In this document: positions 1 through 64,000 of the stretch, in pieces
Layout of the letters: every line of letters begins with the position of its first letter
Numbering within the stretch: the first letter of the stretch is position 1
Origin: Laspinema olomoucense D3b
GTDB taxonomy: Bacteria; Cyanobacteriota; Cyanobacteriia; Cyanobacteriales; Laspinemataceae
Assembly: GCF_025370785.1 (NCBI RefSeq)
Contig: NZ_JAMXFA010000008.1
Location: 62,001 to 126,000, forward strand
Direction of reading: 5' to 3'
DNA: 64,000 nucleotides
The notes under the pieces: model-generated
Seen by the model: only the letters and a program-made list of their open reading frames with translations
Database searches by the model: none
Told to the model about the DNA's origin: nothing
Position numbers and translations under genes: made by a program

Positions 1-1
1 A

Positions 2-415
2 AATCTGCCTCTGGTGCGGGATTTGATGCTGGAGTGGTCGGTGGTGTTAGTGGACCGGGTGGCAATGCGGTTTGCCTTGTCTCATTCCAATTTTTTGGGC
101 AACAGCAATGGCAATGGTCACGGCAACGGCAATGGCAACGGTCATCATCACGGTCATCCCCTGACTGATTTGATAACGGCCTGGGAGCAACAACTAGCGA
201 CAGTTGCGACGAACAAAAAAACCTATCGTCAATGTCTGTGGCATCAAATCCGACATTACCGGCGCTGTTTGTGCAGTGATACCCCATACCGTCCGGCATT
301 GCTGAAGTGGACTCCCCGGGAGATGAGTGCGCCTCAACCGTCTTGGCGAGGGACTCAGGTCTCTGAGTATGATAACCCGCAGCCTTGGAAACTTGAGTCT
401 ATCCCCATGAGCTAA
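2..415 (+). CDS. cas1: Cas1 CRISPR integrase, C-terminal part (5' end outside window)
   Basis: The frame is open from base 2, so this is the end of a longer gene. The opening residues (LPLVRDLMLEWSVVLVDR) match the C-terminal helical region of Cas1, where a D-L-M-x-E-F/W stretch precedes a V-V-D-R motif. Cas2 follows 115 bp downstream on the same strand, which is the usual order. Cas1 with Cas2 inserts new spacers into the array at 2750. An odd feature is a low-complexity Gly/Asn/His stretch about residues 35-52 of the visible part, encoded by bases 103-165, inside the C-terminal domain. Whether the missing N-terminus carries a reverse transcriptase fusion, as in some type III Cas1 proteins, cannot be seen here. 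The identification rests on a short region plus context. Confidence 0.8.
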   Translation, partial: NLPLVRDLMLEWSVVLVDRVAMRFALSHSNFLGNSNGNGHGNGNGNGHHHGHPLTDLITAWEQQLATVATNKKTYRQCLWHQIRHYRRCLCSDTPYRPALLKWTPREMSAPQPSWRGTQVSEYDNPQPWKLESIPMS

Positions 416-425
416 ATCTGATTCC

Positions 426-490
426 TAGGGTGGTCAGGGATGTTCATATTGCGTCCCCTAACCTCTAATTTTATAGAGGAGACCACCCTA
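426..490 (+). promoter_or_regulatory. Nested inverted repeat between cas1 and cas2
   Basis: A perfect 10-bp inverted repeat (TAGGGTGGTC at 426-435, GACCACCCTA at 481-490) encloses a second hairpin (CCTCTA at 462-467, TAGAGG at 474-479). As RNA this folds into a stem with an internal arm between the two adaptation genes. It lacks the trailing U run of an intrinsic terminator, so attenuation, RNA processing or a protein site are all possible. Function is inferred only. Confidence 0.5.
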
Positions 491-530
491 CAAATTAACT
501 GAAATCTAACATCAACCTCTAAGGTGAGCG

Positions 531-809
531 ATGTTTTATTTGATTTGTTACGACATTACAGAAGACAATCGCCGCAACCGAGTCGCCAAGGTGTTGGAAA
601 CCTACGGAATGCGGGTACAACAGTCGGTATTTGAGGCGGTTTTAAATGAAACTGAATATCATCAACTACAAGCCCGCTTACTCAAGCTCCTCAACAAACG
701 ACAAGACCAATTGCGGTTTTATCCCCTGTCTCCCGCCAATCGCGATCGCATTGTAATTTTAGGGAGACAACCGGAGTTTACGGTGGATGCTTTAACGTTT
801 ATTGTTTAA
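531..809 (+). CDS. cas2: Cas2 CRISPR adaptation protein
   Basis: A 92-aa protein of normal Cas2 length with the ferredoxin-like start MFYLICYDITEDNRRNRVAK. The first-strand aspartate (Asp8 in YDIT) is the conserved Cas2 residue, and the run through GMRVQQSVFEAVL is typical of the family. Cas2 dimers bridge two Cas1 dimers in the integration complex. The ATG at 531 follows an AAGGTGA element about 5 nt upstream. It lies between the cas1 end and a RAMP gene on the same strand, so it probably belongs to a cas1-cas2-RAMP transcript leading towards the array. Confidence 0.95.
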   Translation: MFYLICYDITEDNRRNRVAKVLETYGMRVQQSVFEAVLNETEYHQLQARLLKLLNKRQDQLRFYPLSPANRDRIVILGRQPEFTVDALTFIV

Positions 810-1000
810 GGACTGAGGCGGTTGAAACGGACTGATTCTCTCAATTTGTGATGATTTTTACCGAATGCTAGGTCAATCAATTAATATCAATAGTTTTATC
901 TATGACTGCAATAAAAATCAACAAAAATTTGCATAAGTTATTGAATAAATTGGCAAAAATTTGAGTAAAATCAAGGGAACGTTTAGAATACTGAATTTGA

Positions 1001-2518
1001 ATGATGACTCCATTACCCGAAGCATTACCCAATTGGTACGAGGTTATAGAAACCGAGGACCGAGGTTGGACTCCGCAAACTTCTGATATCGTCGATAAGC
1101 CAGAAAATAAGGAAATTAGACAAGCCTGGAACGGTACTTTTTATCCACCGGAAGCTAAGGAATATAGCGTTTCTTTGTCAAAATTGCAAATCCTTAGCCC
1201 CTTGCAAGTGGGGGGAGGCAGTTTCCCCGAAGGTGGGATTTTACCGGCGCAGGTGGGGGGAGTGCCTTGGATACCGGGTTCCAGTATTCGCGGGGCGTTG
1301 CTGCAGTGGTTAGTCAGTCGGTGGAGTGAGTTACCTGCTGAGGAACAAAGATTTTGGGAAACTTTAGTTGAGGGAGATAAAGGTGGATGGGCACCTCGAA
1401 AAATCCGGTTTGAAAGTGTGTTTCTCAAAAAAGAGTTAGAACCGTTTCCCCTCTATTCTCAACAATGCTGGCAGATTTATAATCAACCCAGCAATAAACT
1501 GGGGATTCAGTGGCAGGTTTCTCCCACTACTCCGCCTACGAATCCGTCCACATTTGCGGTGCAAGTGTTACTCTCGACTCCACCGAGTCAGACGGAGAAA
1601 CAATGGCTGACTCAGCGCTTAGAAGAGATGTTAAAAGAGCAGGGGGTGGGACGGGGCAAGGCTTCTGGGTTTGGACGGATTGGGCGATCGTATCCTTTCA
1701 CCAGTCGGTGGGAAATTACTCTCACCGGGACCAAACCGACGGCACAACAGCAAGTGGTTAAAGAGGGGAAAACGGTCCAACATGGCATCTATCGCTGGAC
1801 GCCGCAAGTGCTGCGCGCCACTTTACGAGGTTATTTTACCCGAATTGCCTTGTCCTTACTGTCTCCAAATGACACCGAGACCCTCACCTCTAAGCTATTT
1901 GGGGGGTTTAGTTCTCCAGCGCGATTGACCTTAACCAGTTATTTGACCCAGAAACAGCGATCGGGCAATGCGGGAAAAGGTTATACAAATATTCCCGCCC
2001 AAGATGCCCATAGCACTTGGATCATTCGAGCGGATTGTACTCCAGAATTTGAGGATTTAATCGACAATTTATTAAATATTGCCAGTCGCATCGGCGGGTT
2101 AGGACCGGGATGGCGTCGTCCCCCCCATGTTTTGAGCCGGTTTAATGGGTATCGCGGGAATGAATTTAGCCTGACGCCTTCCTCCCCAGAAGCGATCGGC
2201 ACCTTAATCCAGACGGCGCGAGAAAAGATTCGTCACCTCGCCCAGGAGTATCAACTGAGAACTTTTGCCCAACCCAAAACGGTCTCCAGTGGGATTGTCA
2301 GTATATGGCAGGGAGGACGGGAGGCATGGGAGGAGATTGTACATGGTGTCTGTAGCACGGGCAATTCGGGTAAACCCTCCTGGTGCGGCAGTTCTAGCAC
2401 GCGCCCCTCGGGTTATGCGGTGCGCGAGTATGCAGAATATTCCTGGATTACGGTGTTCGACCCGCAAGTAGAAGAGGCCCTACCGGACAAGGGATTTACC
2501 CAAATCTGGCCGACTTAA
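1001..2518 (+). CDS. Two-part RAMP protein, candidate Cmr6/Cmr1-like subunit of type III-B complex
   Basis: 505 aa, about twice the size of a single RAMP domain. The N-terminal part has a Cmr4/Cmr6-like entry motif (GVPWIPGSSIRGALL, residues about 87-101) and a glycine-rich loop GRGKASGFGRIG near residue 217. A second RAMP-like unit starts near residue 270 with RATLRGYFTR and FGG near 300, followed by another glycine-rich stretch GGLGPGWRRPP near 365. These are features of RAMP proteins that bind the crRNA backbone of type III complexes. The convergent Cmr operon at 5.9-10.4 kb has cmr2, 3, 4 and 5 but no cmr1 or cmr6, so this gene may supply one or both roles. The assignment to Cmr1 versus Cmr6 is inference; the RAMP call is firm. 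Two adjacent ATGs (1001, 1004) are possible starts. Confidence 0.8.
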   Translation: MMTPLPEALPNWYEVIETEDRGWTPQTSDIVDKPENKEIRQAWNGTFYPPEAKEYSVSLSKLQILSPLQVGGGSFPEGGILPAQVGGVPWIPGSSIRGALLQWLVSRWSELPAEEQRFWETLVEGDKGGWAPRKIRFESVFLKKELEPFPLYSQQCWQIYNQPSNKLGIQWQVSPTTPPTNPSTFAVQVLLSTPPSQTEKQWLTQRLEEMLKEQGVGRGKASGFGRIGRSYPFTSRWEITLTGTKPTAQQQVVKEGKTVQHGIYRWTPQVLRATLRGYFTRIALSLLSPNDTETLTSKLFGGFSSPARLTLTSYLTQKQRSGNAGKGYTNIPAQDAHSTWIIRADCTPEFEDLIDNLLNIASRIGGLGPGWRRPPHVLSRFNGYRGNEFSLTPSSPEAIGTLIQTAREKIRHLAQEYQLRTFAQPKTVSSGIVSIWQGGREAWEEIVHGVCSTGNSGKPSWCGSSSTRPSGYAVREYAEYSWITVFDPQVEEALPDKGFTQIWPT

Positions 2519-2749
2519 CTGCATCTGTCCCCTCAACTCATTCCCCGGAGGGCCCTGCTATGCCGACTCTTGCGAAGCTCATCCAAAATCGCCGAAACGA
2601 CCTAAATGCGTTCGGAGCCTCGCCGCCTTATCCAGCAAGGGTTTCACGACTCCAATTTCTCCCGCTTATCGTCCACTGTAGCAACAATTTTCCCGAGCCT
2701 CGCAAACCCCCCCTGGAACCCCCACCAGGCAAGGCGTTGGAAGGCAGGG
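2519..2749 (+). promoter_or_regulatory. CRISPR leader region
   Basis: This 231-bp stretch separates the RAMP gene from the first repeat. It is the leader by orientation: the repeats end in GAAAC on the + strand, which is the usual 3' end, and degenerate repeats collect at the opposite end of the array. It should hold the array promoter and the Cas1-Cas2 integration site. I see no convincing gene; a short open frame here runs into the first repeat and is not credible. Confidence 0.6.
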
Positions 2750-4909
2750 GTAGCGACCTTCATTAGAAGGAAAAGGTGCTGAAACAGGTGGAAGAGTAGC
2801 CCTAAGATTTCCCTAAGGGTAGTAGGTAGCGACCTTCATTAGAAGGAAAAGGTGCTGAAACTAGCCAGAACCTTTGAACCCTCAAACGAAATTAAAACCC
2901 CTTGTAGCGACCTTCATTAGAAGGAAAAGGTGCTGAAACGCTTTAAAGATTATTTGTAAGCTCTTACTATTTAATTGTAGCGACCTTCATTAGAAGGAAA
3001 AGGTGCTGAAACCTAATAACTTGAAACCTCCTCCTTCAGAGATAATCTCCACATAGTAGCGACCTTCATTAGAAGGAAAAGGTGCTGAAACAAGAATAGC
3101 TGTTTCCATCCAATCCATGGGGGAGCTATATGTAGCGACCTTCATTAGAAGGAAAAGGTGCTGAAACAAGAGCTCAGATGTTTGATAGACCAGCTACCAT
3201 GTAGCGACCTTCATTAGAAGGAAAAGGTGCTGAAACTCCATAATACTCTTCATCGATAGCGGTCAACATCTTGACCATACGGAATGTTTCCCGTTTAGTA
3301 GCGACCTTCATTAGAAGGAAAAGGTGCTGAAACTTTTTAGGAGTGGAGGTAAACTATCTACCCAAACTTGAAGTAGCGACCTTCATTAGAAGGAAAAGGT
3401 GCTGAAACTAGAAGAAATATGACATTCACAGCAGCATCCACAGTACTCGTAGCGACCTTCATTAGAAGGAAAAGGTGCTGAAACGGCTCAAAAAGTTTGT
3501 TTTACCTAAGTTTAATAAGTAGCGACCTTCATTAGAAGGAAAAGGTGCTGAAACTGTTGCATTCAATCTGTCTAACCTTCTCTTGCTTGAAGATGTAAGT
3601 AGCGACCTTCATTAGAAGGAAAAGGTGCTGAAACTATCTATCTTTCTTAACTTCTTCTAGGGTTACGAATATCCCGTAGCGACCTTCATTAGAAGGAAAA
3701 GGTGCTGAAACTCACCGGGGTAAAGTAACCGCAGTTTAAAATAAACTTTACCGTAGCGACCTTCATTAGAAGGAAAAGGTGCTGAAACTTGATGCCCCCA
3801 AACAGCTTTACCCCTCCGGCTGGTAGCGACCTTCATTAGAAGGAAAAGGTGCTGAAACTTGGTATCTTCTACGGAGAAGATATTGATTTCGTGTAGCGAC
3901 CTTCATTAGAAGGAAAAGGTGCTGAAACCAGAAGTGCTATAGAAGCACAGAGGAATGGGTCTAACCCCAACTGTAGCGACCTTCATTAGAAGGAAAAGGT
4001 GCTGAAACAATGGGTCTAATCCCAACTCTTCGCTATAGGCTAGAGTAGCGACCTTCATTAGAAGGAAAAGGTGCTGAAACAATACGGCATTTTGTGCAAC
4101 CTTGCGCCTTCCTTTAAAGTAGCGACCTTCATTAGAAGGAAAAGGTGCTGAAACATAGGGGACAACGCTACTGTCTGGGAAAGTTCACGGGCAAAATCGT
4201 AGCGACCTTCATTAGAAGGAAAAGGTGCTGAAACCCGAATATTTGAACCTGAACACACCCGTCAACCCACTGAGGAGCGACCTTCATTAGAAGGAAAAGG
4301 TGCTGAAACTTAGTAACCTGGCCGCCTTGTTGCATTAGTGCCATAAATACCTCCTAAAGGAGCGACCTTCATTAGAAGGAAAAGGTGCTGAAACAATGCC
4401 AGGAGTATAGCTAGTTGAATATACCGCACTCTTTGGTAGCGACCTTCATTAGAAGGAAAAGGTGCTGAAACATCTCTTGGGGGGCGTAAGTTACCACGAT
4501 GTAGTAACCCCCGTAGCGACCTTCATTAGAAGGAAAAAGTGCTGAAACATTTAAAGGGACAATAGCCATGTTTTTCTCAGCTAACATAGCGACTTTCATT
4601 AGAAGGAAAAGGTGCTGAAACTTTGTAACCTCGAAATCGGGGCGATAGAAATAACTAATTGGGATGAGTAGCGACCTTCATTAGAAGGAAAAGGTGCTGA
4701 AACAACTCGCAAAGTTGCTGGCACTCTAATTGAGCATCTGCCTTAGTAGCGACCTTCATTAGAAGGAAAAGGTGCTGAAACCGATCAAGCTTGTTCATGT
4801 AGAACTCGCCAAAATCCTTGTAGCGACCTTCATTAGAAAAAAAAGGTGCTGAAACAGGACAGATTTGCCCCAATCTTGCTGATTAACATAAGACTTGTAG
4901 CGACCTTAT
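2750..4909 (+). CRISPR. Type III-B associated CRISPR array, 28 full repeats plus a truncated last one
   Basis: A 36-nt repeat beginning GTAGCGACC and ending GTGCTGAAAC recurs at 2750, 2826, 2904, 2977, 3056, 3132, 3201, 3298, 3373, 3449, 3519, 3599, 3676, 3753, 3823, 3893, 3973, 4045, 4119, 4199, 4274, 4359, 4436, 4513, 4586, 4668, 4746 and 4820, with a truncated 13-nt copy at 4897. Most spacers are 33-49 nt; spacer 7 (3237-3297) is 61 nt. The first 20 repeats are identical as far as I can read. Variants occur only distally: T2G at 4274 and 4359, one substitution in 4513, two in 4586, and an A-rich change in 4820. This gives transcription and growth from the left. The length spread of the spacers suits a type III system. 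Confidence 0.98.
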
Positions 4910-4926
4910 TTTCCAGACAAAACAAT

Positions 4927-5241
4927 ATGACTATCACCTCCAGGCCGTCTAAAATTAAAATTCCCCAAAAGCCGATCGCTCAGATTTGTCAGGATTACCA
5001 TATCCGCAGACTCGCCCTTTTCGGTTCGATTCTGCGGGATGACTTTCGTCCGGATAGCGATATCGATATTCTGGTTGAATTCCAACCGGGAAAAACGCCG
5101 GGTTTTGGTTTCATTGACATCCAAGACCGTCTCAGCAATTTACTCGGACGGACTGTGGATTGGAATACTCCCCAAGACCTCAGTCGCTATTTTCGCGATC
5201 GCGTGGTTTCTGAAGCTGAGGTGATTTATGGTGAACCGTGA
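4927..5241 (+). CDS. mntA: MntA-type minimal nucleotidyltransferase antitoxin
   Basis: 104 aa from the ATG at 4927; an upstream in-frame ATG at 4846 lies inside the last CRISPR repeat and is not credible. The motif FGSILRDDFRPDSDIDILV (residues about 31-49) is the nucleotidyltransferase signature G-S-x10-D-x-D of minimal nucleotidyltransferases. In characterised pairs MntA neutralises the HEPN RNase HepT by adding AMP to a tyrosine beside its active site. The stop overlaps the next start (ATGA, 5238-5241), a typical coupled antitoxin-toxin arrangement. It starts only 18 bp after the final truncated repeat, so it may be co-transcribed with the array. Confidence 0.9.
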   Translation: MTITSRPSKIKIPQKPIAQICQDYHIRRLALFGSILRDDFRPDSDIDILVEFQPGKTPGFGFIDIQDRLSNLLGRTVDWNTPQDLSRYFRDRVVSEAEVIYGEP

Positions 5242-5576
5242 TGCAGTACGACTACAACATAATGATGGATGCTGCCCAAAAAACAATTGCTTTCACCCAT
5301 CAGCGAACCAGAGCAGATCTCGATCGCGACGAAATGCTGTCTCTGGCTGTGGTTCGGTTAGTGGAAATTTTGGGAGAAGCCGCTAAAAATGTTTCCGACT
5401 CGACCAAAGTGCGATCTCCAGATATCCCTTGGGGACAAATGACCGGAACGTGCGATCGATTGACTCATGCTTACTTTGAAGTCACCCTCGATATCATTTG
5501 GAACATCATTACGAACGAACTTCCATCTCTGATTCCCAAACTCGAAACTTTGCTGGACCAAACCGAAACTGAATAG
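5238..5576 (+). CDS. hepT: HepT-type HEPN toxin with altered catalytic motif
   Basis: 112 aa, normal length for HepT, partner of the overlapping MntA gene. The family features are the AVVRLVEILGEAAKNVS helix and a C-terminal RX4HXY region followed by LDIIW. In this copy the expected arginine of RX4HXY is cysteine: Cys72-Asp-Arg-Leu-Thr-His77-Ala-Tyr79 (codon TGC at 5451). His77 and Tyr79, the presumed AMPylation site, are kept. The paralogues I know read G-M-R-[ND]-R-L-x-H here, whereas this one reads G-T-C-D-R-L-T-H. RNase activity is therefore doubtful unless the neighbouring Arg74 substitutes. Confidence 0.88.
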   Translation: MMQYDYNIMMDAAQKTIAFTHQRTRADLDRDEMLSLAVVRLVEILGEAAKNVSDSTKVRSPDIPWGQMTGTCDRLTHAYFEVTLDIIWNIITNELPSLIPKLETLLDQTETE

Positions 5577-5889
5577 CCGGGAGTTTTTATCCTGTTGATT
5601 TGAGGCTTTTAAGAGGCGGCAGAGCCGCAGGAGAGCATATCATGGCAGAGCCATGATACGAGGTGTGTTTTTGGGGGTTTAAAATACATCAATTACAATA
5701 ATTTTTTTAGTCGGTTTTAACTGACTTGATTCTATTATACCGCCAAGGTTTTAACCCCCATCGGTGTATTTTTGTGGGTTTAAAATACATCAATTACAAT
5801 ATTTTTTTAGTCGGTTTTAACCGACTTTAGCGATTAGCTGGGGTTTTTAACCCCCAGCGTTTGTTGTGGGATGAGTCAGGGGGTGACGA
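5577..5889. repeat. Convergent intergenic region with hairpins and a duplicated ~60-bp repeat
   Basis: No gene is visible. Two hairpins share the loop-side core GGCAGAGCC (GCGGCAGAGCCGC at 5616-5628 and a 21-bp palindrome at 5638-5658). Two direct copies of a ~60-bp unit follow (about 5669-5729 and 5768-5827), each with a TTTAAAATACATCAATTACAA core and ending in a GTCGGTTTTAACNGAC palindrome. The segment separates hepT from the end of the Cmr operon. Confidence 0.75.
5837..5858. terminator. Candidate bidirectional terminator hairpin
   Basis: GCTGGGG (5837-5843) pairs with CCCCAGC (5852-5858) around a short T/A-rich loop, between the convergent hepT and cmr5 genes. The T tract is short, so factor-independent termination is plausible but not certain. 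Confidence 0.5.
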
Positions 5890-6324
5890 TTATGGGACCG
5901 TATTGCTCTCCTTAGCATCCTTCAACCGCATGGTCCAAAACTGAATGGTTTCAGAAATTTCCATTAATAAATCAGTCAACAACACCTGCTGATTGAAATT
6001 TAGCTGACGGAATCTGGTCTGAAATTGGTCTGTATTCATCTCTGGATTAATCGCCAATTCAGTCCCGGCAATTTTGCAGAGGGCGACTCGGGCGACACTC
6101 CAGGCAAAATAACGACGTTCCTGTTCAGAACCCACCGCAGCATTGGGCAACTGTCCCCCGAGTAAACGCTGCGATCGCGACATCGCCCAAAACCGCTCAA
6201 CTCCCCAACTGGCAACATAGTCGGCAATGCCACTGGCAGCACCTTGCCAATCCTTCAATTGCTCAACTCCGGGATTGAGTAAATTAAAAACTTCCCGGTC
6301 TAATTCATAAGGCTGTACAGGCAT
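5890..6324 (-). CDS. cmr5: Cmr5 small helical subunit of type III-B complex
   Basis: 144 aa, the usual Cmr5 size, predicted all-helical with a tryptophan-rich core (WGVERFWAMSRSQRLL about residues 40-55). Identification rests on size, character and position: it starts 9 nt after cmr4 stops, with a strong GGAGGA ribosome site. Cmr5 forms the inner filament of the Cmr complex and contacts the target RNA opposite the Cmr4 backbone. It is the last gene of the - strand operon, so cmr6 and cmr1, which often follow, are not here. Sequence similarity in this family is low; the call depends partly on context. Confidence 0.8.
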   Translation of the reverse strand: MPVQPYELDREVFNLLNPGVEQLKDWQGAASGIADYVASWGVERFWAMSRSQRLLGGQLPNAAVGSEQERRYFAWSVARVALCKIAGTELAINPEMNTDQFQTRFRQLNFNQQVLLTDLLMEISETIQFWTMRLKDAKESNTVP

Positions 6325-6333
6325 TTTATCCTC

Positions 6334-7116
6334 CTATTCTCCAGTCTGACTAATCAGAATTCGCCCATATCCCACACTCCACAATCCCCCGAGGAAATGC
6401 TCTGAGTGTAAAAATTCCGCCCATTTCCCTAACTCTTCCACTTTGTTAGAGTCGCGAATGGTCCAACTGGTCATAAACACTGCCCCAGGGGGTAAACCTT
6501 CCACGGAAAACAGATTTTTGACCAAACTGCCATCGTCATCCGGTTCATCCTTCAAACTGACTCGCGGTTGCCGGACTAATCCCATATCCACGATTAAATT
6601 GATGCTATCGTTGGGAACAATCAGACGGCGGTTTTCGGGAATTTCTAATGGGGCGGGTAAAGGCTGTTGATAGTGATTGATTTGGGTTAACTTCAACCAA
6701 CGCAGAAAAACGGTTTTGTTGTTCAACGCCGCATCGGTTGCATAAATGGTTTTATCTTGCAACAGTAAAGGATTTGCTCCTAATAATTGCTGATAGCGAT
6801 TCAACCAGGCGGGACAACTGACCCACCAACTGCCATATCCCAAAACATGAACCGGCCACCAAACGGGCCACCCCCACCCGAGGGCAATATAACCCGGGGA
6901 CATATTTTCATCTTGACCGCCAAACCAATTGCTCACATACTGTTGATACTCGGGACTATGTTCGGCGTGTTCGCGTAAGGCACCGCGTAGGGAACTGCCG
7001 GGGATAGCGGGAGTGCGATCGCTCAATCGAAAAATCGGATTGTTGTTCCCGCGAGAACTGCTATCCGCGCCACCAATATGCACGGGTTCACGACAAATCA
7101 ACCATTCAGTTGCCAT
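6334..7116 (-). CDS. cmr4: Cmr4 RAMP backbone subunit (target-RNA cleaving)
   Basis: 260 aa from ATG 7116, preceded by GAGGAGAAG; the upstream TTG at 7134 is a poorer start. The N-terminus carries CREPVHIGG and the RAMP signature PAIPGSSLRGALREH (about residues 36-50). Cmr4 copies line the crRNA and cut target RNA at 6-nt intervals in the Cmr complexes studied. An Asp in the loop that cleaves RNA is known for the family; Asp33 in RLSDRTPAIPG is a candidate, but I cannot assign it securely. The start overlaps the cmr3 stop by 11 nt, so translation is probably coupled. Confidence 0.88.
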   Translation of the reverse strand: MATEWLICREPVHIGGADSSSRGNNNPIFRLSDRTPAIPGSSLRGALREHAEHSPEYQQYVSNWFGGQDENMSPGYIALGWGWPVWWPVHVLGYGSWWVSCPAWLNRYQQLLGANPLLLQDKTIYATDAALNNKTVFLRWLKLTQINHYQQPLPAPLEIPENRRLIVPNDSINLIVDMGLVRQPRVSLKDEPDDDGSLVKNLFSVEGLPPGAVFMTSWTIRDSNKVEELGKWAEFLHSEHFLGGLWSVGYGRILISQTGE

Positions 7117-8113
7117 TGTTTTGCTTCTCCTCAAATAACCATAAATGTCCGTAACCGATGCAGTGGCGCTTATACTGATCCGGCAAGGGCGCGGATGTTT
7201 CTAACGGCGCTTGTCCCTCCCACAGGTAAACGGCACCGGCGGGAGTCATCCATTCCCCAGGGGTCAGGGAGGCAGTGGGACGGTTTTTGACCTTTTTCCA
7301 AGACTGCCAAGGAATCCCGACTTCGGCGGCATACCCTTTAATCGCAACATTGTCCGGGTAAGGAATCGAGAGACAATCCCCCGACTGCACCCATAGGGCC
7401 CCGGTCAATAACACCGCCCCAGTTCCTTGGAAACTCTCGGATTTTCCGTCTAACCAAGGGGCGTTAATTTTCTGGGGTTTGATGCTAACCGGGGTGCCCC
7501 CGGCCCCCAGAAAACTCCAAGGCGCTTCCGGGAGTCGTTCCTGTAGGTCATAGTTACCGATAATTTTCACCAAAATCGACCAACCCGGGTCCATTAAGGT
7601 GGTCTTTTCCGCAAAAAACCCGCCTTCCTCTTTTACTTGGAAGTCTTGGCGACTGTTGTGACTGAGGGTGAGTTTTTGCCAAGGCAACTCGCACAAGGAG
7701 GGGTTCTGTGCTGGATTGCTTAACTTTCCTACTTTCCAGAGTTGCTTGAGACTCTCTCCGAGAATCAGATAACGACCCCCGATGATTTCAATGGAGGCAT
7801 TTTCATGTTGGGGTTGCCTTTGCCAGCGATCGCCGGACCAAACCATCCGAAATATCTCCGATGGCATCTGCTGGGGTGACTCTAACCGATAGACGGGCAA
7901 AGGCAAGGTGACATAAACCTTTCCGCCCGCAAACCAAAAGGGCCCCCAAAGGGTGCAATCCGTGGGCAAGTTCAAACAGGCGGCCAATTGATGACCATTA
8001 GGGGGCCACCGGCAGTCTACTTGACCGCTATTTTGTCCGACTGGGGTCAAGTTGCCGATCGCCACGGTTCCTGCTGGGGAAATAGAATACCAAGATTCCG
8101 CTAATTCACTCAT
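7106..8113 (-). CDS. cmr3: Cmr3 RAMP subunit of type III-B complex
   Basis: 335 aa. A conserved Cmr3-like block is GYAAEVGIPWQSWKKVKNRP (about residues 269-288), and the N-terminus has a WYSISPAGTVAIG strand as in two-ferredoxin-fold Cmr3 proteins. GRYLILGE and a Gly-rich FLGAGGTP lie between. Cmr3 pairs with Cas10/Cmr2 at the foot of the complex and holds the crRNA 5' tag. The start overlaps the cmr2 stop by 4 nt (ATGA at 8110-8113), so the two are translationally coupled. Confidence 0.88.
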   Translation of the reverse strand: MSELAESWYSISPAGTVAIGNLTPVGQNSGQVDCRWPPNGHQLAACLNLPTDCTLWGPFWFAGGKVYVTLPLPVYRLESPQQMPSEIFRMVWSGDRWQRQPQHENASIEIIGGRYLILGESLKQLWKVGKLSNPAQNPSLCELPWQKLTLSHNSRQDFQVKEEGGFFAEKTTLMDPGWSILVKIIGNYDLQERLPEAPWSFLGAGGTPVSIKPQKINAPWLDGKSESFQGTGAVLLTGALWVQSGDCLSIPYPDNVAIKGYAAEVGIPWQSWKKVKNRPTASLTPGEWMTPAGAVYLWEGQAPLETSAPLPDQYKRHCIGYGHLWLFEEKQNNGN

Positions 8114-10374
8114 CGGTTAGTCCCCCCAACTCGTTCGACCCATTTTTCCCGTTCCCGTTGTTGTCGCGCCAGAAATCCCATGATGCTAATCCACCCAATC
8201 CACCAAGACCAATTTTCCAGTTCTTCTCGATAATCATTTCCTGCGATATGGCGAATCATTTCCCAAGTCAACTCAATGCCGACACTCGCCCAGAGGGTTT
8301 GGATTAAATCCTGGACGGTGCGAAGAGAAGATTGCTGTAATCGAGTGCTTTCCATGTATGACAACAGCTTTTCCCAGCGATTTAAGTCGGTTTTTCCCTG
8401 ATGCTGGAGGGGAACTTGAATCAATAATTCCCACAACCGCCAAGGACAAACCCAGTCTAAGGATTGACCACTATTGAAAATCACTTTCACACAGACGCGA
8501 TCGCGCCCTTGATTTTTCGCTTGTTTATAGGCATCATTTAACCCGCGATGCCATAAGGACTGAGGAATCCGCCGTTGGGCAATTACCACCCCCAAGCTAA
8601 AATTCATCCGCTGTCCCGGCACCGGATAAATCTCCTCTGTTCCTGTTCGTTTTACCCACCCATCTACCGCCGAATTTAAGGGTTGAGTCAGGGGAGAAAC
8701 TTCCCCCCGCCAGAGACGATATAAATCCGTCGTCAGGGACACCGCTTCAGTCAGGGGTCCCAACAACAGAAAATCATCCCCCCCGGCAAAAATCACTTTG
8801 CCGTTGTGATGTTGTTCGGTTAAGGGATACAGCAGTTGATTCCAGCATCCAAATAACAAAGACAAGTCCAGAATATGGGGCAAATCCAGTTGCCGAGTCG
8901 CATTGGCGGGGATTGTCGGCGGGTCGATACCCAACTGGGCGATCGCCTCTGGAGTGGGATGCCACCGGGACCAAGGCAACTTTAAGGTTTTATACTGGTC
9001 CCCAGAGAGCCATTTGCCCATATTGTCCCCATCGCCACGCCATCCCACGGTCCATTCAATCGCACTTTCCCACCCTTTAACCTGCTGTTCCCACTCCTGG
9101 AGTTGGGATTCTTGTTCCTTCTTCTGGGTGAGGTTTGTGGGGTCTTCAGGAGAGAGAAAATCTTTCAGATACCGTCGTTCTAGGATTCGGGGTTCGGCAA
9201 AATTGGGTGAGTTTGGGCGATCAACTTTGGGCATTCCCCATTCATAACTGGGGTCACGATTGAGATAATATTCATGCCAAAATGCCACATTTGCATTCCA
9301 CAAGTCAGCATCGATGGTATCAACCACCCAAGCGGCAGCAACCGTCGCGCGATCGGGGAATTTACCCCAAGGGCAAGCGGGGGGAGTTTTGTTCCATAAT
9401 CGTTCTAAAGTGGGTTGGATAATATCTGGAATGGACGCTAACCGGCGCACGAATTCGATACTATTGAGGCGATCGTCACTATCTATCAATCCTGAGAGGC
9501 GGTGACGACTTTCAGTAGAGGCCCGGGCCCACCATTCCGCTATTTGAGTATCGGGCAATCCCCAAGTTCCCCCTTGATGCACGGGTTTCAGACCCGGATG
9601 CCAGATGGACAAATATCCAGCGCTAGGGCTCGTCCGACCACCCCACCAAGTCCCCTGCCAATTGCGTCCTATTTTACGCGATTCGATGCGTTGATGCAAT
9701 TCTTTAATATCATCATTTACCGTCTCTGGGACGCGGGGTGTACTTTCGGCATAAACGGACCACAAATAGCGATTATCTCGATGAATTACTTGCCATCCGG
9801 GACCATTGAGTAAACGCGGACTATAATTCTGGGAAACTTCTTCTTCTAATTCATATAAAAATCGGCTCCATTCTTCGGTGATAATGGTTTGAAAGTTCTC
9901 CAACCAGGTGGCATCTCCGGGATGTAACCCAGTAATCACATTCGGGAGTTCTGCCTGCCAAAAGCGATCGCCTTCAAAGGGTTCACCGCGCAACCAATTC
10001 AGCAACGGACAAGACTGATGCAAGGGTAGCAAGACTCGACCCTCACGTTCTTCCCACCGATAAATTGCCACACCGGTGAGATAATGGCATAACCAAGACG
10101 CAACCGCCCAATCGCGCAATCGTTCGCCACCCCCGAGAAAGTCTTGAACGGGTCCAAAGGAGAGGACGCCGAGGTGAGTTAAGTTAGGACTAGCTGCTGC
10201 TGCAACTTGCTCACAAGCTTCGCGAGATGCACCGCCTCCCCACCAAAATTGCGATCGCATCACGGTGGAGGGTTGCCATTCTCCACTCACCGGATGTATA
10301 GAAATTTCCGGGGAAGCATCAGGCAAATTTTGATAAAGTTCCCGTTGTCGAATCAGCCAATCTTCGATATTCAT
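8110..10374 (-). CDS. cmr2: Cmr2/Cas10 cyclic-oligoadenylate synthase, no HD domain visible
   Basis: 754 aa. The palm-domain motif FAGGDDFLLLGP gives Gly-Gly-Asp-Asp at about residues 530-534, the active site that makes cyclic oligoadenylates when target RNA binds. The Cmr2 N-domain signature GPVQDFLGGGERLRDWAVAS is at about residue 75. Only ~70 residues precede it and contain no His-Asp pair, so the HD nuclease domain found in many Cas10 proteins is absent. That leaves second-messenger signalling as the only enzymatic output here. The neighbour directly upstream is a CARF-HEPN RNase, the matching receptor. The start abuts the csx1 stop with no gap. Confidence 0.93.
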   Translation of the reverse strand: MNIEDWLIRQRELYQNLPDASPEISIHPVSGEWQPSTVMRSQFWWGGGASREACEQVAAAASPNLTHLGVLSFGPVQDFLGGGERLRDWAVASWLCHYLTGVAIYRWEEREGRVLLPLHQSCPLLNWLRGEPFEGDRFWQAELPNVITGLHPGDATWLENFQTIITEEWSRFLYELEEEVSQNYSPRLLNGPGWQVIHRDNRYLWSVYAESTPRVPETVNDDIKELHQRIESRKIGRNWQGTWWGGRTSPSAGYLSIWHPGLKPVHQGGTWGLPDTQIAEWWARASTESRHRLSGLIDSDDRLNSIEFVRRLASIPDIIQPTLERLWNKTPPACPWGKFPDRATVAAAWVVDTIDADLWNANVAFWHEYYLNRDPSYEWGMPKVDRPNSPNFAEPRILERRYLKDFLSPEDPTNLTQKKEQESQLQEWEQQVKGWESAIEWTVGWRGDGDNMGKWLSGDQYKTLKLPWSRWHPTPEAIAQLGIDPPTIPANATRQLDLPHILDLSLLFGCWNQLLYPLTEQHHNGKVIFAGGDDFLLLGPLTEAVSLTTDLYRLWRGEVSPLTQPLNSAVDGWVKRTGTEEIYPVPGQRMNFSLGVVIAQRRIPQSLWHRGLNDAYKQAKNQGRDRVCVKVIFNSGQSLDWVCPWRLWELLIQVPLQHQGKTDLNRWEKLLSYMESTRLQQSSLRTVQDLIQTLWASVGIELTWEMIRHIAGNDYREELENWSWWIGWISIMGFLARQQREREKWVERVGGTNR

Positions 10375-11913
10375 CTATAAATTTTCCTCAATTTCTCCAA
10401 CCAGTTGACGATAGGTATCGGCGCGGTTTTGTACCTCCTCAGTTAATCCAGCAAGGCTGATAATATAGTTAAGCCAATTAACGGCAACTTGCGCGGGATG
10501 TTCGGGGCGGTCAAATTTTCCCAAATCTAGGGTTCGTTGGTTTAATTCCTTATCAATAATATCTCCTAATAAACTATGGTAAAGCTTATTCCGGATTTGA
10601 GTAAATCCTAGACAATTTCCTTGGGGGACTGCAGTTAAGGTCCATCCGTCTTGTTGAGCATTGGTCCGAACATAGAACTGTTCAAACTGACTCCAATTTG
10701 GTTGTAACGCCATAGAATCTAATGGAAAAGGATAACTATTACCAAACAATTCAAGTTCTGATTTTGTTCCGTTTAAACACTGCATAATTTGAGAAATTGG
10801 GGCGCGGTTAATCTCCAGTCTTTGAGAAGGGTCCATAAATTTAATCCCTCTCCATTCATACTTGCCCTTTCCCTGCTTTTCCACCAACAGAAAAATCACT
10901 AATTCAAACGCTCCAGCAACACGCAAATACCAGTGCATCCACTGACTGCGCTCACGAAAGGCTTGCTCACTCCAGAGGGCGATCGCCACCCGTTCGATAA
11001 TTCCCTCTCGTCCCGTCAAACCAGTTCGTCCGGTTAAATTTAAAGAAACCGCCCGGTCCAATTGTTCTAAATCATCGACTAACTTTGCATAATTTTTTAA
11101 TGGAATAGCAGCAGCGGATGGAGTTAAAGCTGTAGTTGTAGCGTGATGATGACTTTTTAAGATTTGCAAAGCCCCACTAAAATCCTGAATCTTTAATAAT
11201 TCCCGGATTTGTGGCACTTTCAAATGCCATTGCCAATGGATTCCAGAATGGGGCTCACATTCTAATTCTTGCTCAGAAACATAAACAAAATCAATGGGAA
11301 GTCCCGCCAGCTTGCCCTCAATTCCCCATAAATATAATGCCCCACTGAGGGCTGGGGTACCACTGCTATGCTGGACGGTAATTTTATCAATGGGGCTAGG
11401 CTCTCCCTCTTGAGGATGAAAATAGAGCTGATTTTTTTCATCCACGGTAATCAGTTTGGTAAAAACTTGTTCTATCTTTTGCGCCATACCTTCCCAGTCT
11501 GCTGCACCATTGGCAACAGCAGCGTCGATTTCCAGAGGCAGGAAATAGCAGGGAATGTTATGATCTTCACACCATTTACCCAAAATGTCTTGCCACCAAA
11601 TCCCATCAGCAGCGACGACATTCCATCCTTCGCTATCGTTCCGCTGGGATTGCCATTGACGCTGGTCTGTTAGTACAAAACACCACAAGGGTCCGCTAGA
11701 GTCTTCCGATGCTTCCGTGACGAGGGGGCTTTCTAAGATTCTTCTGATAATGGGGAAATCAACGCGATTAATCTCTAAAAGTAAGTCTTTGTTGCATTCT
11801 GCTTTATCTAAAATATCTTCTAAAGTATAGCTAGGACTCAGGGTATGAATCCCCCAATTGTTATCAACATAGATGTCACTATTCCCTAATACTTGTAAAA
11901 TCAATGAAACCAT
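10375..11913 (-). CDS. CARF-HEPN ribonuclease (Csx1/Csm6 family)
   Basis: 512 aa. The N-terminal CARF-type Rossmann region has the ligand-loop motif QHSSGTPALSGAL (residues about 180-192). The C-terminal region has a HEPN RNase motif IRNKLYH (R-x4-H, about residue 440). Members of this family bind cyclic oligoadenylate made by Cas10 and then degrade RNA non-specifically. Placement immediately upstream of and abutting cmr2 supports the pairing. A histidine/threonine-rich linker (SHHHATTTALTPSAAA, near 255-270) separates the parts. Whether it is better filed as Csx1 or Csm6 cannot be settled by eye. Confidence 0.85.
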   Translation of the reverse strand: MVSLILQVLGNSDIYVDNNWGIHTLSPSYTLEDILDKAECNKDLLLEINRVDFPIIRRILESPLVTEASEDSSGPLWCFVLTDQRQWQSQRNDSEGWNVVAADGIWWQDILGKWCEDHNIPCYFLPLEIDAAVANGAADWEGMAQKIEQVFTKLITVDEKNQLYFHPQEGEPSPIDKITVQHSSGTPALSGALYLWGIEGKLAGLPIDFVYVSEQELECEPHSGIHWQWHLKVPQIRELLKIQDFSGALQILKSHHHATTTALTPSAAAIPLKNYAKLVDDLEQLDRAVSLNLTGRTGLTGREGIIERVAIALWSEQAFRERSQWMHWYLRVAGAFELVIFLLVEKQGKGKYEWRGIKFMDPSQRLEINRAPISQIMQCLNGTKSELELFGNSYPFPLDSMALQPNWSQFEQFYVRTNAQQDGWTLTAVPQGNCLGFTQIRNKLYHSLLGDIIDKELNQRTLDLGKFDRPEHPAQVAVNWLNYIISLAGLTEEVQNRADTYRQLVGEIEENL

Positions 11914-11985
11914 ATTACACTCCTGTTTTTAACAGAACCCGGTAGGGTCAAGGGCCATCAAAGGGTCGGAACCTCTACTCCTTTA

Positions 11986-14568
11986 CTAGGGAGGAGGCGA
12001 TCGCTTTATGCGCTGCCACCCTCGCTCGATATCTCGCCAAGTCTCATCGACCACCCTTGAAAACAGAGAAGGGGGCTTCCGTGGCTGTAATCCACCGATC
12101 GCCTTCTGCAAGCGTTTGGCATACGGCTCCAACCTAGAAATCAGCAGAAGGGAGGGCAAATTATTTTGCTCATCGAGGAGTTGAGCATAGATTGCCGATC
12201 GCCTTTCCCCTTGACACCACTTGCTAATCTGTTCCGCCAGTTTGTCGGGTTCGGGTGCCCATTGTTGTTGCGCCAGATGATGACGCGCTTCCCTGTCGAA
12301 TAAATCGGACTGTTTCTGCAACAGTTGCAAAAATCCTTCAATTTTTTTCTGGGCAGCAGTGGGTGGAGAAATCGCTGCTCGCAATCTGGTTTTATAGTGT
12401 TTCTTAGCCCGAGAATCCGGCTTAATCCGCTTTTCTGAAATTGCCAGTTCACGAACTATCCCAGACTTCCCTTCGCGTTCACACCAATCGGCGATCGCCT
12501 CGAATAATTCCCTGGGTTCATTAGGGTGACAATCCACCAGTTCCCCCAACTGTTGGCGATCGCACCAGGAAAACCACTCCGGTTTTCGTTTTAATACCAT
12601 CAGAAATGCTTCTAACTTCCGTTGAGCACGGTGATCGAGAATCCAACGTCGCCCCTCCCGAAATCCCCAAGCTGCGCCCGCAAATAAAAAAGCCCCCAAA
12701 AGACTCAGAGATATGGCAACCGCCACGGGATGCCAGGTATTCAATACTTTAGAAATCCATACCACCGTGACTTGACCTTGATCGCTACCGGCAGTCAGTA
12801 ACCCGGCACTAGAGGCCAAAATTGCTGCACCCCCCAATCCGGCACTCACAATATAGGCTAAATCTTGCAACTCGCGATCGCGCTTCGCCTGGGCCTCATC
12901 TTTTTCCCGTAATTGTTGCAAATATAGGCGTTCGCGCTGTTTATCCGCCTCCTCTTTTTCCCGCAACGCCAACATATAGAAGCGATCGCGTTCCCGTTCC
13001 CGTTCCTCTTGTCGCTCTTTTTCTTCCCGGATCTCTTGTTCGCGTTTTTTCTCCGCTGCTGCCAATCGTTCCCGTTCTTCCAACTGTAGGCGATCGCGTT
13101 TTTTTTCGGCTTCTGCTAGGCGTTCTTTTTCTTCTAACCGTTCTTGTTCACGTTTTTTCTCAGCTTTTTCCTGCCGCTCTTTTTCTTCTAACCGCTCTTG
13201 TTCAAGTTTTTTCTCAGCTTTTTCCTGCCGCTCTTTTTCTTCTAACCGTTCTTGTTCACGTTTTTTCTCAGCTTGTGCCTGTTGTTCCCGTTCTTCTTGC
13301 CGGAAGCGATCGCGTTCTTTTTCCGCTGCCTCCAAACGTCGTAAATATTGCAAGGTCGAATATTCCTGCATTTCCCGCACTTCATCGTGAACTTCCCGAT
13401 AAAGTCGGTCTAACTGAAACACCTCTTGCCACTTACAATAACAACGATGATGATGTTCTCGTTGCATCACCTGGGCAAAATAACCCCGGGCGGTAAACAA
13501 CAACAGGCGATCGCGAATCTTTTCAAACTGCTGCAATCGAGTCGCCTCATCCTTTACCCAACTTTCTGCCACCTGTCCCGAAAGCGACATCAAAGCAAAC
13601 CGCTGATGCAATGCTAGCAAAAACAACAGAAAATACTGTTGGCGCAGGTGATAGGGAAGGGTTTCCCGAAAAAATTGCTCAGTGGAGGCGTTCACCGCTA
13701 GGAAACTGCTGCCTTCTAAGGTACAGACAAACCACTGTCCCCGCGCATAAGGCAACCAAGGCTGAATCTGCGGGTCCAAATCTTCCGGCGATGGGTCGTT
13801 CCCCTGTTTCTCGTGAAAAAAGTTTTGTAATTTGTAGAGCAAGTGAGGAGTTTTTGCTTCAGGCAAATTATCCACATACAGAGATACAAACGGCAGCATT
13901 TGACCCGGGACAAAAATCTCACTCCACCAGGGTTCTGAACTCACCGTGTGTAGTAATGCTTTGACGATTTGGCCGAATTTAGGTTTGTTCTGGGGAGGAC
14001 ACTGAGCAATTTCTGGAAAATAATCTTCCCAAAAGGCCTCTCGGTTTTGAGCATCCCACTGTCTCTTTTGCACCTTCACCTTCGACCCTTGCTGCCCTTT
14101 CAAAAACCGAAAATAATGCAAAAAGTTTAGCCAATCCTCAAGAGTATTGCCCTTGGGTTGCACCTGCAAAATTAAAAATCCTACTCCAACCCGAAAGAGC
14201 ACCAGTTGTACCACATCGCCAGCTTTTCCATCCTTACCAAAAGCAAACGGCACGGAACCCTGGGGAGAAGTTAACTCTAACTCCCACTGGTCCTGAAATC
14301 CAAACACATCGCGCACTGCACCTGAGAGTGTCCAGCGTTGAGCAGTAGAGGTTTGATTTTCTGTCGGCTTGAGATAGTTGGCAACGTGAAACAACAAATC
14401 TTCTGTAGGAAAAGGCTGAGGTTCCCAAACGGTAGTCTGCTTCTGAGACAACTTGGCCTCGGGGATAGCCTGATTGAGCGAGTCAAATCTTGCAATATCA
14501 AAGGTGAACGGATACACAAAATAAATTGACGATGCTTTTGTATCAATCGTTGCCTCATTAAATTGCAT
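11986..14568 (-). CDS. Type III-B linked membrane protein with long coiled coil, unknown function
   Basis: 860 aa; I do not recognise the family. Residues 1-400 form a soluble mixed domain. Residues about 408-570 are an extreme Glu/Lys/Arg coiled coil built of ~14-residue repeats (for example KKREQERLEEKERQ). Two hydrophobic segments follow (about 570-595, GLGGAAILASSAGLL; about 613-635, AVAISLSLLGAFLFAGAA). After them come two related ~65-aa units (KLEAFLMVLKRK near 645 and KIEGFLQLLQKQ near 738, each with a downstream D/K-W-C). It is the first gene of the csx1-cmr operon, 72 nt before csx1, with a GGGGAGG ribosome site. A soluble head, helical stalk and two membrane helices recall CorA-like type III effectors, but the tail after the membrane helices differs and no G-x-N pore motif is seen. 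Confidence 0.8.
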   Translation of the reverse strand: MQFNEATIDTKASSIYFVYPFTFDIARFDSLNQAIPEAKLSQKQTTVWEPQPFPTEDLLFHVANYLKPTENQTSTAQRWTLSGAVRDVFGFQDQWELELTSPQGSVPFAFGKDGKAGDVVQLVLFRVGVGFLILQVQPKGNTLEDWLNFLHYFRFLKGQQGSKVKVQKRQWDAQNREAFWEDYFPEIAQCPPQNKPKFGQIVKALLHTVSSEPWWSEIFVPGQMLPFVSLYVDNLPEAKTPHLLYKLQNFFHEKQGNDPSPEDLDPQIQPWLPYARGQWFVCTLEGSSFLAVNASTEQFFRETLPYHLRQQYFLLFLLALHQRFALMSLSGQVAESWVKDEATRLQQFEKIRDRLLLFTARGYFAQVMQREHHHRCYCKWQEVFQLDRLYREVHDEVREMQEYSTLQYLRRLEAAEKERDRFRQEEREQQAQAEKKREQERLEEKERQEKAEKKLEQERLEEKERQEKAEKKREQERLEEKERLAEAEKKRDRLQLEERERLAAAEKKREQEIREEKERQEERERERDRFYMLALREKEEADKQRERLYLQQLREKDEAQAKRDRELQDLAYIVSAGLGGAAILASSAGLLTAGSDQGQVTVVWISKVLNTWHPVAVAISLSLLGAFLFAGAAWGFREGRRWILDHRAQRKLEAFLMVLKRKPEWFSWCDRQQLGELVDCHPNEPRELFEAIADWCEREGKSGIVRELAISEKRIKPDSRAKKHYKTRLRAAISPPTAAQKKIEGFLQLLQKQSDLFDREARHHLAQQQWAPEPDKLAEQISKWCQGERRSAIYAQLLDEQNNLPSLLLISRLEPYAKRLQKAIGGLQPRKPPSLFSRVVDETWRDIERGWQRIKRSPPP

Positions 14569-15578
14569 CGTCCCTACCTCCCCTTCAGTTGTTGCTTATC
14601 CAATCAACCTGGGAATGAGAGTTAAAGTTTACTAAAATTAGCTCTGCAAATCCGCTCTTTATCCTATCCGATACTTGCACCTCTTTTCTCAATGTTCAGA
14701 ATCATTTAAGATTTGGATGAAAAATTGGAGGATTTGCTTTATTTCTGGACAATCTGCTATGAGGGTCTACCGTTGGTTCTCCCCGTAGGTTTCTTGATGG
14801 GGGGGTGCGATAACCTTTAAACCCTTTTAGGGCAACGATTATAGCCCTTATCACCAACGGATTTAGCAGAACAGGTACAGGAGGACCCAGAAATCTCGGG
14901 AGTTTTGCACTTGGGCGATCGCCACGGATAACCTGTAATCGCTTTCAGTTTCTAGTTGCTGTCACGGTCATGGTCTAATTTCAATCTAGCAACAGCTTAT
15001 GGGTGTGGCGTTTATGCCAATGGCAGGGGGAAATGGACCAGTTTGAGAGCAATTCGCCGTCGCAGATACTTTGCGATCGCATCTGCTCATACCGCGTTTG
15101 GTTGATTCCACCCGCCGCAGTCCCCCGCTGACAAACTGCCACCCATCCGGGGGGTGGGTTTTTCCCCGGGGCGATCGGTGTACGGATTCTCAAGGATGCC
15201 ATCAATCTCAACAGATTCACCCAATTGTAGGAAGTCTCTAAACTGATGACCCTGTAAGTCTGGGCCCGGGTCATAGTCCTGGCAATTCTCACACTCAATG
15301 CCAGTGGGATGCAGGGCACAGGGGAGAGCGTAATGGAGGGAGTAATGGGCAGGTGTTGCACTGGGAGATTTGTGGCTATGGATGCGGTAAGCCAAGCGCG
15401 GAGCTTAAGAGCGTCCTCGCTATTTGCTACAGTAGGAGCGGGGGAAAAAGCGGCAACCGATGAGCAAAGGGAAGAGCCTTCCCCTATTTTCAGAAAAAAA
15501 GGCTAATTTTGATAAAATAAAGTTTCCTAAATTCTGGTGTAACACTTAATACCAAAGTTTGTTGAATTTTAAAAGAGT
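14569..15578. other. 1-kb intergenic region between the Cmr operon and the kinase gene
   Basis: It should carry the divergent promoters for the - strand Cmr operon and the + strand kinase. HIP1-type sites are frequent. Two overlapping - strand open frames (14981-15361 and 15087-15395) exist; the second has a CENCQDYDPGPD stretch that might be a gene remnant, but neither has a ribosome site or recognisable domain. I see no RNA gene. Confidence 0.5.
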
Positions 15579-16925
15579 ATGAACCTAAAAAATAACCAAG
15601 CCTGGGATGAAAACTGGGAAATTATTAAATTCCTGAGTCAAGGAGGACAAGGAAAAACTTCTCTTGTTAAATCTAGGGGTCCTTTGCAGTCAAATAAACT
15701 ATATGTTCTTAAAGAATTGAAGTATCAAAGTGACCGTAAGAGTCGTTCCCGGATGTACAGAGAGGTAGCCGCTCTAAAAACGCTCAATCATTCAGGAATT
15801 TCTAAATTTATTGATTCTAATGTTGAGGAATATGAATCAAATATTCCTCTCTACTTAGTCACTGAATTTATTGAAGGAAAAACACTTGACAAATTCCTTA
15901 AAAATCAAAATTTAAGTTTAGAAGAAATAGTGGGTTCTATAAAAACTCTTTTAGAGACTTTAGAAAAATGTCATGAAAATGATATTGTTCATCGAGATAT
16001 TAAACCGAATAATATCATTATTCGGGATAACGATATTAAAGACCCGGTGTTGATTGATTTTGGTTTATCCTTTAACAATTCAGATTTGGAGAATACTGAT
16101 TTAACTCAATCTGGGGAACAAGTAGGAAATAGATTTTTTACTCTCCCCGAGCAACAGGCTAAAAGTAACCTTAAACGAGACCACCGGTCAGATATTACAC
16201 AGTGCTGTGGCATTTTATTTTTTGCTTTAACCAAATTAAAACCTACTAATTTATTTGACCACGAAGCAAAAAAGCCCCATCAAAGACTTGAATCTAAAAA
16301 ATCTTTGTCTCGATTTTCTTCAGACTCTATAGCTAAACTAAATAAAATTTTTGATAAAGCATTTGACCCAAGAATAGATTCTCGTTGGCAATCTATTCCT
16401 CCATTAAAGGAAGCATTAATGCAGTTGCTACAGCCAGTTCAGAGTGAAAGCACTAATGACACTGACAGCGATATAGCTCAAATTCGTGAAAAGTTATCAA
16501 CCTCTCCTGATTATGCTATGCGCCAGTCCTTCCAATCTCTTGCTAACCAAATTGTTCAAGAAATTCATAAAGTAGGACGCAGTGTAGCAGGTGAGCTTGG
16601 CTCTGAATTTGGAACTATTCAAGATGGTTCTAGTATGAGTGGTTTTAAGAAGAATAAAAAAGTTAATATAAATTGGTCTGAATTAACTTTTTTTCACCAA
16701 TATGGCATCACTATTCAGTTTATTGAAGAGAGATTTTTTCCAAAATTTAAAGGTATTGCTACAGGAAATGAAGTAGTTTTGTTAGCCGAAGTTAAAGGCC
16801 AAGAAATTGAATTCTTAAGAGCTTCTTTAAATGGCGAATTGGATTCAACAGAATTTAGCGAACGCCTCAAAGATTTTTACATAAAAGGCGTACTGAGTAT
16901 TGTAGAAGAGGAAGCAGGGAAATAA
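15579..16925 (+). CDS. Serine/threonine protein kinase (Hanks type) with unknown C-terminal domain
   Basis: 448 aa. The kinase core has a glycine loop SQGGQGKTSLV (about 20-30), a VAIK-like lysine in YVLKELKY (Lys45), the catalytic loop HRDIKPNN (His138-Asn145) and LIDFGLS (Asp160). It ends near residue 285. All catalytic residues are present, so activity is likely. The remaining ~160 residues carry no membrane helix and no recognised sensor. They include EIHKVGRSVAGELGSEFG and a C-terminal ITIQFIEERFFPKFKG block, perhaps a substrate or partner domain. It is a single gene with its own terminator. Stand-alone Hanks kinases of this kind occur in cyanobacterial accessory regions; a defence role is possible but unsupported. 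Confidence 0.88.
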   Translation: MNLKNNQAWDENWEIIKFLSQGGQGKTSLVKSRGPLQSNKLYVLKELKYQSDRKSRSRMYREVAALKTLNHSGISKFIDSNVEEYESNIPLYLVTEFIEGKTLDKFLKNQNLSLEEIVGSIKTLLETLEKCHENDIVHRDIKPNNIIIRDNDIKDPVLIDFGLSFNNSDLENTDLTQSGEQVGNRFFTLPEQQAKSNLKRDHRSDITQCCGILFFALTKLKPTNLFDHEAKKPHQRLESKKSLSRFSSDSIAKLNKIFDKAFDPRIDSRWQSIPPLKEALMQLLQPVQSESTNDTDSDIAQIREKLSTSPDYAMRQSFQSLANQIVQEIHKVGRSVAGELGSEFGTIQDGSSMSGFKKNKKVNINWSELTFFHQYGITIQFIEERFFPKFKGIATGNEVVLLAEVKGQEIEFLRASLNGELDSTEFSERLKDFYIKGVLSIVEEEAGK

Positions 16926-17011
16926 TTAGCAACCAACACTACAGTTATAGGTTATTCAGTTATTTAATTGGTGGCACTAAAATTTTAAGAATTCCTCCCT
17001 AATGCAACGCA

Positions 17012-17060
17012 ACAATCCCGCCAGAGATAGTCTAGCGGGATTGTCTGTTATATGGATTTT
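17012..17060 (+). terminator. Strong hairpin after the kinase gene
   Basis: ACAATCCCGC (17012-17021) pairs perfectly with GCGGGATTGT (17035-17044) across a 13-nt loop, followed by a weak T-rich stretch. It is the likely end of the kinase transcript. Confidence 0.7.
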
Positions 17061-17099
17061 TAAAAAGACCTGCGCGGTCTGTCTTAACGGGTTTTTGTT

Positions 17100-17371
17100 T
17101 TTCTTATGCTCCTAATCTACCCGAGTCCTCCGGTCTGGGAATCCATCCGGGGAGGTAACTTGGGGGGATAGTCTCTACTCCCAACGGATTGGCGGCGGGA
17201 GAAGTTGGCCGGAATTGTGCCGGTGGGAAACGACGGCACCCGGGGGCTGGCGAGTTGGTGGAGAACAAGCGGGGGAGATGCGATCGCCTAAAAGTTTGGG
17301 TTCGCCGGATAAGTGTCAACTCTGATAGTTATCGGCAGGCGATCGGCACTACTGTAGCCCATGAAATTTAT
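17100..17371. other. Non-coding segment with dispersed palindrome copy
   Basis: No credible gene. It contains one copy (17307-17334) of the palindromic repeat family described in the findings, followed by a HIP1-like site, and resembles the sequence at 18.84-18.92 kb. Confidence 0.5.
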
Positions 17372-17845
17372 TTAGGCCTTTGGCACCCTGACAAATTCGA
17401 GTAAGTATAGGTTGTCGCTCAACTGTAGTGGGTGCGATTCCTCGGGGGCTGGATTTGCAATCGATAGAAGAGGAACTAAGCATGAACCTTTATAAATACA
17501 GTCTCCAAATCCTCCGTAAGTCATTAGTGCCAGCCAAAAATAACCTGTTGTTATCCAAATACAAATTCCTACTCTACTAACAATAGCAGTCCGAAATCCT
17601 GGCTTAATAATATAAGCGCCAGTAATGGGGAGTAAAATGATTGCAAGAAAAGATGCGAATAAAAATCCTTCTGGAATCGGTAATACAGCAAAGGTTACTA
17701 AAGGACCTGTTAATGATGCAAATAATATGAAAAAGTAATGAAATAAAGTCAGAAACTCCTTTAGAACAACTATTGCATGAGAACTAATAGCCACCCACAT
17801 TCCTAAAACACAGGGCAAAACTATAGATAGCCAATACTTACGCAT
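17372..17845 (-). CDS. Four-helix membrane protein, copy A of tandem pair
   Basis: 157 aa with four hydrophobic segments (about residues 5-25, 35-55, 62-82 and 92-112) and no recognised domain. It is a clear paralogue of the gene at 18315: both start MRKYWLSIVLPCVLGMWVAI, share YIIKPG and SRVGICIWI, and reach a C-terminal CIYK[GS]SC. This copy continues about 37 residues beyond that cysteine while copy B stops there, so copy A has a changed or read-through 3' end. Function unknown. Confidence 0.7.
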   Translation of the reverse strand: MRKYWLSIVLPCVLGMWVAISSHAIVVLKEFLTLFHYFFILFASLTGPLVTFAVLPIPEGFLFASFLAIILLPITGAYIIKPGFRTAIVSRVGICIWITTGYFWLALMTYGGFGDCIYKGSCLVPLLSIANPAPEESHPLQLSDNLYLLEFVRVPKA

Positions 17846-18314
17846 ATCTTTTAAATTATTAATGACCAGTATTTTAACCTATCAGAGAAATCGCTAAATT
17901 AGGCGATACTCTAAGTCTATTCAAAAGAGGACGTAAAAGATTCTGGAGATTTCCTTAAACTACCAAACTTCCAGATTGAGTGAGCCTAAGCCCTCGCCGA
18001 TCGCTCCGTTGGGATTCGGCTCTCTCACCTGCAAAACTAGCCGCTTGGTCCAACCGGCAGGGCGGTAAGCGCAGCTATGCCGTAGGCTTATCGCATCTGA
18101 CATCCGGGGCCATATCCGTCAAATAACTCGGAACCGAGAGTTATCCTGGGTGTCGCATTGCCGCGCCGGTCCGATATCATTTTGCCCTCCTAACTGCCAC
18201 GGCTAACAGTTGGAGAGAGGTGATCGCCTGAAAGTCTAGGTTCACTGACTAACTGTCGGATCCGGCAGTTATCGGGAGGCGATCGGCATGATAGCTACTG
18301 GATGAAATTGAAAC
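17846..18314. repeat. Spacer of the tandem duplication, with palindromic repeats
   Basis: No gene. It repeats parts of 18738-18920: the GATTCGGCTCTCTCA and GCAAAACTAGCC stretches and a palindromic repeat at 18247-18274 followed by GGAGGCGATCGGCA. A second palindrome of related type (ATAACTCGG...CCGAGAGTTAT) lies at 18123-18145. Confidence 0.6.
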
Positions 18315-18737
18315 TTAGCATGAACTTTTATAAATACATTCTCCAAATCCTATTAACAGCAGAATTGCTAACACAGCATAACCGATTCCTATCCAAATAC
18401 AAATCCCAACTCTGCTAATAATTGCCGTCCAGTATCCTGGTTTTATGATATAAGCGCATACAGCAGGTAATAGAACTATTGAAATAAAAAGTGCCTCTAC
18501 AAATGCGTATTGGCCGGGGGTTGTAATAAAGGCTATAAAAGGACCTGTTAACGAAAAGAATAAAATTAAAATATAATAAAATCCATTATAAGAATTGATA
18601 AGTTCCCTCAAAAAAATTATTGCATGAAGGCTGATAGCCACCCACATTCCTAAAACACAGGGCAAAACTATCGATAGCCAATACTTACGCATCTCTGATG
18701 TCATAAAAGATTCTGAAGATTTATTTAAACTACTCAA
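18315..18737 (-). CDS. Four-helix membrane protein, copy B of tandem pair
   Basis: 140 aa; residues from Met16 onward align with copy A at 17372 (MRKYWLSIVLPCVLGMWVAI, AYIIKPG, SRVGICIWI, CIYKSSC). The extra 15 N-terminal residues (MSSLNKSSESFMTSE) may be genuine, but a start at Met16 (18692) would match copy A. The flanking DNA is duplicated too: the stretch with GCAAAACTAGCC occurs upstream of both copies (about 18030 and 18808), so this is a tandem segmental duplication. Function unknown. Confidence 0.65.
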   Translation of the reverse strand: MSSLNKSSESFMTSEMRKYWLSIVLPCVLGMWVAISLHAIIFLRELINSYNGFYYILILFFSLTGPFIAFITTPGQYAFVEALFISIVLLPAVCAYIIKPGYWTAIISRVGICIWIGIGYAVLAILLLIGFGECIYKSSC

Positions 18738-18920
18738 CTTCCAGATTGATTGAGTTTAAGCCTAAGCACTGACCGATCGCCCCGGTTGAGATTCGGCTCT
18801 CTCAACTGCAAAACTAGCCAGTTGGTCCCATCGGCAGAGCGATCGCATCTAGTCCAGGTTCGCGGGATAAGTGTCGAGTCTGACAGTTATCGGAAGGCGA
18901 TCGCATCTGACATAGTAGGG

Positions 18921-19115
18921 CTTACTGCCTCCCTGGGGAAACAAGATAAAACCTGGGTCGGTGAGGTCTGGGTCAATCCGGCAATGGAGGGCGAGGAACT
19001 GCTTAACGGGTTACTGATTTGGGTGGGGGCGGTGGTGGTGGATGAGAGCGAGTGGGTGAGTTGCCCGAATCAGCGATCGTTGCAGGCTGCGGAGGAACTG
19101 GCGGGGTTGGAGTGA
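18921..19115 (+). pseudogene. Remnant of an SNase-like gene (C-terminal third)
   Basis: The frame ending at 19115 encodes GEVWVNPAMEGEELLNGLL and DESEWVSCPNQRSLQAAEEL. These match the C-terminal third of the intact SNase-like protein at 34881 (AEIWVNAATEQEDLLNGLL, DESEWMSCANQRALQAALEL). The sequence upstream in this frame is repeat DNA carrying a palindrome (18865-18892), not the expected N-terminal part, so this is a 5'-truncated relic. Confidence 0.65.
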
Positions 19116-19218
19116 AGTTGGGGGCGATCGCCTGTCAAAATTGTAAACCTTTGCAGTGATTTAGGATGGAAATACAGTTTGCTGAAATAGATTGATAATC
19201 TGTAATAAACTTCGGCTT

Positions 19219-19668
19219 TTACATCTGCTTTCTCATAACAATACGTGAGTGTCCTAAGCCAAAATAATTTTCCTCGCATGAAGTTTTTTCAAAGCCAAAA
19301 TTTTCGTATATTTTTATGACAATTTTATCTTCTGGTTTGGCTGTCAGATAAATATTTTTTAAACCAAAAGAGGAAACCTGGCTTAAGAACTGCTTAATTA
19401 ATTTTTTTCCAATTCCTTTGCGTTGCCAATCAGGATGAATGCATAAACTCAGTAGCCAAGCATGGTTGGTATTAAACTGAGGGCAACCTATTGTGTATCC
19501 GACAATTTCTTTATCTATGACGGCAACATAGAAAAGCTCATTGCAGACTTCATAAAACTGCCTCATCACCAAATGAGAATAGCAATCGTCACCAAAGATT
19601 TGTCGATCCAAATAAACCACACCTTCTATATCAGGCAACTTACCTTTTCTAATTGCAAGGTCATCCAT
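19219..19668 (-). CDS. GNAT-family N-acetyltransferase
   Basis: 149 aa, standard single-domain length. Acetyl-CoA binding motif A is LLSLCIHPDWQRKGIGKKLI (about 72-91), with the Q/R-x-x-G-x-G/K loop intact. The C-terminal KIYENFGFEKT is motif B (tyrosine and Gly-Phe). The substrate is unknown. It is a single gene surrounded by repeat-rich spacers. No ribosome site stands out before the ATG at 19668. Confidence 0.88.
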   Translation of the reverse strand: MDDLAIRKGKLPDIEGVVYLDRQIFGDDCYSHLVMRQFYEVCNELFYVAVIDKEIVGYTIGCPQFNTNHAWLLSLCIHPDWQRKGIGKKLIKQFLSQVSSFGLKNIYLTAKPEDKIVIKIYENFGFEKTSCEENYFGLGHSRIVMRKQM

Positions 19669-20094
19669 AACTATTAAGTAGTATTGTCTAACGCTAACCA
19701 GCTAAATTTTTGAGTTGAGTGATTATTTCAGATTTGTAGAGTATTTCTGGAATGCGAGCACACTTTCCTGACACTCTCCCCTACTCCTTCAACTCATAAA
19801 CCCGCTGTCACTGGGCGGCAGTGACTCTGCGGTTCCGGCTATCTGGCCGATCGCCTCCCACGTCCAATACCAGCTTGCCCCAATAACTGCTACGGCTAAC
19901 AGTTGGCGATCGCATCTAGTCCAGGTTGGCGGGATAAGTGTCAACTCTGACAGTTATCGGGAGGCGCATCGACAGTCCGCTATCCGATTGCTCCGATAAG
20001 TACCGGGTCTGACAGTTATCGGGGAGGCGAATTGCTCTAACCGTGGGAAGGTGCTGGGTTAGACGGGGGTTAGGACGGAGAATTAATCATTAGT
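19669..20094. repeat. Non-coding spacer with two palindromic repeats
   Basis: No gene. Two copies of the GATAAGTGTC/GACAGTTATC palindrome family lie 34 bp apart (19932-19959 and 19994-20021), each followed by GGGAGGCG-like sequence. Confidence 0.6.
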
Positions 20095-20727
20095 TTAATC
20101 TTCAAAGATTGCACCTCTCTGGATGAGATCCGCTTTTTGAGCTTCACCAATGCCTTCATTTTGTCCAAATTTGGCGTCGGTAACTATGGCATTTTTAAGG
20201 TTAGCATTTGTAAGGTTAGCTCCTGTAAGGTCAGCTCCTGCAAGGTTAGCCTTAATAGTATTAGTTTTAGTAGTCCCATCTGGTTTAACCTCATCATCAT
20301 ACTGGATAACCCCACTTACGTCAGCCTTAGTCAGATTAGCCCCTTTTAGTATAGCCCCTGTCAGGTCAGCTGCTGTCAGATTAGCCTTAGTCAGATTAGC
20401 CTTAGTCAAATTAGCAGCACTTAGGTTAGCACCTGTCAGGTCAGCCTTTGTCAGGTCAGCCTCTGTCAGTTTAGCCAAAATGAGGTTAGTTCCTGTTAAT
20501 TTAGCATCTATCAGTTTAGCCTTAATCAGGTTAGCCCTAAATAGGTCAGCCCCTCTCAGCTCCACGCTATTCAAGTTAGCCTCCTCTAGATCAGCTCTCT
20601 TGAGAGCATCCGATCTCGAATGCAACTGTTTTAGATTGAAATGTCTTTGATTGAATTCGCCTCTTTTAATCTGTTCAATCAGAAAATTTTTCGCTTCTTC
20701 TTCTGGTGTTTGGTTTGATTCTGTCAT
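20095..20727 (-). CDS. Pentapeptide-repeat protein
   Basis: 210 aa. From about residue 45 to 190 it is made of A(D/N)LxxA-type pentapeptides (LRGADLFRANLIKAKL, TKANLTKANLTAADL), which fold into a right-handed quadrilateral beta helix. A break with VIQYDDEVKPDGTTKTN lies near residue 140. Some pentapeptide proteins mimic DNA or protect gyrase, but most cyanobacterial ones have no known role. The start has an AGAGGTAA element 5 nt upstream. The strongly repeated DNA also gives a long false frame on the other strand. Confidence 0.92.
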   Translation of the reverse strand: MTESNQTPEEEAKNFLIEQIKRGEFNQRHFNLKQLHSRSDALKRADLEEANLNSVELRGADLFRANLIKAKLIDAKLTGTNLILAKLTEADLTKADLTGANLSAANLTKANLTKANLTAADLTGAILKGANLTKADVSGVIQYDDEVKPDGTTKTNTIKANLAGADLTGANLTNANLKNAIVTDAKFGQNEGIGEAQKADLIQRGAIFED

Positions 20728-20885
20728 GGCATTACCTCTACTGGTTTAAGGGAAAAACTCGATCGCCCCCAAGATGGCGACTTAATTCAACTGCCTCAGT
20801 CGGTCGGTCCTAAACGGGTTGGCGGTTTTTCTGAGCGGGCGATTCTCCTTGAGGAGACGCTTTGCGATCGCATCCTCAGACCGGG

Positions 20886-21344
20886 CTAAAAAGGCTTAGG
20901 CAAAGGCCGAATCGGTCGGACAAAGCGGCTATTAGCCCGGACAAAGCAGGGGTGACGAGTGAATGAACTGCCGACCCGCAGCCAAGGCAATCCCCGGTCA
21001 TCTGGATTAATCCCTGAACTGAGAATCCGCTCTCCTGTTGGAAATGCGGTCCGGATAGGAAAGTTGTAAATGTCGTTGATTCTAGGCGACGAATGGTCCA
21101 TATCCCGACAATTCAACCCGTTTGGGTCAGGGTCTACCACTTCCCACTCATAGGGCATATATGCGCTACCCTGACCGTTGACAATGTAGTAATCTCCGTT
21201 TTCATCCGCTTGGGGATAGGGTTCGGCGGCCACCGCAACCTGAGCAAGTTTTCCCGAGTTCACAATGCTGGGAATGTTCACGATTCCGATAGTTGCACCA
21301 ATCAATATCGCTACACCTGAATGAATCAAAGTTATAGGTTTCAT
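20886..21344 (-). CDS. Secreted protein, possible SH3-like fold
   Basis: 152 aa with an N-terminal hydrophobic signal (about residues 8-30) followed by a VAVAAEP cleavage-like site. The mature part has paired cysteines (Cys80 in LNCRDMD, Cys133 in HPCFVRAN). The alternation of EWEVVDPDPNGLNCRD, FPTGERI and GLPWLRV resembles bacterial SH3 (SH3b-type) domains of cyanobacterial extracellular proteins. That fold is an inference from pattern; partner and function are unknown. Confidence 0.7.
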   Translation of the reverse strand: MKPITLIHSGVAILIGATIGIVNIPSIVNSGKLAQVAVAAEPYPQADENGDYYIVNGQGSAYMPYEWEVVDPDPNGLNCRDMDHSSPRINDIYNFPIRTAFPTGERILSSGINPDDRGLPWLRVGSSFTRHPCFVRANSRFVRPIRPLPKPF

Positions 21345-21358
21345 AAAGTAATTCAGGC

Positions 21359-22003
21359 TTAATTACAACTTAAAAGCTCTAAATAACCATCAACTGAAGC
21401 GTTAGAACTTGCAAGTTCCACTGATTTAACTTGCCATCGCTTGTTGTGAACATTAATAAAATCTCCAGTTACAGGACGAATTCGAGTATGCCAACAATAG
21501 TAAGTTTTTTGGTCAAGTTGACGATTTTCCAGACAATACTCGGGATGTCTTAATTCCCATGCATAATATTGCAAATCATTACCGCGTCTTGTATAATTTT
21601 CCCATTTGTAATGAGATGTACTGCCCTTAGTTTCAATAGAAAACTGGGAGTCTAATAAACCTGTAACCACATCATCCCGAATTTTTATTTCAGCTGATAC
21701 AAAAGTTCCTTTTTGTATGCCTGTTTTACTATGCCAATCGGTTAACAAAATGACTTTAGAGACTTCTACTTGCCAACTAGCGAACTGCAAAGTGTCTCCA
21801 GGCCGAGGAATAATTGGAAGCCAAACGTACCACTCTCCTTCTCCTTTCTGATTGGCTTCAATTAGATTATTACTAAGCAAAGCAGAAATTTCTGAAAAGA
21901 ATATGTCTGGATGTTCAACCGATAAATTATCGGTTTTCCTTAGTCTGTTACCTTCAGGCTCTGGATAAGCATCAATTTTACATAAATACCATTGTGTTTC
22001 CAT
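21359..22003 (-). CDS. Hypothetical protein, possible partner of the HEPN protein upstream
   Basis: 214 aa from the ATG at 22003, which has AGGAG 8 nt upstream; an upstream frame start at 22054 has none. I do not recognise it. It is rich in Trp and Tyr, with two related halves: METQWYLCKIDAYPEP...GDTLQFASWQVEVSKV and YYAWELRHPEYCLENRQ...GDFINVHNKRWQVKSVEL. This suggests two copies of a small beta domain. It lies 117 bp downstream of the HEPN gene at 22121 on the same strand and is probably co-transcribed. Confidence 0.65.
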   Translation of the reverse strand: METQWYLCKIDAYPEPEGNRLRKTDNLSVEHPDIFFSEISALLSNNLIEANQKGEGEWYVWLPIIPRPGDTLQFASWQVEVSKVILLTDWHSKTGIQKGTFVSAEIKIRDDVVTGLLDSQFSIETKGSTSHYKWENYTRRGNDLQYYAWELRHPEYCLENRQLDQKTYYCWHTRIRPVTGDFINVHNKRWQVKSVELASSNASVDGYLELLSCN

Positions 22004-22120
22004 TATCAAACTCCTATATTGTTGACTATTAAGGATGTACTTGGGTATTGGCACTTAATTAATTTGTAAATATTTTAAGGTTAAAACATTTATTAGAAAA
22101 GTTATACTGAATTCTACTTA

Positions 22121-23422
22121 TCATTCATTATTTTCAAAAAGTTTAATCAAACAATTCAATAAGTAGTGATGGCCAATATTAAATGATTCTGCCATAATTT
22201 CTTCAGATAAAATTTGAGATTTATTTGCTTTAATAGATGGATGAACAATAGCATTTCTAACCTCTGTAATAGCTTGAATAGTATCAATCCAATGTAGTTC
22301 TTTTTCTTTAGCTTGTAGGGCAGGATAGTTATTGTCGCTAGAAATTAATTTAATGTCTAAGAATTTTAATAATAATCTAATTTGTCCTGAAGATTTAAGC
22401 CCATTAAATCCCTCAGAAGTTACACATTTGTTAGATTTTAAATAAGTCCAAGCTAATTTTTCCAAGGCAGCTTGTATTAAAACAATAGAAGTATTATAGC
22501 TATTGCTTGCTTTAAAACTTTCTATATACCACTGAATGGCATTTTGAATTACTTCTTTCCAAGTAGAATCTTGCCACTTTTTCATAAACCCAGGAAAGAC
22601 AATAACAATCTCTGTACAGTCATTAGTGGTCCAAGAGTAATCTACGCTCTGCCATGAATCAGCTTTAATTTTTGGAGTTGCCCATTCTTCTAGTATTTGA
22701 TTACCTTTTGAATCAAAACCTGACACCAGGAGAGGTGCTACCCAAATACCTCTGACGAAGGATAGATAATAAACAAAAGCATCAACTATTTCATAACCTT
22801 CCTCTAAATCAAACGCTTTACCATCTAAACGTTCTATTTTACAAAGGTGAGTAACTCCGTAACCCCCTTGGGCCTCTAATTTATCTTCTAAATACCCATT
22901 ATCTAAACTAACTAGAACAATATGCCAGCCATCATAATCAAATATAAATTGGCCATCAAAATCTAACCATGTTTCTTTAAAACACTCCGTTTCCTTCCCT
23001 CCCTCATTTATATCTAAATCCCAGCGATTAGATATATTAAACCACCAAAAATTGTTAATATGAAAAACTAATGATGATAAATTCTCCCTAGATCCTTGTC
23101 TAAAAGGCTCTAACAGGCTACCAAAAATTTCGTTTCTTTTGTTTGCAGAATATGTGCTACCTGATAGATGAATTTTTATTCGAGATTGAGGGAGAAGTTC
23201 ATTTAATTTTAAATCAACATCTTTTAATTCTATGGTTTTGTTACCGCGATAAATAAACTGCACCTTAATTGTGGGAAAGGGATACCAAGAAATTTGAATT
23301 ATTCCTCTCCCCTCAATAGTATTTTGATTGTCAATTAATTCGGCAGTTCCGTTATAGAGCGTAATAGACTGGTTAGGTAAATTTTGCTTAATAATTTTTG
23401 GTTTTGGTAGCCATTGAGACAT
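22121..23422 (-). CDS. Large protein with C-terminal HEPN domain (ApeA-like architecture)
   Basis: 433 aa. The N-terminal ~270 residues are beta-rich and unrecognised. The C-terminal ~150 residues are helical, and VRNAIVHPS (about 386-394) supplies the R-x4-H HEPN RNase motif; IQAALEKLAWTYL forms the preceding helix. A beta-rich N-terminal domain followed by a HEPN domain is the layout of ApeA-type abortive-infection proteins, in which HEPN cuts RNA after phage sensing. This is an architectural comparison, not a confirmed homology. It may form an operon with the gene at 21359. Confidence 0.7.
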   Translation of the reverse strand: MSQWLPKPKIIKQNLPNQSITLYNGTAELIDNQNTIEGRGIIQISWYPFPTIKVQFIYRGNKTIELKDVDLKLNELLPQSRIKIHLSGSTYSANKRNEIFGSLLEPFRQGSRENLSSLVFHINNFWWFNISNRWDLDINEGGKETECFKETWLDFDGQFIFDYDGWHIVLVSLDNGYLEDKLEAQGGYGVTHLCKIERLDGKAFDLEEGYEIVDAFVYYLSFVRGIWVAPLLVSGFDSKGNQILEEWATPKIKADSWQSVDYSWTTNDCTEIVIVFPGFMKKWQDSTWKEVIQNAIQWYIESFKASNSYNTSIVLIQAALEKLAWTYLKSNKCVTSEGFNGLKSSGQIRLLLKFLDIKLISSDNNYPALQAKEKELHWIDTIQAITEVRNAIVHPSIKANKSQILSEEIMAESFNIGHHYLLNCLIKLFENNE

Positions 23423-23558
23423 AATTCTTAATTCTTTTCCTCAAATTGTCTTCACTTTCTCAGCCGTCAGCCATACAGATGAGCTACTTTATCATCTATT
23501 TTTCATTCTTCTGCCCGACTCCCTAAATAACCAATCATGACCCCCTTTAAAGAAGCAC

Positions 23559-23789
23559 CTACTCGTTAAAATAAGCCTCCAACAAATCAGCCCCCCGCTC
23601 CCCCATCTGCCGCAACTGCAACTCAATCAAGGTCATCGCCATCGGTGAGGGCTTGGCATGACCACGCTCCCAACGGTTGACGGTTTGGAACGACACTTTC
23701 AACCGAGCGGCGAACTTCTCCTGGGAGAGGTTGAGTCGCTTGCGTAAGGCTTGGATGAGTTCAGGAATCTGCAAGGTGGATGGAGTCAT
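23559..23789 (-). CDS. XRE-family helix-turn-helix regulator
   Basis: 76 aa; almost the entire protein is the HTH_3 domain, with LNLSQEKFAARLKVSFQTV as helices 2-3 and NRWERGHAKPSP as the following loop. Proteins of this size and sequence are usually single-domain repressors or antitoxins in cyanobacteria. No clear toxin partner lies next to it: the nearest - strand genes are at 24049 (upstream) and 22121 (downstream). It might control the HEPN gene pair downstream. Confidence 0.88.
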   Translation of the reverse strand: MTPSTLQIPELIQALRKRLNLSQEKFAARLKVSFQTVNRWERGHAKPSPMAMTLIELQLRQMGERGADLLEAYFNE

Positions 23790-24048
23790 TCTGTCACTAT
23801 AACCTGAACAGGCGTTATAACATCCTGGATATTTTGTTAAATTTTAGGGCTTCCCGGTTTGGCAGGGTTTCAGCCGATTCAGTCCAGTGTTTCGTGGCAG
23901 TTGGTTCGACGGCGGGCGGTTGGGCTGGTTGTCGGATTTGTCGGATAAGTGTCGGCGGTGGCAGTTTGGGAGGTGAATTTTGAATCGGTTCGCCAACTTC
24001 TTAGGTCATAAGTCATAATCCATCTGTTGGTAATTATTTAGAATTTAT

Positions 24049-25104
24049 TTATTTTTTGCCTTTAGCTGATTTAGATTCTTCTTTGCCTGCAAACTCGACA
24101 AAAAATCTACGTTTTTTTGTCATTAAATTAGAAACTAAAGCTGATGCGTCAACACCCCCTATTTCTTTTAATAGGCCCTCGACTAAACTTATTCCTATCT
24201 TTTCTTCACTAGAAAGATTTGTTGTTAATTCTATATTGGCGCTCAATTGACCGTTTGTTAGTCGCCCATAAACAATTAATCTCCAAATTCGTTCCTGAGC
24301 ATACCAACTATACTTAGAGGAGTCAAATTCATCTTTAAGGTTAGGATGCCACGGCTTCCCTTCATAAGTAAATTCTCCTTTCTTTGATTGAGATTTTTCA
24401 GTTTCTTTAGATATATTTCCCTCAATTCCTCCAATACTTTTGATTTTTCCTTGTGCTTTAAGGGTTACATCCTTTGATTGATTTTCTTCTTCGTATATTT
24501 CTATTTTTGTGGCACCCAAATCACATAAGATGCTAATCAGTTCTAATTCTTTTTCTTCTTGTAAAGTGCTGTAGTAACTTTCAGCAGGTATGTAATGATT
24601 TTTTTTGTCGGTTAACGGATGCTGGTAATAAATTTTATTGGGTATAGGGGGGCCTAGGGGAAATATTAATGTTTTTGGTACAGATGAATAAGGCAATATT
24701 TGAACCGATTCTTCTAGCCAATATTTTAAACTTATAGAATTTATATTAGACCCTTGACTATCTTTAGTTGATGTCAGCTTTTCTTCCTCTGTTTCTGAAG
24801 ATTTAAAGAAAGTAATATCCAGTTCGTCTGACAAACTAATAATTCCTGCAAGTTCTGCAAGAGCAAATGACATCCCAAAGAAAGGAAGATTATATATAAA
24901 AAATAATAACAATCTCTTCGATAAAACTCTTTTAGAAGGCTTGATTAAATTTTTTTCCTTAAAAGAAATATCCTCTGGAGAAATATCTGCTAATTTTACT
25001 TGTTGGGAAAAAATATTAACCAGTTCTGAAAAATTTTCTGCATTATCATCTGCTGTCAAATAAATAATACGTTTGTAATTTACCACCACTTCTTTTTCGG
25101 GCAT
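24049..25104 (-). CDS. Hypothetical protein with one hydrophobic segment
   Basis: 351 aa, not recognised. A hydrophobic stretch (LLLFFIYNLPFFGMSFALAE, about residues 65-84) could be a membrane helix or a buried core. Downstream are a SILCDLGATKIEIYEEE block and an aromatic-rich KYSWYAQERIWRLIVYGRL block. The C-terminus is Lys-rich. No catalytic motif stands out. It sits among HEPN, XRE and other probable defence genes. Confidence 0.6.
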   Translation of the reverse strand: MPEKEVVVNYKRIIYLTADDNAENFSELVNIFSQQVKLADISPEDISFKEKNLIKPSKRVLSKRLLLFFIYNLPFFGMSFALAELAGIISLSDELDITFFKSSETEEEKLTSTKDSQGSNINSISLKYWLEESVQILPYSSVPKTLIFPLGPPIPNKIYYQHPLTDKKNHYIPAESYYSTLQEEKELELISILCDLGATKIEIYEEENQSKDVTLKAQGKIKSIGGIEGNISKETEKSQSKKGEFTYEGKPWHPNLKDEFDSSKYSWYAQERIWRLIVYGRLTNGQLSANIELTTNLSSEEKIGISLVEGLLKEIGGVDASALVSNLMTKKRRFFVEFAGKEESKSAKGKK

Positions 25105-25569
25105 CGGTTTAAACTCTCCAGATTCTTAACTACTAACAATTCATTACCCCGGTCATCGATCGCCTTGACAGCAATCTGCTTATGTTTCCCTAGCTCAAAC
25201 GGGGTGCTAGTCGTTTCACCTAAATGGTCCCAGACAGATTCTTCATAGGTTCCCCTGAGCGCTTTCCGGCGATAAGTGCCGGAACCGACAGTTATCCCGC
25301 GAGACGACGCATGAGCAGTCCGATATCATTTTGCCCCAATAACCTCCAGGACTAACAATCATCGGTTGGCAGCCTGAAATTCGGTGCAGGTCTCCGTCGG
25401 ATAAGTCGCGGGGCTGACAGTTATCTCGGGAGGCGATCTCATCCAACCTCGAAACGTGCAAACCAGTGGCTCACCCCAAACCACAGAATTCCCATGATTG
25501 CCATTGTATAAGAGTTTTACTCAAGTCCCTAAGCGTGGTATTTTCAGAATCAAAAGCTGTAACAAAACA
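25105..25569. repeat. Spacer with two palindromic repeats
   Basis: No credible gene. Palindrome-family copies lie at 25270-25297 and 25398-25428. The rest is HIP1-rich filler upstream of the GST gene. Confidence 0.55.
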
Positions 25570-26253
25570 ATGCTAACCGTTCACCATCTCAACGTTTCCC
25601 AGTCCGAGCGGATAATCTGGCTGTTAGAAGAATTGGAATTGCCTTACGAATTGGTTCTGTACCAACGTGACCCGGTGACCCAGTTCGCTCCCCCAGAACT
25701 GCGGGAGGTTCATCCCGTGGGAACTGCGCCGGTGCTGGTCGATGGCAAGGTGGTGTTGGGTGAATCGGGAGCCATCATTGAATATATCCTCGCTCGGTAC
25801 GGAGAAGGGCGGCTGGCTGTACCCGTCGCATCACCTGAGTATCCCGATTATCTGTACTGGTTCCACTACGCCAATGCTAGTTTGGTGAGTTGGAGTATGG
25901 TCAACTGGATGGCGGGGATGGCTGTGGGAGCGGATAACAATTCTCCGATGCTTCCTGTCCTACGGCAACGGCTTGATCGCCATGTGGAAATGGTCGAAAA
26001 TCGCCTGTCGCAAGTAGACTACTTCGCGGGTCCTGAGTTTACTGCCGCCGATATCATGATGCATTTCCCCTTCGGCACGATGAAGGCGTTTTATGACTTG
26101 GGTTTTGACAACCGGCCAAACATCAAAGCGTGGTTGGCTCGGATTAGCGATCGCCCGGGATATCAGCGAGGAATGAAAGCAGCCGGACATGAGCAAGACC
26201 CAGTTGGGGAGGGGAACACAAGCCGCGTGATTGGGTTGGATTCCTCTGCATGA
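25570..26253 (+). CDS. Glutathione S-transferase
   Basis: 227 aa from the ATG at 25570. The thioredoxin-fold N-domain begins MLTVHHLNVSQSERIIWLLE and contains the cis-proline and glutathione-binding motif GTAPVLVDGKVVLGESGAII (about 50-69). Ser11 is the likely catalytic residue position of this class. The helical C-domain has FTAADIMMHFPF (the N-capping motif, about 158-169). It conjugates or reduces substrates with glutathione. A frame opening at 25498 adds 24 unrelated residues and is less likely. It is a single gene and the only ordinary metabolic gene in this part. Confidence 0.9.
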   Translation: MLTVHHLNVSQSERIIWLLEELELPYELVLYQRDPVTQFAPPELREVHPVGTAPVLVDGKVVLGESGAIIEYILARYGEGRLAVPVASPEYPDYLYWFHYANASLVSWSMVNWMAGMAVGADNNSPMLPVLRQRLDRHVEMVENRLSQVDYFAGPEFTAADIMMHFPFGTMKAFYDLGFDNRPNIKAWLARISDRPGYQRGMKAAGHEQDPVGEGNTSRVIGLDSSA

Positions 26254-26310
26254 ATTGGCCGAATCAGAAGTCTTGCAAGCTACGGATGAGTCGAACGGGA
26301 CCAAGTGAAG
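26254..26310 (+). pseudogene. Second SNase-like remnant (last ~20 codons)
   Basis: The bases after the GST stop resemble the 3' end of the SNase-like remnant at 19.07-19.13 kb. Both have a GAATCAG...TTGCAGGCT-like stretch and the same tail TGAAGTTGGGGGCGATCGC. The GST 3' end is therefore fused to the tail of an old copy. Confidence 0.4.
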
Positions 26311-26495
26311 TTGGGGGCGATCGCAAATAACTGTTAAGGCTGGCAGTTGGGGAAGGGCGATCGCCTGTCGGGTTGGTTGCCGGGGGATAAGGGTCGGAGG
26401 TGACAGTTATCTCGGGGGCGATCTATCGCATCTGGGGTCTTGCCCTGCAATCATGCTGTAAAAATTGAAAGTATTACTTAGGGAAAATGACATGA

Positions 26496-27779
26496 TTATT
26501 CTTCCTCTTTATCTGCTTCTACTATAAATGGAGAGATTTCTGTTAGCATTTCAAATGGCTCATTAAAAATTTTTTGATATGTTTCTTTAAATTGTTGTGT
26601 TCCTCTAAATTCTTTGAAAATAGGCCATTGTCTATAATGAATAATTGAAATTTTTTCTGGATTATTTCCAATTAATTCCATAAATTTAGCAGCTTTATCA
26701 AATTCATCTAATAAAACCGCTTTAGCAAGATTTATTTCATCAGAACAAACAGACCAATCTTGCTTATTAAGTAATTCTGACACTTTGCTGGATTGACCGC
26801 TCCATTTTAACGTTTGTGCTTTATTTAAAGTAAATAAAAATTTAGCTTGCAAGTTTGCTGGTTTTATAATGGGTTCAGTGAAAGCAAAATCAAGCAAAAT
26901 AATAGCTAAATTATACTCTTCTTCAGCAATTAACTTGACACATAAGTTATTAAGTTCATTATCAGCTTCTTCTCGTTCTTCTGGTCTTAATTTTCTCCAT
27001 ATTGTATGAACTAATTTAATTGATATTTCGTAAATAGAACTGTAAGCCTTATGAAAATATTTTTTATTTACATCTAGTGTTTTACCAACCTCTATAGACT
27101 TGATATTGTCAACAGAATTTTCTTTACAAACTTTGACATACTGGCTTGAAACTATCCCATCACAATGAACAAACAAATTCCTCCTTTCCGTTAGTTCAAT
27201 AAAATCTTCCCAGACCTTCGTATCAAATTTTCTGAGAGTATTGAAACCGAGTTTTGTTTCTAGCCATTTAAAATGTTCTGTGTGGCTTTCTCTTAAAACA
27301 GTTTCGATTTCTTTTTCAAGAATATGTTCTTTAACACTATTTAAATTATCAAATTCCAAAATTTGTTTAAAACTTATTTGTTTATCTAAGGCGTTTAAAA
27401 TTTCAGGTTTAATATAAAAAATAGCTCTAATTAACTGACTCAAAAAAATATCAAATTCACTAACCAGTGAAATGATAAAAGTTCTTTTGACCAGTGGTGA
27501 AGATAACCGATAATTCAACCCAGATTTACTTATTTTGCTAAGATTGGGCAATTGAGCTAAAGGTAATTCAATTTTTAATTTTAGTTCAGTATCGGTTTCT
27601 TCTTTAGTCAAAAATGGCTTAATAAAATCTATCCGTTCTTCATCAAGTTTATTTTGATTTAATTCAATAAATTCAAGAATTGTTTCAAAGCTAAATTTGA
27701 TAGCTTCAAGACGATTGGTAAAATTAGCAATTAATGTAGGGATTTTCCAAGGTTTATTGGGTGGATTAAAATCTAACAT
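26496..27779 (-). CDS. HEPN-domain protein with C-terminal helical repeats
   Basis: 427 aa, nearly all helical. ELTERRNLFVHCDGIV (about 194-209) gives the HEPN R-x4-H motif in the form typical of large HEPN proteins (E-R-R-N-x-x-V-H-x-x-G). FIISLVSEFDIFLSQLIRAI near residue 105 is the partner helix. The last ~170 residues resemble TPR-like hairpins (AEEEYNLAIILLDFAF, LDEFDKAAKFMELIG). HEPN proteins of this sort are RNases or RNA-binding factors in abortive infection. It is a single gene with long spacers on both sides. Confidence 0.72.
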   Translation of the reverse strand: MLDFNPPNKPWKIPTLIANFTNRLEAIKFSFETILEFIELNQNKLDEERIDFIKPFLTKEETDTELKLKIELPLAQLPNLSKISKSGLNYRLSSPLVKRTFIISLVSEFDIFLSQLIRAIFYIKPEILNALDKQISFKQILEFDNLNSVKEHILEKEIETVLRESHTEHFKWLETKLGFNTLRKFDTKVWEDFIELTERRNLFVHCDGIVSSQYVKVCKENSVDNIKSIEVGKTLDVNKKYFHKAYSSIYEISIKLVHTIWRKLRPEEREEADNELNNLCVKLIAEEEYNLAIILLDFAFTEPIIKPANLQAKFLFTLNKAQTLKWSGQSSKVSELLNKQDWSVCSDEINLAKAVLLDEFDKAAKFMELIGNNPEKISIIHYRQWPIFKEFRGTQQFKETYQKIFNEPFEMLTEISPFIVEADKEEE

Positions 27780-29488
27780 AAAGTATTATTTTTGATTTTT
27801 ACGCTATTTGTGCAGTTGGCGGATAAGTGCTGAGGTGGGAAGAGGTGAACTAAGTACATTTACAACTATATCGAAATTTTTATATCTCTAACCATATATT
27901 GCAGAATCTTTACAAATCATCGCAGTTCTCAACAAACTAAGATAATCCGCAATAAGTTCGCTATGAACAGTTTAGAACCACAGAGAAACCCGAGAAAAAA
28001 CTCTTGACCCTGACAAGTCGAGGAGTGGATTATTTTTTACGGACAACGCTGTCCGTAAAGGCTAGGATTCCTAGAATAGTTTGCTCAATTAGCATTTCTT
28101 TTGCAAGACTCTAGTGCCAGCCTAAATTAGGAGAAAAATCAGGCATTATTTTAGTGAAAATTAGCTCAACCTAATGAAGCGGGTAGTAACGACTGAATGC
28201 CGCATTCTGGGAGTCGAGTCCCCGAGATAATTTAAAGCAATCGCCACCGACCGAATTAGACCGATCGCCACTGACCAACCCAAGACAATTCGGAGCCACT
28301 AGCCGCAAAACATCGAACTCGAACTGCACCAGCGCTCATTCCCGCGATAATTTAGTCCGAACCTTCCGGAGTGATCGCCTTCGATAGTCACCCGCCGACC
28401 ATCAACCTAATGCTGGTCAAGCAGTCCAGGCGAATACTAACCGGCCAACGATGAACAAGAACGTCACCGAAACCAGACAGTTGGCAACAAACCTCGCGCA
28501 ATAACGAAGTCACCCGGGCATCACCTTAACCAGAGCCATCGGCCTCAAGCAAGCGATCACCAACTCCATCAAATCAGTCAACTTGACCAAGGGTTCAGCT
28601 TGCACTCAATGAATCAATTCAAGAGCGAACATCAACTCGACCCGGCCCCTTAGTAATTCGACAAGAGCGCTCGGTAGCTTGAACTAGGTTCCTCAGTCAT
28701 CAACTAGACAATTACTGCGCTGTGCTGGCACAACTCAGCCAGAGCATTTGACCAAAAGGATTCCAGGGATTGGGTTGGTCAGTGGCAATCGTTTCCCCGC
28801 AGCCTCACCCGGCACTACTTCTCCATTGCTCGAAAAGCTTCGCTAAATTCTTAGAGGGGCTAGGTTTGAGGGTTGGCTGAATTACACAAAAACCAGCCAG
28901 TTCCCGCAATCAGCAGGCTACTGAATTGAGAGATTATGATGGTGTCGCCCAACTCTCAGGAGTGGCACTCTGTTGGAGTCGTCTTAGTGCTGCACAGGAC
29001 AACTATGACTGCATAGGCTTATCACCATCAATTCACAACGAAAATGTGCCAACATCTGGGCAGCCGCGAGATATTGGCTCCCATTGGACCACTCTGCAAT
29101 CGGCTCCAACAATCAAAGATGCGATCGCCACCAATCGGATGTGCTCTAGTTGAACTGACTCGAATGCCACCCAAGAACAACTAGACCATAGGCGATCGCC
29201 ACAACAACTGAAAACGATTACACTTTGCTCCGACTTGACTCTGGTGCTTGAAACAAGTGACTGGCTTGGAAGCTACGCCACTTATGGCAACAGATTTCCT
29301 CAAGCCTTGCAACACGCCTCACCCCTATCGGATTCGACTCAAGCTCCATGACTCACGGCTTAGAGACTGGGGGTTTTGGGACAGGACCATGCCGCAAGAT
29401 GAGGGGATTACTTCGATTTATGTTAAAAATGGGCAAATAATCCAGGTTATAACCCGAATCTACTGTCTTGCATCAGGGAGTCTCTATC
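27780..29488. other. 1.7-kb gene-free region
   Basis: All six frames are broken into short pieces without ribosome sites or domains. Degenerate units containing CGATCGCCAC recur (about 28240-28280, 29125 and 29195). A perfect 9-bp hairpin, TTTACGGAC/GTCCGTAAA, lies at 28036-28059. It looks like decayed DNA; I could not recognise the ancestor. Confidence 0.6.
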
Positions 29489-31981
29489 ATGCTGAAATGG
29501 TTCAGAACGCTTAGTCTACTGATTCTGAGCTTGACCGTGATTGTGGGTACTCAGCCCATAGCGCATAGGATTTTGGTTCCAGTTGCAATGGCTCAAACTT
29601 TCGAGGAGCAGCAACAAGAAGCCAAGCAATTGCTTGATTTAGGGCTTGGGCAATATGAACAACGTCAATTCTTAGAAGCATTACAGTCTTGGGAGCAAGC
29701 GTTGAAAATTTATCAGCGAATTGGTGATAAGACAGGAGAAGGCAATACAAGTTTATATCTTGGAAATCTTTATATACATTTAGGAGAATATATCCAAGCC
29801 GAGCAATATTTTCTAGAATCTTTAGAAATTAGTCGGCAAATCGGTGATAAAAGTAGGGAAGGCTATGTTCTTATGGGTCTTGCTGATGTTTACTTAAATT
29901 TAAAAGAATATGCTCAAGCCGAGCAATATTTTCTCCAATCTTTAGAAATTAGTCGGCAAGTTGATAATAAAATTAGACAAGGTATTAACTTAAATAAGCT
30001 CGGAGAAATTTATTATACGTTAGGTGAATTTGTGCAAGCTGAAGAATATTACCAAGAATTTTTGATGATTGCTCGGGACCTTAACGATAAAGAACAAGAA
30101 ATCAATGCCTTAAATTCCCTCGGTTTAATTTTTCGGGATTTGGGAAAATATGCTGAAGCCAAACAGTATTTTCTAGAATCTTTAGCCATTGCTCAGGAAA
30201 CTAATAATAGAGCTTTAGAAGGTAATATACTCCATAATATTGGATTAGTTCATCAAAGTCAAGGACAGTACAACCAAGCTACCGCATATTATGAAGAATC
30301 TTTAATAATTTTTGGACAAATTGACTCTCAAGAGGGAGAAGCAACCATCCTCAACAATCTTGGCATACTTTATGGATATTTAGAAAACTATGTCTTAGCG
30401 GAGGAATTCTATAAACAATCTTTAGAGATTTTTCAAGAAATTGGACATGAGAGTGGGCAATCAAATATTTTGAATAACTTGGGATTACTTTACCAAGCTC
30501 AAAAAAGATATAATGAAGCCGAAGAGTTTTTCTTTAAAGCGATTGAACTGTATGAACAACTGCGTCCGGGCTTGAATGATTTACAAAAAATATCTTTATT
30601 TGAACAACAAGCCAAGACTTATGAATTCCTACAGCAAGTTTTAATTAGTCAAAATAAAATAGAGACTGCTTTAGAAGTTTCGGAAAGAGGGCGTGTCCGA
30701 GCTTTTGTGGAGTTGCTAGGTAAACGTCTAGCAAATCATGAATCAAATATTTCCAATTATGCTCCTTTGAATCTAGCTGAAATAAAACAAATTGCCGCGA
30801 CTAAAAACGCAACTATTGTTCAATATTCTTGTATTCGTCAAGAATTCCCAGTGGATGACGTTCAAAGATTAAATGAATCAGATATTTATATATGGGTCAT
30901 CAAACCAACCGGAGAAATAACATTTCGGCAGAGTGACTTAAAACATCTATGGCAAACTGAAAATACTTCTGTATCAAAAATCATTGCAGAAGCACGATGT
31001 TTCGATAACTACCTCTGTCGTCGCCATCTAACCATCGCCCAAACTCGCAATGGAGCAACGGAGGTGACAAGTGATGGCCATGTTGAATTCAATCGGGAAG
31101 CCGCGCAACAGCAAGCCATCCGGATTCCTCAACCACAGCAACGTGAATGGCAGCAACTCCACCAGTTGCTCATCGAACCCATCGCCGATTTGCTGCCAAC
31201 CGACCCGAAAGAACGGGTAATTTTCGTCCCCCACGCTTCCCTGTTTTTGGTGCCGTTTCCAGCACTGCCTGATGCGAATGGGACCTATCTGATTGAAAAG
31301 CATACCGTCCTCACTGCCCCTTCGATTCAAGTATTAGACTTGACCCGGCAGCAGAAACTCAGTCAAACTGAACGCGACGGACACTTATTGATTGTGGGCA
31401 ATCCTACCATGCCATCTATGGGAGAACCACCGCAGAAACTTAGCCCTCTTCCCGGTGCAGAAAAAGAAGCCCAGGATATTGCTCAATTGCTTAACGTCAC
31501 ACCCCTGATTGGTTCACAAGCAACAAAAGCGGCGGTGGTCGAGAAAATGCCCTCCTCACGCATCATCCACTTGGCTACTCACGGCAGCTTTGACCCCAAT
31601 CGCGGTATCGGCAGTTGGTTGGCCTTGACCCCGACTGATTCAGATAACGGCTTTTTGACGGCTGAGGAAATCTTTGAACTGGAACTCAATGCAGAGTTAG
31701 TGGTGCTTTCCGCTTGCGATACGGGACGAGGCCGAATCACCGGCGATGGCGTAATTGGCTTATCCCGCTCGTTCATTTCCGCTGGAGTGCCAAGCGTTTT
31801 AGTGTCCCTGTGGAAAGTCGATGATGCGGCCACTGCTTATCTGATGCGTGAGTTCTACGAAAACTGGCTGGATGGGAGCGACAAGGCGATAGCACTCCGT
31901 CAAGCCATGCTCAACACCATGCAACAGTATCCCGCTCCTGAAAACTGGGCAGCGTTTACCTTAATTGGGGAAGCCGAGTGA
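29489..31981 (+). CDS. Secreted TPR-CHAT protein (caspase-like protease fold)
   Basis: 830 aa from the ATG at 29489, which has GGGAG 9 nt upstream. A signal peptide covers residues 1-35 (LSLLILSLTVIVGTQPIAHR). About eight TPR units follow (residues 45-365; for example EYAQAEQYFLQSLEISRQ). The C-terminal CHAT domain has LATHGSFD (His698) and LSACDTGRG (Cys743), the expected catalytic dyad. FISAGVPSVLVSLWKVDD is the family's downstream block. TPR-CHAT proteins are common in filamentous cyanobacteria; some relatives are CRISPR-activated proteases (Craspase) or defence effectors. The signal peptide argues for a periplasmic or surface role here. Confidence 0.92.
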   Translation: MLKWFRTLSLLILSLTVIVGTQPIAHRILVPVAMAQTFEEQQQEAKQLLDLGLGQYEQRQFLEALQSWEQALKIYQRIGDKTGEGNTSLYLGNLYIHLGEYIQAEQYFLESLEISRQIGDKSREGYVLMGLADVYLNLKEYAQAEQYFLQSLEISRQVDNKIRQGINLNKLGEIYYTLGEFVQAEEYYQEFLMIARDLNDKEQEINALNSLGLIFRDLGKYAEAKQYFLESLAIAQETNNRALEGNILHNIGLVHQSQGQYNQATAYYEESLIIFGQIDSQEGEATILNNLGILYGYLENYVLAEEFYKQSLEIFQEIGHESGQSNILNNLGLLYQAQKRYNEAEEFFFKAIELYEQLRPGLNDLQKISLFEQQAKTYEFLQQVLISQNKIETALEVSERGRVRAFVELLGKRLANHESNISNYAPLNLAEIKQIAATKNATIVQYSCIRQEFPVDDVQRLNESDIYIWVIKPTGEITFRQSDLKHLWQTENTSVSKIIAEARCFDNYLCRRHLTIAQTRNGATEVTSDGHVEFNREAAQQQAIRIPQPQQREWQQLHQLLIEPIADLLPTDPKERVIFVPHASLFLVPFPALPDANGTYLIEKHTVLTAPSIQVLDLTRQQKLSQTERDGHLLIVGNPTMPSMGEPPQKLSPLPGAEKEAQDIAQLLNVTPLIGSQATKAAVVEKMPSSRIIHLATHGSFDPNRGIGSWLALTPTDSDNGFLTAEEIFELELNAELVVLSACDTGRGRITGDGVIGLSRSFISAGVPSVLVSLWKVDDAATAYLMREFYENWLDGSDKAIALRQAMLNTMQQYPAPENWAAFTLIGEAE

Positions 31982-32040
31982 AACTGAAAAGGTTTACAGT
32001 TTTTGTGCGGGATAAGACTTAGCCCCGATGCGATCGCCAC

Positions 32041-33460
32041 CAGCAATTCTCATTATGGCAAAAAACTGTTCAAATCCCCTTGAGCCGTGGATGGTAATGA
32101 TATCTGCAAAACCCAAGAGAGCCAGAGCCATTGAACAAGCCAGGTTGGTTTGATATTGTAGTGAGTTCTTTTCGCGAGCGCTTGTCATCGCTACCAGACA
32201 AGCGTCGAGGTAAAAATACCCGCTATGGAATGGAAGATGCCGCTTTGAGTGCCTTTGGCGTGTTCTTCACCCAAACCCCGTCCTTCCTGGCCTATCAGCG
32301 CAAGATGGCAGACAATAAGGGTCGAAGCAATGCTCAAAGTCTGTTTGGAGTCCATAAAATTCCCACCGATAACCACATTCGGGACTTGCTTGATGGGGTC
32401 GCGCCCTCTAATGTGTTTCCCGTATTCGAGGAAATCCTACAGATATTGGACCAACAGGGTCAGTTGGCGGACTTGCGGTCTGTGGCCGACACCCTGTTGG
32501 TTGCTATGGATGGGACGGAATACTTCAGTTCAACTCAAATCCACTGTCCTGCCTGCTCGACACGCACCTTGAAGTCAGGAGAGATTCACTACTTCCATAG
32601 CGTGGTTACTCCGGTCATCGTCTGTCCGGGGCAGAATCAGGTGATTCCGTTAGTCCCTGAGTTTGTCCGCCCCCAAGACGGTCATCAAAAACAAGACTGT
32701 GAGAACGCAGCGGCGAAACGGTGGTTGAACCAGCATGGTCTGCGCTTGAGCCGCTTGAAGGTAACCGTGTTAGGGGATGACTTGTACTGCCACCAACCCC
32801 TGTGTCAGCTCCTGTTAGACCACCAGTTGGACTTTATCTTGGTCTGTCGCCCGGACTCCCACACCACTCTTTATGACCATATAGAGGGGATTGACCTCCC
32901 GACGCTCATCCACAAACGGTGGACAGGAAAAATTGAGGAAACCTGGACTTACCGATATCTCAATGAGGTGCCCCTCAAAGACGGGGCGGATGCGCTGATG
33001 GTTAACTGGTGTGAGGTAACTGTCAGCCGTCCTGACGAAAAGGTGATTTACCACAACGCCTTTGTCACCCGCTACAACCTTACCGATGACAACCTGGCCG
33101 AGATTGTTCAAGCTGGGCGCACTCGTTGGAAGGTTGAGAACGAGAATAACAATACGCTCAAGAACAAAGGCTACCATCTTGAACACAACTTTGGGCATGG
33201 CAAACAGCATCTCGCTGCCTTGTTGGCGACTTTGAATATCTTGTCCCTACTCTTTCATACGCTGTTGGAGCGGCTCGACGAGAAATATAAACGGCTGCGA
33301 GCCCATCTGCCGACTCGCCAGACCTTTTTTGATGATTTACGGGCTTTAACCCGCTATCTCTATTTCGATAATTGGGATCACCTGCTTACGTTCATGCTTC
33401 AGGGTCTTGAGCTAGAGATTCCTCCCAATAGCAGTTAAATTTCCAAAATGAGAATTGCTG
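32041..33460 (+). mobile_element. Intact insertion sequence, ISNCY-like, 1420 bp
   Basis: Terminal inverted repeats CAGCAATTCTCATT at 32041-32054 and its reverse complement at 33447-33460 extend imperfectly inward. A 9-bp direct repeat, GATCGCCAC, flanks the element (32032-32040 and 33461-33469), which is a clean target-site duplication. It contains one transposase gene. The target lies within a HIP1-like site (GCGATCGCCAC). Confidence 0.9.
32131..33438 (+). CDS. Transposase, DDE type (ISNCY-like)
   Basis: 435 aa, complete. The N-terminus GMEDAALSAFGVFFTQTPSF is typical of this transposase group in cyanobacteria. Candidate catalytic residues are Asp in LLVAMDGTEY (about 129), Asp in VLGDDLYCH (about 212) and Glu in RWKVENENNN (about 336). 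A CPACSTRTLKSG zinc-like pair follows the first Asp. The start ATG is 90 bp inside the left inverted repeat. The intact frame, clean ends and duplication suggest recent insertion. Confidence 0.92.
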   Translation: MNKPGWFDIVVSSFRERLSSLPDKRRGKNTRYGMEDAALSAFGVFFTQTPSFLAYQRKMADNKGRSNAQSLFGVHKIPTDNHIRDLLDGVAPSNVFPVFEEILQILDQQGQLADLRSVADTLLVAMDGTEYFSSTQIHCPACSTRTLKSGEIHYFHSVVTPVIVCPGQNQVIPLVPEFVRPQDGHQKQDCENAAAKRWLNQHGLRLSRLKVTVLGDDLYCHQPLCQLLLDHQLDFILVCRPDSHTTLYDHIEGIDLPTLIHKRWTGKIEETWTYRYLNEVPLKDGADALMVNWCEVTVSRPDEKVIYHNAFVTRYNLTDDNLAEIVQAGRTRWKVENENNNTLKNKGYHLEHNFGHGKQHLAALLATLNILSLLFHTLLERLDEKYKRLRAHLPTRQTFFDDLRALTRYLYFDNWDHLLTFMLQGLELEIPPNSS

Positions 33461-33469
33461 GATCGCCAC

Positions 33470-34235
33470 CACTGGAGTTGACCTGTTCAGGTTTTCCAAT
33501 GCGATCGCCCTGAATGGATTCAGTCGGTTTGACTCTTGCGATGCGATCGCCACTGTCGGAATCAGTCTATTCAATTCATTCTGGGCCAGCGGTGCGATAA
33601 TCGTTGGCGGAGCCTGTTACGAACGGAGTCAGTCTGGGCCAGCGGTGCGATCGCCATAAACAAAGCCAGTCTCTTCAATTCGTTCTATACCAGCGATGCC
33701 GCACAGCGCAGCTATGCCGTGGGAGATCGCCACTGTTAGAGTTGCCTGGTCCGTCTCTTGAGTCCCCTGGGCTGGATTTGTTTGTACCTTTCTGGCGATC
33801 GCCACCACCGTTGCTCCATTGGCTCGGGTTCATTCACAGCAACGCTCCGGGGTTGAACTGGCTTTGATGGTGCCGAATCGTAATCTGGAAACTCGATTGA
33901 GTGCCTAAAGCGTTGGCGGAGCCTGTGTGTGGTAATCATGGCTATACCGTAAGCGGTAAGCGGAGCTATGCCGTTGGCAATCGCCACTGCCGGATAAATT
34001 CGGCTGATTCTGCTGTCTTGCCGAATGAAGCAACCCAAGGAGCGTGATTATTCCACAGCGAATCGTTGGCGAATAAATGTCTCGGGTACGAAACCTGCAA
34101 ACTTTTTCAGTTATCGTGATAAAACTGGGGTCCAAGGAAATCAACCCAAATCATGGCTGATGACCGGCGCTTGTTTGGAACCCTGGCAACTATATCGCTA
34201 CACCAACCTCAATCCAAGCTTTTTCCTAGGTGACG
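33470..34235. repeat. HIP1-rich degenerate repeat region
   Basis: No credible gene. Imperfect units of 60-80 bp recur, each with GCGATCGCCA or a variant, a CCAGCGGTGCGAT stretch (33588 and 33639) and TTCAATTC(A/G)TTCT (33570 and 33674). Two stretches with 'CTATGCCGT' occur at 33712 and 33965. Confidence 0.5.
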
Positions 34236-34739
34236 ATGCCTCCAGTTTCCCCCGCCGACTACGGGCAATTGCGTCCAAGCCTCGGCGATCGCTTTGGAAT
34301 CAGCCAAACGCCGATAAACCCGTACAATAATTTTGCCAGTGCCAGCTTGCGAATTCATCCTAGAAACTTCATGGACAATTTTCGAGTTTGTCTGACCCTC
34401 GACCCCAACGATTTTATGCTGATTCAGGCGGGACAGTTCGCCGATAAGGCCAGCGACAAAATTCGACTGAAATCGCCAGTTGATTCTCCTTGGGGTCAAA
34501 CATGGAAACTCGTCCCGTTGCCAGAAAAAGGCAGAAGTCGAGGGGGACTTGTCTATCTCAAGCGACTCACGTTCAAGCTGTTTCCCCTGGAGGAACACGA
34601 CGACTATCTCGATATCCAACTGCGGCGGGAACGGTGGAAGGGCGATATTTTCGACTCCCTCGACCCCACCATTCGCTGTTGGTGTGTCTGGGTGGAGCCA
34701 CCGCAGAACCAGTTAATTTACTCGATTTCTCGTCCATGA
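34236..34739 (+). CDS. Hypothetical protein
   Basis: 167 aa from the ATG at 34236 with an AGGTGA element 5 nt upstream. I do not recognise it. The chain looks like one globular beta-rich domain: FRVCLTLDPNDFMLIQ, GLVYLKRLTFKLFPLEEHDD and the C-terminal IRCWCVWVEPPQNQLIY. Composition matches a coding region better than the alternative frames over the same bases. It stands alone between repeat DNA and the SNase-like gene. Confidence 0.5.
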   Translation: MPPVSPADYGQLRPSLGDRFGISQTPINPYNNFASASLRIHPRNFMDNFRVCLTLDPNDFMLIQAGQFADKASDKIRLKSPVDSPWGQTWKLVPLPEKGRSRGGLVYLKRLTFKLFPLEEHDDYLDIQLRRERWKGDIFDSLDPTIRCWCVWVEPPQNQLIYSISRP

Positions 34740-34880
34740 AATGCGCTCGCCTTCATACTCCAAACGGTTAACCCCAAACCCGCAACAGTCTAGCCTATTT
34801 TTGACTGGCAACAGTCTAGCCTATGACAGTGCGCTCTGACTCGGCTTTAATTCACGCTTGTTGATTTTATAAGGGGTGCG

Positions 34881-35360
34881 ATGAAGCAAAAACTAGCTGT
34901 GATTCTGTTGCCACTGCTGGCGATGGCAATAGTCGGATTCTTCAGATTCCGCTCGAACGACACCGGCATCATCCAGGCTCCGGGAGAGATGGACTGGAAC
35001 ACAGACGAATGGGTGGTCAAGGATATCACCAGTATTGATACCCTTGTGGTCGAACGAGGTCGTGAGCAGCGGCGCGTGAAACTGTGTGGCATCCAACCCG
35101 CAACAGAATCCACCGAGATAATGGAACGACTGATTGCCAATAGCAGCAACCGCGTCGAAATCGCGTTCTTGGGCCAACAAGCTGAAATCTGGGTCGCTGA
35201 GATTTGGGTGAACGCTGCCACCGAACAAGAGGACCTATTGAATGGTCTGCTGATTCTGGAAGGGGCGGCAGTGGTCGATGAGAGTGAGTGGATGAGTTGT
35301 GCTAACCAACGAGCTTTGCAGGCTGCTTTGGAATTGACTCGTTCTGATTTGAACGACTGA
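34881..35360 (+). CDS. Membrane-anchored or secreted SNase-like (thermonuclease-fold) protein
   Basis: 159 aa. Residues 4-22 are a signal peptide or anchor (KLAVILLPLLAMAIVGFF). The rest has the OB-fold order of staphylococcal nuclease: VKDITSIDTLVVERG, then VKLCGIQPATE, then AEIWVNAATEQEDLLNGLL and a C-terminal helix NQRALQAALEL. In catalytic SNases the V-x-D-G-D-T and R-L-x-G-I-D motifs bind calcium; here they read T-S-I-D-T and K-L-C-G-I-Q, so nuclease activity is uncertain. Relics of the same family lie at 18921 and 26254. Confidence 0.75.
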   Translation: MKQKLAVILLPLLAMAIVGFFRFRSNDTGIIQAPGEMDWNTDEWVVKDITSIDTLVVERGREQRRVKLCGIQPATESTEIMERLIANSSNRVEIAFLGQQAEIWVAEIWVNAATEQEDLLNGLLILEGAAVVDESEWMSCANQRALQAALELTRSDLND

Positions 35361-35842
35361 ACTCAAAGATTGAACATCCTTGGCAACACTTGCCCGCCTC
35401 CTTAGACTTTTCACTTCTTCTTTTTTATACTCTTTTTCTTCACTTTTTTACTAAATTTTATCTAAATTTTGCTGGAATTTATTAAGGTTTAGTTATAATA
35501 ATTTTAGCTCTCAATAATTGCTTATCCATAGGCAGTTATGTTTTGTAGATGATATACATAATGCTTTTCAAAAATGTAGCTATTACCTCAAGACTCAAAG
35601 ATATTGTTAAACTTTGTTGAGAACAAATGGAAATAGTCACTGTGAAAGGCCCGTGAATATTTCCATATTTATTTACGTCGGTTGATTAAAAAAAGTTATC
35701 GGTTTTCAGAAAAAGAGCAATCAACTAAAATATATTAGGTTCCTACAAAAGAAAAATAAATCCAAATATCAGCATATTCCTAATATTGCTCTCGCTCGGT
35801 TCGGTGAAATTTACTTTATCTCAGGAAGGCTTTCTCTTAAAC
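35361..35842. other. AT-rich spacer at the boundary of the phage-like region
   Basis: No gene seen. An inverted repeat ATGGAAATA...TATTTCCAT lies at about 35626-35670. HIP1 sites disappear for the following 1.4 kb and become sparse beyond, which marks a composition change. Confidence 0.5.
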
Positions 35843-36184
35843 ATGGACAACAAAAAGTACAACTATTTTCTGTTCCCTCCATTTATTGATGCTTACAAAA
35901 CATCAGAATCAGATTCACCAAGAACTTTGACAGAAATTCAATCCTTTGCTGAACAATTTGCTACTGAATGGGGTGAATCAGTAATTGCTTACTCAGTTTT
36001 CAAAAATAAACCAATCCCTAGACACAATAACCAAATTATTTTGTGTTGTGTTTTTATCTATAAAGGTTCAAAACCCGATAATCAATATTTACTCGTTACT
36101 GATGGTGACACTGATACTAATTATTGGTGGCAAAATTTTCATTTTGTTCAAGGTCAAATTCAAACTGAATGGAATGTTACTTAA
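35843..36184 (+). CDS. Hypothetical protein
   Basis: 113 aa from the ATG at 35843; an earlier TTG at 35786 is less likely. Not recognised. The sequence is regular and protein-like: IQSFAEQFATEWGESVIAY, then YLLVTDGDTDTNYWWQNFH. It is the first of a run of short co-directional genes up to 38436, probably one transcript of the acquired element. Confidence 0.6.
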   Translation: MDNKKYNYFLFPPFIDAYKTSESDSPRTLTEIQSFAEQFATEWGESVIAYSVFKNKPIPRHNNQIILCCVFIYKGSKPDNQYLLVTDGDTDTNYWWQNFHFVQGQIQTEWNVT

Positions 36185-36214
36185 TTTACCCTAACTCACT
36201 CCTCTCAACCACCT

Positions 36215-36400
36215 ATGGCTTCTTCAAACTCAGAATCAAACTCAGAATCAAAACCAAAATTAGCAACAATAACAGAATCAGAAACAGAAGCAGAATCAAA
36301 AACAGAAACAAAAGCAAAAAGGAGAAGAGAGTGCAGTCAATATTGGGCAATGCTAGGAGAAGCCTTATCAGATGAAGAACCTGGATATTTGGACGGATAA
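36215..36400 (+). CDS. Small Ser/Glu/Lys-rich ORF
   Basis: 61 aa. The first 35 residues are low-complexity (SESETEAESKTETKAKRRR). The last 25 (ECSQYWAMLGEALSDEEPG) look like a folded tail. No ribosome site is clear. It is in line with its neighbours and may be real. Confidence 0.4.
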   Translation: MASSNSESNSESKPKLATITESETEAESKTETKAKRRRECSQYWAMLGEALSDEEPGYLDG

Positions 36401-36464
36401 CCTTACTAAAATGCGAACAGAAAAAATCAAATATCAATTCAGTGAAGGTTTATTCGGAGATTAA
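36372..36464 (+). CDS. Possible 30-aa ORF overlapping the previous one
   Basis: The ATG at 36372 lies inside the end of the preceding ORF in another frame and opens a 30-residue peptide ending KIKYQFSEGLFGD, 2 nt before the next ATG. The tight overlap and spacing suggest coupling, but the length is too small for certainty. Confidence 0.3.
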   Translation: MKNLDIWTDNLTKMRTEKIKYQFSEGLFGD

Positions 36465-36466
36465 AA

Positions 36467-36664
36467 ATGCGCCAATATCAAGGAATTGTACTATTTCAAG
36501 GAGATTCGTTAAATGAATATTCAAACGAATTGGGATATGACGATGATGAAACTTTCACAATAAACGAGGTAATTACTGACGGCGAATCTAAGTATATTAT
36601 CAAGTCATTTGAGGTAGAAGAATCAGATGTAGTAGCCTATTGTCAATTTATTGATGAAGATTGA
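36467..36664 (+). CDS. Small acidic hypothetical protein
   Basis: 65 aa, about one quarter Asp/Glu (for example YDDDETFTINEV). Not recognised. GGAGAT precedes the ATG by 5 nt. It ends 8 bp before the next start, as in a packed phage-type operon. Confidence 0.55.
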   Translation: MRQYQGIVLFQGDSLNEYSNELGYDDDETFTINEVITDGESKYIIKSFEVEESDVVAYCQFIDED

Positions 36665-36672
36665 GGAAAATT

Positions 36673-37260
36673 ATGAGTCTAGGATTTGCAGAATGGGCTA
36701 CAGGAGTATCAAATTACTGGAAATCAGAATATACTCGTCAAGGTTTATTTGATTCAACAGATATTGAACAGTATCAAAAACAAGGTTATTATGTGGTTTA
36801 TGATAGCCAAGAAATCTGTTGTCCGGAAACGGATGCAACCTTGGGATATGCTACATCAATTTTGAACAAACCAGATGGCAGTTTAGCTCTGTTTCTGGAT
36901 TATGACCAAGCTAAAGAGTTTGCTAACCAAAATCAAGCATTTTGTGCAAAACCAACAGGAATAGCCAAACCAACAGGAACACCAAAACCAAAACCTAAAC
37001 TAAGACCCAAGGACCAGCCAAAACCCACTGATGCAGTCTTGGGTGGTCGTGGCACTCAACCTAATGCAACCGATGCAGTATTGGGAAATAGTCTTACGGT
37101 CAGCCGACAACAACTATTCAATCAACTCAAAACTAAAGGTGGAACTCCTGAAGAATGGTCAAGACTGGCAATCTTAGACCGGGAGTTAGGTTACACCAGT
37201 CCCCAATTCCCCCACGTTACACCCTATCGAGTTGCTTGGAATCGGTCGGCTTCTCCATAA
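36673..37260 (+). CDS. Hypothetical protein with Pro/Lys linker
   Basis: 195 aa from the ATG at 36673 with GAGG 8 nt upstream. An N-terminal domain (FAEWATGVSNYWKSEYTRQG, ICCPETDATLGYATSIL) is joined by a Thr/Lys/Pro linker (residues about 97-120, KPTGTPKPKPKLRPKDQPKP) to a section with two TDAVLG repeats and a helical tail. Not recognised; the linker suggests a two-domain structural or adaptor protein. Confidence 0.6.
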   Translation: MSLGFAEWATGVSNYWKSEYTRQGLFDSTDIEQYQKQGYYVVYDSQEICCPETDATLGYATSILNKPDGSLALFLDYDQAKEFANQNQAFCAKPTGIAKPTGTPKPKPKLRPKDQPKPTDAVLGGRGTQPNATDAVLGNSLTVSRQQLFNQLKTKGGTPEEWSRLAILDRELGYTSPQFPHVTPYRVAWNRSASP

Positions 37261-37379
37261 TCCAAACTCTACTGTTCCTGGTTCTGTACTGCGATCGCCA
37301 TCCAAGTAAGAGCAGCGCAAAGCCAGGAACGCTTGCCCATGCCAACTTATCGCCCTAAACAATTACATCATTAATCAAA

Positions 37380-37940
37380 ATGAGAAAAACCCCATCCTTA
37401 TCCGATTGTTCATTGAATGTAGAAAATTTTTTCGGTCCCATCTTGTCTAACAGAAAATTAACTGATTCGGATTTAATCAAACTTAATGCCATTGCAAGTT
37501 ATGCAGCATTTAAGGCAGATAAAACCCATGATACGGTTGCCTTTTTTGAAGCTGCATCTCAATTGAAAATCTCTGGTTTTGATTATTCAGAATTTAATCC
37601 AGATAATCAAACTGACATTTTTTATGATGCTTGGTGGGCTTCTGATTTGAATTCCCATGAATGGTTAGAGTTCTCAGTATGGTGTCAACAACAATTGATT
37701 AAACAACAAATGCAAATGAGGATTTCTATTGTTGCATATTTCTTGACACAACAAATTCCCCAAACTTTAAGGGATTCTTTTGAACAATGGCGAACACAAT
37801 CAGAGCGAGGTGAATTAATCAAATTCTGGAGAAAAGAATCTAATTATCTCGAAGCATTAAAATCTACCGGAAAATCTTCTCATTATTTGCTGGATTTAGC
37901 TTCAGCATTGAATGAAATTTACAACGCATGGCAAAGATGA
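37380..37940 (+). CDS. Hypothetical protein
   Basis: 186 aa, helical, not recognised. SNRKLTDSDLIKLNAIASYA and SDLNSHEWLEFSVWCQQQ are typical stretches. It overlaps the next start by 4-13 nt and shares with it the pattern of 'SxEWLxFxxxxxxQL', so the two may be related helical proteins. Confidence 0.6.
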   Translation: MRKTPSLSDCSLNVENFFGPILSNRKLTDSDLIKLNAIASYAAFKADKTHDTVAFFEAASQLKISGFDYSEFNPDNQTDIFYDAWWASDLNSHEWLEFSVWCQQQLIKQQMQMRISIVAYFLTQQIPQTLRDSFEQWRTQSERGELIKFWRKESNYLEALKSTGKSSHYLLDLASALNEIYNAWQR

Positions 37941-38218
37941 ATTTACCTAACCAATTGATTCAATTCACAGACCGATTTGAGCACTTAGATATACCTGTTC
38001 TGGAAGAATTGAGACAGGTCTGTTTGAAGGCTGTCGAAGTTGGACACGAATGGACTATGCAATCGGCTATAACCTCGGTTCCAGTTTATGGACTACATAC
38101 CCGGATTTTTTACCACTTGGATACTGAAATAATTAACCAATTTTTGTCAGTTTCCTTAACTGATTCTGAATGGTTAAACTTTCACTATTACATCGAAGAA
38201 AAACTTGGAGGAAGTTGA
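37928..38218 (+). CDS. Hypothetical protein
   Basis: 96 aa (or 93 from the second ATG at 37937). The C-terminal TDSEWLNFHYYIEEKLGG resembles the middle of the preceding protein (NSHEWLEFSVWCQQQL). Not otherwise recognised. Part of the same run of genes. Confidence 0.55.
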   Translation: MAKMNLPNQLIQFTDRFEHLDIPVLEELRQVCLKAVEVGHEWTMQSAITSVPVYGLHTRIFYHLDTEIINQFLSVSLTDSEWLNFHYYIEEKLGGS

Positions 38219-38220
38219 TA

Positions 38221-38436
38221 ATGACTAAGTTGGTGTTAAAAGTTTCAGCAAAATTTCGAGATAAAATCTTGGATTTAGAAGATTTCGATATGACCGAGGA
38301 AGAATGGTCAAAACTTTCTCAACCAGAGAAAGATAAGTTGCTCAAACAATGGGCATTGGATGAAGGAGAAGAATTAGACTTTTCTCATGCTACAGTCAAT
38401 GTGAAATTGATTGAAACTAACAGCAATTTAAGTTAA
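38221..38436 (+). CDS. Small hypothetical protein
   Basis: 71 aa from the ATG at 38221, with a strong GGAGGAAG 8 nt upstream; a longer frame from 38170 overlaps the previous gene and has no such site. Contains FDMTEEEWSKLSQPEKDKLL. Not recognised. Last gene before the terminator. Confidence 0.6.
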   Translation: MTKLVLKVSAKFRDKILDLEDFDMTEEEWSKLSQPEKDKLLKQWALDEGEELDFSHATVNVKLIETNSNLS

Positions 38437-38478
38437 AGTTTAAGTTGGTGATAGGGTTTATTTCTCGTTAAAATTAGA

Positions 38479-38509
38479 AAACCTCCTAATTAAATAGGAG
38501 GTTTTTTTT
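38479..38509. terminator. Bidirectional intrinsic terminator
   Basis: AAAACCTCCT pairs with AGGAGGTTTT around AATTAAAT, followed by a T8 tract on the + strand; an A-rich run upstream gives T's on the other strand. It ends both the + strand gene run and the - strand nrdJ transcript. Confidence 0.9.
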
Positions 38510-38515
38510 CAGAGA

Positions 38516-39625
38516 TTAGTTGGAAGATTCAGGTTGCTTATCAGGCAAAAAACATTTATCGGAATCGCAACCGGCAGGTCCAGCTTCGGCTAAGTCACCA
38601 AGGTCATAGCGGTGAAGTGCCTTCTTAAAATCATGGGTTTTGCGACGAACTAAGACCTCGGCACTGAGACGGTCATATTCGGCTTTATCAATGGGTTCAA
38701 AGGGAAGACGAGGAAAGGATTGACGGTCATCAAAACGAGCAAGTAAGGCAGCCGAAACATAACCTTCATCATTTTGAATGGCTTCATAAATTCTTGTACC
38801 TAATTGCTCAATCTCGGATTCACGAAATTCAATAGTGGCGGAGGTATTATGGCAGGCATAGTTGCCTTGGACATTAAGGTAGAAGTCCATTTGAGCCAAA
38901 GCGGAAAATAGACTGATGTCAATGGCATCGGCACCAGGTAAATCAGCCCAACTGACGGCGATGGGAATTTCCACCAACCATTCAGAACAACGCGGGTCAA
39001 ATGGGTCAGTTAGAAGATTACCCTTTTCATCTTTATCAGATTGGGAAGGGATGACATTGTAACCATAGTCGATACAAGCCAGTGCAACTGGGTCATTTTT
39101 CCCGAAAGTTATTCGTCGAATAAACCGCTGGGCTTTGGGTGGATGCCATCCTGGTGAAGCACCTGTTAACAGACTTTTGGTCCCTGCAGGTTGCACTGTA
39201 GTACACCGATTTGGACGACGTAATCCGTGGCGATCGCAATAATCCCAGACTTGAGTATGAACAATGTCCCGCCACCGATTCAGATAATCTGCTTCTTTCT
39301 GTTTGAAGTAATCAGATAAATAATATTGAGTTGTTTTTCCGGTGATTCCCCACTGGGCTGGTCGTCCTGCCTCCCACCACTTTAACCAATCTATTCCAAA
39401 AGCATTGACGAAGAAATCAAATAATCCGGTAAAGGAGACACCAACAATGGGGTCAATTTCGCGACTGTATTGATAACGAGGTTCATCGAATTTGTGATGG
39501 AGTAAAACTGCTACTGCTAAAGCCCCGGCCTTAAATGCTTTTTCTTGTTCCTCCCAATTATTCGGGTCTATTTGATTGAGATGGACCTCTGAAAGATTAC
39601 AGTGAAATCCTGCACCAATAATTTC
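38516..39625 (-). CDS. nrdJ: Adenosylcobalamin-dependent ribonucleotide reductase, exon 2
   Basis: 369 codons that complete the reductase begun at 41111. It opens EIIGAGFHCNLSEVHLNQ, which in unbroken homologues directly follows NPCG; that Cys is at the end of exon 1. RCTTVQPAGTKSLLTGASPG is the conserved substrate-binding block near residue 145 of this part. The C-terminal pair CDSDKC (near 360) fits the redox-active cysteines that reload the enzyme. The frame alone would have to start at TTG 39628 with no ribosome site, so splicing is the sensible reading. The product is a class II (B12-dependent, oxygen-insensitive) enzyme making deoxynucleotides, frequent in phages and cyanobacteria. Confidence 0.9.
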   Translation of the reverse strand, partial: EIIGAGFHCNLSEVHLNQIDPNNWEEQEKAFKAGALAVAVLLHHKFDEPRYQYSREIDPIVGVSFTGLFDFFVNAFGIDWLKWWEAGRPAQWGITGKTTQYYLSDYFKQKEADYLNRWRDIVHTQVWDYCDRHGLRRPNRCTTVQPAGTKSLLTGASPGWHPPKAQRFIRRITFGKNDPVALACIDYGYNVIPSQSDKDEKGNLLTDPFDPRCSEWLVEIPIAVSWADLPGADAIDISLFSALAQMDFYLNVQGNYACHNTSATIEFRESEIEQLGTRIYEAIQNDEGYVSAALLARFDDRQSFPRLPFEPIDKAEYDRLSAEVLVRRKTHDFKKALHRYDLGDLAEAGPAGCDSDKCFLPDKQPESSN

Positions 39626-39869
39626 CAATTATGTTATCCTAAAGGCTTTTTATCCTCTAGTTCTTATCCTTTAATTCGGATAAGTTCGGCGTACATTTTC
39701 AATTGAAATTAACTGTCGGACACTCATGGAATGATTATATTCTCAAATAATGAGTTTCACATCCTACGCTCTACGGTGGCAGATGCTTTTAAACAATCTG
39801 CTTACCTCGATATTCCCATCTCAGGGTTCACCGATTTTGCCCGATTTTTAACGTGAGGCAAAATTACTT
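39626..39869 (-). ncRNA. Putative group I intron in nrdJ, 244 nt
   Basis: It interrupts the reductase between the Gly and Glu codons of NPCG|EIIG with the reading frame kept on both sides. Exon 1 ends in U (GGU) and the intron ends in G (ATAATTG), the group I rule. A guide sequence GCCTCACG, 11 nt into the intron, pairs with the exon end CGTGTGGT with a U-G wobble at the splice site (P1). It has no ORF. The rest contains several candidate pairings (for example GAACCCTGAGATGGG), but I did not fold the core. Group I introns in bacterial, including cyanobacterial, ribonucleotide reductase genes have been described. Confidence 0.75.
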
Positions 39870-41111
39870 ACCACACGGGTTTAGGCCGTAACGCTGCAAC
39901 CGATGTTTCAACTCTTGTTGAGACATGGATGGATGGCGAGCGCTTATCCATTGCAATGCGTGACCCTGATTATATGCTTTTAGAAACTCTAGTTTAGTTT
40001 CTTTGTCTGGCATTAAATCACAACTAGCTCGGGCAACGGCTTCACCAGCCCATTGAATTGCTCCTTCTCCAGAATAGTATTGTTGACGTACTGCATCAAT
40101 ACATTCAGTCAGAGTTGGTTTATGATGAAATACTCTTGAGTGATTTGCCATTCTGAGTGCATCTCTTGAAGGGTCAATTCGCCAATTACCTGCCTCATCT
40201 TGTTGCCATAAATTCATTTTGGCATTGGCAAACAATTCATCAAAACTGGCTCCTTGTCTGATTCCCGCACTTCTTCTCACATTTCCGGCAACTATTGTAG
40301 AAGCCGCTTCATCAATAAGTAAAGAGCATTCAACCGAATTTAATTGTCGTCCATGCGCCTTATTTAGAATTGAAGCAATTCGTTGATAAAGTTCCGTCAA
40401 CTTAATAGGATTAGCTATTCCTCCAAACCCATTAAGTCGTTCTCCTGCCGGTCGAATATCTGCTAAATTAACTAACACCTCAATAGGTGAATTAAACCGT
40501 AAATCAGAAGATAATTCGATTAGAGTTTGGTAAGAATGCACCCAACCTTCTCGTGAGTCTCCTACATTAATAATTACCCGATTGCCTTCTACAATTACTT
40601 GAGTATGTTCTCGACGTTGAGATGGATGAGTTTCTCCAATTTCACCAATTATACTTACTTCCAGTCGGTTCCGAATTGGCGGCAACTGATTGATATATTG
40701 CGGTTCGAGGACCGCGCCGGTTCCACATCCCATCATGGCAAGGTTCATTAATAATCCAAAAGACCGCCAATCAGTGATATTCGTTGAGGTACAGTTATAG
40801 CCTCCTGAATAGTTTTCCGGGCGTTCCATCCAGTCAGTTCCGCCCACCCACAACCATCTGCCCGAAGATAGGGTTTTGAGTTGTTTCTGCATCTGGGTGA
40901 GGAGTGCCACCTCGTCTGAGTTTAGATTGCCGAGTTTCTCTAATCCTGCAATGGTGCGTTCGCATACTTCCTCCCATGTTTCCCGCCCTTCTTTCTTTCT
41001 TCTGCTGTATGTTCTGAAAAATACTGAATTTGCACAAGGTGCTGTTTCTGGAAATGTTTCTGGTTTTCTTTCTGTTTCTGTTATTGAATTTGAGTTGTGT
41101 ATTGAGACCAT
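39870..41111 (-). CDS. nrdJ: Adenosylcobalamin-dependent ribonucleotide reductase, exon 1
   Basis: 414 codons up to GLNPCG. Conserved features of monomeric class II reductases are FRTYSRRKKEGRETWEEV near the N-terminus, SGRWLWVGGTDW (about 80), YNCTSTNI with the first active-site Cys (about 106), and NPCG with the radical-carrying Cys at the exon end. Without splicing, translation would continue one codon (Lys) into the intron and stop at TAA. Spliced, the protein is 783 aa, the usual length for the family. The first ~25 residues are low-complexity (SNSITETERKPETFPETAP). Confidence 0.9.
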
Positions 41112-41122
41112 AATGAAGAAGA

Positions 41123-41380
41123 TTAATTACGAGCAAGAGATTCAGCTTGTTCTTTATTATACCCAGGAATGTGTTTAGGTGAATATAAAACAGAAGAAGC
41201 TCGACTTCTTCCATAAATAAGACCTGAAGCAAATAATAAATGCCGCACTATTGTTAAAACATGATTACTCGTCATTCCTCCACTATTGAGAGCATCTTCA
41301 ATGGTATATGTGCAATTAATCAAAAAATCAGCTAAAGCAATTTGCACAGTTAATGAATTGACCAAGGGTTTAATTTTCAT
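41123..41380 (-). CDS. Small hypothetical protein
   Basis: 85 aa with GGAG 8 nt before the ATG. Not recognised; helical with LTVQIALADFLINCTYTIED. It ends 11 bp before nrdJ exon 1 starts and is probably in the same transcript. Confidence 0.6.
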   Translation of the reverse strand: MKIKPLVNSLTVQIALADFLINCTYTIEDALNSGGMTSNHVLTIVRHLLFASGLIYGRSRASSVLYSPKHIPGYNKEQAESLARN

Positions 41381-41490
41381 GATTCACTCCAAAATGAAAA
41401 AACTTGAGGGGAATGAACCCCTCAAGAAGTGAGGATTATGTTACAGCAAACAATCCAAAATCAAAACTCAAAATTGATTATAACTCAAAG

Positions 41491-43116
41491 TTAATCAAGA
41501 CCCCAACTTTGAGTCCAACGTTGATAGAGTTCAGTGTAATTAACTGAATCTAAGAAGACAGGAGGAAGATAACCCTGACTCATTCGAGTAAAGACATGAG
41601 CAATAGCAGCAATACTGGCTGGATTATTAGCCACAATCTCACTGAAGAATTGAGTTAAACCAGCATTGGCCGTGGGAATTAATTGATCCAAAATTGGTGA
41701 AGGATTAATGTTATTTTGTTCACCAATGACTCCAGCTAATCGATAGAGTCCTCGAATCACTTGGAAAGCCAGAAATTCATCAGTTGAATTGCTAGATAAT
41801 GCTGGAGTAGGAGTGTAATTGAAAATGGCTAAAGTTTTCAAACCCGCATCAGAAGCTAGGGTAAGGAATTCAGTTTTAAACTCTGAATTATTCCAAGCTG
41901 TTGGAAAAGAAAAATCCTGCATTTCTTGATTCAAAGTAGAATCATCTTGACCATCAGGATTCATGTGATGCCAACGCCAATTATACCCAGGCCACCACCA
42001 TTGTTCCCAACTTTCAAGCAGATAAGGTTCAGGCTGTGGAAGAGTTTGAGTATTAGTCAAATTTAATTCCGAGTGCCGATAACTATTGAGTGCAGTGGTA
42101 GCTAAATTCAGTGGATGAGAGAGTAGCTGATAATGTGCAGGGAAAATAATCATTCCCGTAATCTCACCAATCTTTTCAAGTCTGTGAATCCGAATCTCAG
42201 TTGTTCCACTTGTCGTCTCAGTATCGACGGCAATAAAGGCCAAAGGACCAAATACAGAGAGTTCAGTAGTAATTCTTCCACTGCTGAATCGCGTGGTTGT
42301 TACTTGATTGGTACATAGCGATCGCCTTCCCCCTACAGATAATTCACTACCATTCCAGATAAAGAATCCGTCACGAGTTGGTTCAGATTCAGAACTGATT
42401 AATTCCCAAATGATTCGATAAACCCCAGGGACCACATTATATTGGATGAGACTGCCATTGGTGGGAATTAACCAACCTTCAGCATCTTGTGCGCCTTGTT
42501 GAATTACTGGGTCAGAGAATCCGAGAAATGAGTTCAAAGTTGAAGCGGCTCTATCACCAGTCCCGGTATTGGCCCAACCATAAGGTTCGTTATATCCGGC
42601 TGACCCGATGAAATTATCTGGTTGATTGCTATATACAATCGGCACTGGGTATGGTAAATCCCCAATCCGCTGTAATTCGGTTACATGAGCAATAGTAGTT
42701 CCAGTGGTTGTGGAATCATTAACTAAAATAATAGATAATTCCCCATAAGGAACTTCTACCACTTCAGTAATTGCTGGTGCAGTTTCATATAACCCACCTG
42801 TATTTTGTCCAATCAAGGGGGTAGTATCAGTTATCTCTACCACATCCGCCTGATTAAAAGCATAGAGAACATCACGAGACCCGGCAGAACGTTCTTGACT
42901 TTCTAACCAAACATTTACCTGATAAATTCCAGGTTGTAAATCTGAATATTCAGCAAAAGAGCCTTCAGTTCCAGGTAATTCAGATGAACTAATTCCGAAA
43001 TGTCGATGAATTCCGCTGATTGCTCTTGCACCACTGCCTGTACTGAGATTTAGTTCATGAACTGCCAAAGCTGCTCCAAATGTGAAATCAGCCTTTGCTA
43101 TAATATTGGATGCCAT
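41491..43116 (-). CDS. Beta-rich protein with internal duplication, possible virion protein
   Basis: 541 aa, not recognised. Two ~150-residue units are related: PGIYQVNVWLES...GELSIILVNDSTTTGTTIAHVTELQRIGDL and PGVYRIIWELIS...PLAFIAVDTETTSGTTEIRIHRLEKIGEI (each shown in part). They alternate beta-strand patterns and Thr/Gly-rich turns, as in phage structural or receptor-binding domains. The C-terminal ~180 residues are helical, with a Trp-rich ESWEQWWWPGYNWRWHHM stretch. No signal peptide. A structural role is inferred from pattern and neighbourhood. Confidence 0.6.
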   Translation of the reverse strand: MASNIIAKADFTFGAALAVHELNLSTGSGARAISGIHRHFGISSSELPGTEGSFAEYSDLQPGIYQVNVWLESQERSAGSRDVLYAFNQADVVEITDTTPLIGQNTGGLYETAPAITEVVEVPYGELSIILVNDSTTTGTTIAHVTELQRIGDLPYPVPIVYSNQPDNFIGSAGYNEPYGWANTGTGDRAASTLNSFLGFSDPVIQQGAQDAEGWLIPTNGSLIQYNVVPGVYRIIWELISSESEPTRDGFFIWNGSELSVGGRRSLCTNQVTTTRFSSGRITTELSVFGPLAFIAVDTETTSGTTEIRIHRLEKIGEITGMIIFPAHYQLLSHPLNLATTALNSYRHSELNLTNTQTLPQPEPYLLESWEQWWWPGYNWRWHHMNPDGQDDSTLNQEMQDFSFPTAWNNSEFKTEFLTLASDAGLKTLAIFNYTPTPALSSNSTDEFLAFQVIRGLYRLAGVIGEQNNINPSPILDQLIPTANAGLTQFFSEIVANNPASIAAIAHVFTRMSQGYLPPVFLDSVNYTELYQRWTQSWGLD

Positions 43117-43200
43117 TGTTCTTTTGATTGAATACTTGTTGAGTTAAACATCAGAAGTCCCAGTCTATGACCAGGACTTACACTACACCGATACCGTTGC

Positions 43201-43716
43201 TTAAGCGACTAAATAGGAGAGTTCAGGAACGTCAGAGGCTTTGGTCCAGGTTTTATAACCATTGCCATAAACCATCGTAGAGGGAGTCAAGGATTTGATT
43301 TTTCCTTCAGTTTTCTTAACCGCTTTGCCTTTTTCGCTGATATGCCATACTCGTTCTGGTTGACCCTTTTCTACCGGAAGAGGTGGAATTTCTTCTTCTA
43401 CCGGAGGCGGTGGAACTTCTTCTTCAGCTAATGGAGCCATTTCTTGAATCGACTCTTTGAATGTCACCGAGTATTTGAATCCCGGTCTTTTTTTCGCCGG
43501 GACATCGACTGCTTCTCCTGTCCTGGGGTTTCTGCTTTTTCTGGCTGGTACATTTTTCACTGAGAATGTTCCCAATCCCTTAACCGTGACATTTTCCCCT
43601 TGGCGTAATGACAATGCTAAGAACCCGACAAACGCATCCATTACCGATTTTGATACTGCTTCTGCATATCCTGTTTGTTCGGTAATATAGGACATTATTT
43701 CTGCTGTTTTCGTCAT
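43201..43716 (-). CDS. HU-family DNA-binding protein fused to a GYF-like domain
   Basis: 171 aa from the ATG at 43716, chosen for GGAG 7 nt upstream; a frame from 43749 adds 11 residues. Residues 1-90 are an HU/IHF fold with GENVTVKGLGTFSVKNVPAR and the DNA-binding arm SRNPRTGEAVDVPAKKRPGF. A Pro/Glu linker (EEEVPPPPVEEEIPPLPVEK) leads to a C-terminal WHISEKGKAVKK...TMVYGNGYKTWTKASDVPEL unit that matches the GYF_2-type pattern (W at the start, G-x-x-x-W, then a P-E-L end). HU compacts or bends DNA; GYF domains bind proline-rich peptides. The fusion is unusual. Confidence 0.85.
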   Translation of the reverse strand: MTKTAEIMSYITEQTGYAEAVSKSVMDAFVGFLALSLRQGENVTVKGLGTFSVKNVPARKSRNPRTGEAVDVPAKKRPGFKYSVTFKESIQEMAPLAEEEVPPPPVEEEIPPLPVEKGQPERVWHISEKGKAVKKTEGKIKSLTPSTMVYGNGYKTWTKASDVPELSYLVA

Positions 43717-43846
43717 ATCTGCTCCGGTTTTTGTCTTTTTTCTCATCATATCACAACTTTTTTATCCCTTCTTTTTTATCTTTTCTAATTAAGGGATAGA
43801 AAAGTTGATGATAGAAAAACATTAATGTTTAGGATTAAGAAAATGT

Positions 43847-44614
43847 TCAAGAACTGATGTAATGAACCCAAAACTGTCCATCAGGAATACAGGTACGACG
43901 GATTAAATTATAGGAATAGTGGAGGAAAGCCCCACTTAAGTCGGTACGGTAACCATCCCAAAACCATTCACCATAAGGGTCATGAACAAGAAATCCTCGG
44001 GGGTCAAAGCCGACTAAAACGATAATATGCCCGAAGCTGGTGAAATAACCGTGGACTACACAGGGATTGCCGCCGCGTAGGTGATTTTGACAACGTTCGA
44101 TGGTTCCCCACACCGTAAAATCATCTTTGCGGTCATAATCCCGGACCACTTTAGCTAAATCTTGAGGACTATGACGTGAATATCCCTTGGATAGACACCA
44201 CCGATATAATTCATCCTCAAACTGGTGATAACGACCTATCATTTTCCGCGATGCTTTCAAATACTGCAAACACATCGCGATGCTTGTCACATTGCACGAC
44301 CCTGTTGGATTATAGAAATTATCTAATTGGGATTTGAATGGTACATTCAGTTTTACTTGGTCTTTTTCTTTTATTAATGCTGTAGAAACTACTCCATTTA
44401 TTCGGATTTCACTATGTCCTTGATAAACGTACCATATTGGATTTCTTCTTATTGCTTCTTTTAATCTTATCCGGAAATGCCCTCTCTCCACTGCATATTC
44501 AACTACTTCAATTCTTTCTTGAACTTTTACATTAATCTTTTCCAGTGCGGTTAGATGGTTTGATTGTAACGGTCTGGTCTTTAATAGGGTTGGTTTTAAG
44601 ATTCGTAATTGCAT
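43847..44614 (-). CDS. C39-like cysteine peptidase
   Basis: 255 aa. The catalytic set of the papain-like C39 group is visible: Cys in NPTGSCNVTSIAMCLQYL (about 108), His in FTSFGHIIVLVGFD (about 200) and Asp in FLVHDPYGE (about 213). The first ~85 residues form a separate beta-rich segment ending in VYQGHSEIRINGV, perhaps an SH3-like or wall-binding part. Candidate roles in a phage setting are processing of a peptide or cell-wall cross-bridge cleavage; there is no transporter nearby that would suggest bacteriocin export. Confidence 0.78.
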   Translation of the reverse strand: MQLRILKPTLLKTRPLQSNHLTALEKINVKVQERIEVVEYAVERGHFRIRLKEAIRRNPIWYVYQGHSEIRINGVVSTALIKEKDQVKLNVPFKSQLDNFYNPTGSCNVTSIAMCLQYLKASRKMIGRYHQFEDELYRWCLSKGYSRHSPQDLAKVVRDYDRKDDFTVWGTIERCQNHLRGGNPCVVHGYFTSFGHIIVLVGFDPRGFLVHDPYGEWFWDGYRTDLSGAFLHYSYNLIRRTCIPDGQFWVHYISS

Positions 44615-44680
44615 TTTTCTATCCTTGACTCAACTGACTTAATACTATATCATAAAAAAGAAAATTAGCTCACTTGAAAT

Positions 44681-44995
44681 ATGGAAACTCTGACCCCAAG
44701 CGAAATAGAATTAATGGAATATGTAGAAAAAGGAGGAGAGAAAGAGGTTGAATTACTACCGGCTTTAGAAAGACTTAGTAAAACGGGAGCTACTAAATGC
44801 AGAATTGAGTTTGTAGAACAACTTCAACGAAGTCAGTTGATTGATGGTGCTGTATCTTCATCCCGAGATTTAATGGCTGGAGAAACAGGAGATTTTTCTA
44901 TCAAGGCTTTTGAAAATACTGCAATCGCTAAACTGGTTATCAAACTCTGTTTAGGGTTCAAAAAATTTAAACTCTGTCTCTCCATTGAACTCTAA
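44681..44995 (+). CDS. Hypothetical protein
   Basis: 104 aa, helical, not recognised; TPSEIELMEYVEKGGEKEVE opens the chain. It diverges from the C39 gene and ends 41 bp before a strong hairpin. Confidence 0.5.
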   Translation: METLTPSEIELMEYVEKGGEKEVELLPALERLSKTGATKCRIEFVEQLQRSQLIDGAVSSSRDLMAGETGDFSIKAFENTAIAKLVIKLCLGFKKFKLCLSIEL

Positions 44996-45035
44996 CTTAC
45001 CTGAGTAAAAAAATAACTTACTTCGGTAAAAAAAT

Positions 45036-45057
45036 AGCCTACTCAAAAGAGTAGGCT
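45036..45057. terminator. Hairpin terminator between convergent genes
   Basis: AGCCTACTC/GAGTAGGCT with an AAAA loop; A-rich on the left and TGTGTAATTT on the right. It can serve both the + strand gene at 44681 and the - strand gene at 45065. Confidence 0.8.
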
Positions 45058-45064
45058 GTGTAAT

Positions 45065-45415
45065 TTATTGGTGCAAGTGATTAAAACGGTCAATAATATC
45101 GGCAAACATAGCCGAACGAGCTAAGGCTTTCAGATGATAAGAGATTCCATCCTCAATTATCAACTTAACCCCATGTCCTGCACCATATTTTTCATCCAGA
45201 GAATTAGGATGTTTGGATTCTCTTAAAATCATCAAACAGTTTTGTTCTTCCGTAATCATTGAAAAATTCCCAATAAAATTCTTTATTCGGTCATACAAGA
45301 AGTTGGATTGTTCCAAATCATCAGGATAATTACTGCCATATTCAGCAATCATCTCAGCAGCATATTGATTGACAGTTATCCAATATTGTTCGGGTGTTTT
45401 TCCTGTAGTAGTCAT
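45065..45415 (-). CDS. Hypothetical protein
   Basis: 116 aa, not recognised. TPEQYWITVNQYAAEMIAEY and GAGHGVKLIIEDGISYHLKA are characteristic. It starts 3 nt after the stop of the interrupted gene at 45419, so they form an operon. Confidence 0.6.
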   Translation of the reverse strand: MTTTGKTPEQYWITVNQYAAEMIAEYGSNYPDDLEQSNFLYDRIKNFIGNFSMITEEQNCLMILRESKHPNSLDEKYGAGHGVKLIIEDGISYHLKALARSAMFADIIDRFNHLHQ

Positions 45416-45418
45416 TGA

Positions 45419-45727
45419 TTAATCCTCATCATCAAACAACAATTCAAACTCTTTATCAAATCGGTCCCGGGAGATTTTGATAGGAATCGACCGTAATCCG
45501 CGTTGTGGACCCCGATAAATTACTTCAGCATGGTCAGAATTAATTTGATTGACTTTCACAATTTGTTGACTCATTAAATCTTCAGCATGAAAAATAATAT
45601 CTGTGGTATGACAAGCTCAGGAATTAATTATTCGATTCACGTCAACTGCTTTATCGAACAGTTTTTGTTCAAGATAATGAGTTTTAAGATTCATCATTAT
45701 CTCAAGAGCAGTAGTTAAATTATCCAT
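45419..45727 (-). pseudogene. Hypothetical gene with one in-frame TGA
   Basis: Read from the ATG at 45727, 103 codons make one protein-like chain (MDNLTTALEIMMNLKTHYL, then after the stop GLRSIPIKISRDRFDKEF) broken only by TGA at codon 37 (45617-45619). After the stop, an ATG at 45574 could give a 51-aa product. The continuity in a single frame points to a recent nonsense mutation, a sequence error, or read-through. Function unknown. Confidence 0.55.
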
Positions 45728-45821
45728 TAGACATCAAAAACAACATCATCATTTAAAGCGAAAGCAATATGGAAAAAATCAGCTAAATCTCCGAGAGGTC
45801 AGAGAATTTAGCTATCTTCGA

Positions 45822-46027
45822 TTAGAGCAATTGGAGCAAAGATTGTAAACGAAGCAGAACGGCGATCGCCTGTGGGATACAGATAGATTTGCTATAGAGT
45901 TTTATGGCATCGCGTCGTCCGGGGGTTCGGGGTTCAACTCCAACATCAATTGGCGGGGGGTTCGTTGCCCACCAGCCGGATAGATGCAATCCGTGTACCC
46001 AATCGGGAAACCCATTAAATTCGGCAT
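45822..46027 (-). pseudogene. Displaced C-terminal fragment of a Dcm-type methyltransferase
   Basis: The - strand frame ending at TAA 45822 encodes GLHLSGWWATNPPPIDVGV, RTPGRRDAIKLYSKSICIPQ and AIAVLLRLQSLLQLL. These align with the last 65 residues of the intact methyltransferase (GLSYSGWWKHNSPPVNIGL, RTPGRRAAINLVGQSIAIPQ, AVCVLLRLKFLCSLLD). It has no 5' part: homology stops abruptly near 46027. The +1 frame of the same bases encodes MGFPIGYTDCIYPAGG, matching the second ORF embedded in the intact gene. Confidence 0.8.
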
Positions 46028-46115
46028 TGCTTAAGTAATATAAATCTTAACCAATCTTAACCAACTTTAAGTAAATGCTTTCGCTTTTTGGGTTTGACGT
46101 TTACTTTTAAATACC

Positions 46116-46625
46116 ATGCCTCGCCTCAAGCTATCTCTCCAACAACGCATTGAAAGCCACATTGTTTCTAAAGACGACTGCTGGTTAACAGATTTATGCT
46201 GCTGTCGCTATGGCTATCCCAGAATCCGTGTTAATGGCAAAACTGAAAAGGCTTCTCGCGTAATGTTTAGGCTAAACTACGGTGAAATTCCCTCGCACCT
46301 TTACGTTTGCCACAAATGTGATAACCGAGCTTGTGTCAATCCAGAGCATTTGTTTCTTGGCACTCAAAAAGAAAACATGACTGACATGGCAAACAAAGGG
46401 CGCTCAACCATAGGTTCTAGGAATCCAAGAGCGAAACTTAGTGAAGACGATGTTGTCGAAATTAAATGCTTACTATCTGAAGGTAAGCTAAACTGTCAAG
46501 AAATTTCAAACTTGTATGGTGTTGATAGAAAAGTAATTTCAGGAATTAAAAATGGAAAAATTTGGAAGCACGTTGCCTATTCGGAGTTCATTACAACTAA
46601 TCTAACAAAGAACAAAGAAACTTAA
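46116..46625 (+). CDS. HNH endonuclease, free-standing homing type
   Basis: 169 aa. The HNH_3 core is YVCHKCDNRACVNPEHLFLG (about 68-87), followed by KENMTDMANKGR, a signature of homing HNH enzymes. A C-terminal helix-turn-helix (CQEISNLYGVDRKVISGIKN, about 129-148) would give DNA specificity. It lies on the opposite strand between the intact dcm gene, whose 3' end it overlaps by 29 bp, and the displaced dcm fragment at 45822-46027. This suggests that it moved into an older dcm gene. Confidence 0.88.
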   Translation: MPRLKLSLQQRIESHIVSKDDCWLTDLCCCRYGYPRIRVNGKTEKASRVMFRLNYGEIPSHLYVCHKCDNRACVNPEHLFLGTQKENMTDMANKGRSTIGSRNPRAKLSEDDVVEIKCLLSEGKLNCQEISNLYGVDRKVISGIKNGKIWKHVAYSEFITTNLTKNKET

Positions 46626-47490
46626 GGCGCAGTAAAACACAAACAGCTTGAGGTATAGCTATAGATTGTCCAACCAAGTTTATAGCTGCCCTCCTTCCTG
46701 GTGTTCTGAGGGGAAGTCCAATATTAACTGGTGGTGAGTTGTGTTTCCACCAGCCGGAATAAGACAATCCAGCCAAGTAGGGGAAAATCCTTGCATCCAT
46801 AGGCAAAACTGTGGATTCAGTTTGCGGGAGCGCTCCAATCTCCCTTGTTTTTTCAATATCACTTCCAATTTGTTCATCCCAGCCGGTCCACCCTTTCCTT
46901 TGCTGGATGGCAAGCCGGTCGGCGTAGGCAAGAATAAAGAGTCTGAGTCTTCGGTGGGGAGCACCAAACTCCTGCGCCGAGAACATTTCAACTTCTGTTT
47001 GATATCCTGCCATTCTGAGAGAGGCAAGAACTTCTCTAAGTCCTCTGTGGACAAGGCCCTCGGGATTCTCAATGATGACGAAATCTGGTTGGGCCTCACG
47101 GATGACTCTGAGCATTGAGTACCAGAGTCCTGATTCATCACCAGCCAGTCCTTCTCTTGAACCGGCGCAGCTTGTGTTCGTGCAAGGAAATCCTCCAATA
47201 ATGACTGAGGCGTAATCTTGGACTGATTCTCCACCTGATTCTTCACCTGATTCTCCACCTGATTCTCCACCTCCTGAGCTTGGCGATCGCATGATTGGGG
47301 GATGATATGTTCTAATATCTCCGTGGATGGGGATGCCTGGGAACTGGGACTGGAGGACTTTTTGGGCTGTGGGTTCAATTTCGACAAATTGGATTGTTCG
47401 ATAATTTGGTCCGAAAACAAATTCAGTTGCCGCATATTCAAATGCTCCTATTCCACTAAATAAACTGATAGCTTTTACTTGATTTTCCAT
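46597..47490 (-). CDS. dcm: C5-cytosine DNA methyltransferase
   Basis: 297 aa with the ordered motifs: I, ISLFSGIGAFE (about 8-18); IV, GGFPCTNTS with the catalytic Cys (about 103); VI, VIIENPEGL (here E-N-P rather than E-N-V); VIII, EFGAPHRRLRLFILA (about 176-190); X, INLVGQSIAIPQ near 271. A Gly/Glu/Ser repeat (GGGESGGESGEESGGES, about 73-89) sits between motifs II and IV. AGGGAAAA precedes the ATG. The target site is unknown. Its last ~65 residues duplicate the relic at 45822, and a long second frame runs inside it (see 46680). Confidence 0.9.
   Translation of the reverse strand: MENQVKAISLFSGIGAFEYAATEFVFGPNYRTIQFVEIEPTAQKVLQSQFPGIPIHGDIRTYHPPIMRSPSSGGGESGGESGEESGGESVQDYASVIIGGFPCTNTSCAGSREGLAGDESGLWYSMLRVIREAQPDFVIIENPEGLVHRGLREVLASLRMAGYQTEVEMFSAQEFGAPHRRLRLFILAYADRLAIQQRKGWTGWDEQIGSDIEKTREIGALPQTESTVLPMDARIFPYLAGLSYSGWWKHNSPPVNIGLPLRTPGRRAAINLVGQSIAIPQAVCVLLRLKFLCSLLD
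46680..47441 (-). CDS. Second long ORF inside dcm, +1 frame, probably a real overlapping gene
   Basis: 253 aa nested wholly within the methyltransferase. The C-terminal third has LFLPTPTGLPSSKGKGGPAG and KLNPQFCLWMQGFSPTWLD. These match the L-P-T-P-T-A / L-N-P-x-F-V-E-W-M-M-G-F-P-x-G-W-T pattern seen in phage proteins linked to cytosine methylases. The same motif (MGFPIGYTDCIYPAGG) is kept in the +1 frame of the diverged fragment at 45822-46027, which argues for selection on both frames. The N-terminal part is low-complexity (QVENQVKNQVENQ), mirroring the Glu/Ser repeat of Dcm. Start and expression are unproven. Confidence 0.55.
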   Translation of the reverse strand: MNMRQLNLFSDQIIEQSNLSKLNPQPKKSSSPSSQASPSTEILEHIIPQSCDRQAQEVENQVENQVKNQVENQSKITPQSLLEDFLARTQAAPVQEKDWLVMNQDSGTQCSESSVRPNQISSSLRIPRALSTEDLEKFLPLSEWQDIKQKLKCSRRRSLVLPTEDSDSLFLPTPTGLPSSKGKGGPAGMNKLEVILKKQGRLERSRKLNPQFCLWMQGFSPTWLDCLIPAGGNTTHHQLILDFPSEHQEGGQL

Positions 47491-47728
47491 TTTTCCCTAA
47501 GAAACTGTTGATACATTGCCTCTTTAACCATCATTTGTTTATACAATTCTTTAAGAAAAAACTGAGCGCGGAGCTTAAGAGGCCAAAGCCTCGCTTGTTC
47601 AAGATTCATCTTATCAACCTGAATCTCGAAATTTCTCAAGAGGAGTTGTTGTTGTAGTGTTAGTTGCGTTTTTCCTTTGTTTAGTGAGTTAAGTCAAGTG
47701 ATAATTAAACCACTTGACTTGTGGGTAA

Positions 47729-48058
47729 TTATTGAGTATTTGATTTGATTTTAGATTGTTGAGTACGAGGCGATAGTTTATACCAAGGTGTTTTGAATTC
47801 ACCTATCATCTCTAAACTATAAATATCGTACTCTAGGATAACTGGATATAGTGTTCCCAGTTTGAATCTCTGAATCCAACACCAGATTCCACCATGATAT
47901 CCAGTAGCTGGACATTCTACAATTGCCTTAAATCCTTTCAAATCAAAATGGCCGGTGAAGTCTCTTCCAATAATTTTAACGACTTGACCGGGTTTAATTT
48001 TTGGAAACAAATCTAGTTTTAATTGAACTGATTCTGAATTAATTTGGTTTCTCCTCAT
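47729..48058 (-). CDS. Hypothetical protein with a possible SH3-like barrel
   Basis: 109 aa from the ATG at 48058, which shares a base with the stop of the Dam-like gene (TGATG). KIKPGQVVKIIGRDFTGHFD and GYHGGIWCWIQR suggest a small beta barrel. Not recognised. A longer frame from 48109 overlaps the preceding gene and is less likely. Confidence 0.6.
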   Translation of the reverse strand: MRRNQINSESVQLKLDLFPKIKPGQVVKIIGRDFTGHFDLKGFKAIVECPATGYHGGIWCWIQRFKLGTLYPVILEYDIYSLEMIGEFKTPWYKLSPRTQQSKIKSNTQ

Positions 48059-48576
48059 CAGTGACTTCTGATAATTCCTCTTGATTTGAATGTTTTGTAG
48101 AATTCCCAATGGTCGGGTCCAAAATAGACCAATATACAGTCAAAATCAGCTTTTTTCTTAGGATTACCAAGATTATCCAAAAAAGCTATTCGGGGACTTC
48201 TCCAGAAGCAAATACTTCGGCTTTGATTGATAATGTGACTGGTACTTTGATTGTGCATAGTACCGCTTTTGAGTAAGGCAATTGCTTGGACAATATGACC
48301 AGTTTTATACCAATCAAACATTTTCTCAAGAAATGGTGCTGGTTTACTGAAAGGTGGATTCATCCAACAATTGTCATAAATCATTGAAGGAGTCTGACTC
48401 AGAAAATCATCAGATTCAGTGAAATAATACTTAGCTTTTGTTGGATTATTTGGCATTGTACAAGGGTCAAGACAGATTGGACCATCAAACACATCTCGAA
48501 CCAAAGATAATATGGGTTGTTTTTCCGTATTAGGTGTTTGCCAACAATCTTTATTCCAAACAATTTCTTCTGTCAT
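48058..48576 (-). CDS. Dam-like DNA N6-adenine methyltransferase (phage type)
   Basis: 172 aa from the ATG at 48576 with GAGG 6 nt upstream. It begins EEIVWNKDCWQTPNTEK and has CLDPCTMPNNPTKAKYYF (cofactor site) and the catalytic DNCWMNPPFSKPAPFLEK (N-P-P-F, about 88-91). This order and length fit the small phage Dam/DNA N-6-adenine-methyltransferase family. WRSPRIAFLDNLGNPKKKADFDCIL is the usual C-terminal block, in part. It probably protects the element's DNA or counters restriction. Confidence 0.87.
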   Translation of the reverse strand: MTEEIVWNKDCWQTPNTEKQPILSLVRDVFDGPICLDPCTMPNNPTKAKYYFTESDDFLSQTPSMIYDNCWMNPPFSKPAPFLEKMFDWYKTGHIVQAIALLKSGTMHNQSTSHIINQSRSICFWRSPRIAFLDNLGNPKKKADFDCILVYFGPDHWEFYKTFKSRGIIRSH

Positions 48577-48645
48577 TGAAAACCTCACTAAATTCCAAAA
48601 TGAGACAGTAAATCCCCCAGATTTAGTTAAGGGGGATTTATCAAT

Positions 48646-49320
48646 TTATGAGAGTTGGTTATCGAGCCATTCAAACAACTCATCCCATTCAGATAAAATT
48701 GCTAAGATTGCCCAGAACTTATTCTGTTTTTCCAGGCAAGCAAGATAAATGTTTTGTCCATTTATTGCAAATTTTGGTTCAGAGCAAATAAAACTGAATC
48801 CATCTTGTTTGAGGGGAGTAACTTCACCCAACATCTGAATTGCATCATGTTTTGAGATTTGATGAAAGACTCGGTTTGATGATTGATAATCTTTAGACAA
48901 CTGTTCATGAGGAATTGTCTGAAGATAAAGGTCCGACTTAGATTGATAATATTTAGTAATTGTTTTCTCATCAATATCAATTGATACAAATCCTGGAGCT
49001 TTTTCGTAAAATTCAACAATCAAATCAACTTCAGAATTGTAGGTAATTGGGTTGTCACAAATTACAAGACTCCAATCCCCTTCACAATAAGTTAATGTAA
49101 GCATTTTGGTTGGACTAATCCAAACCCCAAAATATGGTGCATCCTGGTCAGTATCGTATTGAATCAACCCATGCTGATGGTAGTCATCTGCAAAATCAAT
49201 AAAATAGCGTTCTGAATCAGCAAACCATCGATAAATCTTTTTACCGTCCGTTATTTCACAAACAACTCCTTCAGTTTGAAAGGAGGTAACTGATTGAATT
49301 AATTCAGCAATTTCGGGCAT
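48646..49320 (-). CDS. Hypothetical protein
   Basis: 224 aa from the ATG at 49320. Not recognised. Mixed alpha/beta, with two segments beginning with an aromatic-rich strand: YFGVWISPTKMLTLTYCEGD and EFYEKAPGFVSIDIDEKTIT. No catalytic motif. In line with neighbours. Confidence 0.55.
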   Translation of the reverse strand: MPEIAELIQSVTSFQTEGVVCEITDGKKIYRWFADSERYFIDFADDYHQHGLIQYDTDQDAPYFGVWISPTKMLTLTYCEGDWSLVICDNPITYNSEVDLIVEFYEKAPGFVSIDIDEKTITKYYQSKSDLYLQTIPHEQLSKDYQSSNRVFHQISKHDAIQMLGEVTPLKQDGFSFICSEPKFAINGQNIYLACLEKQNKFWAILAILSEWDELFEWLDNQLS

Positions 49321-49401
49321 GGTAACTAATTGAAAAACATCAACCACAAGAAGCGAGAGCAAAGGAAGGAAAATTTAGGGGAATGGTTACCCCCAAGGAA
49401 T

Positions 49402-49860
49402 TTATATCAATCTTATTGGAACCAATGGATTTAATGATGAATGGACATTTCTAAGAATCTGATTCTGACCCCGAGAATAATTGATGCAATGAATAATTTT
49501 GTCAGTTTCTTCATTGGTTTTAGCCCATTCACCTAATAAATTCAGGGTTTTCTCCTCTTCAAACTCAATATATTCCCAGACTAACTGATTGGAAACTTCC
49601 CCACAAAAGTAAAGATAATATTCATCGTCCAAGAAAGAAGTAATCTTTCGACAATAATTAAAATTGCCACAAGACTCAGGAAAAACTTGTATTCCTTGCA
49701 AAAGATGATGATATTTATCATCGTCCCAGTCCAAAGATAGATTAAATACTCCTTTTACATACGGGCTAAATTCTTCCTTATAGCAAGATAAGCGCATTTT
49801 ACGAGCCATTTTTACTGCTGTAATACCATTTCCGCAAAGGGCTGTTATTGAATATGTCAT
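49402..49860 (-). CDS. Hypothetical protein
   Basis: 152 aa, Cys-containing (Cys9, 26, 64, 70, 86), not recognised; begins MTYSITALCGNGITAVKMAR. The spaced cysteines could bind a metal, but no standard finger is seen. Confidence 0.5.
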   Translation of the reverse strand: MTYSITALCGNGITAVKMARKMRLSCYKEEFSPYVKGVFNLSLDWDDDKYHHLLQGIQVFPESCGNFNYCRKITSFLDDEYYLYFCGEVSNQLVWEYIEFEEEKTLNLLGEWAKTNEETDKIIHCINYSRGQNQILRNVHSSLNPLVPIRLI

Positions 49861-49946
49861 TGGTTTTTGAAAAAGCTAGGTTTAGGGTTACACCGATAAT
49901 TTAAGCGAGAGCAACGAGATGAAGAACCGTCAGCCGGTCATGAAAG

Positions 49947-50199
49947 CGAAGCTCTGTGCATAATCGCGAAGCTCTGTGCATAATCAATGATGAGCGATTC
50001 AAAGCTATGTGCATAATCGCATTCAGTTAAAGATTGCTCTGTGCGCCAAGGGTGACCGACAATCAGGCAAGCGAGGCGATCACCTATACGCGCCTCCATA
50101 CAGAACCCCCTGCCAATTGCATAATCAGCCAAGCTCTGTGCATAATCAGTCAAGCGAGGCTTTGGCCTATACACGCTCCGCACTCTGTGCATAATTGTG
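49947..50199. repeat. Iteron-like repeats GCTCTGTGCATAATC
   Basis: The unit GAAGCTCTGTGCATAATC occurs at 49949 and 49969, AAGCTATGTGCATAATC at 50002, AAGCTCTGTGCATAATC at 50131 and CACTCTGTGCATAATTG at 50181. Partial copies are at 50036 (GCTCTGTGCGCC) and 50117 (TGCATAATCAGCC). All are in the same orientation, in a 340-bp gene-free gap. This fits replication iterons or multiple operator sites. Confidence 0.65.
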
Positions 50200-50200
50200 A

Positions 50201-50467
50201 TTATTCAGGCCAGCCTTCTAATTTAATGTAGTCATTAACGCAAATATCGCACCAATCTGGAAAGACATCTAAACTACCACAGCACCAGGGAAGAAGCAAT
50301 TGACAGCGTGAACATTTGAAAACATTACCTGGTGGGCAACCGGGACAGAGTAAATTATCTCGTTGCCATGAATGACACAACAGAGGTCTTGCACCAATAA
50401 TCCCTAAAATTCTTTGAGTATTATTGTGAATTATTTTCTGGGATTTTGATTGAGGTATATTAGCCAT
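50201..50467 (-). CDS. Cysteine-rich small protein, putative zinc-binding
   Basis: 88 aa from the ATG at 50467. It has LLCPGCPPGNVFKCSRCQ, then LLPWCCGSLDVFPDWCDICV: four C-x2-C-type pairs that could bind two zinc ions. Some contain Pro/Gly knuckles as in zinc ribbons. Not recognised beyond that. It overlaps the frameshifted gene upstream. Confidence 0.6.
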   Translation of the reverse strand: MANIPQSKSQKIIHNNTQRILGIIGARPLLCHSWQRDNLLCPGCPPGNVFKCSRCQLLLPWCCGSLDVFPDWCDICVNDYIKLEGWPE

Positions 50468-50782
50468 TGATTGCACCCTTTTAGATAATTGCGGCCAAGT
50501 TTTGATGATAAGTAATTGATTTCTTTTTGAGATAAAATTATCTGAGTTTGATTAGGAATTATTAATTCAGCACAGATTTGGGTTTCTGCACGATGATTAA
50601 TTGTAAAAAAAATGAACAATTACTTCTTGACTTTTATTATATTTGGTCGATAAGGCTGGATAACACTCTGATTCCCCTTTTGATGCAAAATAATTTATTA
50701 TTTCGGTTTGCCAAGAAGTCGCGGTTTCTAAAATTGTAACATTTAATCGAGTTTCCCAAGCAAAAATTTGTAGTTCTTCCAT
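50431..50782 (-). pseudogene. Hypothetical gene split by a frameshift at a T8 run
   Basis: From the ATG at 50782, MEELQIFAWETRLNVTILET runs to QEVIVHFFYN and stops. One base skipped at the eight-T tract (A8 on the + strand, 50605-50612) continues it as VHFFTINHRAETQICAELII down to 50431. The composition is consistent across the join. A T8 run is a classic slippage site, so mutation, sequence error or programmed slippage are all possible. Function unknown. Confidence 0.5.
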
Positions 50783-50874
50783 AAATTTCTAGCTGTTGGG
50801 GACTCCCGTTATAATCTTTGATTTAACGGTGAGAGGAAAACAGCCAACATATAAACTACTTTCCTCTCCAAGAC

Positions 50875-52356
50875 TTAAAACAGACTTAATTGTTCATAAT
50901 CATCACCTTTGACTTTCTGTTTCTTATGGATTTTTGATTCACTAGACTCAACGGCAAATATTGAACTATCAAACAAATTTAGTTGAGTTGGATTGGCTGC
51001 TGTTCTGCCCTTAACTATTTGGGTTTCAACTGGGTTAAGTTTAGTTGGGTTGATGTTTATCAACTCACCAAAGCCATAACCATAACCATCTAGCTTGTGA
51101 ATAGCTTTGCAATATTTATGATTGACATCAATTTGCTTACCATGAGTTAAGGATTTGATTGCAAATGAACCTGTAGACCTAACTGTAACCCGTGCCGTAT
51201 ATTTACCAGCATATTTACCCTTGGGAATATCTGCCTTAACAATATCTCCGGTAGTAAATCCAAAGTGGACTTTTTGTCTGGAACAATGACGAGTTGGAAA
51301 CCCATATTTGTCAGTTCTACACATTTGCCTAGAACCAAACCCAAAACTTTTAATCAGTAATGGTTGATGAGTTGCGATAACTAAATTATCAATTTCGCCA
51401 ACACTTGCTGCATCTAACCAATGAGTCTTGGGTAATCCTAATCTACAACGATTGTATTTTGTTAATGCTCCATTCCCTGTAAATACTGGAAGCCCAGTCA
51501 ATTCTAAACTTTCCTTTAATTTCCAACGAGTAGAATTAACAGCCGCAGCATCTTTCAGTGGTTGTTTAGCTTGATTCAATATTCGTTTTAGCAAACTAGG
51601 TTTACCACTAAGGAAGTCTTGGATATCTTGATTTCCTTTGGACTGATTACAAGGTCTACAAGCTAAAGTCAGATTAGATATTCGATTGCTGCCACCCTTA
51701 GATTTTGGTTGGATATGTTCAACTTCTAATGGGACATTTTTAGCCTGACAGTAGACACAAGTTCTATCAAACTTCTCAAGCAAATACTCTCTAACTTCAT
51801 ATCCAGTTAATTCCCCTTGTTGATACTGAACCCCACTGACATCAGGGTTCGTCATCTTTTGAGTATCAAACCTAACTAATTCCATCATAACTGAATCAAC
51901 AGCCGAGAATTTAATTAGTTTGTTAACCCAAGTAGATACATTCTCTACTCTGTGCATTAGACTTGGAGCCAACCAACCTTTAGGTTTTGATTTGACTCTA
52001 TTAAGGAACCGAGGTTGACGATAACGAGTTTTACGATTACGTCGATTTCTTCTTAGACTACGACGATTATCTAAAGATTGCTTGATTAATTGACCCCGAT
52101 GCTGAAGTTCAGCCGCCCAAATGACTACACCATTTTGAACTAAAGCCAATCCAGTCGTTTTACTACCCGGGTCTATTTTAATCTGAGACTTTAGGATATC
52201 GCCTTCAACTTCTTTTTTCAAGATAATTGTGAATGTATATCTCCTGAAAACTGCTGCTTTACCTGCTTTAAGTAATGACCTGGCTACTCCAGGTTTACAA
52301 GGAGATAAAGGGTGTTTGTTGGTATCTACAACTAAAACGTAATTGGTTTTGGACAT
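50875..52356 (-). CDS. iscB: IscB RNA-guided nuclease
   Basis: 493 aa, the usual IscB size. Domain order: PLMP (VLVVDTNKHPLSPCKPG, residues 7-23); RuvC-I IDPGSKTTGLAL with Asp62; Arg-rich bridge helix (RRSLRRNRRNRKTRYRQPRF, 98-117); RuvC-II VDSVMMELVRF with Glu159; HNH TCVYCQAKNVPLEVEHIQPK with Cys200, Cys203 and His214, and CRPCNQ (Cys233, Cys236); RuvC-III KTHWLDAASVG with His312 and Asp315. All catalytic residues are present. IscB is the ancestor-type relative of Cas9 and uses an omega-RNA from its own 5' leader. AAGGAGGGA lies 7 nt before the ATG. No IS200/IS605 TnpA is nearby, so any movement would need a helper. Confidence 0.96.
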   Translation of the reverse strand: MSKTNYVLVVDTNKHPLSPCKPGVARSLLKAGKAAVFRRYTFTIILKKEVEGDILKSQIKIDPGSKTTGLALVQNGVVIWAAELQHRGQLIKQSLDNRRSLRRNRRNRKTRYRQPRFLNRVKSKPKGWLAPSLMHRVENVSTWVNKLIKFSAVDSVMMELVRFDTQKMTNPDVSGVQYQQGELTGYEVREYLLEKFDRTCVYCQAKNVPLEVEHIQPKSKGGSNRISNLTLACRPCNQSKGNQDIQDFLSGKPSLLKRILNQAKQPLKDAAAVNSTRWKLKESLELTGLPVFTGNGALTKYNRCRLGLPKTHWLDAASVGEIDNLVIATHQPLLIKSFGFGSRQMCRTDKYGFPTRHCSRQKVHFGFTTGDIVKADIPKGKYAGKYTARVTVRSTGSFAIKSLTHGKQIDVNHKYCKAIHKLDGYGYGFGELININPTKLNPVETQIVKGRTAANPTQLNLFDSSIFAVESSESKIHKKQKVKGDDYEQLSLF

Positions 52357-52622
52357 TGTTGCGTCCCTCCTTTATTCAGTAATGTTTGCATCGACAATGT
52401 TATTACCCGGTAACTATCCGAACAGCACTTTCAATACCCAAATAGAATATTTAACTGTTCAGTTCTAGTGCTACAGACTTGCAAGCATCCGTAGGTAGGT
52501 CTTTAACTCTTAGTAATAACGTAGTTCTTCACTTAGTCTGGTCAACTCAAGACTTGCAATACTGATTACAAGCCCACACTATATTTTAATTAGTGTTGGG
52601 TCGTTGACAAATTTTTACCAAG
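52357..52622 (-). ncRNA. Putative omega-RNA leader of iscB
   Basis: About 265 nt of gene-free, structured sequence directly upstream of iscB on the same strand, where IscB omega-RNAs are encoded. Visible pairings include TTGCAAGTCTTGAG/CTTGCAAGTCTG direct elements and complementary TTACCGGGTAA. The guide would be the 5' end, near 52600-52622, next to the terminator of the upstream gene. Exact ends and fold need covariance modelling. Confidence 0.65.
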
Positions 52623-52655
52623 AAAAAAAAGGGACAATGCAAGGTGCATCATCCC
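52623..52655 (-). terminator. Intrinsic terminator of the macro-domain gene
   Basis: On the - strand GGGA-TG-ATGC/GCAT-TG-TCCC is followed by T8. It lies 8 bp after the stop at 52663 and marks the likely junction with the IscB element. Confidence 0.8.
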
Positions 52656-52662
52656 AATAGGT

Positions 52663-53589
52663 TTAAATTCGACAAATAATAGAGGTATGCAGTTCTTCTT
52701 CAATCAACTTAGATACTTCAGACCAATTTGCCCCACCCAATCCACATCCTAGATTGTATGGCAGGTAAATAGGCATCATATAATCCCAATCCCGATTAAA
52801 TCGACGTACAGCAGCACAACATTCTTTCAATGCTGTCATATTGGTCTGTTGTTGTCCGGTTCCAATATCGGTTTGAGCAAATAAATTCAACACCATCAAA
52901 TTATCTGCAACAGAAACTGCCAATATATCTCCCAACGACTTATTTTTAAGACAATTTTTGTATTGTTGATAAACTTGGGGATATTTATCGCGTATTTGTT
53001 TGGCTAAACCTGCCCCCATCACTCCCTTAAGATTCACTTGATGGCAAATCATTCCATATTCAATGTCCAACAAATTGGCACGAATGATTTTCAGTCCTCC
53101 AGCTAGGTCTTGGTGTAATAGCTGCCAAAGTTCTGTTGCCATTCCTCGTAATCCGTACAATCCCTCATTCTTTACTTTCTCCATTACTTTGGCTTGGCAG
53201 AACGGGAATTTCCCTGCAAATGGGTCATTGAATTCATCAAATTCTTTGACATATTCTACTTTCCAGGGATTTTCCCTTAAGTGTTTATACCACAAACAAC
53301 AATACCATTGTACTCCGAAATCATCTATTGCATAACGTCCTGTTGCATCACTGCGGATTGGAAACATTATTTCACTGATTTGCCAAGCCACTTGTTTTGC
53401 TCCCGACTTAGCTAATTTCTTCGACTGTCTCCAATCATTAGGAAATACGATTTTGCCAGTAGGTATCTCAAAAACCTTACTGCAATGATAGTGGTTCTCA
53501 ATGGATTTGTTTATACCAAAGACTTTGACATCGCAGAAAAATGGACTAAATCTAGTATCGCCCTTGCTATGACATTCTAATGTTTTCAT
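52663..53589 (-). CDS. Macro-domain protein with an extra N-terminal domain
   Basis: 308 aa. The C-terminal ~150 residues are a macro domain: IIRANLLDIEYGMICHQVN, KGVMGAGLAKQIRDKYPQVY (the ADP-ribose loop), LNLFAQTDIGTGQQQTNM and LPYNLGCGLGGANW. Such domains bind ADP-ribose and often remove it from targets. The N-terminal ~155 residues (CHSKGDTRFSPFF, SIENHYHCSKVF, FDEFNDPFAGKFPFCQAKVM) are a second unit. The SIENHYHCSK stretch resembles the EHYYQAxK of NADAR domains, but only weakly. The combination suits a phage countermeasure against ADP-ribosylation or NAD-based defence; that is inference. Confidence 0.82.
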   Translation of the reverse strand: MKTLECHSKGDTRFSPFFCDVKVFGINKSIENHYHCSKVFEIPTGKIVFPNDWRQSKKLAKSGAKQVAWQISEIMFPIRSDATGRYAIDDFGVQWYCCLWYKHLRENPWKVEYVKEFDEFNDPFAGKFPFCQAKVMEKVKNEGLYGLRGMATELWQLLHQDLAGGLKIIRANLLDIEYGMICHQVNLKGVMGAGLAKQIRDKYPQVYQQYKNCLKNKSLGDILAVSVADNLMVLNLFAQTDIGTGQQQTNMTALKECCAAVRRFNRDWDYMMPIYLPYNLGCGLGGANWSEVSKLIEEELHTSIICRI

Positions 53590-53688
53590 TATTCAAAACC
53601 TCTAACATCAATTTTTTCCAGCGATAGCCCTATTTCAAATAACTATCAAATAACGACAAATCAACCAACTTGCCGTTATTTGAATAGT

Positions 53689-54411
53689 TTACAATTTCAA
53701 ATCCACAATTGGTTGTTCTGATGATGAAACTTGATGAAATCCAGGTTTCAAGACTTTATTAATGGGATATCGAAAAAAGCACTCTTGCCGTGAATAGTAT
53801 ATCCCCATTGAATTAATTAGGTATTTTCCCCGGTTTACCACTAAATACGCAACTTGTTGAACAATATTGTCCATACTTAAGGGGAATTTGCTTTTGGTTG
53901 TTCGGATATCCCATAAACACCCATTCATGAGTAGATTGGCATCAGCCTGTATCCAACTTGGATTTGGGATAAATGGCATTTCTGGTTCAGGGAGGATGAC
54001 ATCAAATGATGAGATTATTTGAGCCACATCTTCTATTGATTCTCGATAACTTGGCAACAACGATTTGGGACTATAAACATATAGATTTCGACTGGTTCGA
54101 GCTTGTTTATCGCCTAAAGCCATCAATATATACCTGGCCGGTCCCTCAAGCATTGGTTTATCCATTATCCGACCTGCCGCCGTCTCATGGAACCAACTCA
54201 CTTGCAATTTCCTGGCCAGGTTTTCCCTCACTGCATAAATTATTGCCATTCCTACCAAGGGAAAATCTGTTCCTTTTACTGGTGGAAAGTATATTTTGCT
54301 TAACTTTTGCTGATGTTCTTTGATTAAAACTGCTGCTTTTTGAGGGTCTATCAAGTTCAACACTGCATGATAGAACTCCCCTTTTTTCGCCAACTCTGAT
54401 GTTAATGACAT
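53689..54411 (-). CDS. Putative PD-(D/E)XK nuclease-like protein
   Basis: 240 aa from the ATG at 54411 with GAGGTG 6 nt upstream. QADANLLMNGCLWDIRTTKS (about 162-181) resembles the nuclease core A-D-x(n)-D-I-K-T-T, although the Lys is Arg here and a second K follows at TTK. QQVAYLVVNRGKYLINSMGIYY supplies the usual following helix and strand. Phage exonuclease or recombination proteins often have this layout. The family is not certain, and the changed lysine may impair activity. Confidence 0.6.
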   Translation of the reverse strand: MSLTSELAKKGEFYHAVLNLIDPQKAAVLIKEHQQKLSKIYFPPVKGTDFPLVGMAIIYAVRENLARKLQVSWFHETAAGRIMDKPMLEGPARYILMALGDKQARTSRNLYVYSPKSLLPSYRESIEDVAQIISSFDVILPEPEMPFIPNPSWIQADANLLMNGCLWDIRTTKSKFPLSMDNIVQQVAYLVVNRGKYLINSMGIYYSRQECFFRYPINKVLKPGFHQVSSSEQPIVDLKL

Positions 54412-54636
54412 TTGCACCTCAATAAATCTCACTCACTTCAGCGACAGCAAAATACAGCAAAATACACCAACATCCAACCCTGAACCTGAGTTCAATCCTG
54501 AGTTCAATCCTGAGTTCAACTTCCTTTCGTTATGCGATCGCCATTTCCCTCTCTGAATCCCTCTCTGAATCTCCGAATCACCATTAATGATTAGCTGTTG
54601 GGGATAGTTGTTGGGTCATTGACAATATCAGAACAA

Positions 54637-54725
54637 AGGAATAGTGGAGGAATAGTGGAGGAATAGTGGAGGAATAGTGGAGGAATAGTGGAGGAATAGT
54701 GGAGGAATAGTGGAGGAATAGCGGA
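54637..54725. repeat. 11-bp tandem repeat, about 8 units
   Basis: AGGAATAGTGG is repeated head to tail about eight times, the last unit slightly changed (AGGAATAGCGG). Eleven is not a multiple of three, so it is not a coding repeat. Just upstream, GAGTTCAATCCT is repeated three times near 54488-54520. Confidence 0.9.
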
Positions 54726-54844
54726 GACTCGCCCCTGACCCTTCTGCCCTAACCCATAATCAAACCCCAAATCAGAAACAAAATTAAAAACAGAAACAAA
54801 ATTAGAAACAGAAAACGTTTTTAGGAAACTGATTCTAAGAGAAA

Positions 54845-55050
54845 TGCAGGATAGGGGAATCGAACCCCTCAAATATTGATGCAGATTTCAACAAAACGCC
54901 CTTCCCCGTGTTAATCCTTTTGAGATTAACCCACAAATCAATGCAGTTAGGTGGATTCGCAAACTTGAATCTTACCGACTACCGGCTCAATATCCCTTTT
55001 CGGTCAGCCCTCCGTTTTAAGGCTCCAGTCACCAGGCTGGACAATCCTGC
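54845..55050 (-). tRNA. tRNA-like element with a large insertion (about 206 nt)
   Basis: On the - strand a 7-bp acceptor stem GCAGGAT (55050-55044) pairs with ATCCTGC (54852-54846), followed by discriminator A. Immediately after the 5' strand come TG and a D-arm (TCCAG...CTGGA with GG in the loop). Immediately before the 3' strand is a perfect T-arm, AGGGG-TTCGATT-CCCCT. A GCCTT/AGGGC hairpin is where the anticodon arm belongs, but its loop lacks U33. About 110-130 extra nt lie between, with hairpin GTTAATC/GATTAAC. An interrupted tRNA, a degenerate one, or a tRNA-like RNA are all possible. Confidence 0.45.
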
Positions 55051-55423
55051 GTCTATACTTACTCTAACAAAACATTAAAGTATAAGTCAAGTGTTTTGTG
55101 TTGATTACTAAAAAATCTAAGAAAACACCAATGGCGCTCGGAAACTGGTTGGAACAACAACGGCGCTTGGCATAACATTCAATGGCGCTCGAACATTCAA
55201 AGGCACTCGGTAACAAATCATTCAGGAGTCTGTCTAATGTTCGGAGTCTAATGTTCGGAGTTGTTGGCGAGTCTAATGTTCGGAGTCTAATGTTCGGAGT
55301 CTAATGTTCGGAGTTAATGTTCGGAGTTAAGCGAACATTCAAAAAAATAAAGCAATCATCCCCAAGCCCCGATGATGTAAGTGCTGACGCAAAGGCTCCG
55401 CCAACACTTACTGCTCTATTTTC
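55051..55423. repeat. Short direct repeats, non-coding
   Basis: GAGTCTAATGTTCG recurs at least five times between 55230 and 55320, and GGCGCT(C/T)GG(A/C) units lie at 55134-55190. A 64-codon frame from 55317 has no support. No gene seen. Confidence 0.65.
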
Positions 55424-55738
55424 TCAAGAATATCGATGGATTCTAGCATCCATTGCTAAAAGTTCTTCAAAACTGCATTCACCCGAGCCAAACCCCGAAA
55501 ACATCATTTGAAACATTGAATCTTGTTTGGCGCATATTTTAGCCCAAACCACTTGGTCTTGATAAATAAATGTCAAATCAAATGGTTGACGAAACTCATT
55601 GATTCTATATTTATCATCACCAATTTTAGTAGAGGATAATTGTTCAATATGAGTTTAAGTTAATGATTCACCATTTTCGTGCATTGACTTAGTGTAGTAT
55701 CCACAAGGCTTGAATTCTTCGTCAAATAATTTCAACAT
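55424..55738 (-). pseudogene. Hypothetical gene with one in-frame TAA
   Basis: From the ATG at 55738, 105 codons form one coherent chain (MLKLFDEEFKPCGYYTKSM; after the stop FRQPFDLTFIYQDQVVWAKI and ECSFEELLAMDARIH) interrupted only by TAA at codon 28 (55655-55657). It follows the gene at 55751 by 12 bp, as in an operon. Function unknown. A single substitution from Tyr would explain the stop. Confidence 0.55.
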
Positions 55739-55750
55739 GGTCAATCTCCA

Positions 55751-56227
55751 TTAAATATCACTGTATTTATGCGATAGCCTCTGAATCAAAAACTGTTGAA
55801 ATAATTGAAAAACTTCAAATCTTGTCGGTTTAACATCAAAGACTTGACCTAAAGCAATCCAAAATTTTGAGTCCTGATTATTTCCCAGACGATTATCTAC
55901 AATCACATGATGATAGGAATGCCGTTTCAATATAATCAGAGTTCCTGGTTTTTGAATTGGCAGTTTTAGTCTAGGTTGATTAATGCCTTTAGCGATTAAT
56001 CCATCATTTCTCAGTACCAAAAACGCATAATATTCTTGGGGTGCTGAGATAGTATCTTGATGTTTTCTTGCTTGACTACATCCCACATAATCTAAAGTCT
56101 TCCATCCCGTCCATTTTTTCTCTATTTTAAACCTTGGTAATGAGTATAAAAAAGGATAAAATTCTGACTCAAATCCTGCTTTAATAATCAAATTTTCTTC
56201 TATTCCAGTCCATTGTTTATCAATCAT
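55751..56227 (-). CDS. Possible 2-oxoglutarate/Fe(II) dioxygenase-like protein
   Basis: 158 aa. The order H-x-D (KHQDTI, about 56-58), then YAFLVLRNDG, then a distal His in LKRHSYHHVIVDNR with Arg fits the double-stranded beta-helix of 2OG-Fe(II) enzymes. Family and substrate are unknown. It starts 1 nt after the ASCH-like gene ends, so they are coupled. The motif evidence is thin. Confidence 0.5.
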   Translation of the reverse strand: MIDKQWTGIEENLIIKAGFESEFYPFLYSLPRFKIEKKWTGWKTLDYVGCSQARKHQDTISAPQEYYAFLVLRNDGLIAKGINQPRLKLPIQKPGTLIILKRHSYHHVIVDNRLGNNQDSKFWIALGQVFDVKPTRFEVFQLFQQFLIQRLSHKYSDI

Positions 56228-56228
56228 T

Positions 56229-56576
56229 TTACCACTTAATTAATTGACCCGAGAAAGGTAAACCATGAGTGCTACAAAAGAAATCAAAAAACTCATCGAT
56301 AGATTCAAAACCATCATCGTTGGCTAATTTCAACAAATTTTCCTCATTTAGTTCTAAATCATCCAAATAAACTTTGTCTTCTTCTATTTTAATATCATGG
56401 ACTGCAATAGCGGTGGATTCTCTTAAGAAATGAGAGAGTTTTGTTCTCATGCCGGTGTACAACATCAGTTTATCTCCCACAACAAAGCGACGTTTTCGAT
56501 ATCCTCTAATTGTTTGTCGTTTAGTTCCCGACTGGACAGCCATTGCAAATCTTTTTTGAAAATTTATAGCTGGCAT
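56229..56576 (-). CDS. ASCH-domain-like protein
   Basis: 115 aa from the ATG at 56576 with GGGAGAA 5 nt upstream. NFQKRFAMAVQSGTKRQTIR, then RFVVGDKLMLYTGMRTK, is the ASCH pattern: a basic K-x-x-T-I-R substrate region followed by a strand with GD. ASCH proteins bind or modify nucleosides/RNA (some deacetylate N4-acetylcytidine). The short length is normal. Confidence 0.75.
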   Translation of the reverse strand: MPAINFQKRFAMAVQSGTKRQTIRGYRKRRFVVGDKLMLYTGMRTKLSHFLRESTAIAVHDIKIEEDKVYLDDLELNEENLLKLANDDGFESIDEFFDFFCSTHGLPFSGQLIKW

Positions 56577-56636
56577 AACTTTCTCCCGGGAAAAGCAATT
56601 TAAGTGTATTGGCTTGGATTCGATTGGCAGAATCAT

Positions 56637-57138
56637 CTCATAACAATGGGACCATTTCTAATCAAACTGGGACCATGAGACAGAATAGGATGAGGATGCG
56701 TTCGACTGGCGCATGATTTGACCACTGAACACCTAACTGAAGACCTACTGAAGACCTAACTGACGGCTGAAACCTTTGCTCTATATAGATTCTGAAGACT
56801 TGAAGACTAACTTTTCTAAAAGTTGCATCAGAAAATTAGAGGATTGATTTAATGGCGATCGCCACCTAAATTAAGTTGAGGATAAGTTTTAAGCATCGCC
56901 GGTCTTCAAAAAAACTGAAACCTAGCCCCAGACTATGATAGAGGTCTTCAACAAGGTCTTCAACAAGGTCTTCAGCAAGGTCTTCAGGACAGGTGTTCAG
57001 GCCAAAACAGACGCTCGTATGGGTTTCATCTATGGATTGATGACCAAAACCCACCATCGACTGGATTCTGAAGCAAGTTCTGGCTCATCCATATCATCCG
57101 TCAAGGGGTCTTAAAACATTTAGTTTGCATAAAACGAA
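56637..57138. repeat. Gene-free gap with opposed GAAGACCT / AGGTCTTC motifs
   Basis: CTGAAGACCTA-type units occur at 56731-56764, and AGGTCTTCA(A/G)CA units at 56942, 56957, 56972 and 56987 in the reverse orientation. They would pair across about 200 bp. A 63-codon frame over the second cluster (repeating EDLV) is a by-product of the repeats. No gene seen. Confidence 0.6.
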
Positions 57139-58071
57139 CTAGGACAGAGTTGACAAAGATTGAAGAGAACGATTATGCTGGAAGGACCAACCACTTTGTT
57201 GTTCAAGGGCAACGAGGTGGGCATAAGTGTCGGGATTATAAGCTATGGCATTAGACAAATCATTGACCGATGCCAGAACACAAAACGAACAAGACAAGCG
57301 TTCATTGCCATGACCTAAAACATAAGCTGGATGACAAAGCCAGCCATCAACGGCTTTAGAATCAGTCAATTGTCGGCGGCGTTGTCAATCTTCTACACTG
57401 GTTCCACATTGATTCCAGACTTGCTCAATATCCCAATCATGAATAGGAAGCCAGTCAAAGGCCAATCTACCAGAGGGGTTAGCTTTCCATCTTTTCCATG
57501 CCTCATCTGGAGATAATTCAATCAATTTTGTGGTAGTGATATTTTTTCTAACTGACAGATTTGGTTTATTTGCTCTATTCCGAGATTCGTCTGCTCTTAT
57601 CCCCATAGCTGAGACTACCAATTTAAACTGTCTTAAGTATTTGTTTATTGGTTGAATTTTCAAGTCACTGGTGCAATATCTGGCATTGGCACTGCTCCAG
57701 AATGGTTTGCTGTTCCCTTGACTATTTAATGTTTCATATCTGGCTTCCCATCTATCTATCATGTCCCCCTGGCAACGCCGAACCACCACTAAGGGTAAGT
57801 TACTCTCCGATGCCAACTTCTCCACAAATTCTGATGTCTGCGGCCATTCAATTCTGCCCAAATCTGCATGGATAACGAATATGTGACATTGCCAGTTTTC
57901 TGTTTTAGCTCTCTTGCTCAAATACCTTAACATTGCCTGTGAATCTTTCCCCCCACTGATATTTATTGCTAATGCTGTTTCTTTTCTCTTTAATATTTCT
58001 GTTATTGTTTCCGAAAATGTTTCTGTTTCTGTTTCTGAGAAAAAAGAAAGTTGAGTAAATTTTTGATTCAT
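57139..58071 (-). pseudogene. PAPS-reductase-like PP-loop protein, interrupted by one TGA
   Basis: The ATG at 58071 opens MNQKFTQLSFF, and the frame runs to TGA at 57387-57385. It resumes in the same frame with QRRRQLTDSKAVDGWLCHPA and ends at 57139. The ATP-binding PP-loop is NISGGKDSQAM; downstream are SANARYCTSDLKI, SAMGIRADESRNR and, after the stop, HPAYVLGHGNERLSCSFC, the conserved Cys-containing end of phage PAPS-reductase-family proteins. Both halves are needed for a normal protein, so the TGA (following Val-Glu-Asp) probably inactivates it unless read through. Relatives act in sulfur transfer or DNA phosphorothioation (DndC type) or are phage enzymes of unknown use. Confidence 0.75.
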
Positions 58072-58174
58072 AAGGCAATTTTGACGCGGATGCTCAAGTA
58101 GCTTGGGAGTCTTTTCTGAATTTATTGCCAATGCCGTTTTGACTGTAATAATTCCTGCTACTAGGCCCCAGTGT

Positions 58175-58459
58175 TTATTTCCAGACCACTCCGATATCTC
58201 TGGCTTTGCACCCTCGGCTTCGCAGGTTTTCCCAGGTTCCGGTCGGGTAAGCGGTCAAAGTAGATAGCCAATCATCCATGACTGTAACGGGAATTCTGTG
58301 CTTTATGCAAAGTTCACCCAAATTTAAAGGTGTAAACTTACCCGTTGATTCGATAATTTGGTTAAAGTCCTGTTGAATCAACGGCCCCAACTCAGCATAA
58401 AGTTCTTTTAACTTTTTGACGTAGACTTTACCCCTCAATCCGTACAATTGGTGTTGCAT
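58175..58459 (-). CDS. Small hypothetical protein, partner of the PAPS-reductase-like gene
   Basis: 94 aa from the ATG at 58459 with GGAGGG 5 nt upstream. QLYGLRGKVYVKKLKELYAE and HRIPVTVMDDWLSTLTAY are recognisable features of a compact helical protein, but I do not know the family. It lies about 100 bp upstream of the PP-loop gene on the same strand. Confidence 0.6.
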   Translation of the reverse strand: MQHQLYGLRGKVYVKKLKELYAELGPLIQQDFNQIIESTGKFTPLNLGELCIKHRIPVTVMDDWLSTLTAYPTGTWENLRSRGCKARDIGVVWK

Positions 58460-58680
58460 ATTCCCTCCGGTGATTAATTGCTTGACAAACTGAAGTGAAA
58501 AACTCAGTAAATTCAACGAAAGTTATTTATATGATAGCAAATTATTAATAAAATTCTTGAATAAAATGAGATTAAATATCAATACACAACAAGAACGATT
58601 CAGTTTAATAGGAGGTTTACAAAGTCAGGATATTATGATAATCTATGAAGGAGAATTAAACGAAAAAAGAGAGGGGAAAG

Positions 58681-60051
58681 ATGGCAGAAGCGTTTGAATA
58701 TTTAAGAGAGAGAATTAAAGACAGTTTTTGGTTAGGCAAAGAAATCCTGACTATCACAGAGGATATTAACAACGTCTTAAATACTCCTCAAGAATGGTTT
58801 AGGAATCTGCCATTGGTTCAATTTGTTGAATCAATGGGTGAACCAGTATTTGAACCTATTAAAAAAGTCATTGAGATAGCAAAAGAAGCCCGAGATATCA
58901 TTACCGCAGCAGTTTTGTTAACCCTAGAGTCGATTTACGGAGTTAATTTAGCTTTTAATAGTAAAACCCATGAAGATTTAGCACAAGTGGGAAATACTAT
59001 GTTAAACAATAATAGTTTCGGAACAACAGAATATAATCTCTATATCAGAGCAATCGATGCCCATAATGTGAATTTAAAATTACCAGAATTATCTCAAAAA
59101 TTAGCGGAGATTGAAGAATTAGTAGATTCAATTCCGGAAATGGCAGAAGATGCACAAAATGTCATGCGGCAAAAAGAAGGAGATGCTTATGCGTTCCTTC
59201 ATCAAACTAAAAACGAAATGGAAGCCCTATTAGAAACAGCAGAAGGTGCAGCCCGAACCCAAGCCAGAAGAATATTAAATCAAGTCATAAAATTATTGGA
59301 AAAATTTGCTGAACCCATTGAAGAAGAACCAGAAAAAGGAGCAATAATTTTAGCTCCAGTAGCCGCAGTAGCAGTACCCACTGTAGTAACAATCACAACT
59401 CTAGTTACTCAAATTGCTAATTTCTTCCTAACTGGGATTCTGTTGAAATCGATGGCTACGTCAGTAGCCACAGCTTTAGCTCAAGTATCAGCTAGTGTTG
59501 TTCTTAAATATTTCTCCGCAACCGGCGCTAATGGTTTACGATTTCTCGCTGCTGATGCTTTAAGAAATAATGTTCATCTTCTCCCCAAAATCTGGAGATA
59601 TACCGCTATGCAAGGATTCGCCTGGGGATTCTTAATGGCTTATGCTCCTTTCATTGTCTTATCCTCTATTATCATCATTGCAGCAATTCGCTTATCTCAA
59701 GATGAACAAGGATTTGCTGAACATTTTTATGTGTTCGCCGACAATGATAATGCACCCGCCTTTGCTTATTCCAATATCTTAAATCCTAATCAGATTCGTG
59801 ATGAATTGCATAAGATTAAAAATGATTTAGTCCAAATTAATGATAACGCAGTTCAATATCAAACCATTATGGGATTAGGTATCGATTTCGTAGAAGGAGC
59901 CAATGGTAAAGAACCAAAAGTCGTAGAATCTTATGATTTATCAGGACCTTCCCCTGTAAAAATTCCTAACTCAGTAGCTCAAGAATTTTATGACCAATTC
60001 AGTGCCAAACATAATATCGGCACTCCCTCTGGTCAATGGAAACCTGTTTAA
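58681..60051 (+). CDS. Membrane protein, possibly phage structural or secretion-related
   Basis: 456 aa. The first ~210 residues are helical, with coiled-coil-like stretches (ELSQKLAEIEELVDSIPEMA). Hydrophobic helices follow at about 222-240 (ILAPVAAVAVPTVVTITTLV), 245-275 and 315-335 (FLMAYAPFIVLSSIIIIAAI). The last ~110 residues are soluble. No enzyme motif. It starts a + strand transcript divergent from the gene at 58459 and is followed closely by the 855-aa fusion gene. Confidence 0.6.
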   Translation: MAEAFEYLRERIKDSFWLGKEILTITEDINNVLNTPQEWFRNLPLVQFVESMGEPVFEPIKKVIEIAKEARDIITAAVLLTLESIYGVNLAFNSKTHEDLAQVGNTMLNNNSFGTTEYNLYIRAIDAHNVNLKLPELSQKLAEIEELVDSIPEMAEDAQNVMRQKEGDAYAFLHQTKNEMEALLETAEGAARTQARRILNQVIKLLEKFAEPIEEEPEKGAIILAPVAAVAVPTVVTITTLVTQIANFFLTGILLKSMATSVATALAQVSASVVLKYFSATGANGLRFLAADALRNNVHLLPKIWRYTAMQGFAWGFLMAYAPFIVLSSIIIIAAIRLSQDEQGFAEHFYVFADNDNAPAFAYSNILNPNQIRDELHKIKNDLVQINDNAVQYQTIMGLGIDFVEGANGKEPKVVESYDLSGPSPVKIPNSVAQEFYDQFSAKHNIGTPSGQWKPV

Positions 60052-60086
60052 TACACCAGTCTAATCAAATTAAATGGAACTCAGTC

Positions 60087-62654
60087 ATGCCAATTATAAT
60101 TAAACCAGGATTTGCTTCATCTGTACGAACTCAAATTCTATCAGCAGTAGATACAGTAATAGAAAAAGCTCCATTATATCAAGCAGCAGTAGGTGATAGA
60201 GGCGGTAAAATGCGCTATTCTATGACCAATTGCGGAACATTTGGCTGGTGGTCAACTCAAGGATATACGAAAATTAATCCAATGACCAATCAACGATGGC
60301 CGGATATTCCACCGGCAATTTTAAATCTGATTCAACCTATTGGAGAAAAAGTATATCCGGGGTTTCAACTCCAAACTGTGGCAATCGATGTTTTTGATAT
60401 GGATATGAATCGGCCAGATAAACCGATTCTGAATTTCCATCAAGATACAAGTGAACGTAATAAACAAGCTCCCATTATTTCAATATCCTTTGGTAGTGGT
60501 ACTTTCATTGTTGCTGGTCAAGTTGATGGTCAAGGTCGTATTCCTGCCGCTCAACTTCGTCGCATCAACCGAACCATGACTACTACTTATGAACTAAAAG
60601 ATGCTGATTTAGTTGTTTTATATGGTGATGAACGTTTATGTTTCTATGGAGCCGGTAAAGTCTCTGAATCATCAGAATTAGGGAATAAACGTATCAGTAT
60701 CACAGGAAGGATGGTAGACCCATTAAATCAAGAAGATAAACCTATTATTTTCTCATTTGTGGGAAATCAATCGATTGAAACTTTAACTCCTCCAATCATT
60801 GAAAAAATGGAGGACGCAATGACCTTTAGAAAAACATTAAATCCTCAACCGAAAAATCCATCTGAAATTTTAGTAGGTTCTTTACCTGGATTTGATAGAC
60901 CTACTATTACTTATCTCAGAAGTAAAAAATATCCCAGTGTATTTATTTACAATATGGGGAATGAAAATGTACCACAAACATATCCAGTACGCAATGTGGG
61001 AAATGAACCAGCCCCATTAATGGAAATGTTGGAAGAAGCAGATTATCTATTATTGGCAACTAATGGCACAGAAAAAAGAACTCAATACGCCAAAAATTAC
61101 TTTGAAACATTAAATAAACCAATTTGGGAAGTTTTGGTGGAGGATGAAAGAACAGATGAAGGGGAACCGGAAAATATTCCAGATGTTCCAGAGGAAGAAC
61201 CACCATCCACACTATCGCCAAATAGGAGAGCAAATTCAATAGGTCATTGTCGAGTAACCAATATTAGAGATACCGGCTCTTTTGGTTTTTCTTCAACTAA
61301 TTGGCATACTCCAGACTATTCCCGGGTTTATATTGGTCGAGGTGGTAGTCAAGGTATTGCCCGTAGTCCTATGAATAATCCCTATCCAATTGGTAAAGAA
61401 GGAACCCGCGAAGATGTTTTAGACAAATTCCGTAAATATTCCTGGCCTCTAATTCGAGATGAATTGGCTCCTTTTTATCCAGCTATATATAATGTAGCTT
61501 CTTTATTAGCTCAAGGAAAACCTGTAGAATTAGTTTGTCACTGTGACCCATTACCTTGTCATGGACACATAATTCACAAAGCTGCTTTGTGGATGATTGA
61601 AAATAATCGTGTCCCTTATGAACCTGATGCTCCAGTTGAAAGTGATACTCGGCTTCATCTGGGCATGGCTGGGCTAAGTAATCTTATTGGAAACTTGACT
61701 CCCAGAATGGAATTGGAGATTGAAACATTATTAAAGAATAAACATCGAAAATGGTATCTTAAACTGAATGATGTTCCTACTCGAAATCCTGTGGTTCATA
61801 TCCGAGATAATCCAGGATTTGATAGATTTGTTCAACAATATTTGATTAGTCAAAAATATCAAGATGTAGTAGTTCATGGACAATTACCTTCTAATTTACC
61901 CACTGACTTAAATTGGACTACTTCCTCTGAACCTTTAACTTCTAACTTGAACTATCTCTTTGTTCAATGGGATGCTGAGGATACCGAACTTCAGCAATTA
62001 ATGCAACAATTTAATCAACTAAATAAAACATTGATTGCTTATGTCAGAAAACCAAAAATAAATTTACCTGACCCAATTCCTAAATTAGATGACCCCCAAC
62101 GATTTGCTAAATATGGTGCCGCTGTTCCAAATGGTTCTTATGTTGCAGTAATTGGGTCAAGAAAATTTCGCTCGGCTGCCTGGGCAAAAGGTGCTATCAC
62201 TCAATTTATTAATGCTTTACCTGGTGATTGTAAAATTGTCAGTGGTGGAGCTAAAGGGGCTGATTCTTATGCTGAAGATGCAGCCATTGCCCGTGGATTA
62301 CCTATTATCGTTCATCCAGCTAATTGGGTTCAAACTCCTAAACGTGATGCTACTGGACAAATTGACCCTAATTGGAGACCTAAATTAATTCCTTCTGACC
62401 GACGAATAGAAGATTCAAATGAACGAAGCAATGCCGGTACAGAACGGAATAAGGTGATTGTTGATGATTGTAATTGTCTTTATGCTTTCATCGTTAGGGG
62501 TGGTTCCAGTGGTAGTGAAGATGCAACTCAATATGCCGCTCTTAAAGATAAACACAACTTGGAAATGGTATTTGAAGAAGGAGCCGAAGAAGTTGAGAGA
62601 GTTAACTCAAGACGCAGTACCATGAATCTCTTCTTCTTTGAAGAAGGTGTTTAA
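60087..62654 (+). CDS. AlkB-like / DUF4326 / SLOG (DprA-like) fusion protein
   Basis: 855 aa from the ATG at 60087; an earlier frame start at 60036 overlaps the previous gene. Residues 1-215 resemble AlkB 2OG-Fe(II) dioxygenases: FHQDTSERN gives His118 and Asp120, then ISISFGSGTF and an Arg-containing end KRISITGRM. Residues about 230-370 are an unassigned alpha/beta unit. About 380-520 are DUF4326-like: SRVYIGRGG...ARSPMNNPYPIG and ELVCHCDPLPCHGHII. The C-terminal ~165 residues are a SLOG/DprA-type Rossmann fold: YVAVIGSRKF, KIVSGGAKGADSYAEDAA and ERNKVIVDDCNCLYAFI. Such domains bind nucleotides or NAD-derived ligands. Confidence 0.82.
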   Translation: MPIIIKPGFASSVRTQILSAVDTVIEKAPLYQAAVGDRGGKMRYSMTNCGTFGWWSTQGYTKINPMTNQRWPDIPPAILNLIQPIGEKVYPGFQLQTVAIDVFDMDMNRPDKPILNFHQDTSERNKQAPIISISFGSGTFIVAGQVDGQGRIPAAQLRRINRTMTTTYELKDADLVVLYGDERLCFYGAGKVSESSELGNKRISITGRMVDPLNQEDKPIIFSFVGNQSIETLTPPIIEKMEDAMTFRKTLNPQPKNPSEILVGSLPGFDRPTITYLRSKKYPSVFIYNMGNENVPQTYPVRNVGNEPAPLMEMLEEADYLLLATNGTEKRTQYAKNYFETLNKPIWEVLVEDERTDEGEPENIPDVPEEEPPSTLSPNRRANSIGHCRVTNIRDTGSFGFSSTNWHTPDYSRVYIGRGGSQGIARSPMNNPYPIGKEGTREDVLDKFRKYSWPLIRDELAPFYPAIYNVASLLAQGKPVELVCHCDPLPCHGHIIHKAALWMIENNRVPYEPDAPVESDTRLHLGMAGLSNLIGNLTPRMELEIETLLKNKHRKWYLKLNDVPTRNPVVHIRDNPGFDRFVQQYLISQKYQDVVVHGQLPSNLPTDLNWTTSSEPLTSNLNYLFVQWDAEDTELQQLMQQFNQLNKTLIAYVRKPKINLPDPIPKLDDPQRFAKYGAAVPNGSYVAVIGSRKFRSAAWAKGAITQFINALPGDCKIVSGGAKGADSYAEDAAIARGLPIIVHPANWVQTPKRDATGQIDPNWRPKLIPSDRRIEDSNERSNAGTERNKVIVDDCNCLYAFIVRGGSSGSEDATQYAALKDKHNLEMVFEEGAEEVERVNSRRSTMNLFFFEEGV

Positions 62655-62706
62655 AAAGACTGAACTGAATCTGAACTGAATATTATACACAATACAGGAG
62701 AAAATC

Positions 62707-64000
62707 ATGAGTCCAACTGATAGATTTGTTTTAACTTACAATTTGGTTTCAGTTATTCCCAGTGGAGACTTAGAAAAAATTGTTTCTAGGACAGAAATGG
62801 GGGTCTGGAATGGAAAAAATAAAAAATGGGTAGAAGATGGAGATAAAACCTCAACAGCAATTGCTTTAGCAACTGAAACAGTCTACAACAATATTATATT
62901 GTCAGCATTACATCCAGACCATGATTTTTCAGTTTGTGCTATTCCAACAAATTCCACTCCAGAAGATGAAGTGGTATTAGATGACTATGATAACTTTTCT
63001 CTAGATTTAGCTGGGGGTTCCAGAAAACATGGACATTTCCTATTTACCCGAAAATTATCCTTTCCCGAAACTGTTGGTCAATATTATTTTCCTCCAGAAA
63101 AAGCTAACATGGGTCGGATTAATTATGGCTCCATCTGCCTAAGCGAAAACAAAGCTCTATTTGCCCTGAAGAATGCCAGAATATTAGTTGTTCCTGACCC
63201 AGAATTACAAAATAATAGACCAGTCCCCGGTGCTGAAAATCCTTATAATGTTGGTGATGCTCATGGTAAAATCAAAACCAGTCTATTGGATTTACTTTTA
63301 GAAGGCATTGTAGACCAACAACTTATTCGGGAAAGAACCCCGATACAATTTCGCTTGGGAATCCCTATTGAAAGAGAAAAGGGAATTTGGGGCAAAGGTA
63401 CAGTTTCTCCAGTTGATGATTTAGAAACTGATTTAGTCTTGCCTGAAAGTTGTTTCAAAACTTTTAAACCTTCAGTTACAGGTTTTACAATCATATATGA
63501 CAAGGTTTATATTGCAGCATTAGGTGAGGCTCAAGAACGTCAAAGTCGTGGTGGTACTCAGATTTGGTCTTGGTTTCCAATCGATATCATTGAACAAGAT
63601 ATTATGCCAGAAACAAGGGCTGAATGTGAAAAAATAGTAGAGGCGATCGCATCTCGGGATGTTTATAAAGTAGCTCAACTATTTAGCCCAAAACGAAATA
63701 ATATCACCGTTGATGAAAAAGATACCGAATTACCCAATAAATGGTTTGATGAACTGATGGCAATCTGGGCAGGAGGAAACCCAGAAGATGAGATAGATGA
63801 TAATGCTGAAGTCTATATGCCAGCATTGTCATTAGTGCTGGATTATGACCAGAATAGAATTCTTGAACGTCATCCTTATGTTATTGATGCAGTTTCTCGG
63901 TCTCTTCAGAAAAAATGGCGGAGATTAGCAATCAATGGTGCTGTCCGTATGTCTTCTTTTATGGCTCAACCTGATGATTCTTTAGGAGATATGACATTTT
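62707..64000 (+). CDS. Large hypothetical protein, 3' end outside window
   Basis: The ATG at 62707 has AGGAGAA 5 nt upstream, and the frame stays open for 431 codons to the end of the window. Not recognised with confidence. Recognisable stretches are YFPPEKANMGRINYGSICLS, TPIQFRLGIPIEREKG and, near the end, KKWRRLAINGAVRMSSFMAQ. It is large, soluble and without membrane helices. An enzyme of nucleic-acid metabolism is possible (the last block faintly recalls polymerase entry motifs), but this is a guess until the 3' part is seen. Confidence 0.7.
   Translation, partial: MSPTDRFVLTYNLVSVIPSGDLEKIVSRTEMGVWNGKNKKWVEDGDKTSTAIALATETVYNNIILSALHPDHDFSVCAIPTNSTPEDEVVLDDYDNFSLDLAGGSRKHGHFLFTRKLSFPETVGQYYFPPEKANMGRINYGSICLSENKALFALKNARILVVPDPELQNNRPVPGAENPYNVGDAHGKIKTSLLDLLLEGIVDQQLIRERTPIQFRLGIPIEREKGIWGKGTVSPVDDLETDLVLPESCFKTFKPSVTGFTIIYDKVYIAALGEAQERQSRGGTQIWSWFPIDIIEQDIMPETRAECEKIVEAIASRDVYKVAQLFSPKRNNITVDEKDTELPNKWFDELMAIWAGGNPEDEIDDNAEVYMPALSLVLDYDQNRILERHPYVIDAVSRSLQKKWRRLAINGAVRMSSFMAQPDDSLGDMTF

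Follow-up and report, generated by a model that had tools for sequence, protein, structure and literature searches.

An overlapping +1 frame in a dcm gene of Laspinema olomoucense as the probable second subunit of a cytosine-5 methyltransferase

The methyltransferase M.EcoHK31I, which belongs to the system acting at YGGCCR, has a small chain that is read from another frame within the gene of its large chain. In the part of PMC3404938 drawn on here, the larger chain of this enzyme is described as carrying motifs I-VIII and X and the smaller chain as carrying motif IX only, while M.AquI is given as a cytosine-5 methyltransferase (C5-MTase) of two chains. In M.AquI motifs IX and X are both on the small chain. 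A C5-MTase made of two polypeptides with overlapping reading frames is therefore already known from one bacterial enzyme, M.EcoHK31I. A further case of a second protein in a methylase gene is ShiLan, where the relevant part of PMC11855218 describes an HNH endonuclease hidden in another frame of a phage methylase gene. Among open-licence papers, neither a family-wide overlap nor the cyanobacterial form in which one chain lies inside a long frame for the other was found described.

A dcm gene with a long open +1 frame

The window, by which we mean the whole stretch of 64,000 nucleotides that was analysed, contains a dcm gene whose product, alpha, matches PF00145 over residues 6-196 and belongs to phrog_363, named DNA methyltransferase in PHROGs. 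Alpha has the motifs I-VIII and the Pro-Cys of a C5-MTase, as seen from the PF00145 match, the sequence GGFPCTNTS and a Foldseek match to M.HhaI. The earlier note had reported that the +1 frame over dcm is open for 253 codons, and this was confirmed (Table 1): when alpha was shuffled synonymously, keeping both the protein and the codon usage, only 11 of 10,000 sequences had a +1 frame as long, the mean being 99 codons, and frame +2 of alpha was unremarkable in the same test. The L-N-P-x-F...W-M-x-G-F...W motif that had been noticed in this frame is likewise present, as LNPQFCLWMQGFSPTWLD. Searching with the 253-aa chain gave a mixed outcome, with phrog_1008, also named DNA methyltransferase, found in PHROGs (best stretch residues 70-181), nothing above the cut-off in Pfam and no match in NCBIfam or PADLOC.

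Table 1. Features of the dcm locus, with positions in the window
Feature	Positions	Strand	Remarks
Alpha (dcm), C5-cytosine methyltransferase, 297 aa	46597-47490	minus	Motifs I-VIII and X; PF00145, E 3e-31
+1-frame ORF, 253 codons, stop-free	46680-47441	minus	Upper bound of beta; phrog_1008, E 1.4e-9
Beta, likeliest translated form (predicted), GTG start, 192 aa	46680-47258	minus	Shine-Dalgarno sequence AGGAGGTG 9 nt upstream; family-wide stop depletion from near motif IV
Shine-Dalgarno-like AGGAGGTG ahead of GTG 47258	47268-47275	minus	
Beta motif IX, LNPQFCLWMQGFSPTWLD	46767-46820	minus	Motif IX HMM 22.9 bits; third-base freezing; counterpart in L048
Alpha motif IV, GGFPCTNTS, presumed catalytic Cys	47170-47196	minus	
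Alpha motif VIII, GAPHRRLRLFILAYA	46921-46965	minus	
Alpha motif X, AINLVGQSIAIPQA	46645-46686	minus	Almost wholly past the end of beta
12-bp tandem repeats, length neutral in both frames	47216-47275	minus	On the minus strand repeat Shine-Dalgarno-like sequence and in-frame GTGs (47258, 47246 and 47234)
HNH endonuclease ORF, convergent with dcm and lying between its 3' end and the remnant	46116-46625	plus	PF13392, E 3.2e-12; phrog_1872, E 7.9e-30
Remnant of another dcm 3' end, diverged, with traces of both frames	45825-46018	minus	

The fragment beyond the HNH ORF had been put forward, at 45822-46027, as a diverged copy in which both frames are conserved. The fragment exists and has both frames, though each can be read for a few dozen codons only and the argument built on it is weak. 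Its alpha-like frame (about 45825-46001) is identical to the C-terminus of window alpha at 35 of 61 aligned residues and its +1-like frame (about 45926-46018) to beta at 13 of 29. The remnant adds little to the case for dual coding because its +1 identity, 11/30 against 6.4 expected from the alpha frame (p 0.01), only modestly exceeds what the alpha frame forces, and it speaks weakly for it also because no start can be recognised in it and it resembles a relic. The HNH endonuclease may have driven a replacement of the dcm 3' end: by alignment score the window 3' end is nearer to five of seven relatives and the remnant to two (L029 and L030), while by percent identity the remnant is nearer to four of the seven, the aligned spans differing.

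Several other features were seen in the window. A ribonucleotide reductase at 38516-41111 lies in two ORFs about 235 nt apart, matching positions 21-389 and 390-699 of phrog_367, and Rfam gave no match there at the gathering threshold. An RRXRR+HNH protein, which we take to be IscB-like, and a HEARO RNA directly upstream of it are found at 50875-52356 and 52379-52608. RAMP and Cas10/Cmr2 proteins at 1001-2518 and 8110-10374 mark a type III CRISPR region, and an 872-aa protein at 60036-62654 combines a 2OG-Fe(II) oxygenase, DUF4326 and a YAcAr/SLOG domain.

Openness, extent and constraint of the second frame

A search with the +1 protein gave a match in 14 of 99 genomes, among them that of the window. 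At ten of the loci brought in (L012-L020 and L023) the match lay within a +1 ORF of 354-946 codons overlapping a diverged Dcm, the Dcm being assigned by eye in L016 and L017 and running off the contig in L017. As these loci had been picked by the +1 protein itself, a second set was gathered through Dcm, from the best 80 of 368 confirmed genome loci and the best 80 of 546 confirmed viral loci. With mycobacteriophage Spikelee, which a search by the +1 protein had added, this made 161 loci with a G+C of 0.30 to 0.71; L056 was too short for the openness test, and 159 of the 160 loci tested were found through Dcm, with a query alignment that itself included Dcms from loci which the +1 protein had first brought up. 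In this set, taken from the best genome and viral matches, most homologues do not have a broken +1 frame: its open fraction has a median of 0.78 against 0.35 in synonymous shuffles, with 148 of 160 loci at p<=0.05 and 127 at p<=0.01. Frame +2 has no excess (0.20 against 0.20 in shuffles, three of 160 loci significant). Because many of the loci are related to one another, the count was also made after thinning to less than 60% alpha identity, which left 79/86 loci at p<=0.05 for frame +1 and 2/86 for frame +2. The +1 motif itself was found by regular expression in 101 of 160 loci, where 0.84 would be expected from shuffles. Identity of the +1 frame between loci was above expectation in all 303 pairs (Z at least 0.3), but we do not lean on this since frame +2 was raised as well (median Z 2.3-4.8). 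G003, the nearest relative, has an alpha of 100% identity and two changes in the +1 frame, silent in alpha and both upstream of GTG 47258; these fit a later start and say nothing for constraint upstream of that codon. In L011 the +1 stops are located just past the motif, at the C-terminal end.

To see where the second gene begins and ends, stops in the +1 frame were counted by segment in the 44 of 153 loci for which strict patterns recognised every anchor, the +1 motif among them. The stops seen and expected were 75/64.5 before IV-30, 29/31.2 from IV-30 to IV-10, 13/34.3 from IV-10 to IV+20, 1/94.8 from IV+20 to motif VIII, 0/61.0 from VIII to IX, 0/8.9 within IX (here partly by the selection of the loci), 9/21.6 from IX to X and 81/56.3 from X to the end. 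From IV+20 through motif IX this amounts to one stop against about 165 expected, and the ratios for frame +2 stay at 0.98-1.29 over the segments. The second gene therefore starts near motif IV and ends between motifs IX and X. Ahead of a +1 ATG or GTG near motif IV, 30 of 137 loci have a Shine-Dalgarno match of at least 6, where 6.7 would be expected and none of 200 shuffle sets gave more than 13; a match of at least 7 is found in 14 loci against 1.3. The best start site in the window is GTG 47258 behind AGGAGGTG, which by itself is not significant in the shuffle test (p 0.12). Window beta thus probably begins at this GTG and is 192 aa long, so that of the 253-aa chain claimed before, the ORF is real while the first 61 residues need not be translated.

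The offset between the frames is such that the third base of an alpha codon is the second base of a beta codon. Across motif IX the four-fold third bases of alpha, which are synonymous for alpha, are nearly fixed in 100 loci (observed against expected T 0.89/0.26, T 0.82/0.16, A 0.86/0.41, G 0.82/0.27 and G 0.88/0.25, at those motif positions that had not been used for selecting the loci), and the motif is therefore not explained by constraint on Dcm. This fixation is near background a few codons on, at the conserved motif X of alpha. When divergence at alpha-synonymous and beta-synonymous third bases was compared, motif IV gave 0.13/0.82 (136 of 153 loci), motif VIII 0.42/1.00 (74 of 153), motif IX 1.03/0.32 (100 of 153) and motif X 0.16/1.11 (104 of 153). 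This check of dual-frame selection at the codon level, which the earlier note had proposed, finds the alpha frame constrained at IV, VIII and X and the beta frame at IX: the two frames take turns in constraint and switch to beta at motif IX. From the codon pattern, the alpha residues across motif IX look like a by-product forced by the beta motif. Dual coding of alpha and the +1 frame, as had been suggested for the window, is supported family-wide by the openness in relatives and by this frame-specific constraint, and judging from the sequences, the arrangement is present in most of the related genes among those examined.

The +1 motif is, by sequence comparison, motif IX of the C5-MTases, the tie to M.HhaI running through L048 and being weak in score. 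In L048, an alphaproteobacterial relative of one chain, the Dcm frame carries LNPDWVEWLMGFPIGW immediately ahead of LGNAVVP; phmmer sets LNPDWVEWLMGFPIGW opposite RKLHPRECARVMGYPDSY...GNSVV of M.HhaI in a segment of only 3 bits that is colinear with a first segment of 78 bits. In L048 (5004-5984) frame +2 of the same DNA reads MADGFSYRLDRR, which resembles the usual alpha sequence, hinting at a past frame change.

A motif IX HMM, built from the +1 motif of 96 loci and used at a threshold of 8 bits, gave a match in the +1 frame at 138 of 161 loci (42/65 of those it was not trained on), in the alpha frame at five and in frame +2 at none, and at no locus did both the +1 and the alpha frame match; the regular expression, at 101/160, is thus an undercount. 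At 8 bits 83 of 1610 shuffles match by full score and 76 by best domain (about 5%), and at 20 bits the HMM matches 122 of 161 loci (26/65 untrained) against two of 1610 shuffles. Window alpha gives no match down to 2 bits, while window beta scores 22.9. Six of the 23 loci without a +1 match are cut by a contig end, leaving 17 that can be assessed. The motif is found in the alpha frame by HMM in L048, L065, L080, L095 and L104, in the last four at 9.1-12.8 bits and each time just before motif X, and by eye in L096 and L103, making seven of the 17 clearly one-chain; in L035, L037, L049, L056, L073, L086, L106, L107, L119 and L132 motif IX could be clearly placed in neither frame.

Six of the eight other Dcms of the Laspinema genome were examined. 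Five carry motif IX in frame, by pattern in L004-L006 and by eye in L008 and L009, and none of these five shows a +1 excess at p<=0.05 (lowest 0.07). The sixth, L007, has a +1 ORF of 249 codons (89 expected; 0/300 shuffles) with NLTWTEWERLMGFPPGW. L007 (G000:C14 around 7960-8250; alpha 1279-2199, +1 ORF 1421-2167) is a second alpha/beta pair, on another branch of the Dcms.

The AF2 model of alpha has a pLDDT of 80.5 and M.HhaI as its top Foldseek match (E 5.2e-14), with pLDDT below 50 at residues 221-249 and 251-254, where motif IX of beta is encoded. Beta modelled alone is mostly unsure (pLDDT 57.5), the better parts being helices around 50-72, 131-158 and 190-215, the last of which includes the start of motif IX. 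The beta model matched no fold in the PDB (best E 8.1), and a beta profile gave no convincing match among PDB sequences (best E 0.86). A lone beta that is poorly folded in the model would fit a chain that folds on alpha.

A predicted inside-out form in cyanobacteria

Fourteen loci with long +1 ORFs (355-883 codons) were picked from the Dcm-chosen set, excluding L037, L039 and L012-L023. In 13 of them the beta ORF is already open ahead of the alpha match, in 12 the entire stop-to-stop frame of alpha lies inside the beta ORF, and in all 14 the beta ORF extends 70-438 codons beyond the alpha stop. These long betas are predicted ORFs, and those of L031 and L032 have no ATG until late in the frame. 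The short form is that of the window, L025-L030 and L105. An internal Shine-Dalgarno sequence is strong in some of the long-beta alphas (AAGGAGG in L034) and absent in others. The tails of L031, L033, L034, L036 and L038 are 38-85% identical, piecewise, and the C-termini of these ORFs share a conserved KGCLYKYLENKKLKDG... part. Pfam gave three weak matches on eight long-beta ORFs, all under the cut-off (best E 0.0014), and no match on six of the tails; the long-beta ORFs may have ASCH-like, ParB-like and arm-type DNA-binding looks.

We lean towards a more general view, in which most phage-type C5-MTase genes would be obligate two-protein genes, made of a catalytic chain and a +1 partner with motif IX whose frames alternate in their functional residues. 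In cyanobacteria the arrangement would be turned inside out, with alpha wholly within a beta ORF of some 380-950 codons, and the conserved C-terminal extras could act as a tether between the methylase and its target, or between it and some other function.

A probable two-polypeptide enzyme and its alternatives

In the window and most of the relatives examined both frames are open, conserved and separately constrained, and motif IX is on beta and absent from alpha. Because this division of motifs is the same as in M.EcoHK31I, we read the pair as alpha and beta of one enzyme, and give a probability of about 84% to the locus encoding both subunits of a two-polypeptide C5-MTase of that type, with I-VIII and X on alpha and IX on beta. 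The large domain, with AdoMet binding and the catalytic Cys, would come from alpha. Beta, whose start would be within alpha and close to motif IV, would supply motif IX and the stretch preceding it, a region placed in the small, target-recognising domain of one-chain enzymes, and would so complete that domain. One mRNA read in two frames would give both chains, with beta as a predicted product, and the two would assemble into one active enzyme; the complex, the need for it in activity and its target site are what we infer. Alpha by itself would be inactive or weak.

Motif IX lies in the +1 frame past motif VIII, and in the one-chain relative L048 it is in frame, as would be expected if a ribosome starting in alpha slipped by +1 after motif VIII and made one fused chain with motif IX. 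Such a programmed frameshift is improbable, however, because slippage past VIII would put no demand on the +1 frame ahead of VIII, and between IV+20 and VIII a single stop is seen where 94.8 are expected. Start signals within alpha are also in excess around motif IV, 13 of the 14 long-beta loci have a beta ORF that is open before the alpha match is reached, and a fused chain would lose motif X. It would seem a little less probable still that beta is a real overlapping protein acting as a DNA-binding or regulatory partner and not as a subunit of the methyltransferase. The conserved extra C-terminal parts of the long betas, which have no convincing Pfam match, and the lone beta without a fold match would agree with such a partner, but the +1 motif is IX-like, and alpha lacks it in every one of the 138 loci whose +1 frame carries it, while it is found in alpha in seven of the 17 assessable loci without a +1 match and in five other Dcms of the same genome. 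That the open frame and its motif are merely forced by the Dcm protein and its codon usage we reject as barely credible: near motifs IV and VIII the +1 protein is indeed largely dictated by alpha, but shuffles that preserve alpha reproduce neither the openness nor the motif, and alpha-synonymous bases are nearly fixed where the motif lies.

Annotation usually keeps one frame, and such methylases would therefore be listed as one-chain enzymes without motif IX; their alphas, expressed alone, may look dead. If the two-subunit reading is right, a second protein is missing from the annotation of many Dcm-like genes of phages and bacteria, which together make up a very broad collection of long overlaps on the same strand and bring a built-in test with them, namely that constraint switches frame at a named catalytic motif. 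Such a large natural collection would also lend itself to work on the sharing of one sequence by overlapping genes.

Traces of the overlap are present in phage annotation. In a phage collection 147 records match viral beta, and 15 of 30 listed at even steps have two annotated features under the match. Paenibacillus phages Diva (gp50) and Shelly (gp56) have an annotated 'internal gene' of dcm at +1 offset, and Catdawg (gp5/6) and Llama (gp74/75) have overlapping 'DNA methylase' pairs at the same offset, though the alphas of the latter two, unlike that of the window, are shortened. The annotation rows seen for these four phages give no role for the second frame. In L186 (489-1440, Catdawg) and L185 (708-1467, Llama) after the shortened alpha comes a beta that overlaps it and continues beyond its end, and the alpha/beta overlap is also seen in L191 (804-1595), on an archaeal plasmid of Methanomethylovorans, where dcm alone is listed.

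Compared with the described systems, as far as the parts of the sources drawn on here go, the locus resembles ShiLan in having a second protein from another frame of a methylase gene, but there it is a homing HNH insertion and here a conserved frame of the methylase itself. With M.AquI it has in common a C5-MTase split over two chains, and differs in that motif X is on alpha and only motif IX on beta. The closest likeness is to M.EcoHK31I, where, as in the window, alpha lacks motif IX and has I-VIII and X, beta has IX, and the frame for beta overlaps alpha in another frame. This likeness is by description only, and unlike M.EcoHK31I the window gene adjoins an HNH ORF, no restriction enzyme being recognised among the neighbours scanned, and in other cyanobacteria alpha lies within a much longer beta ORF.
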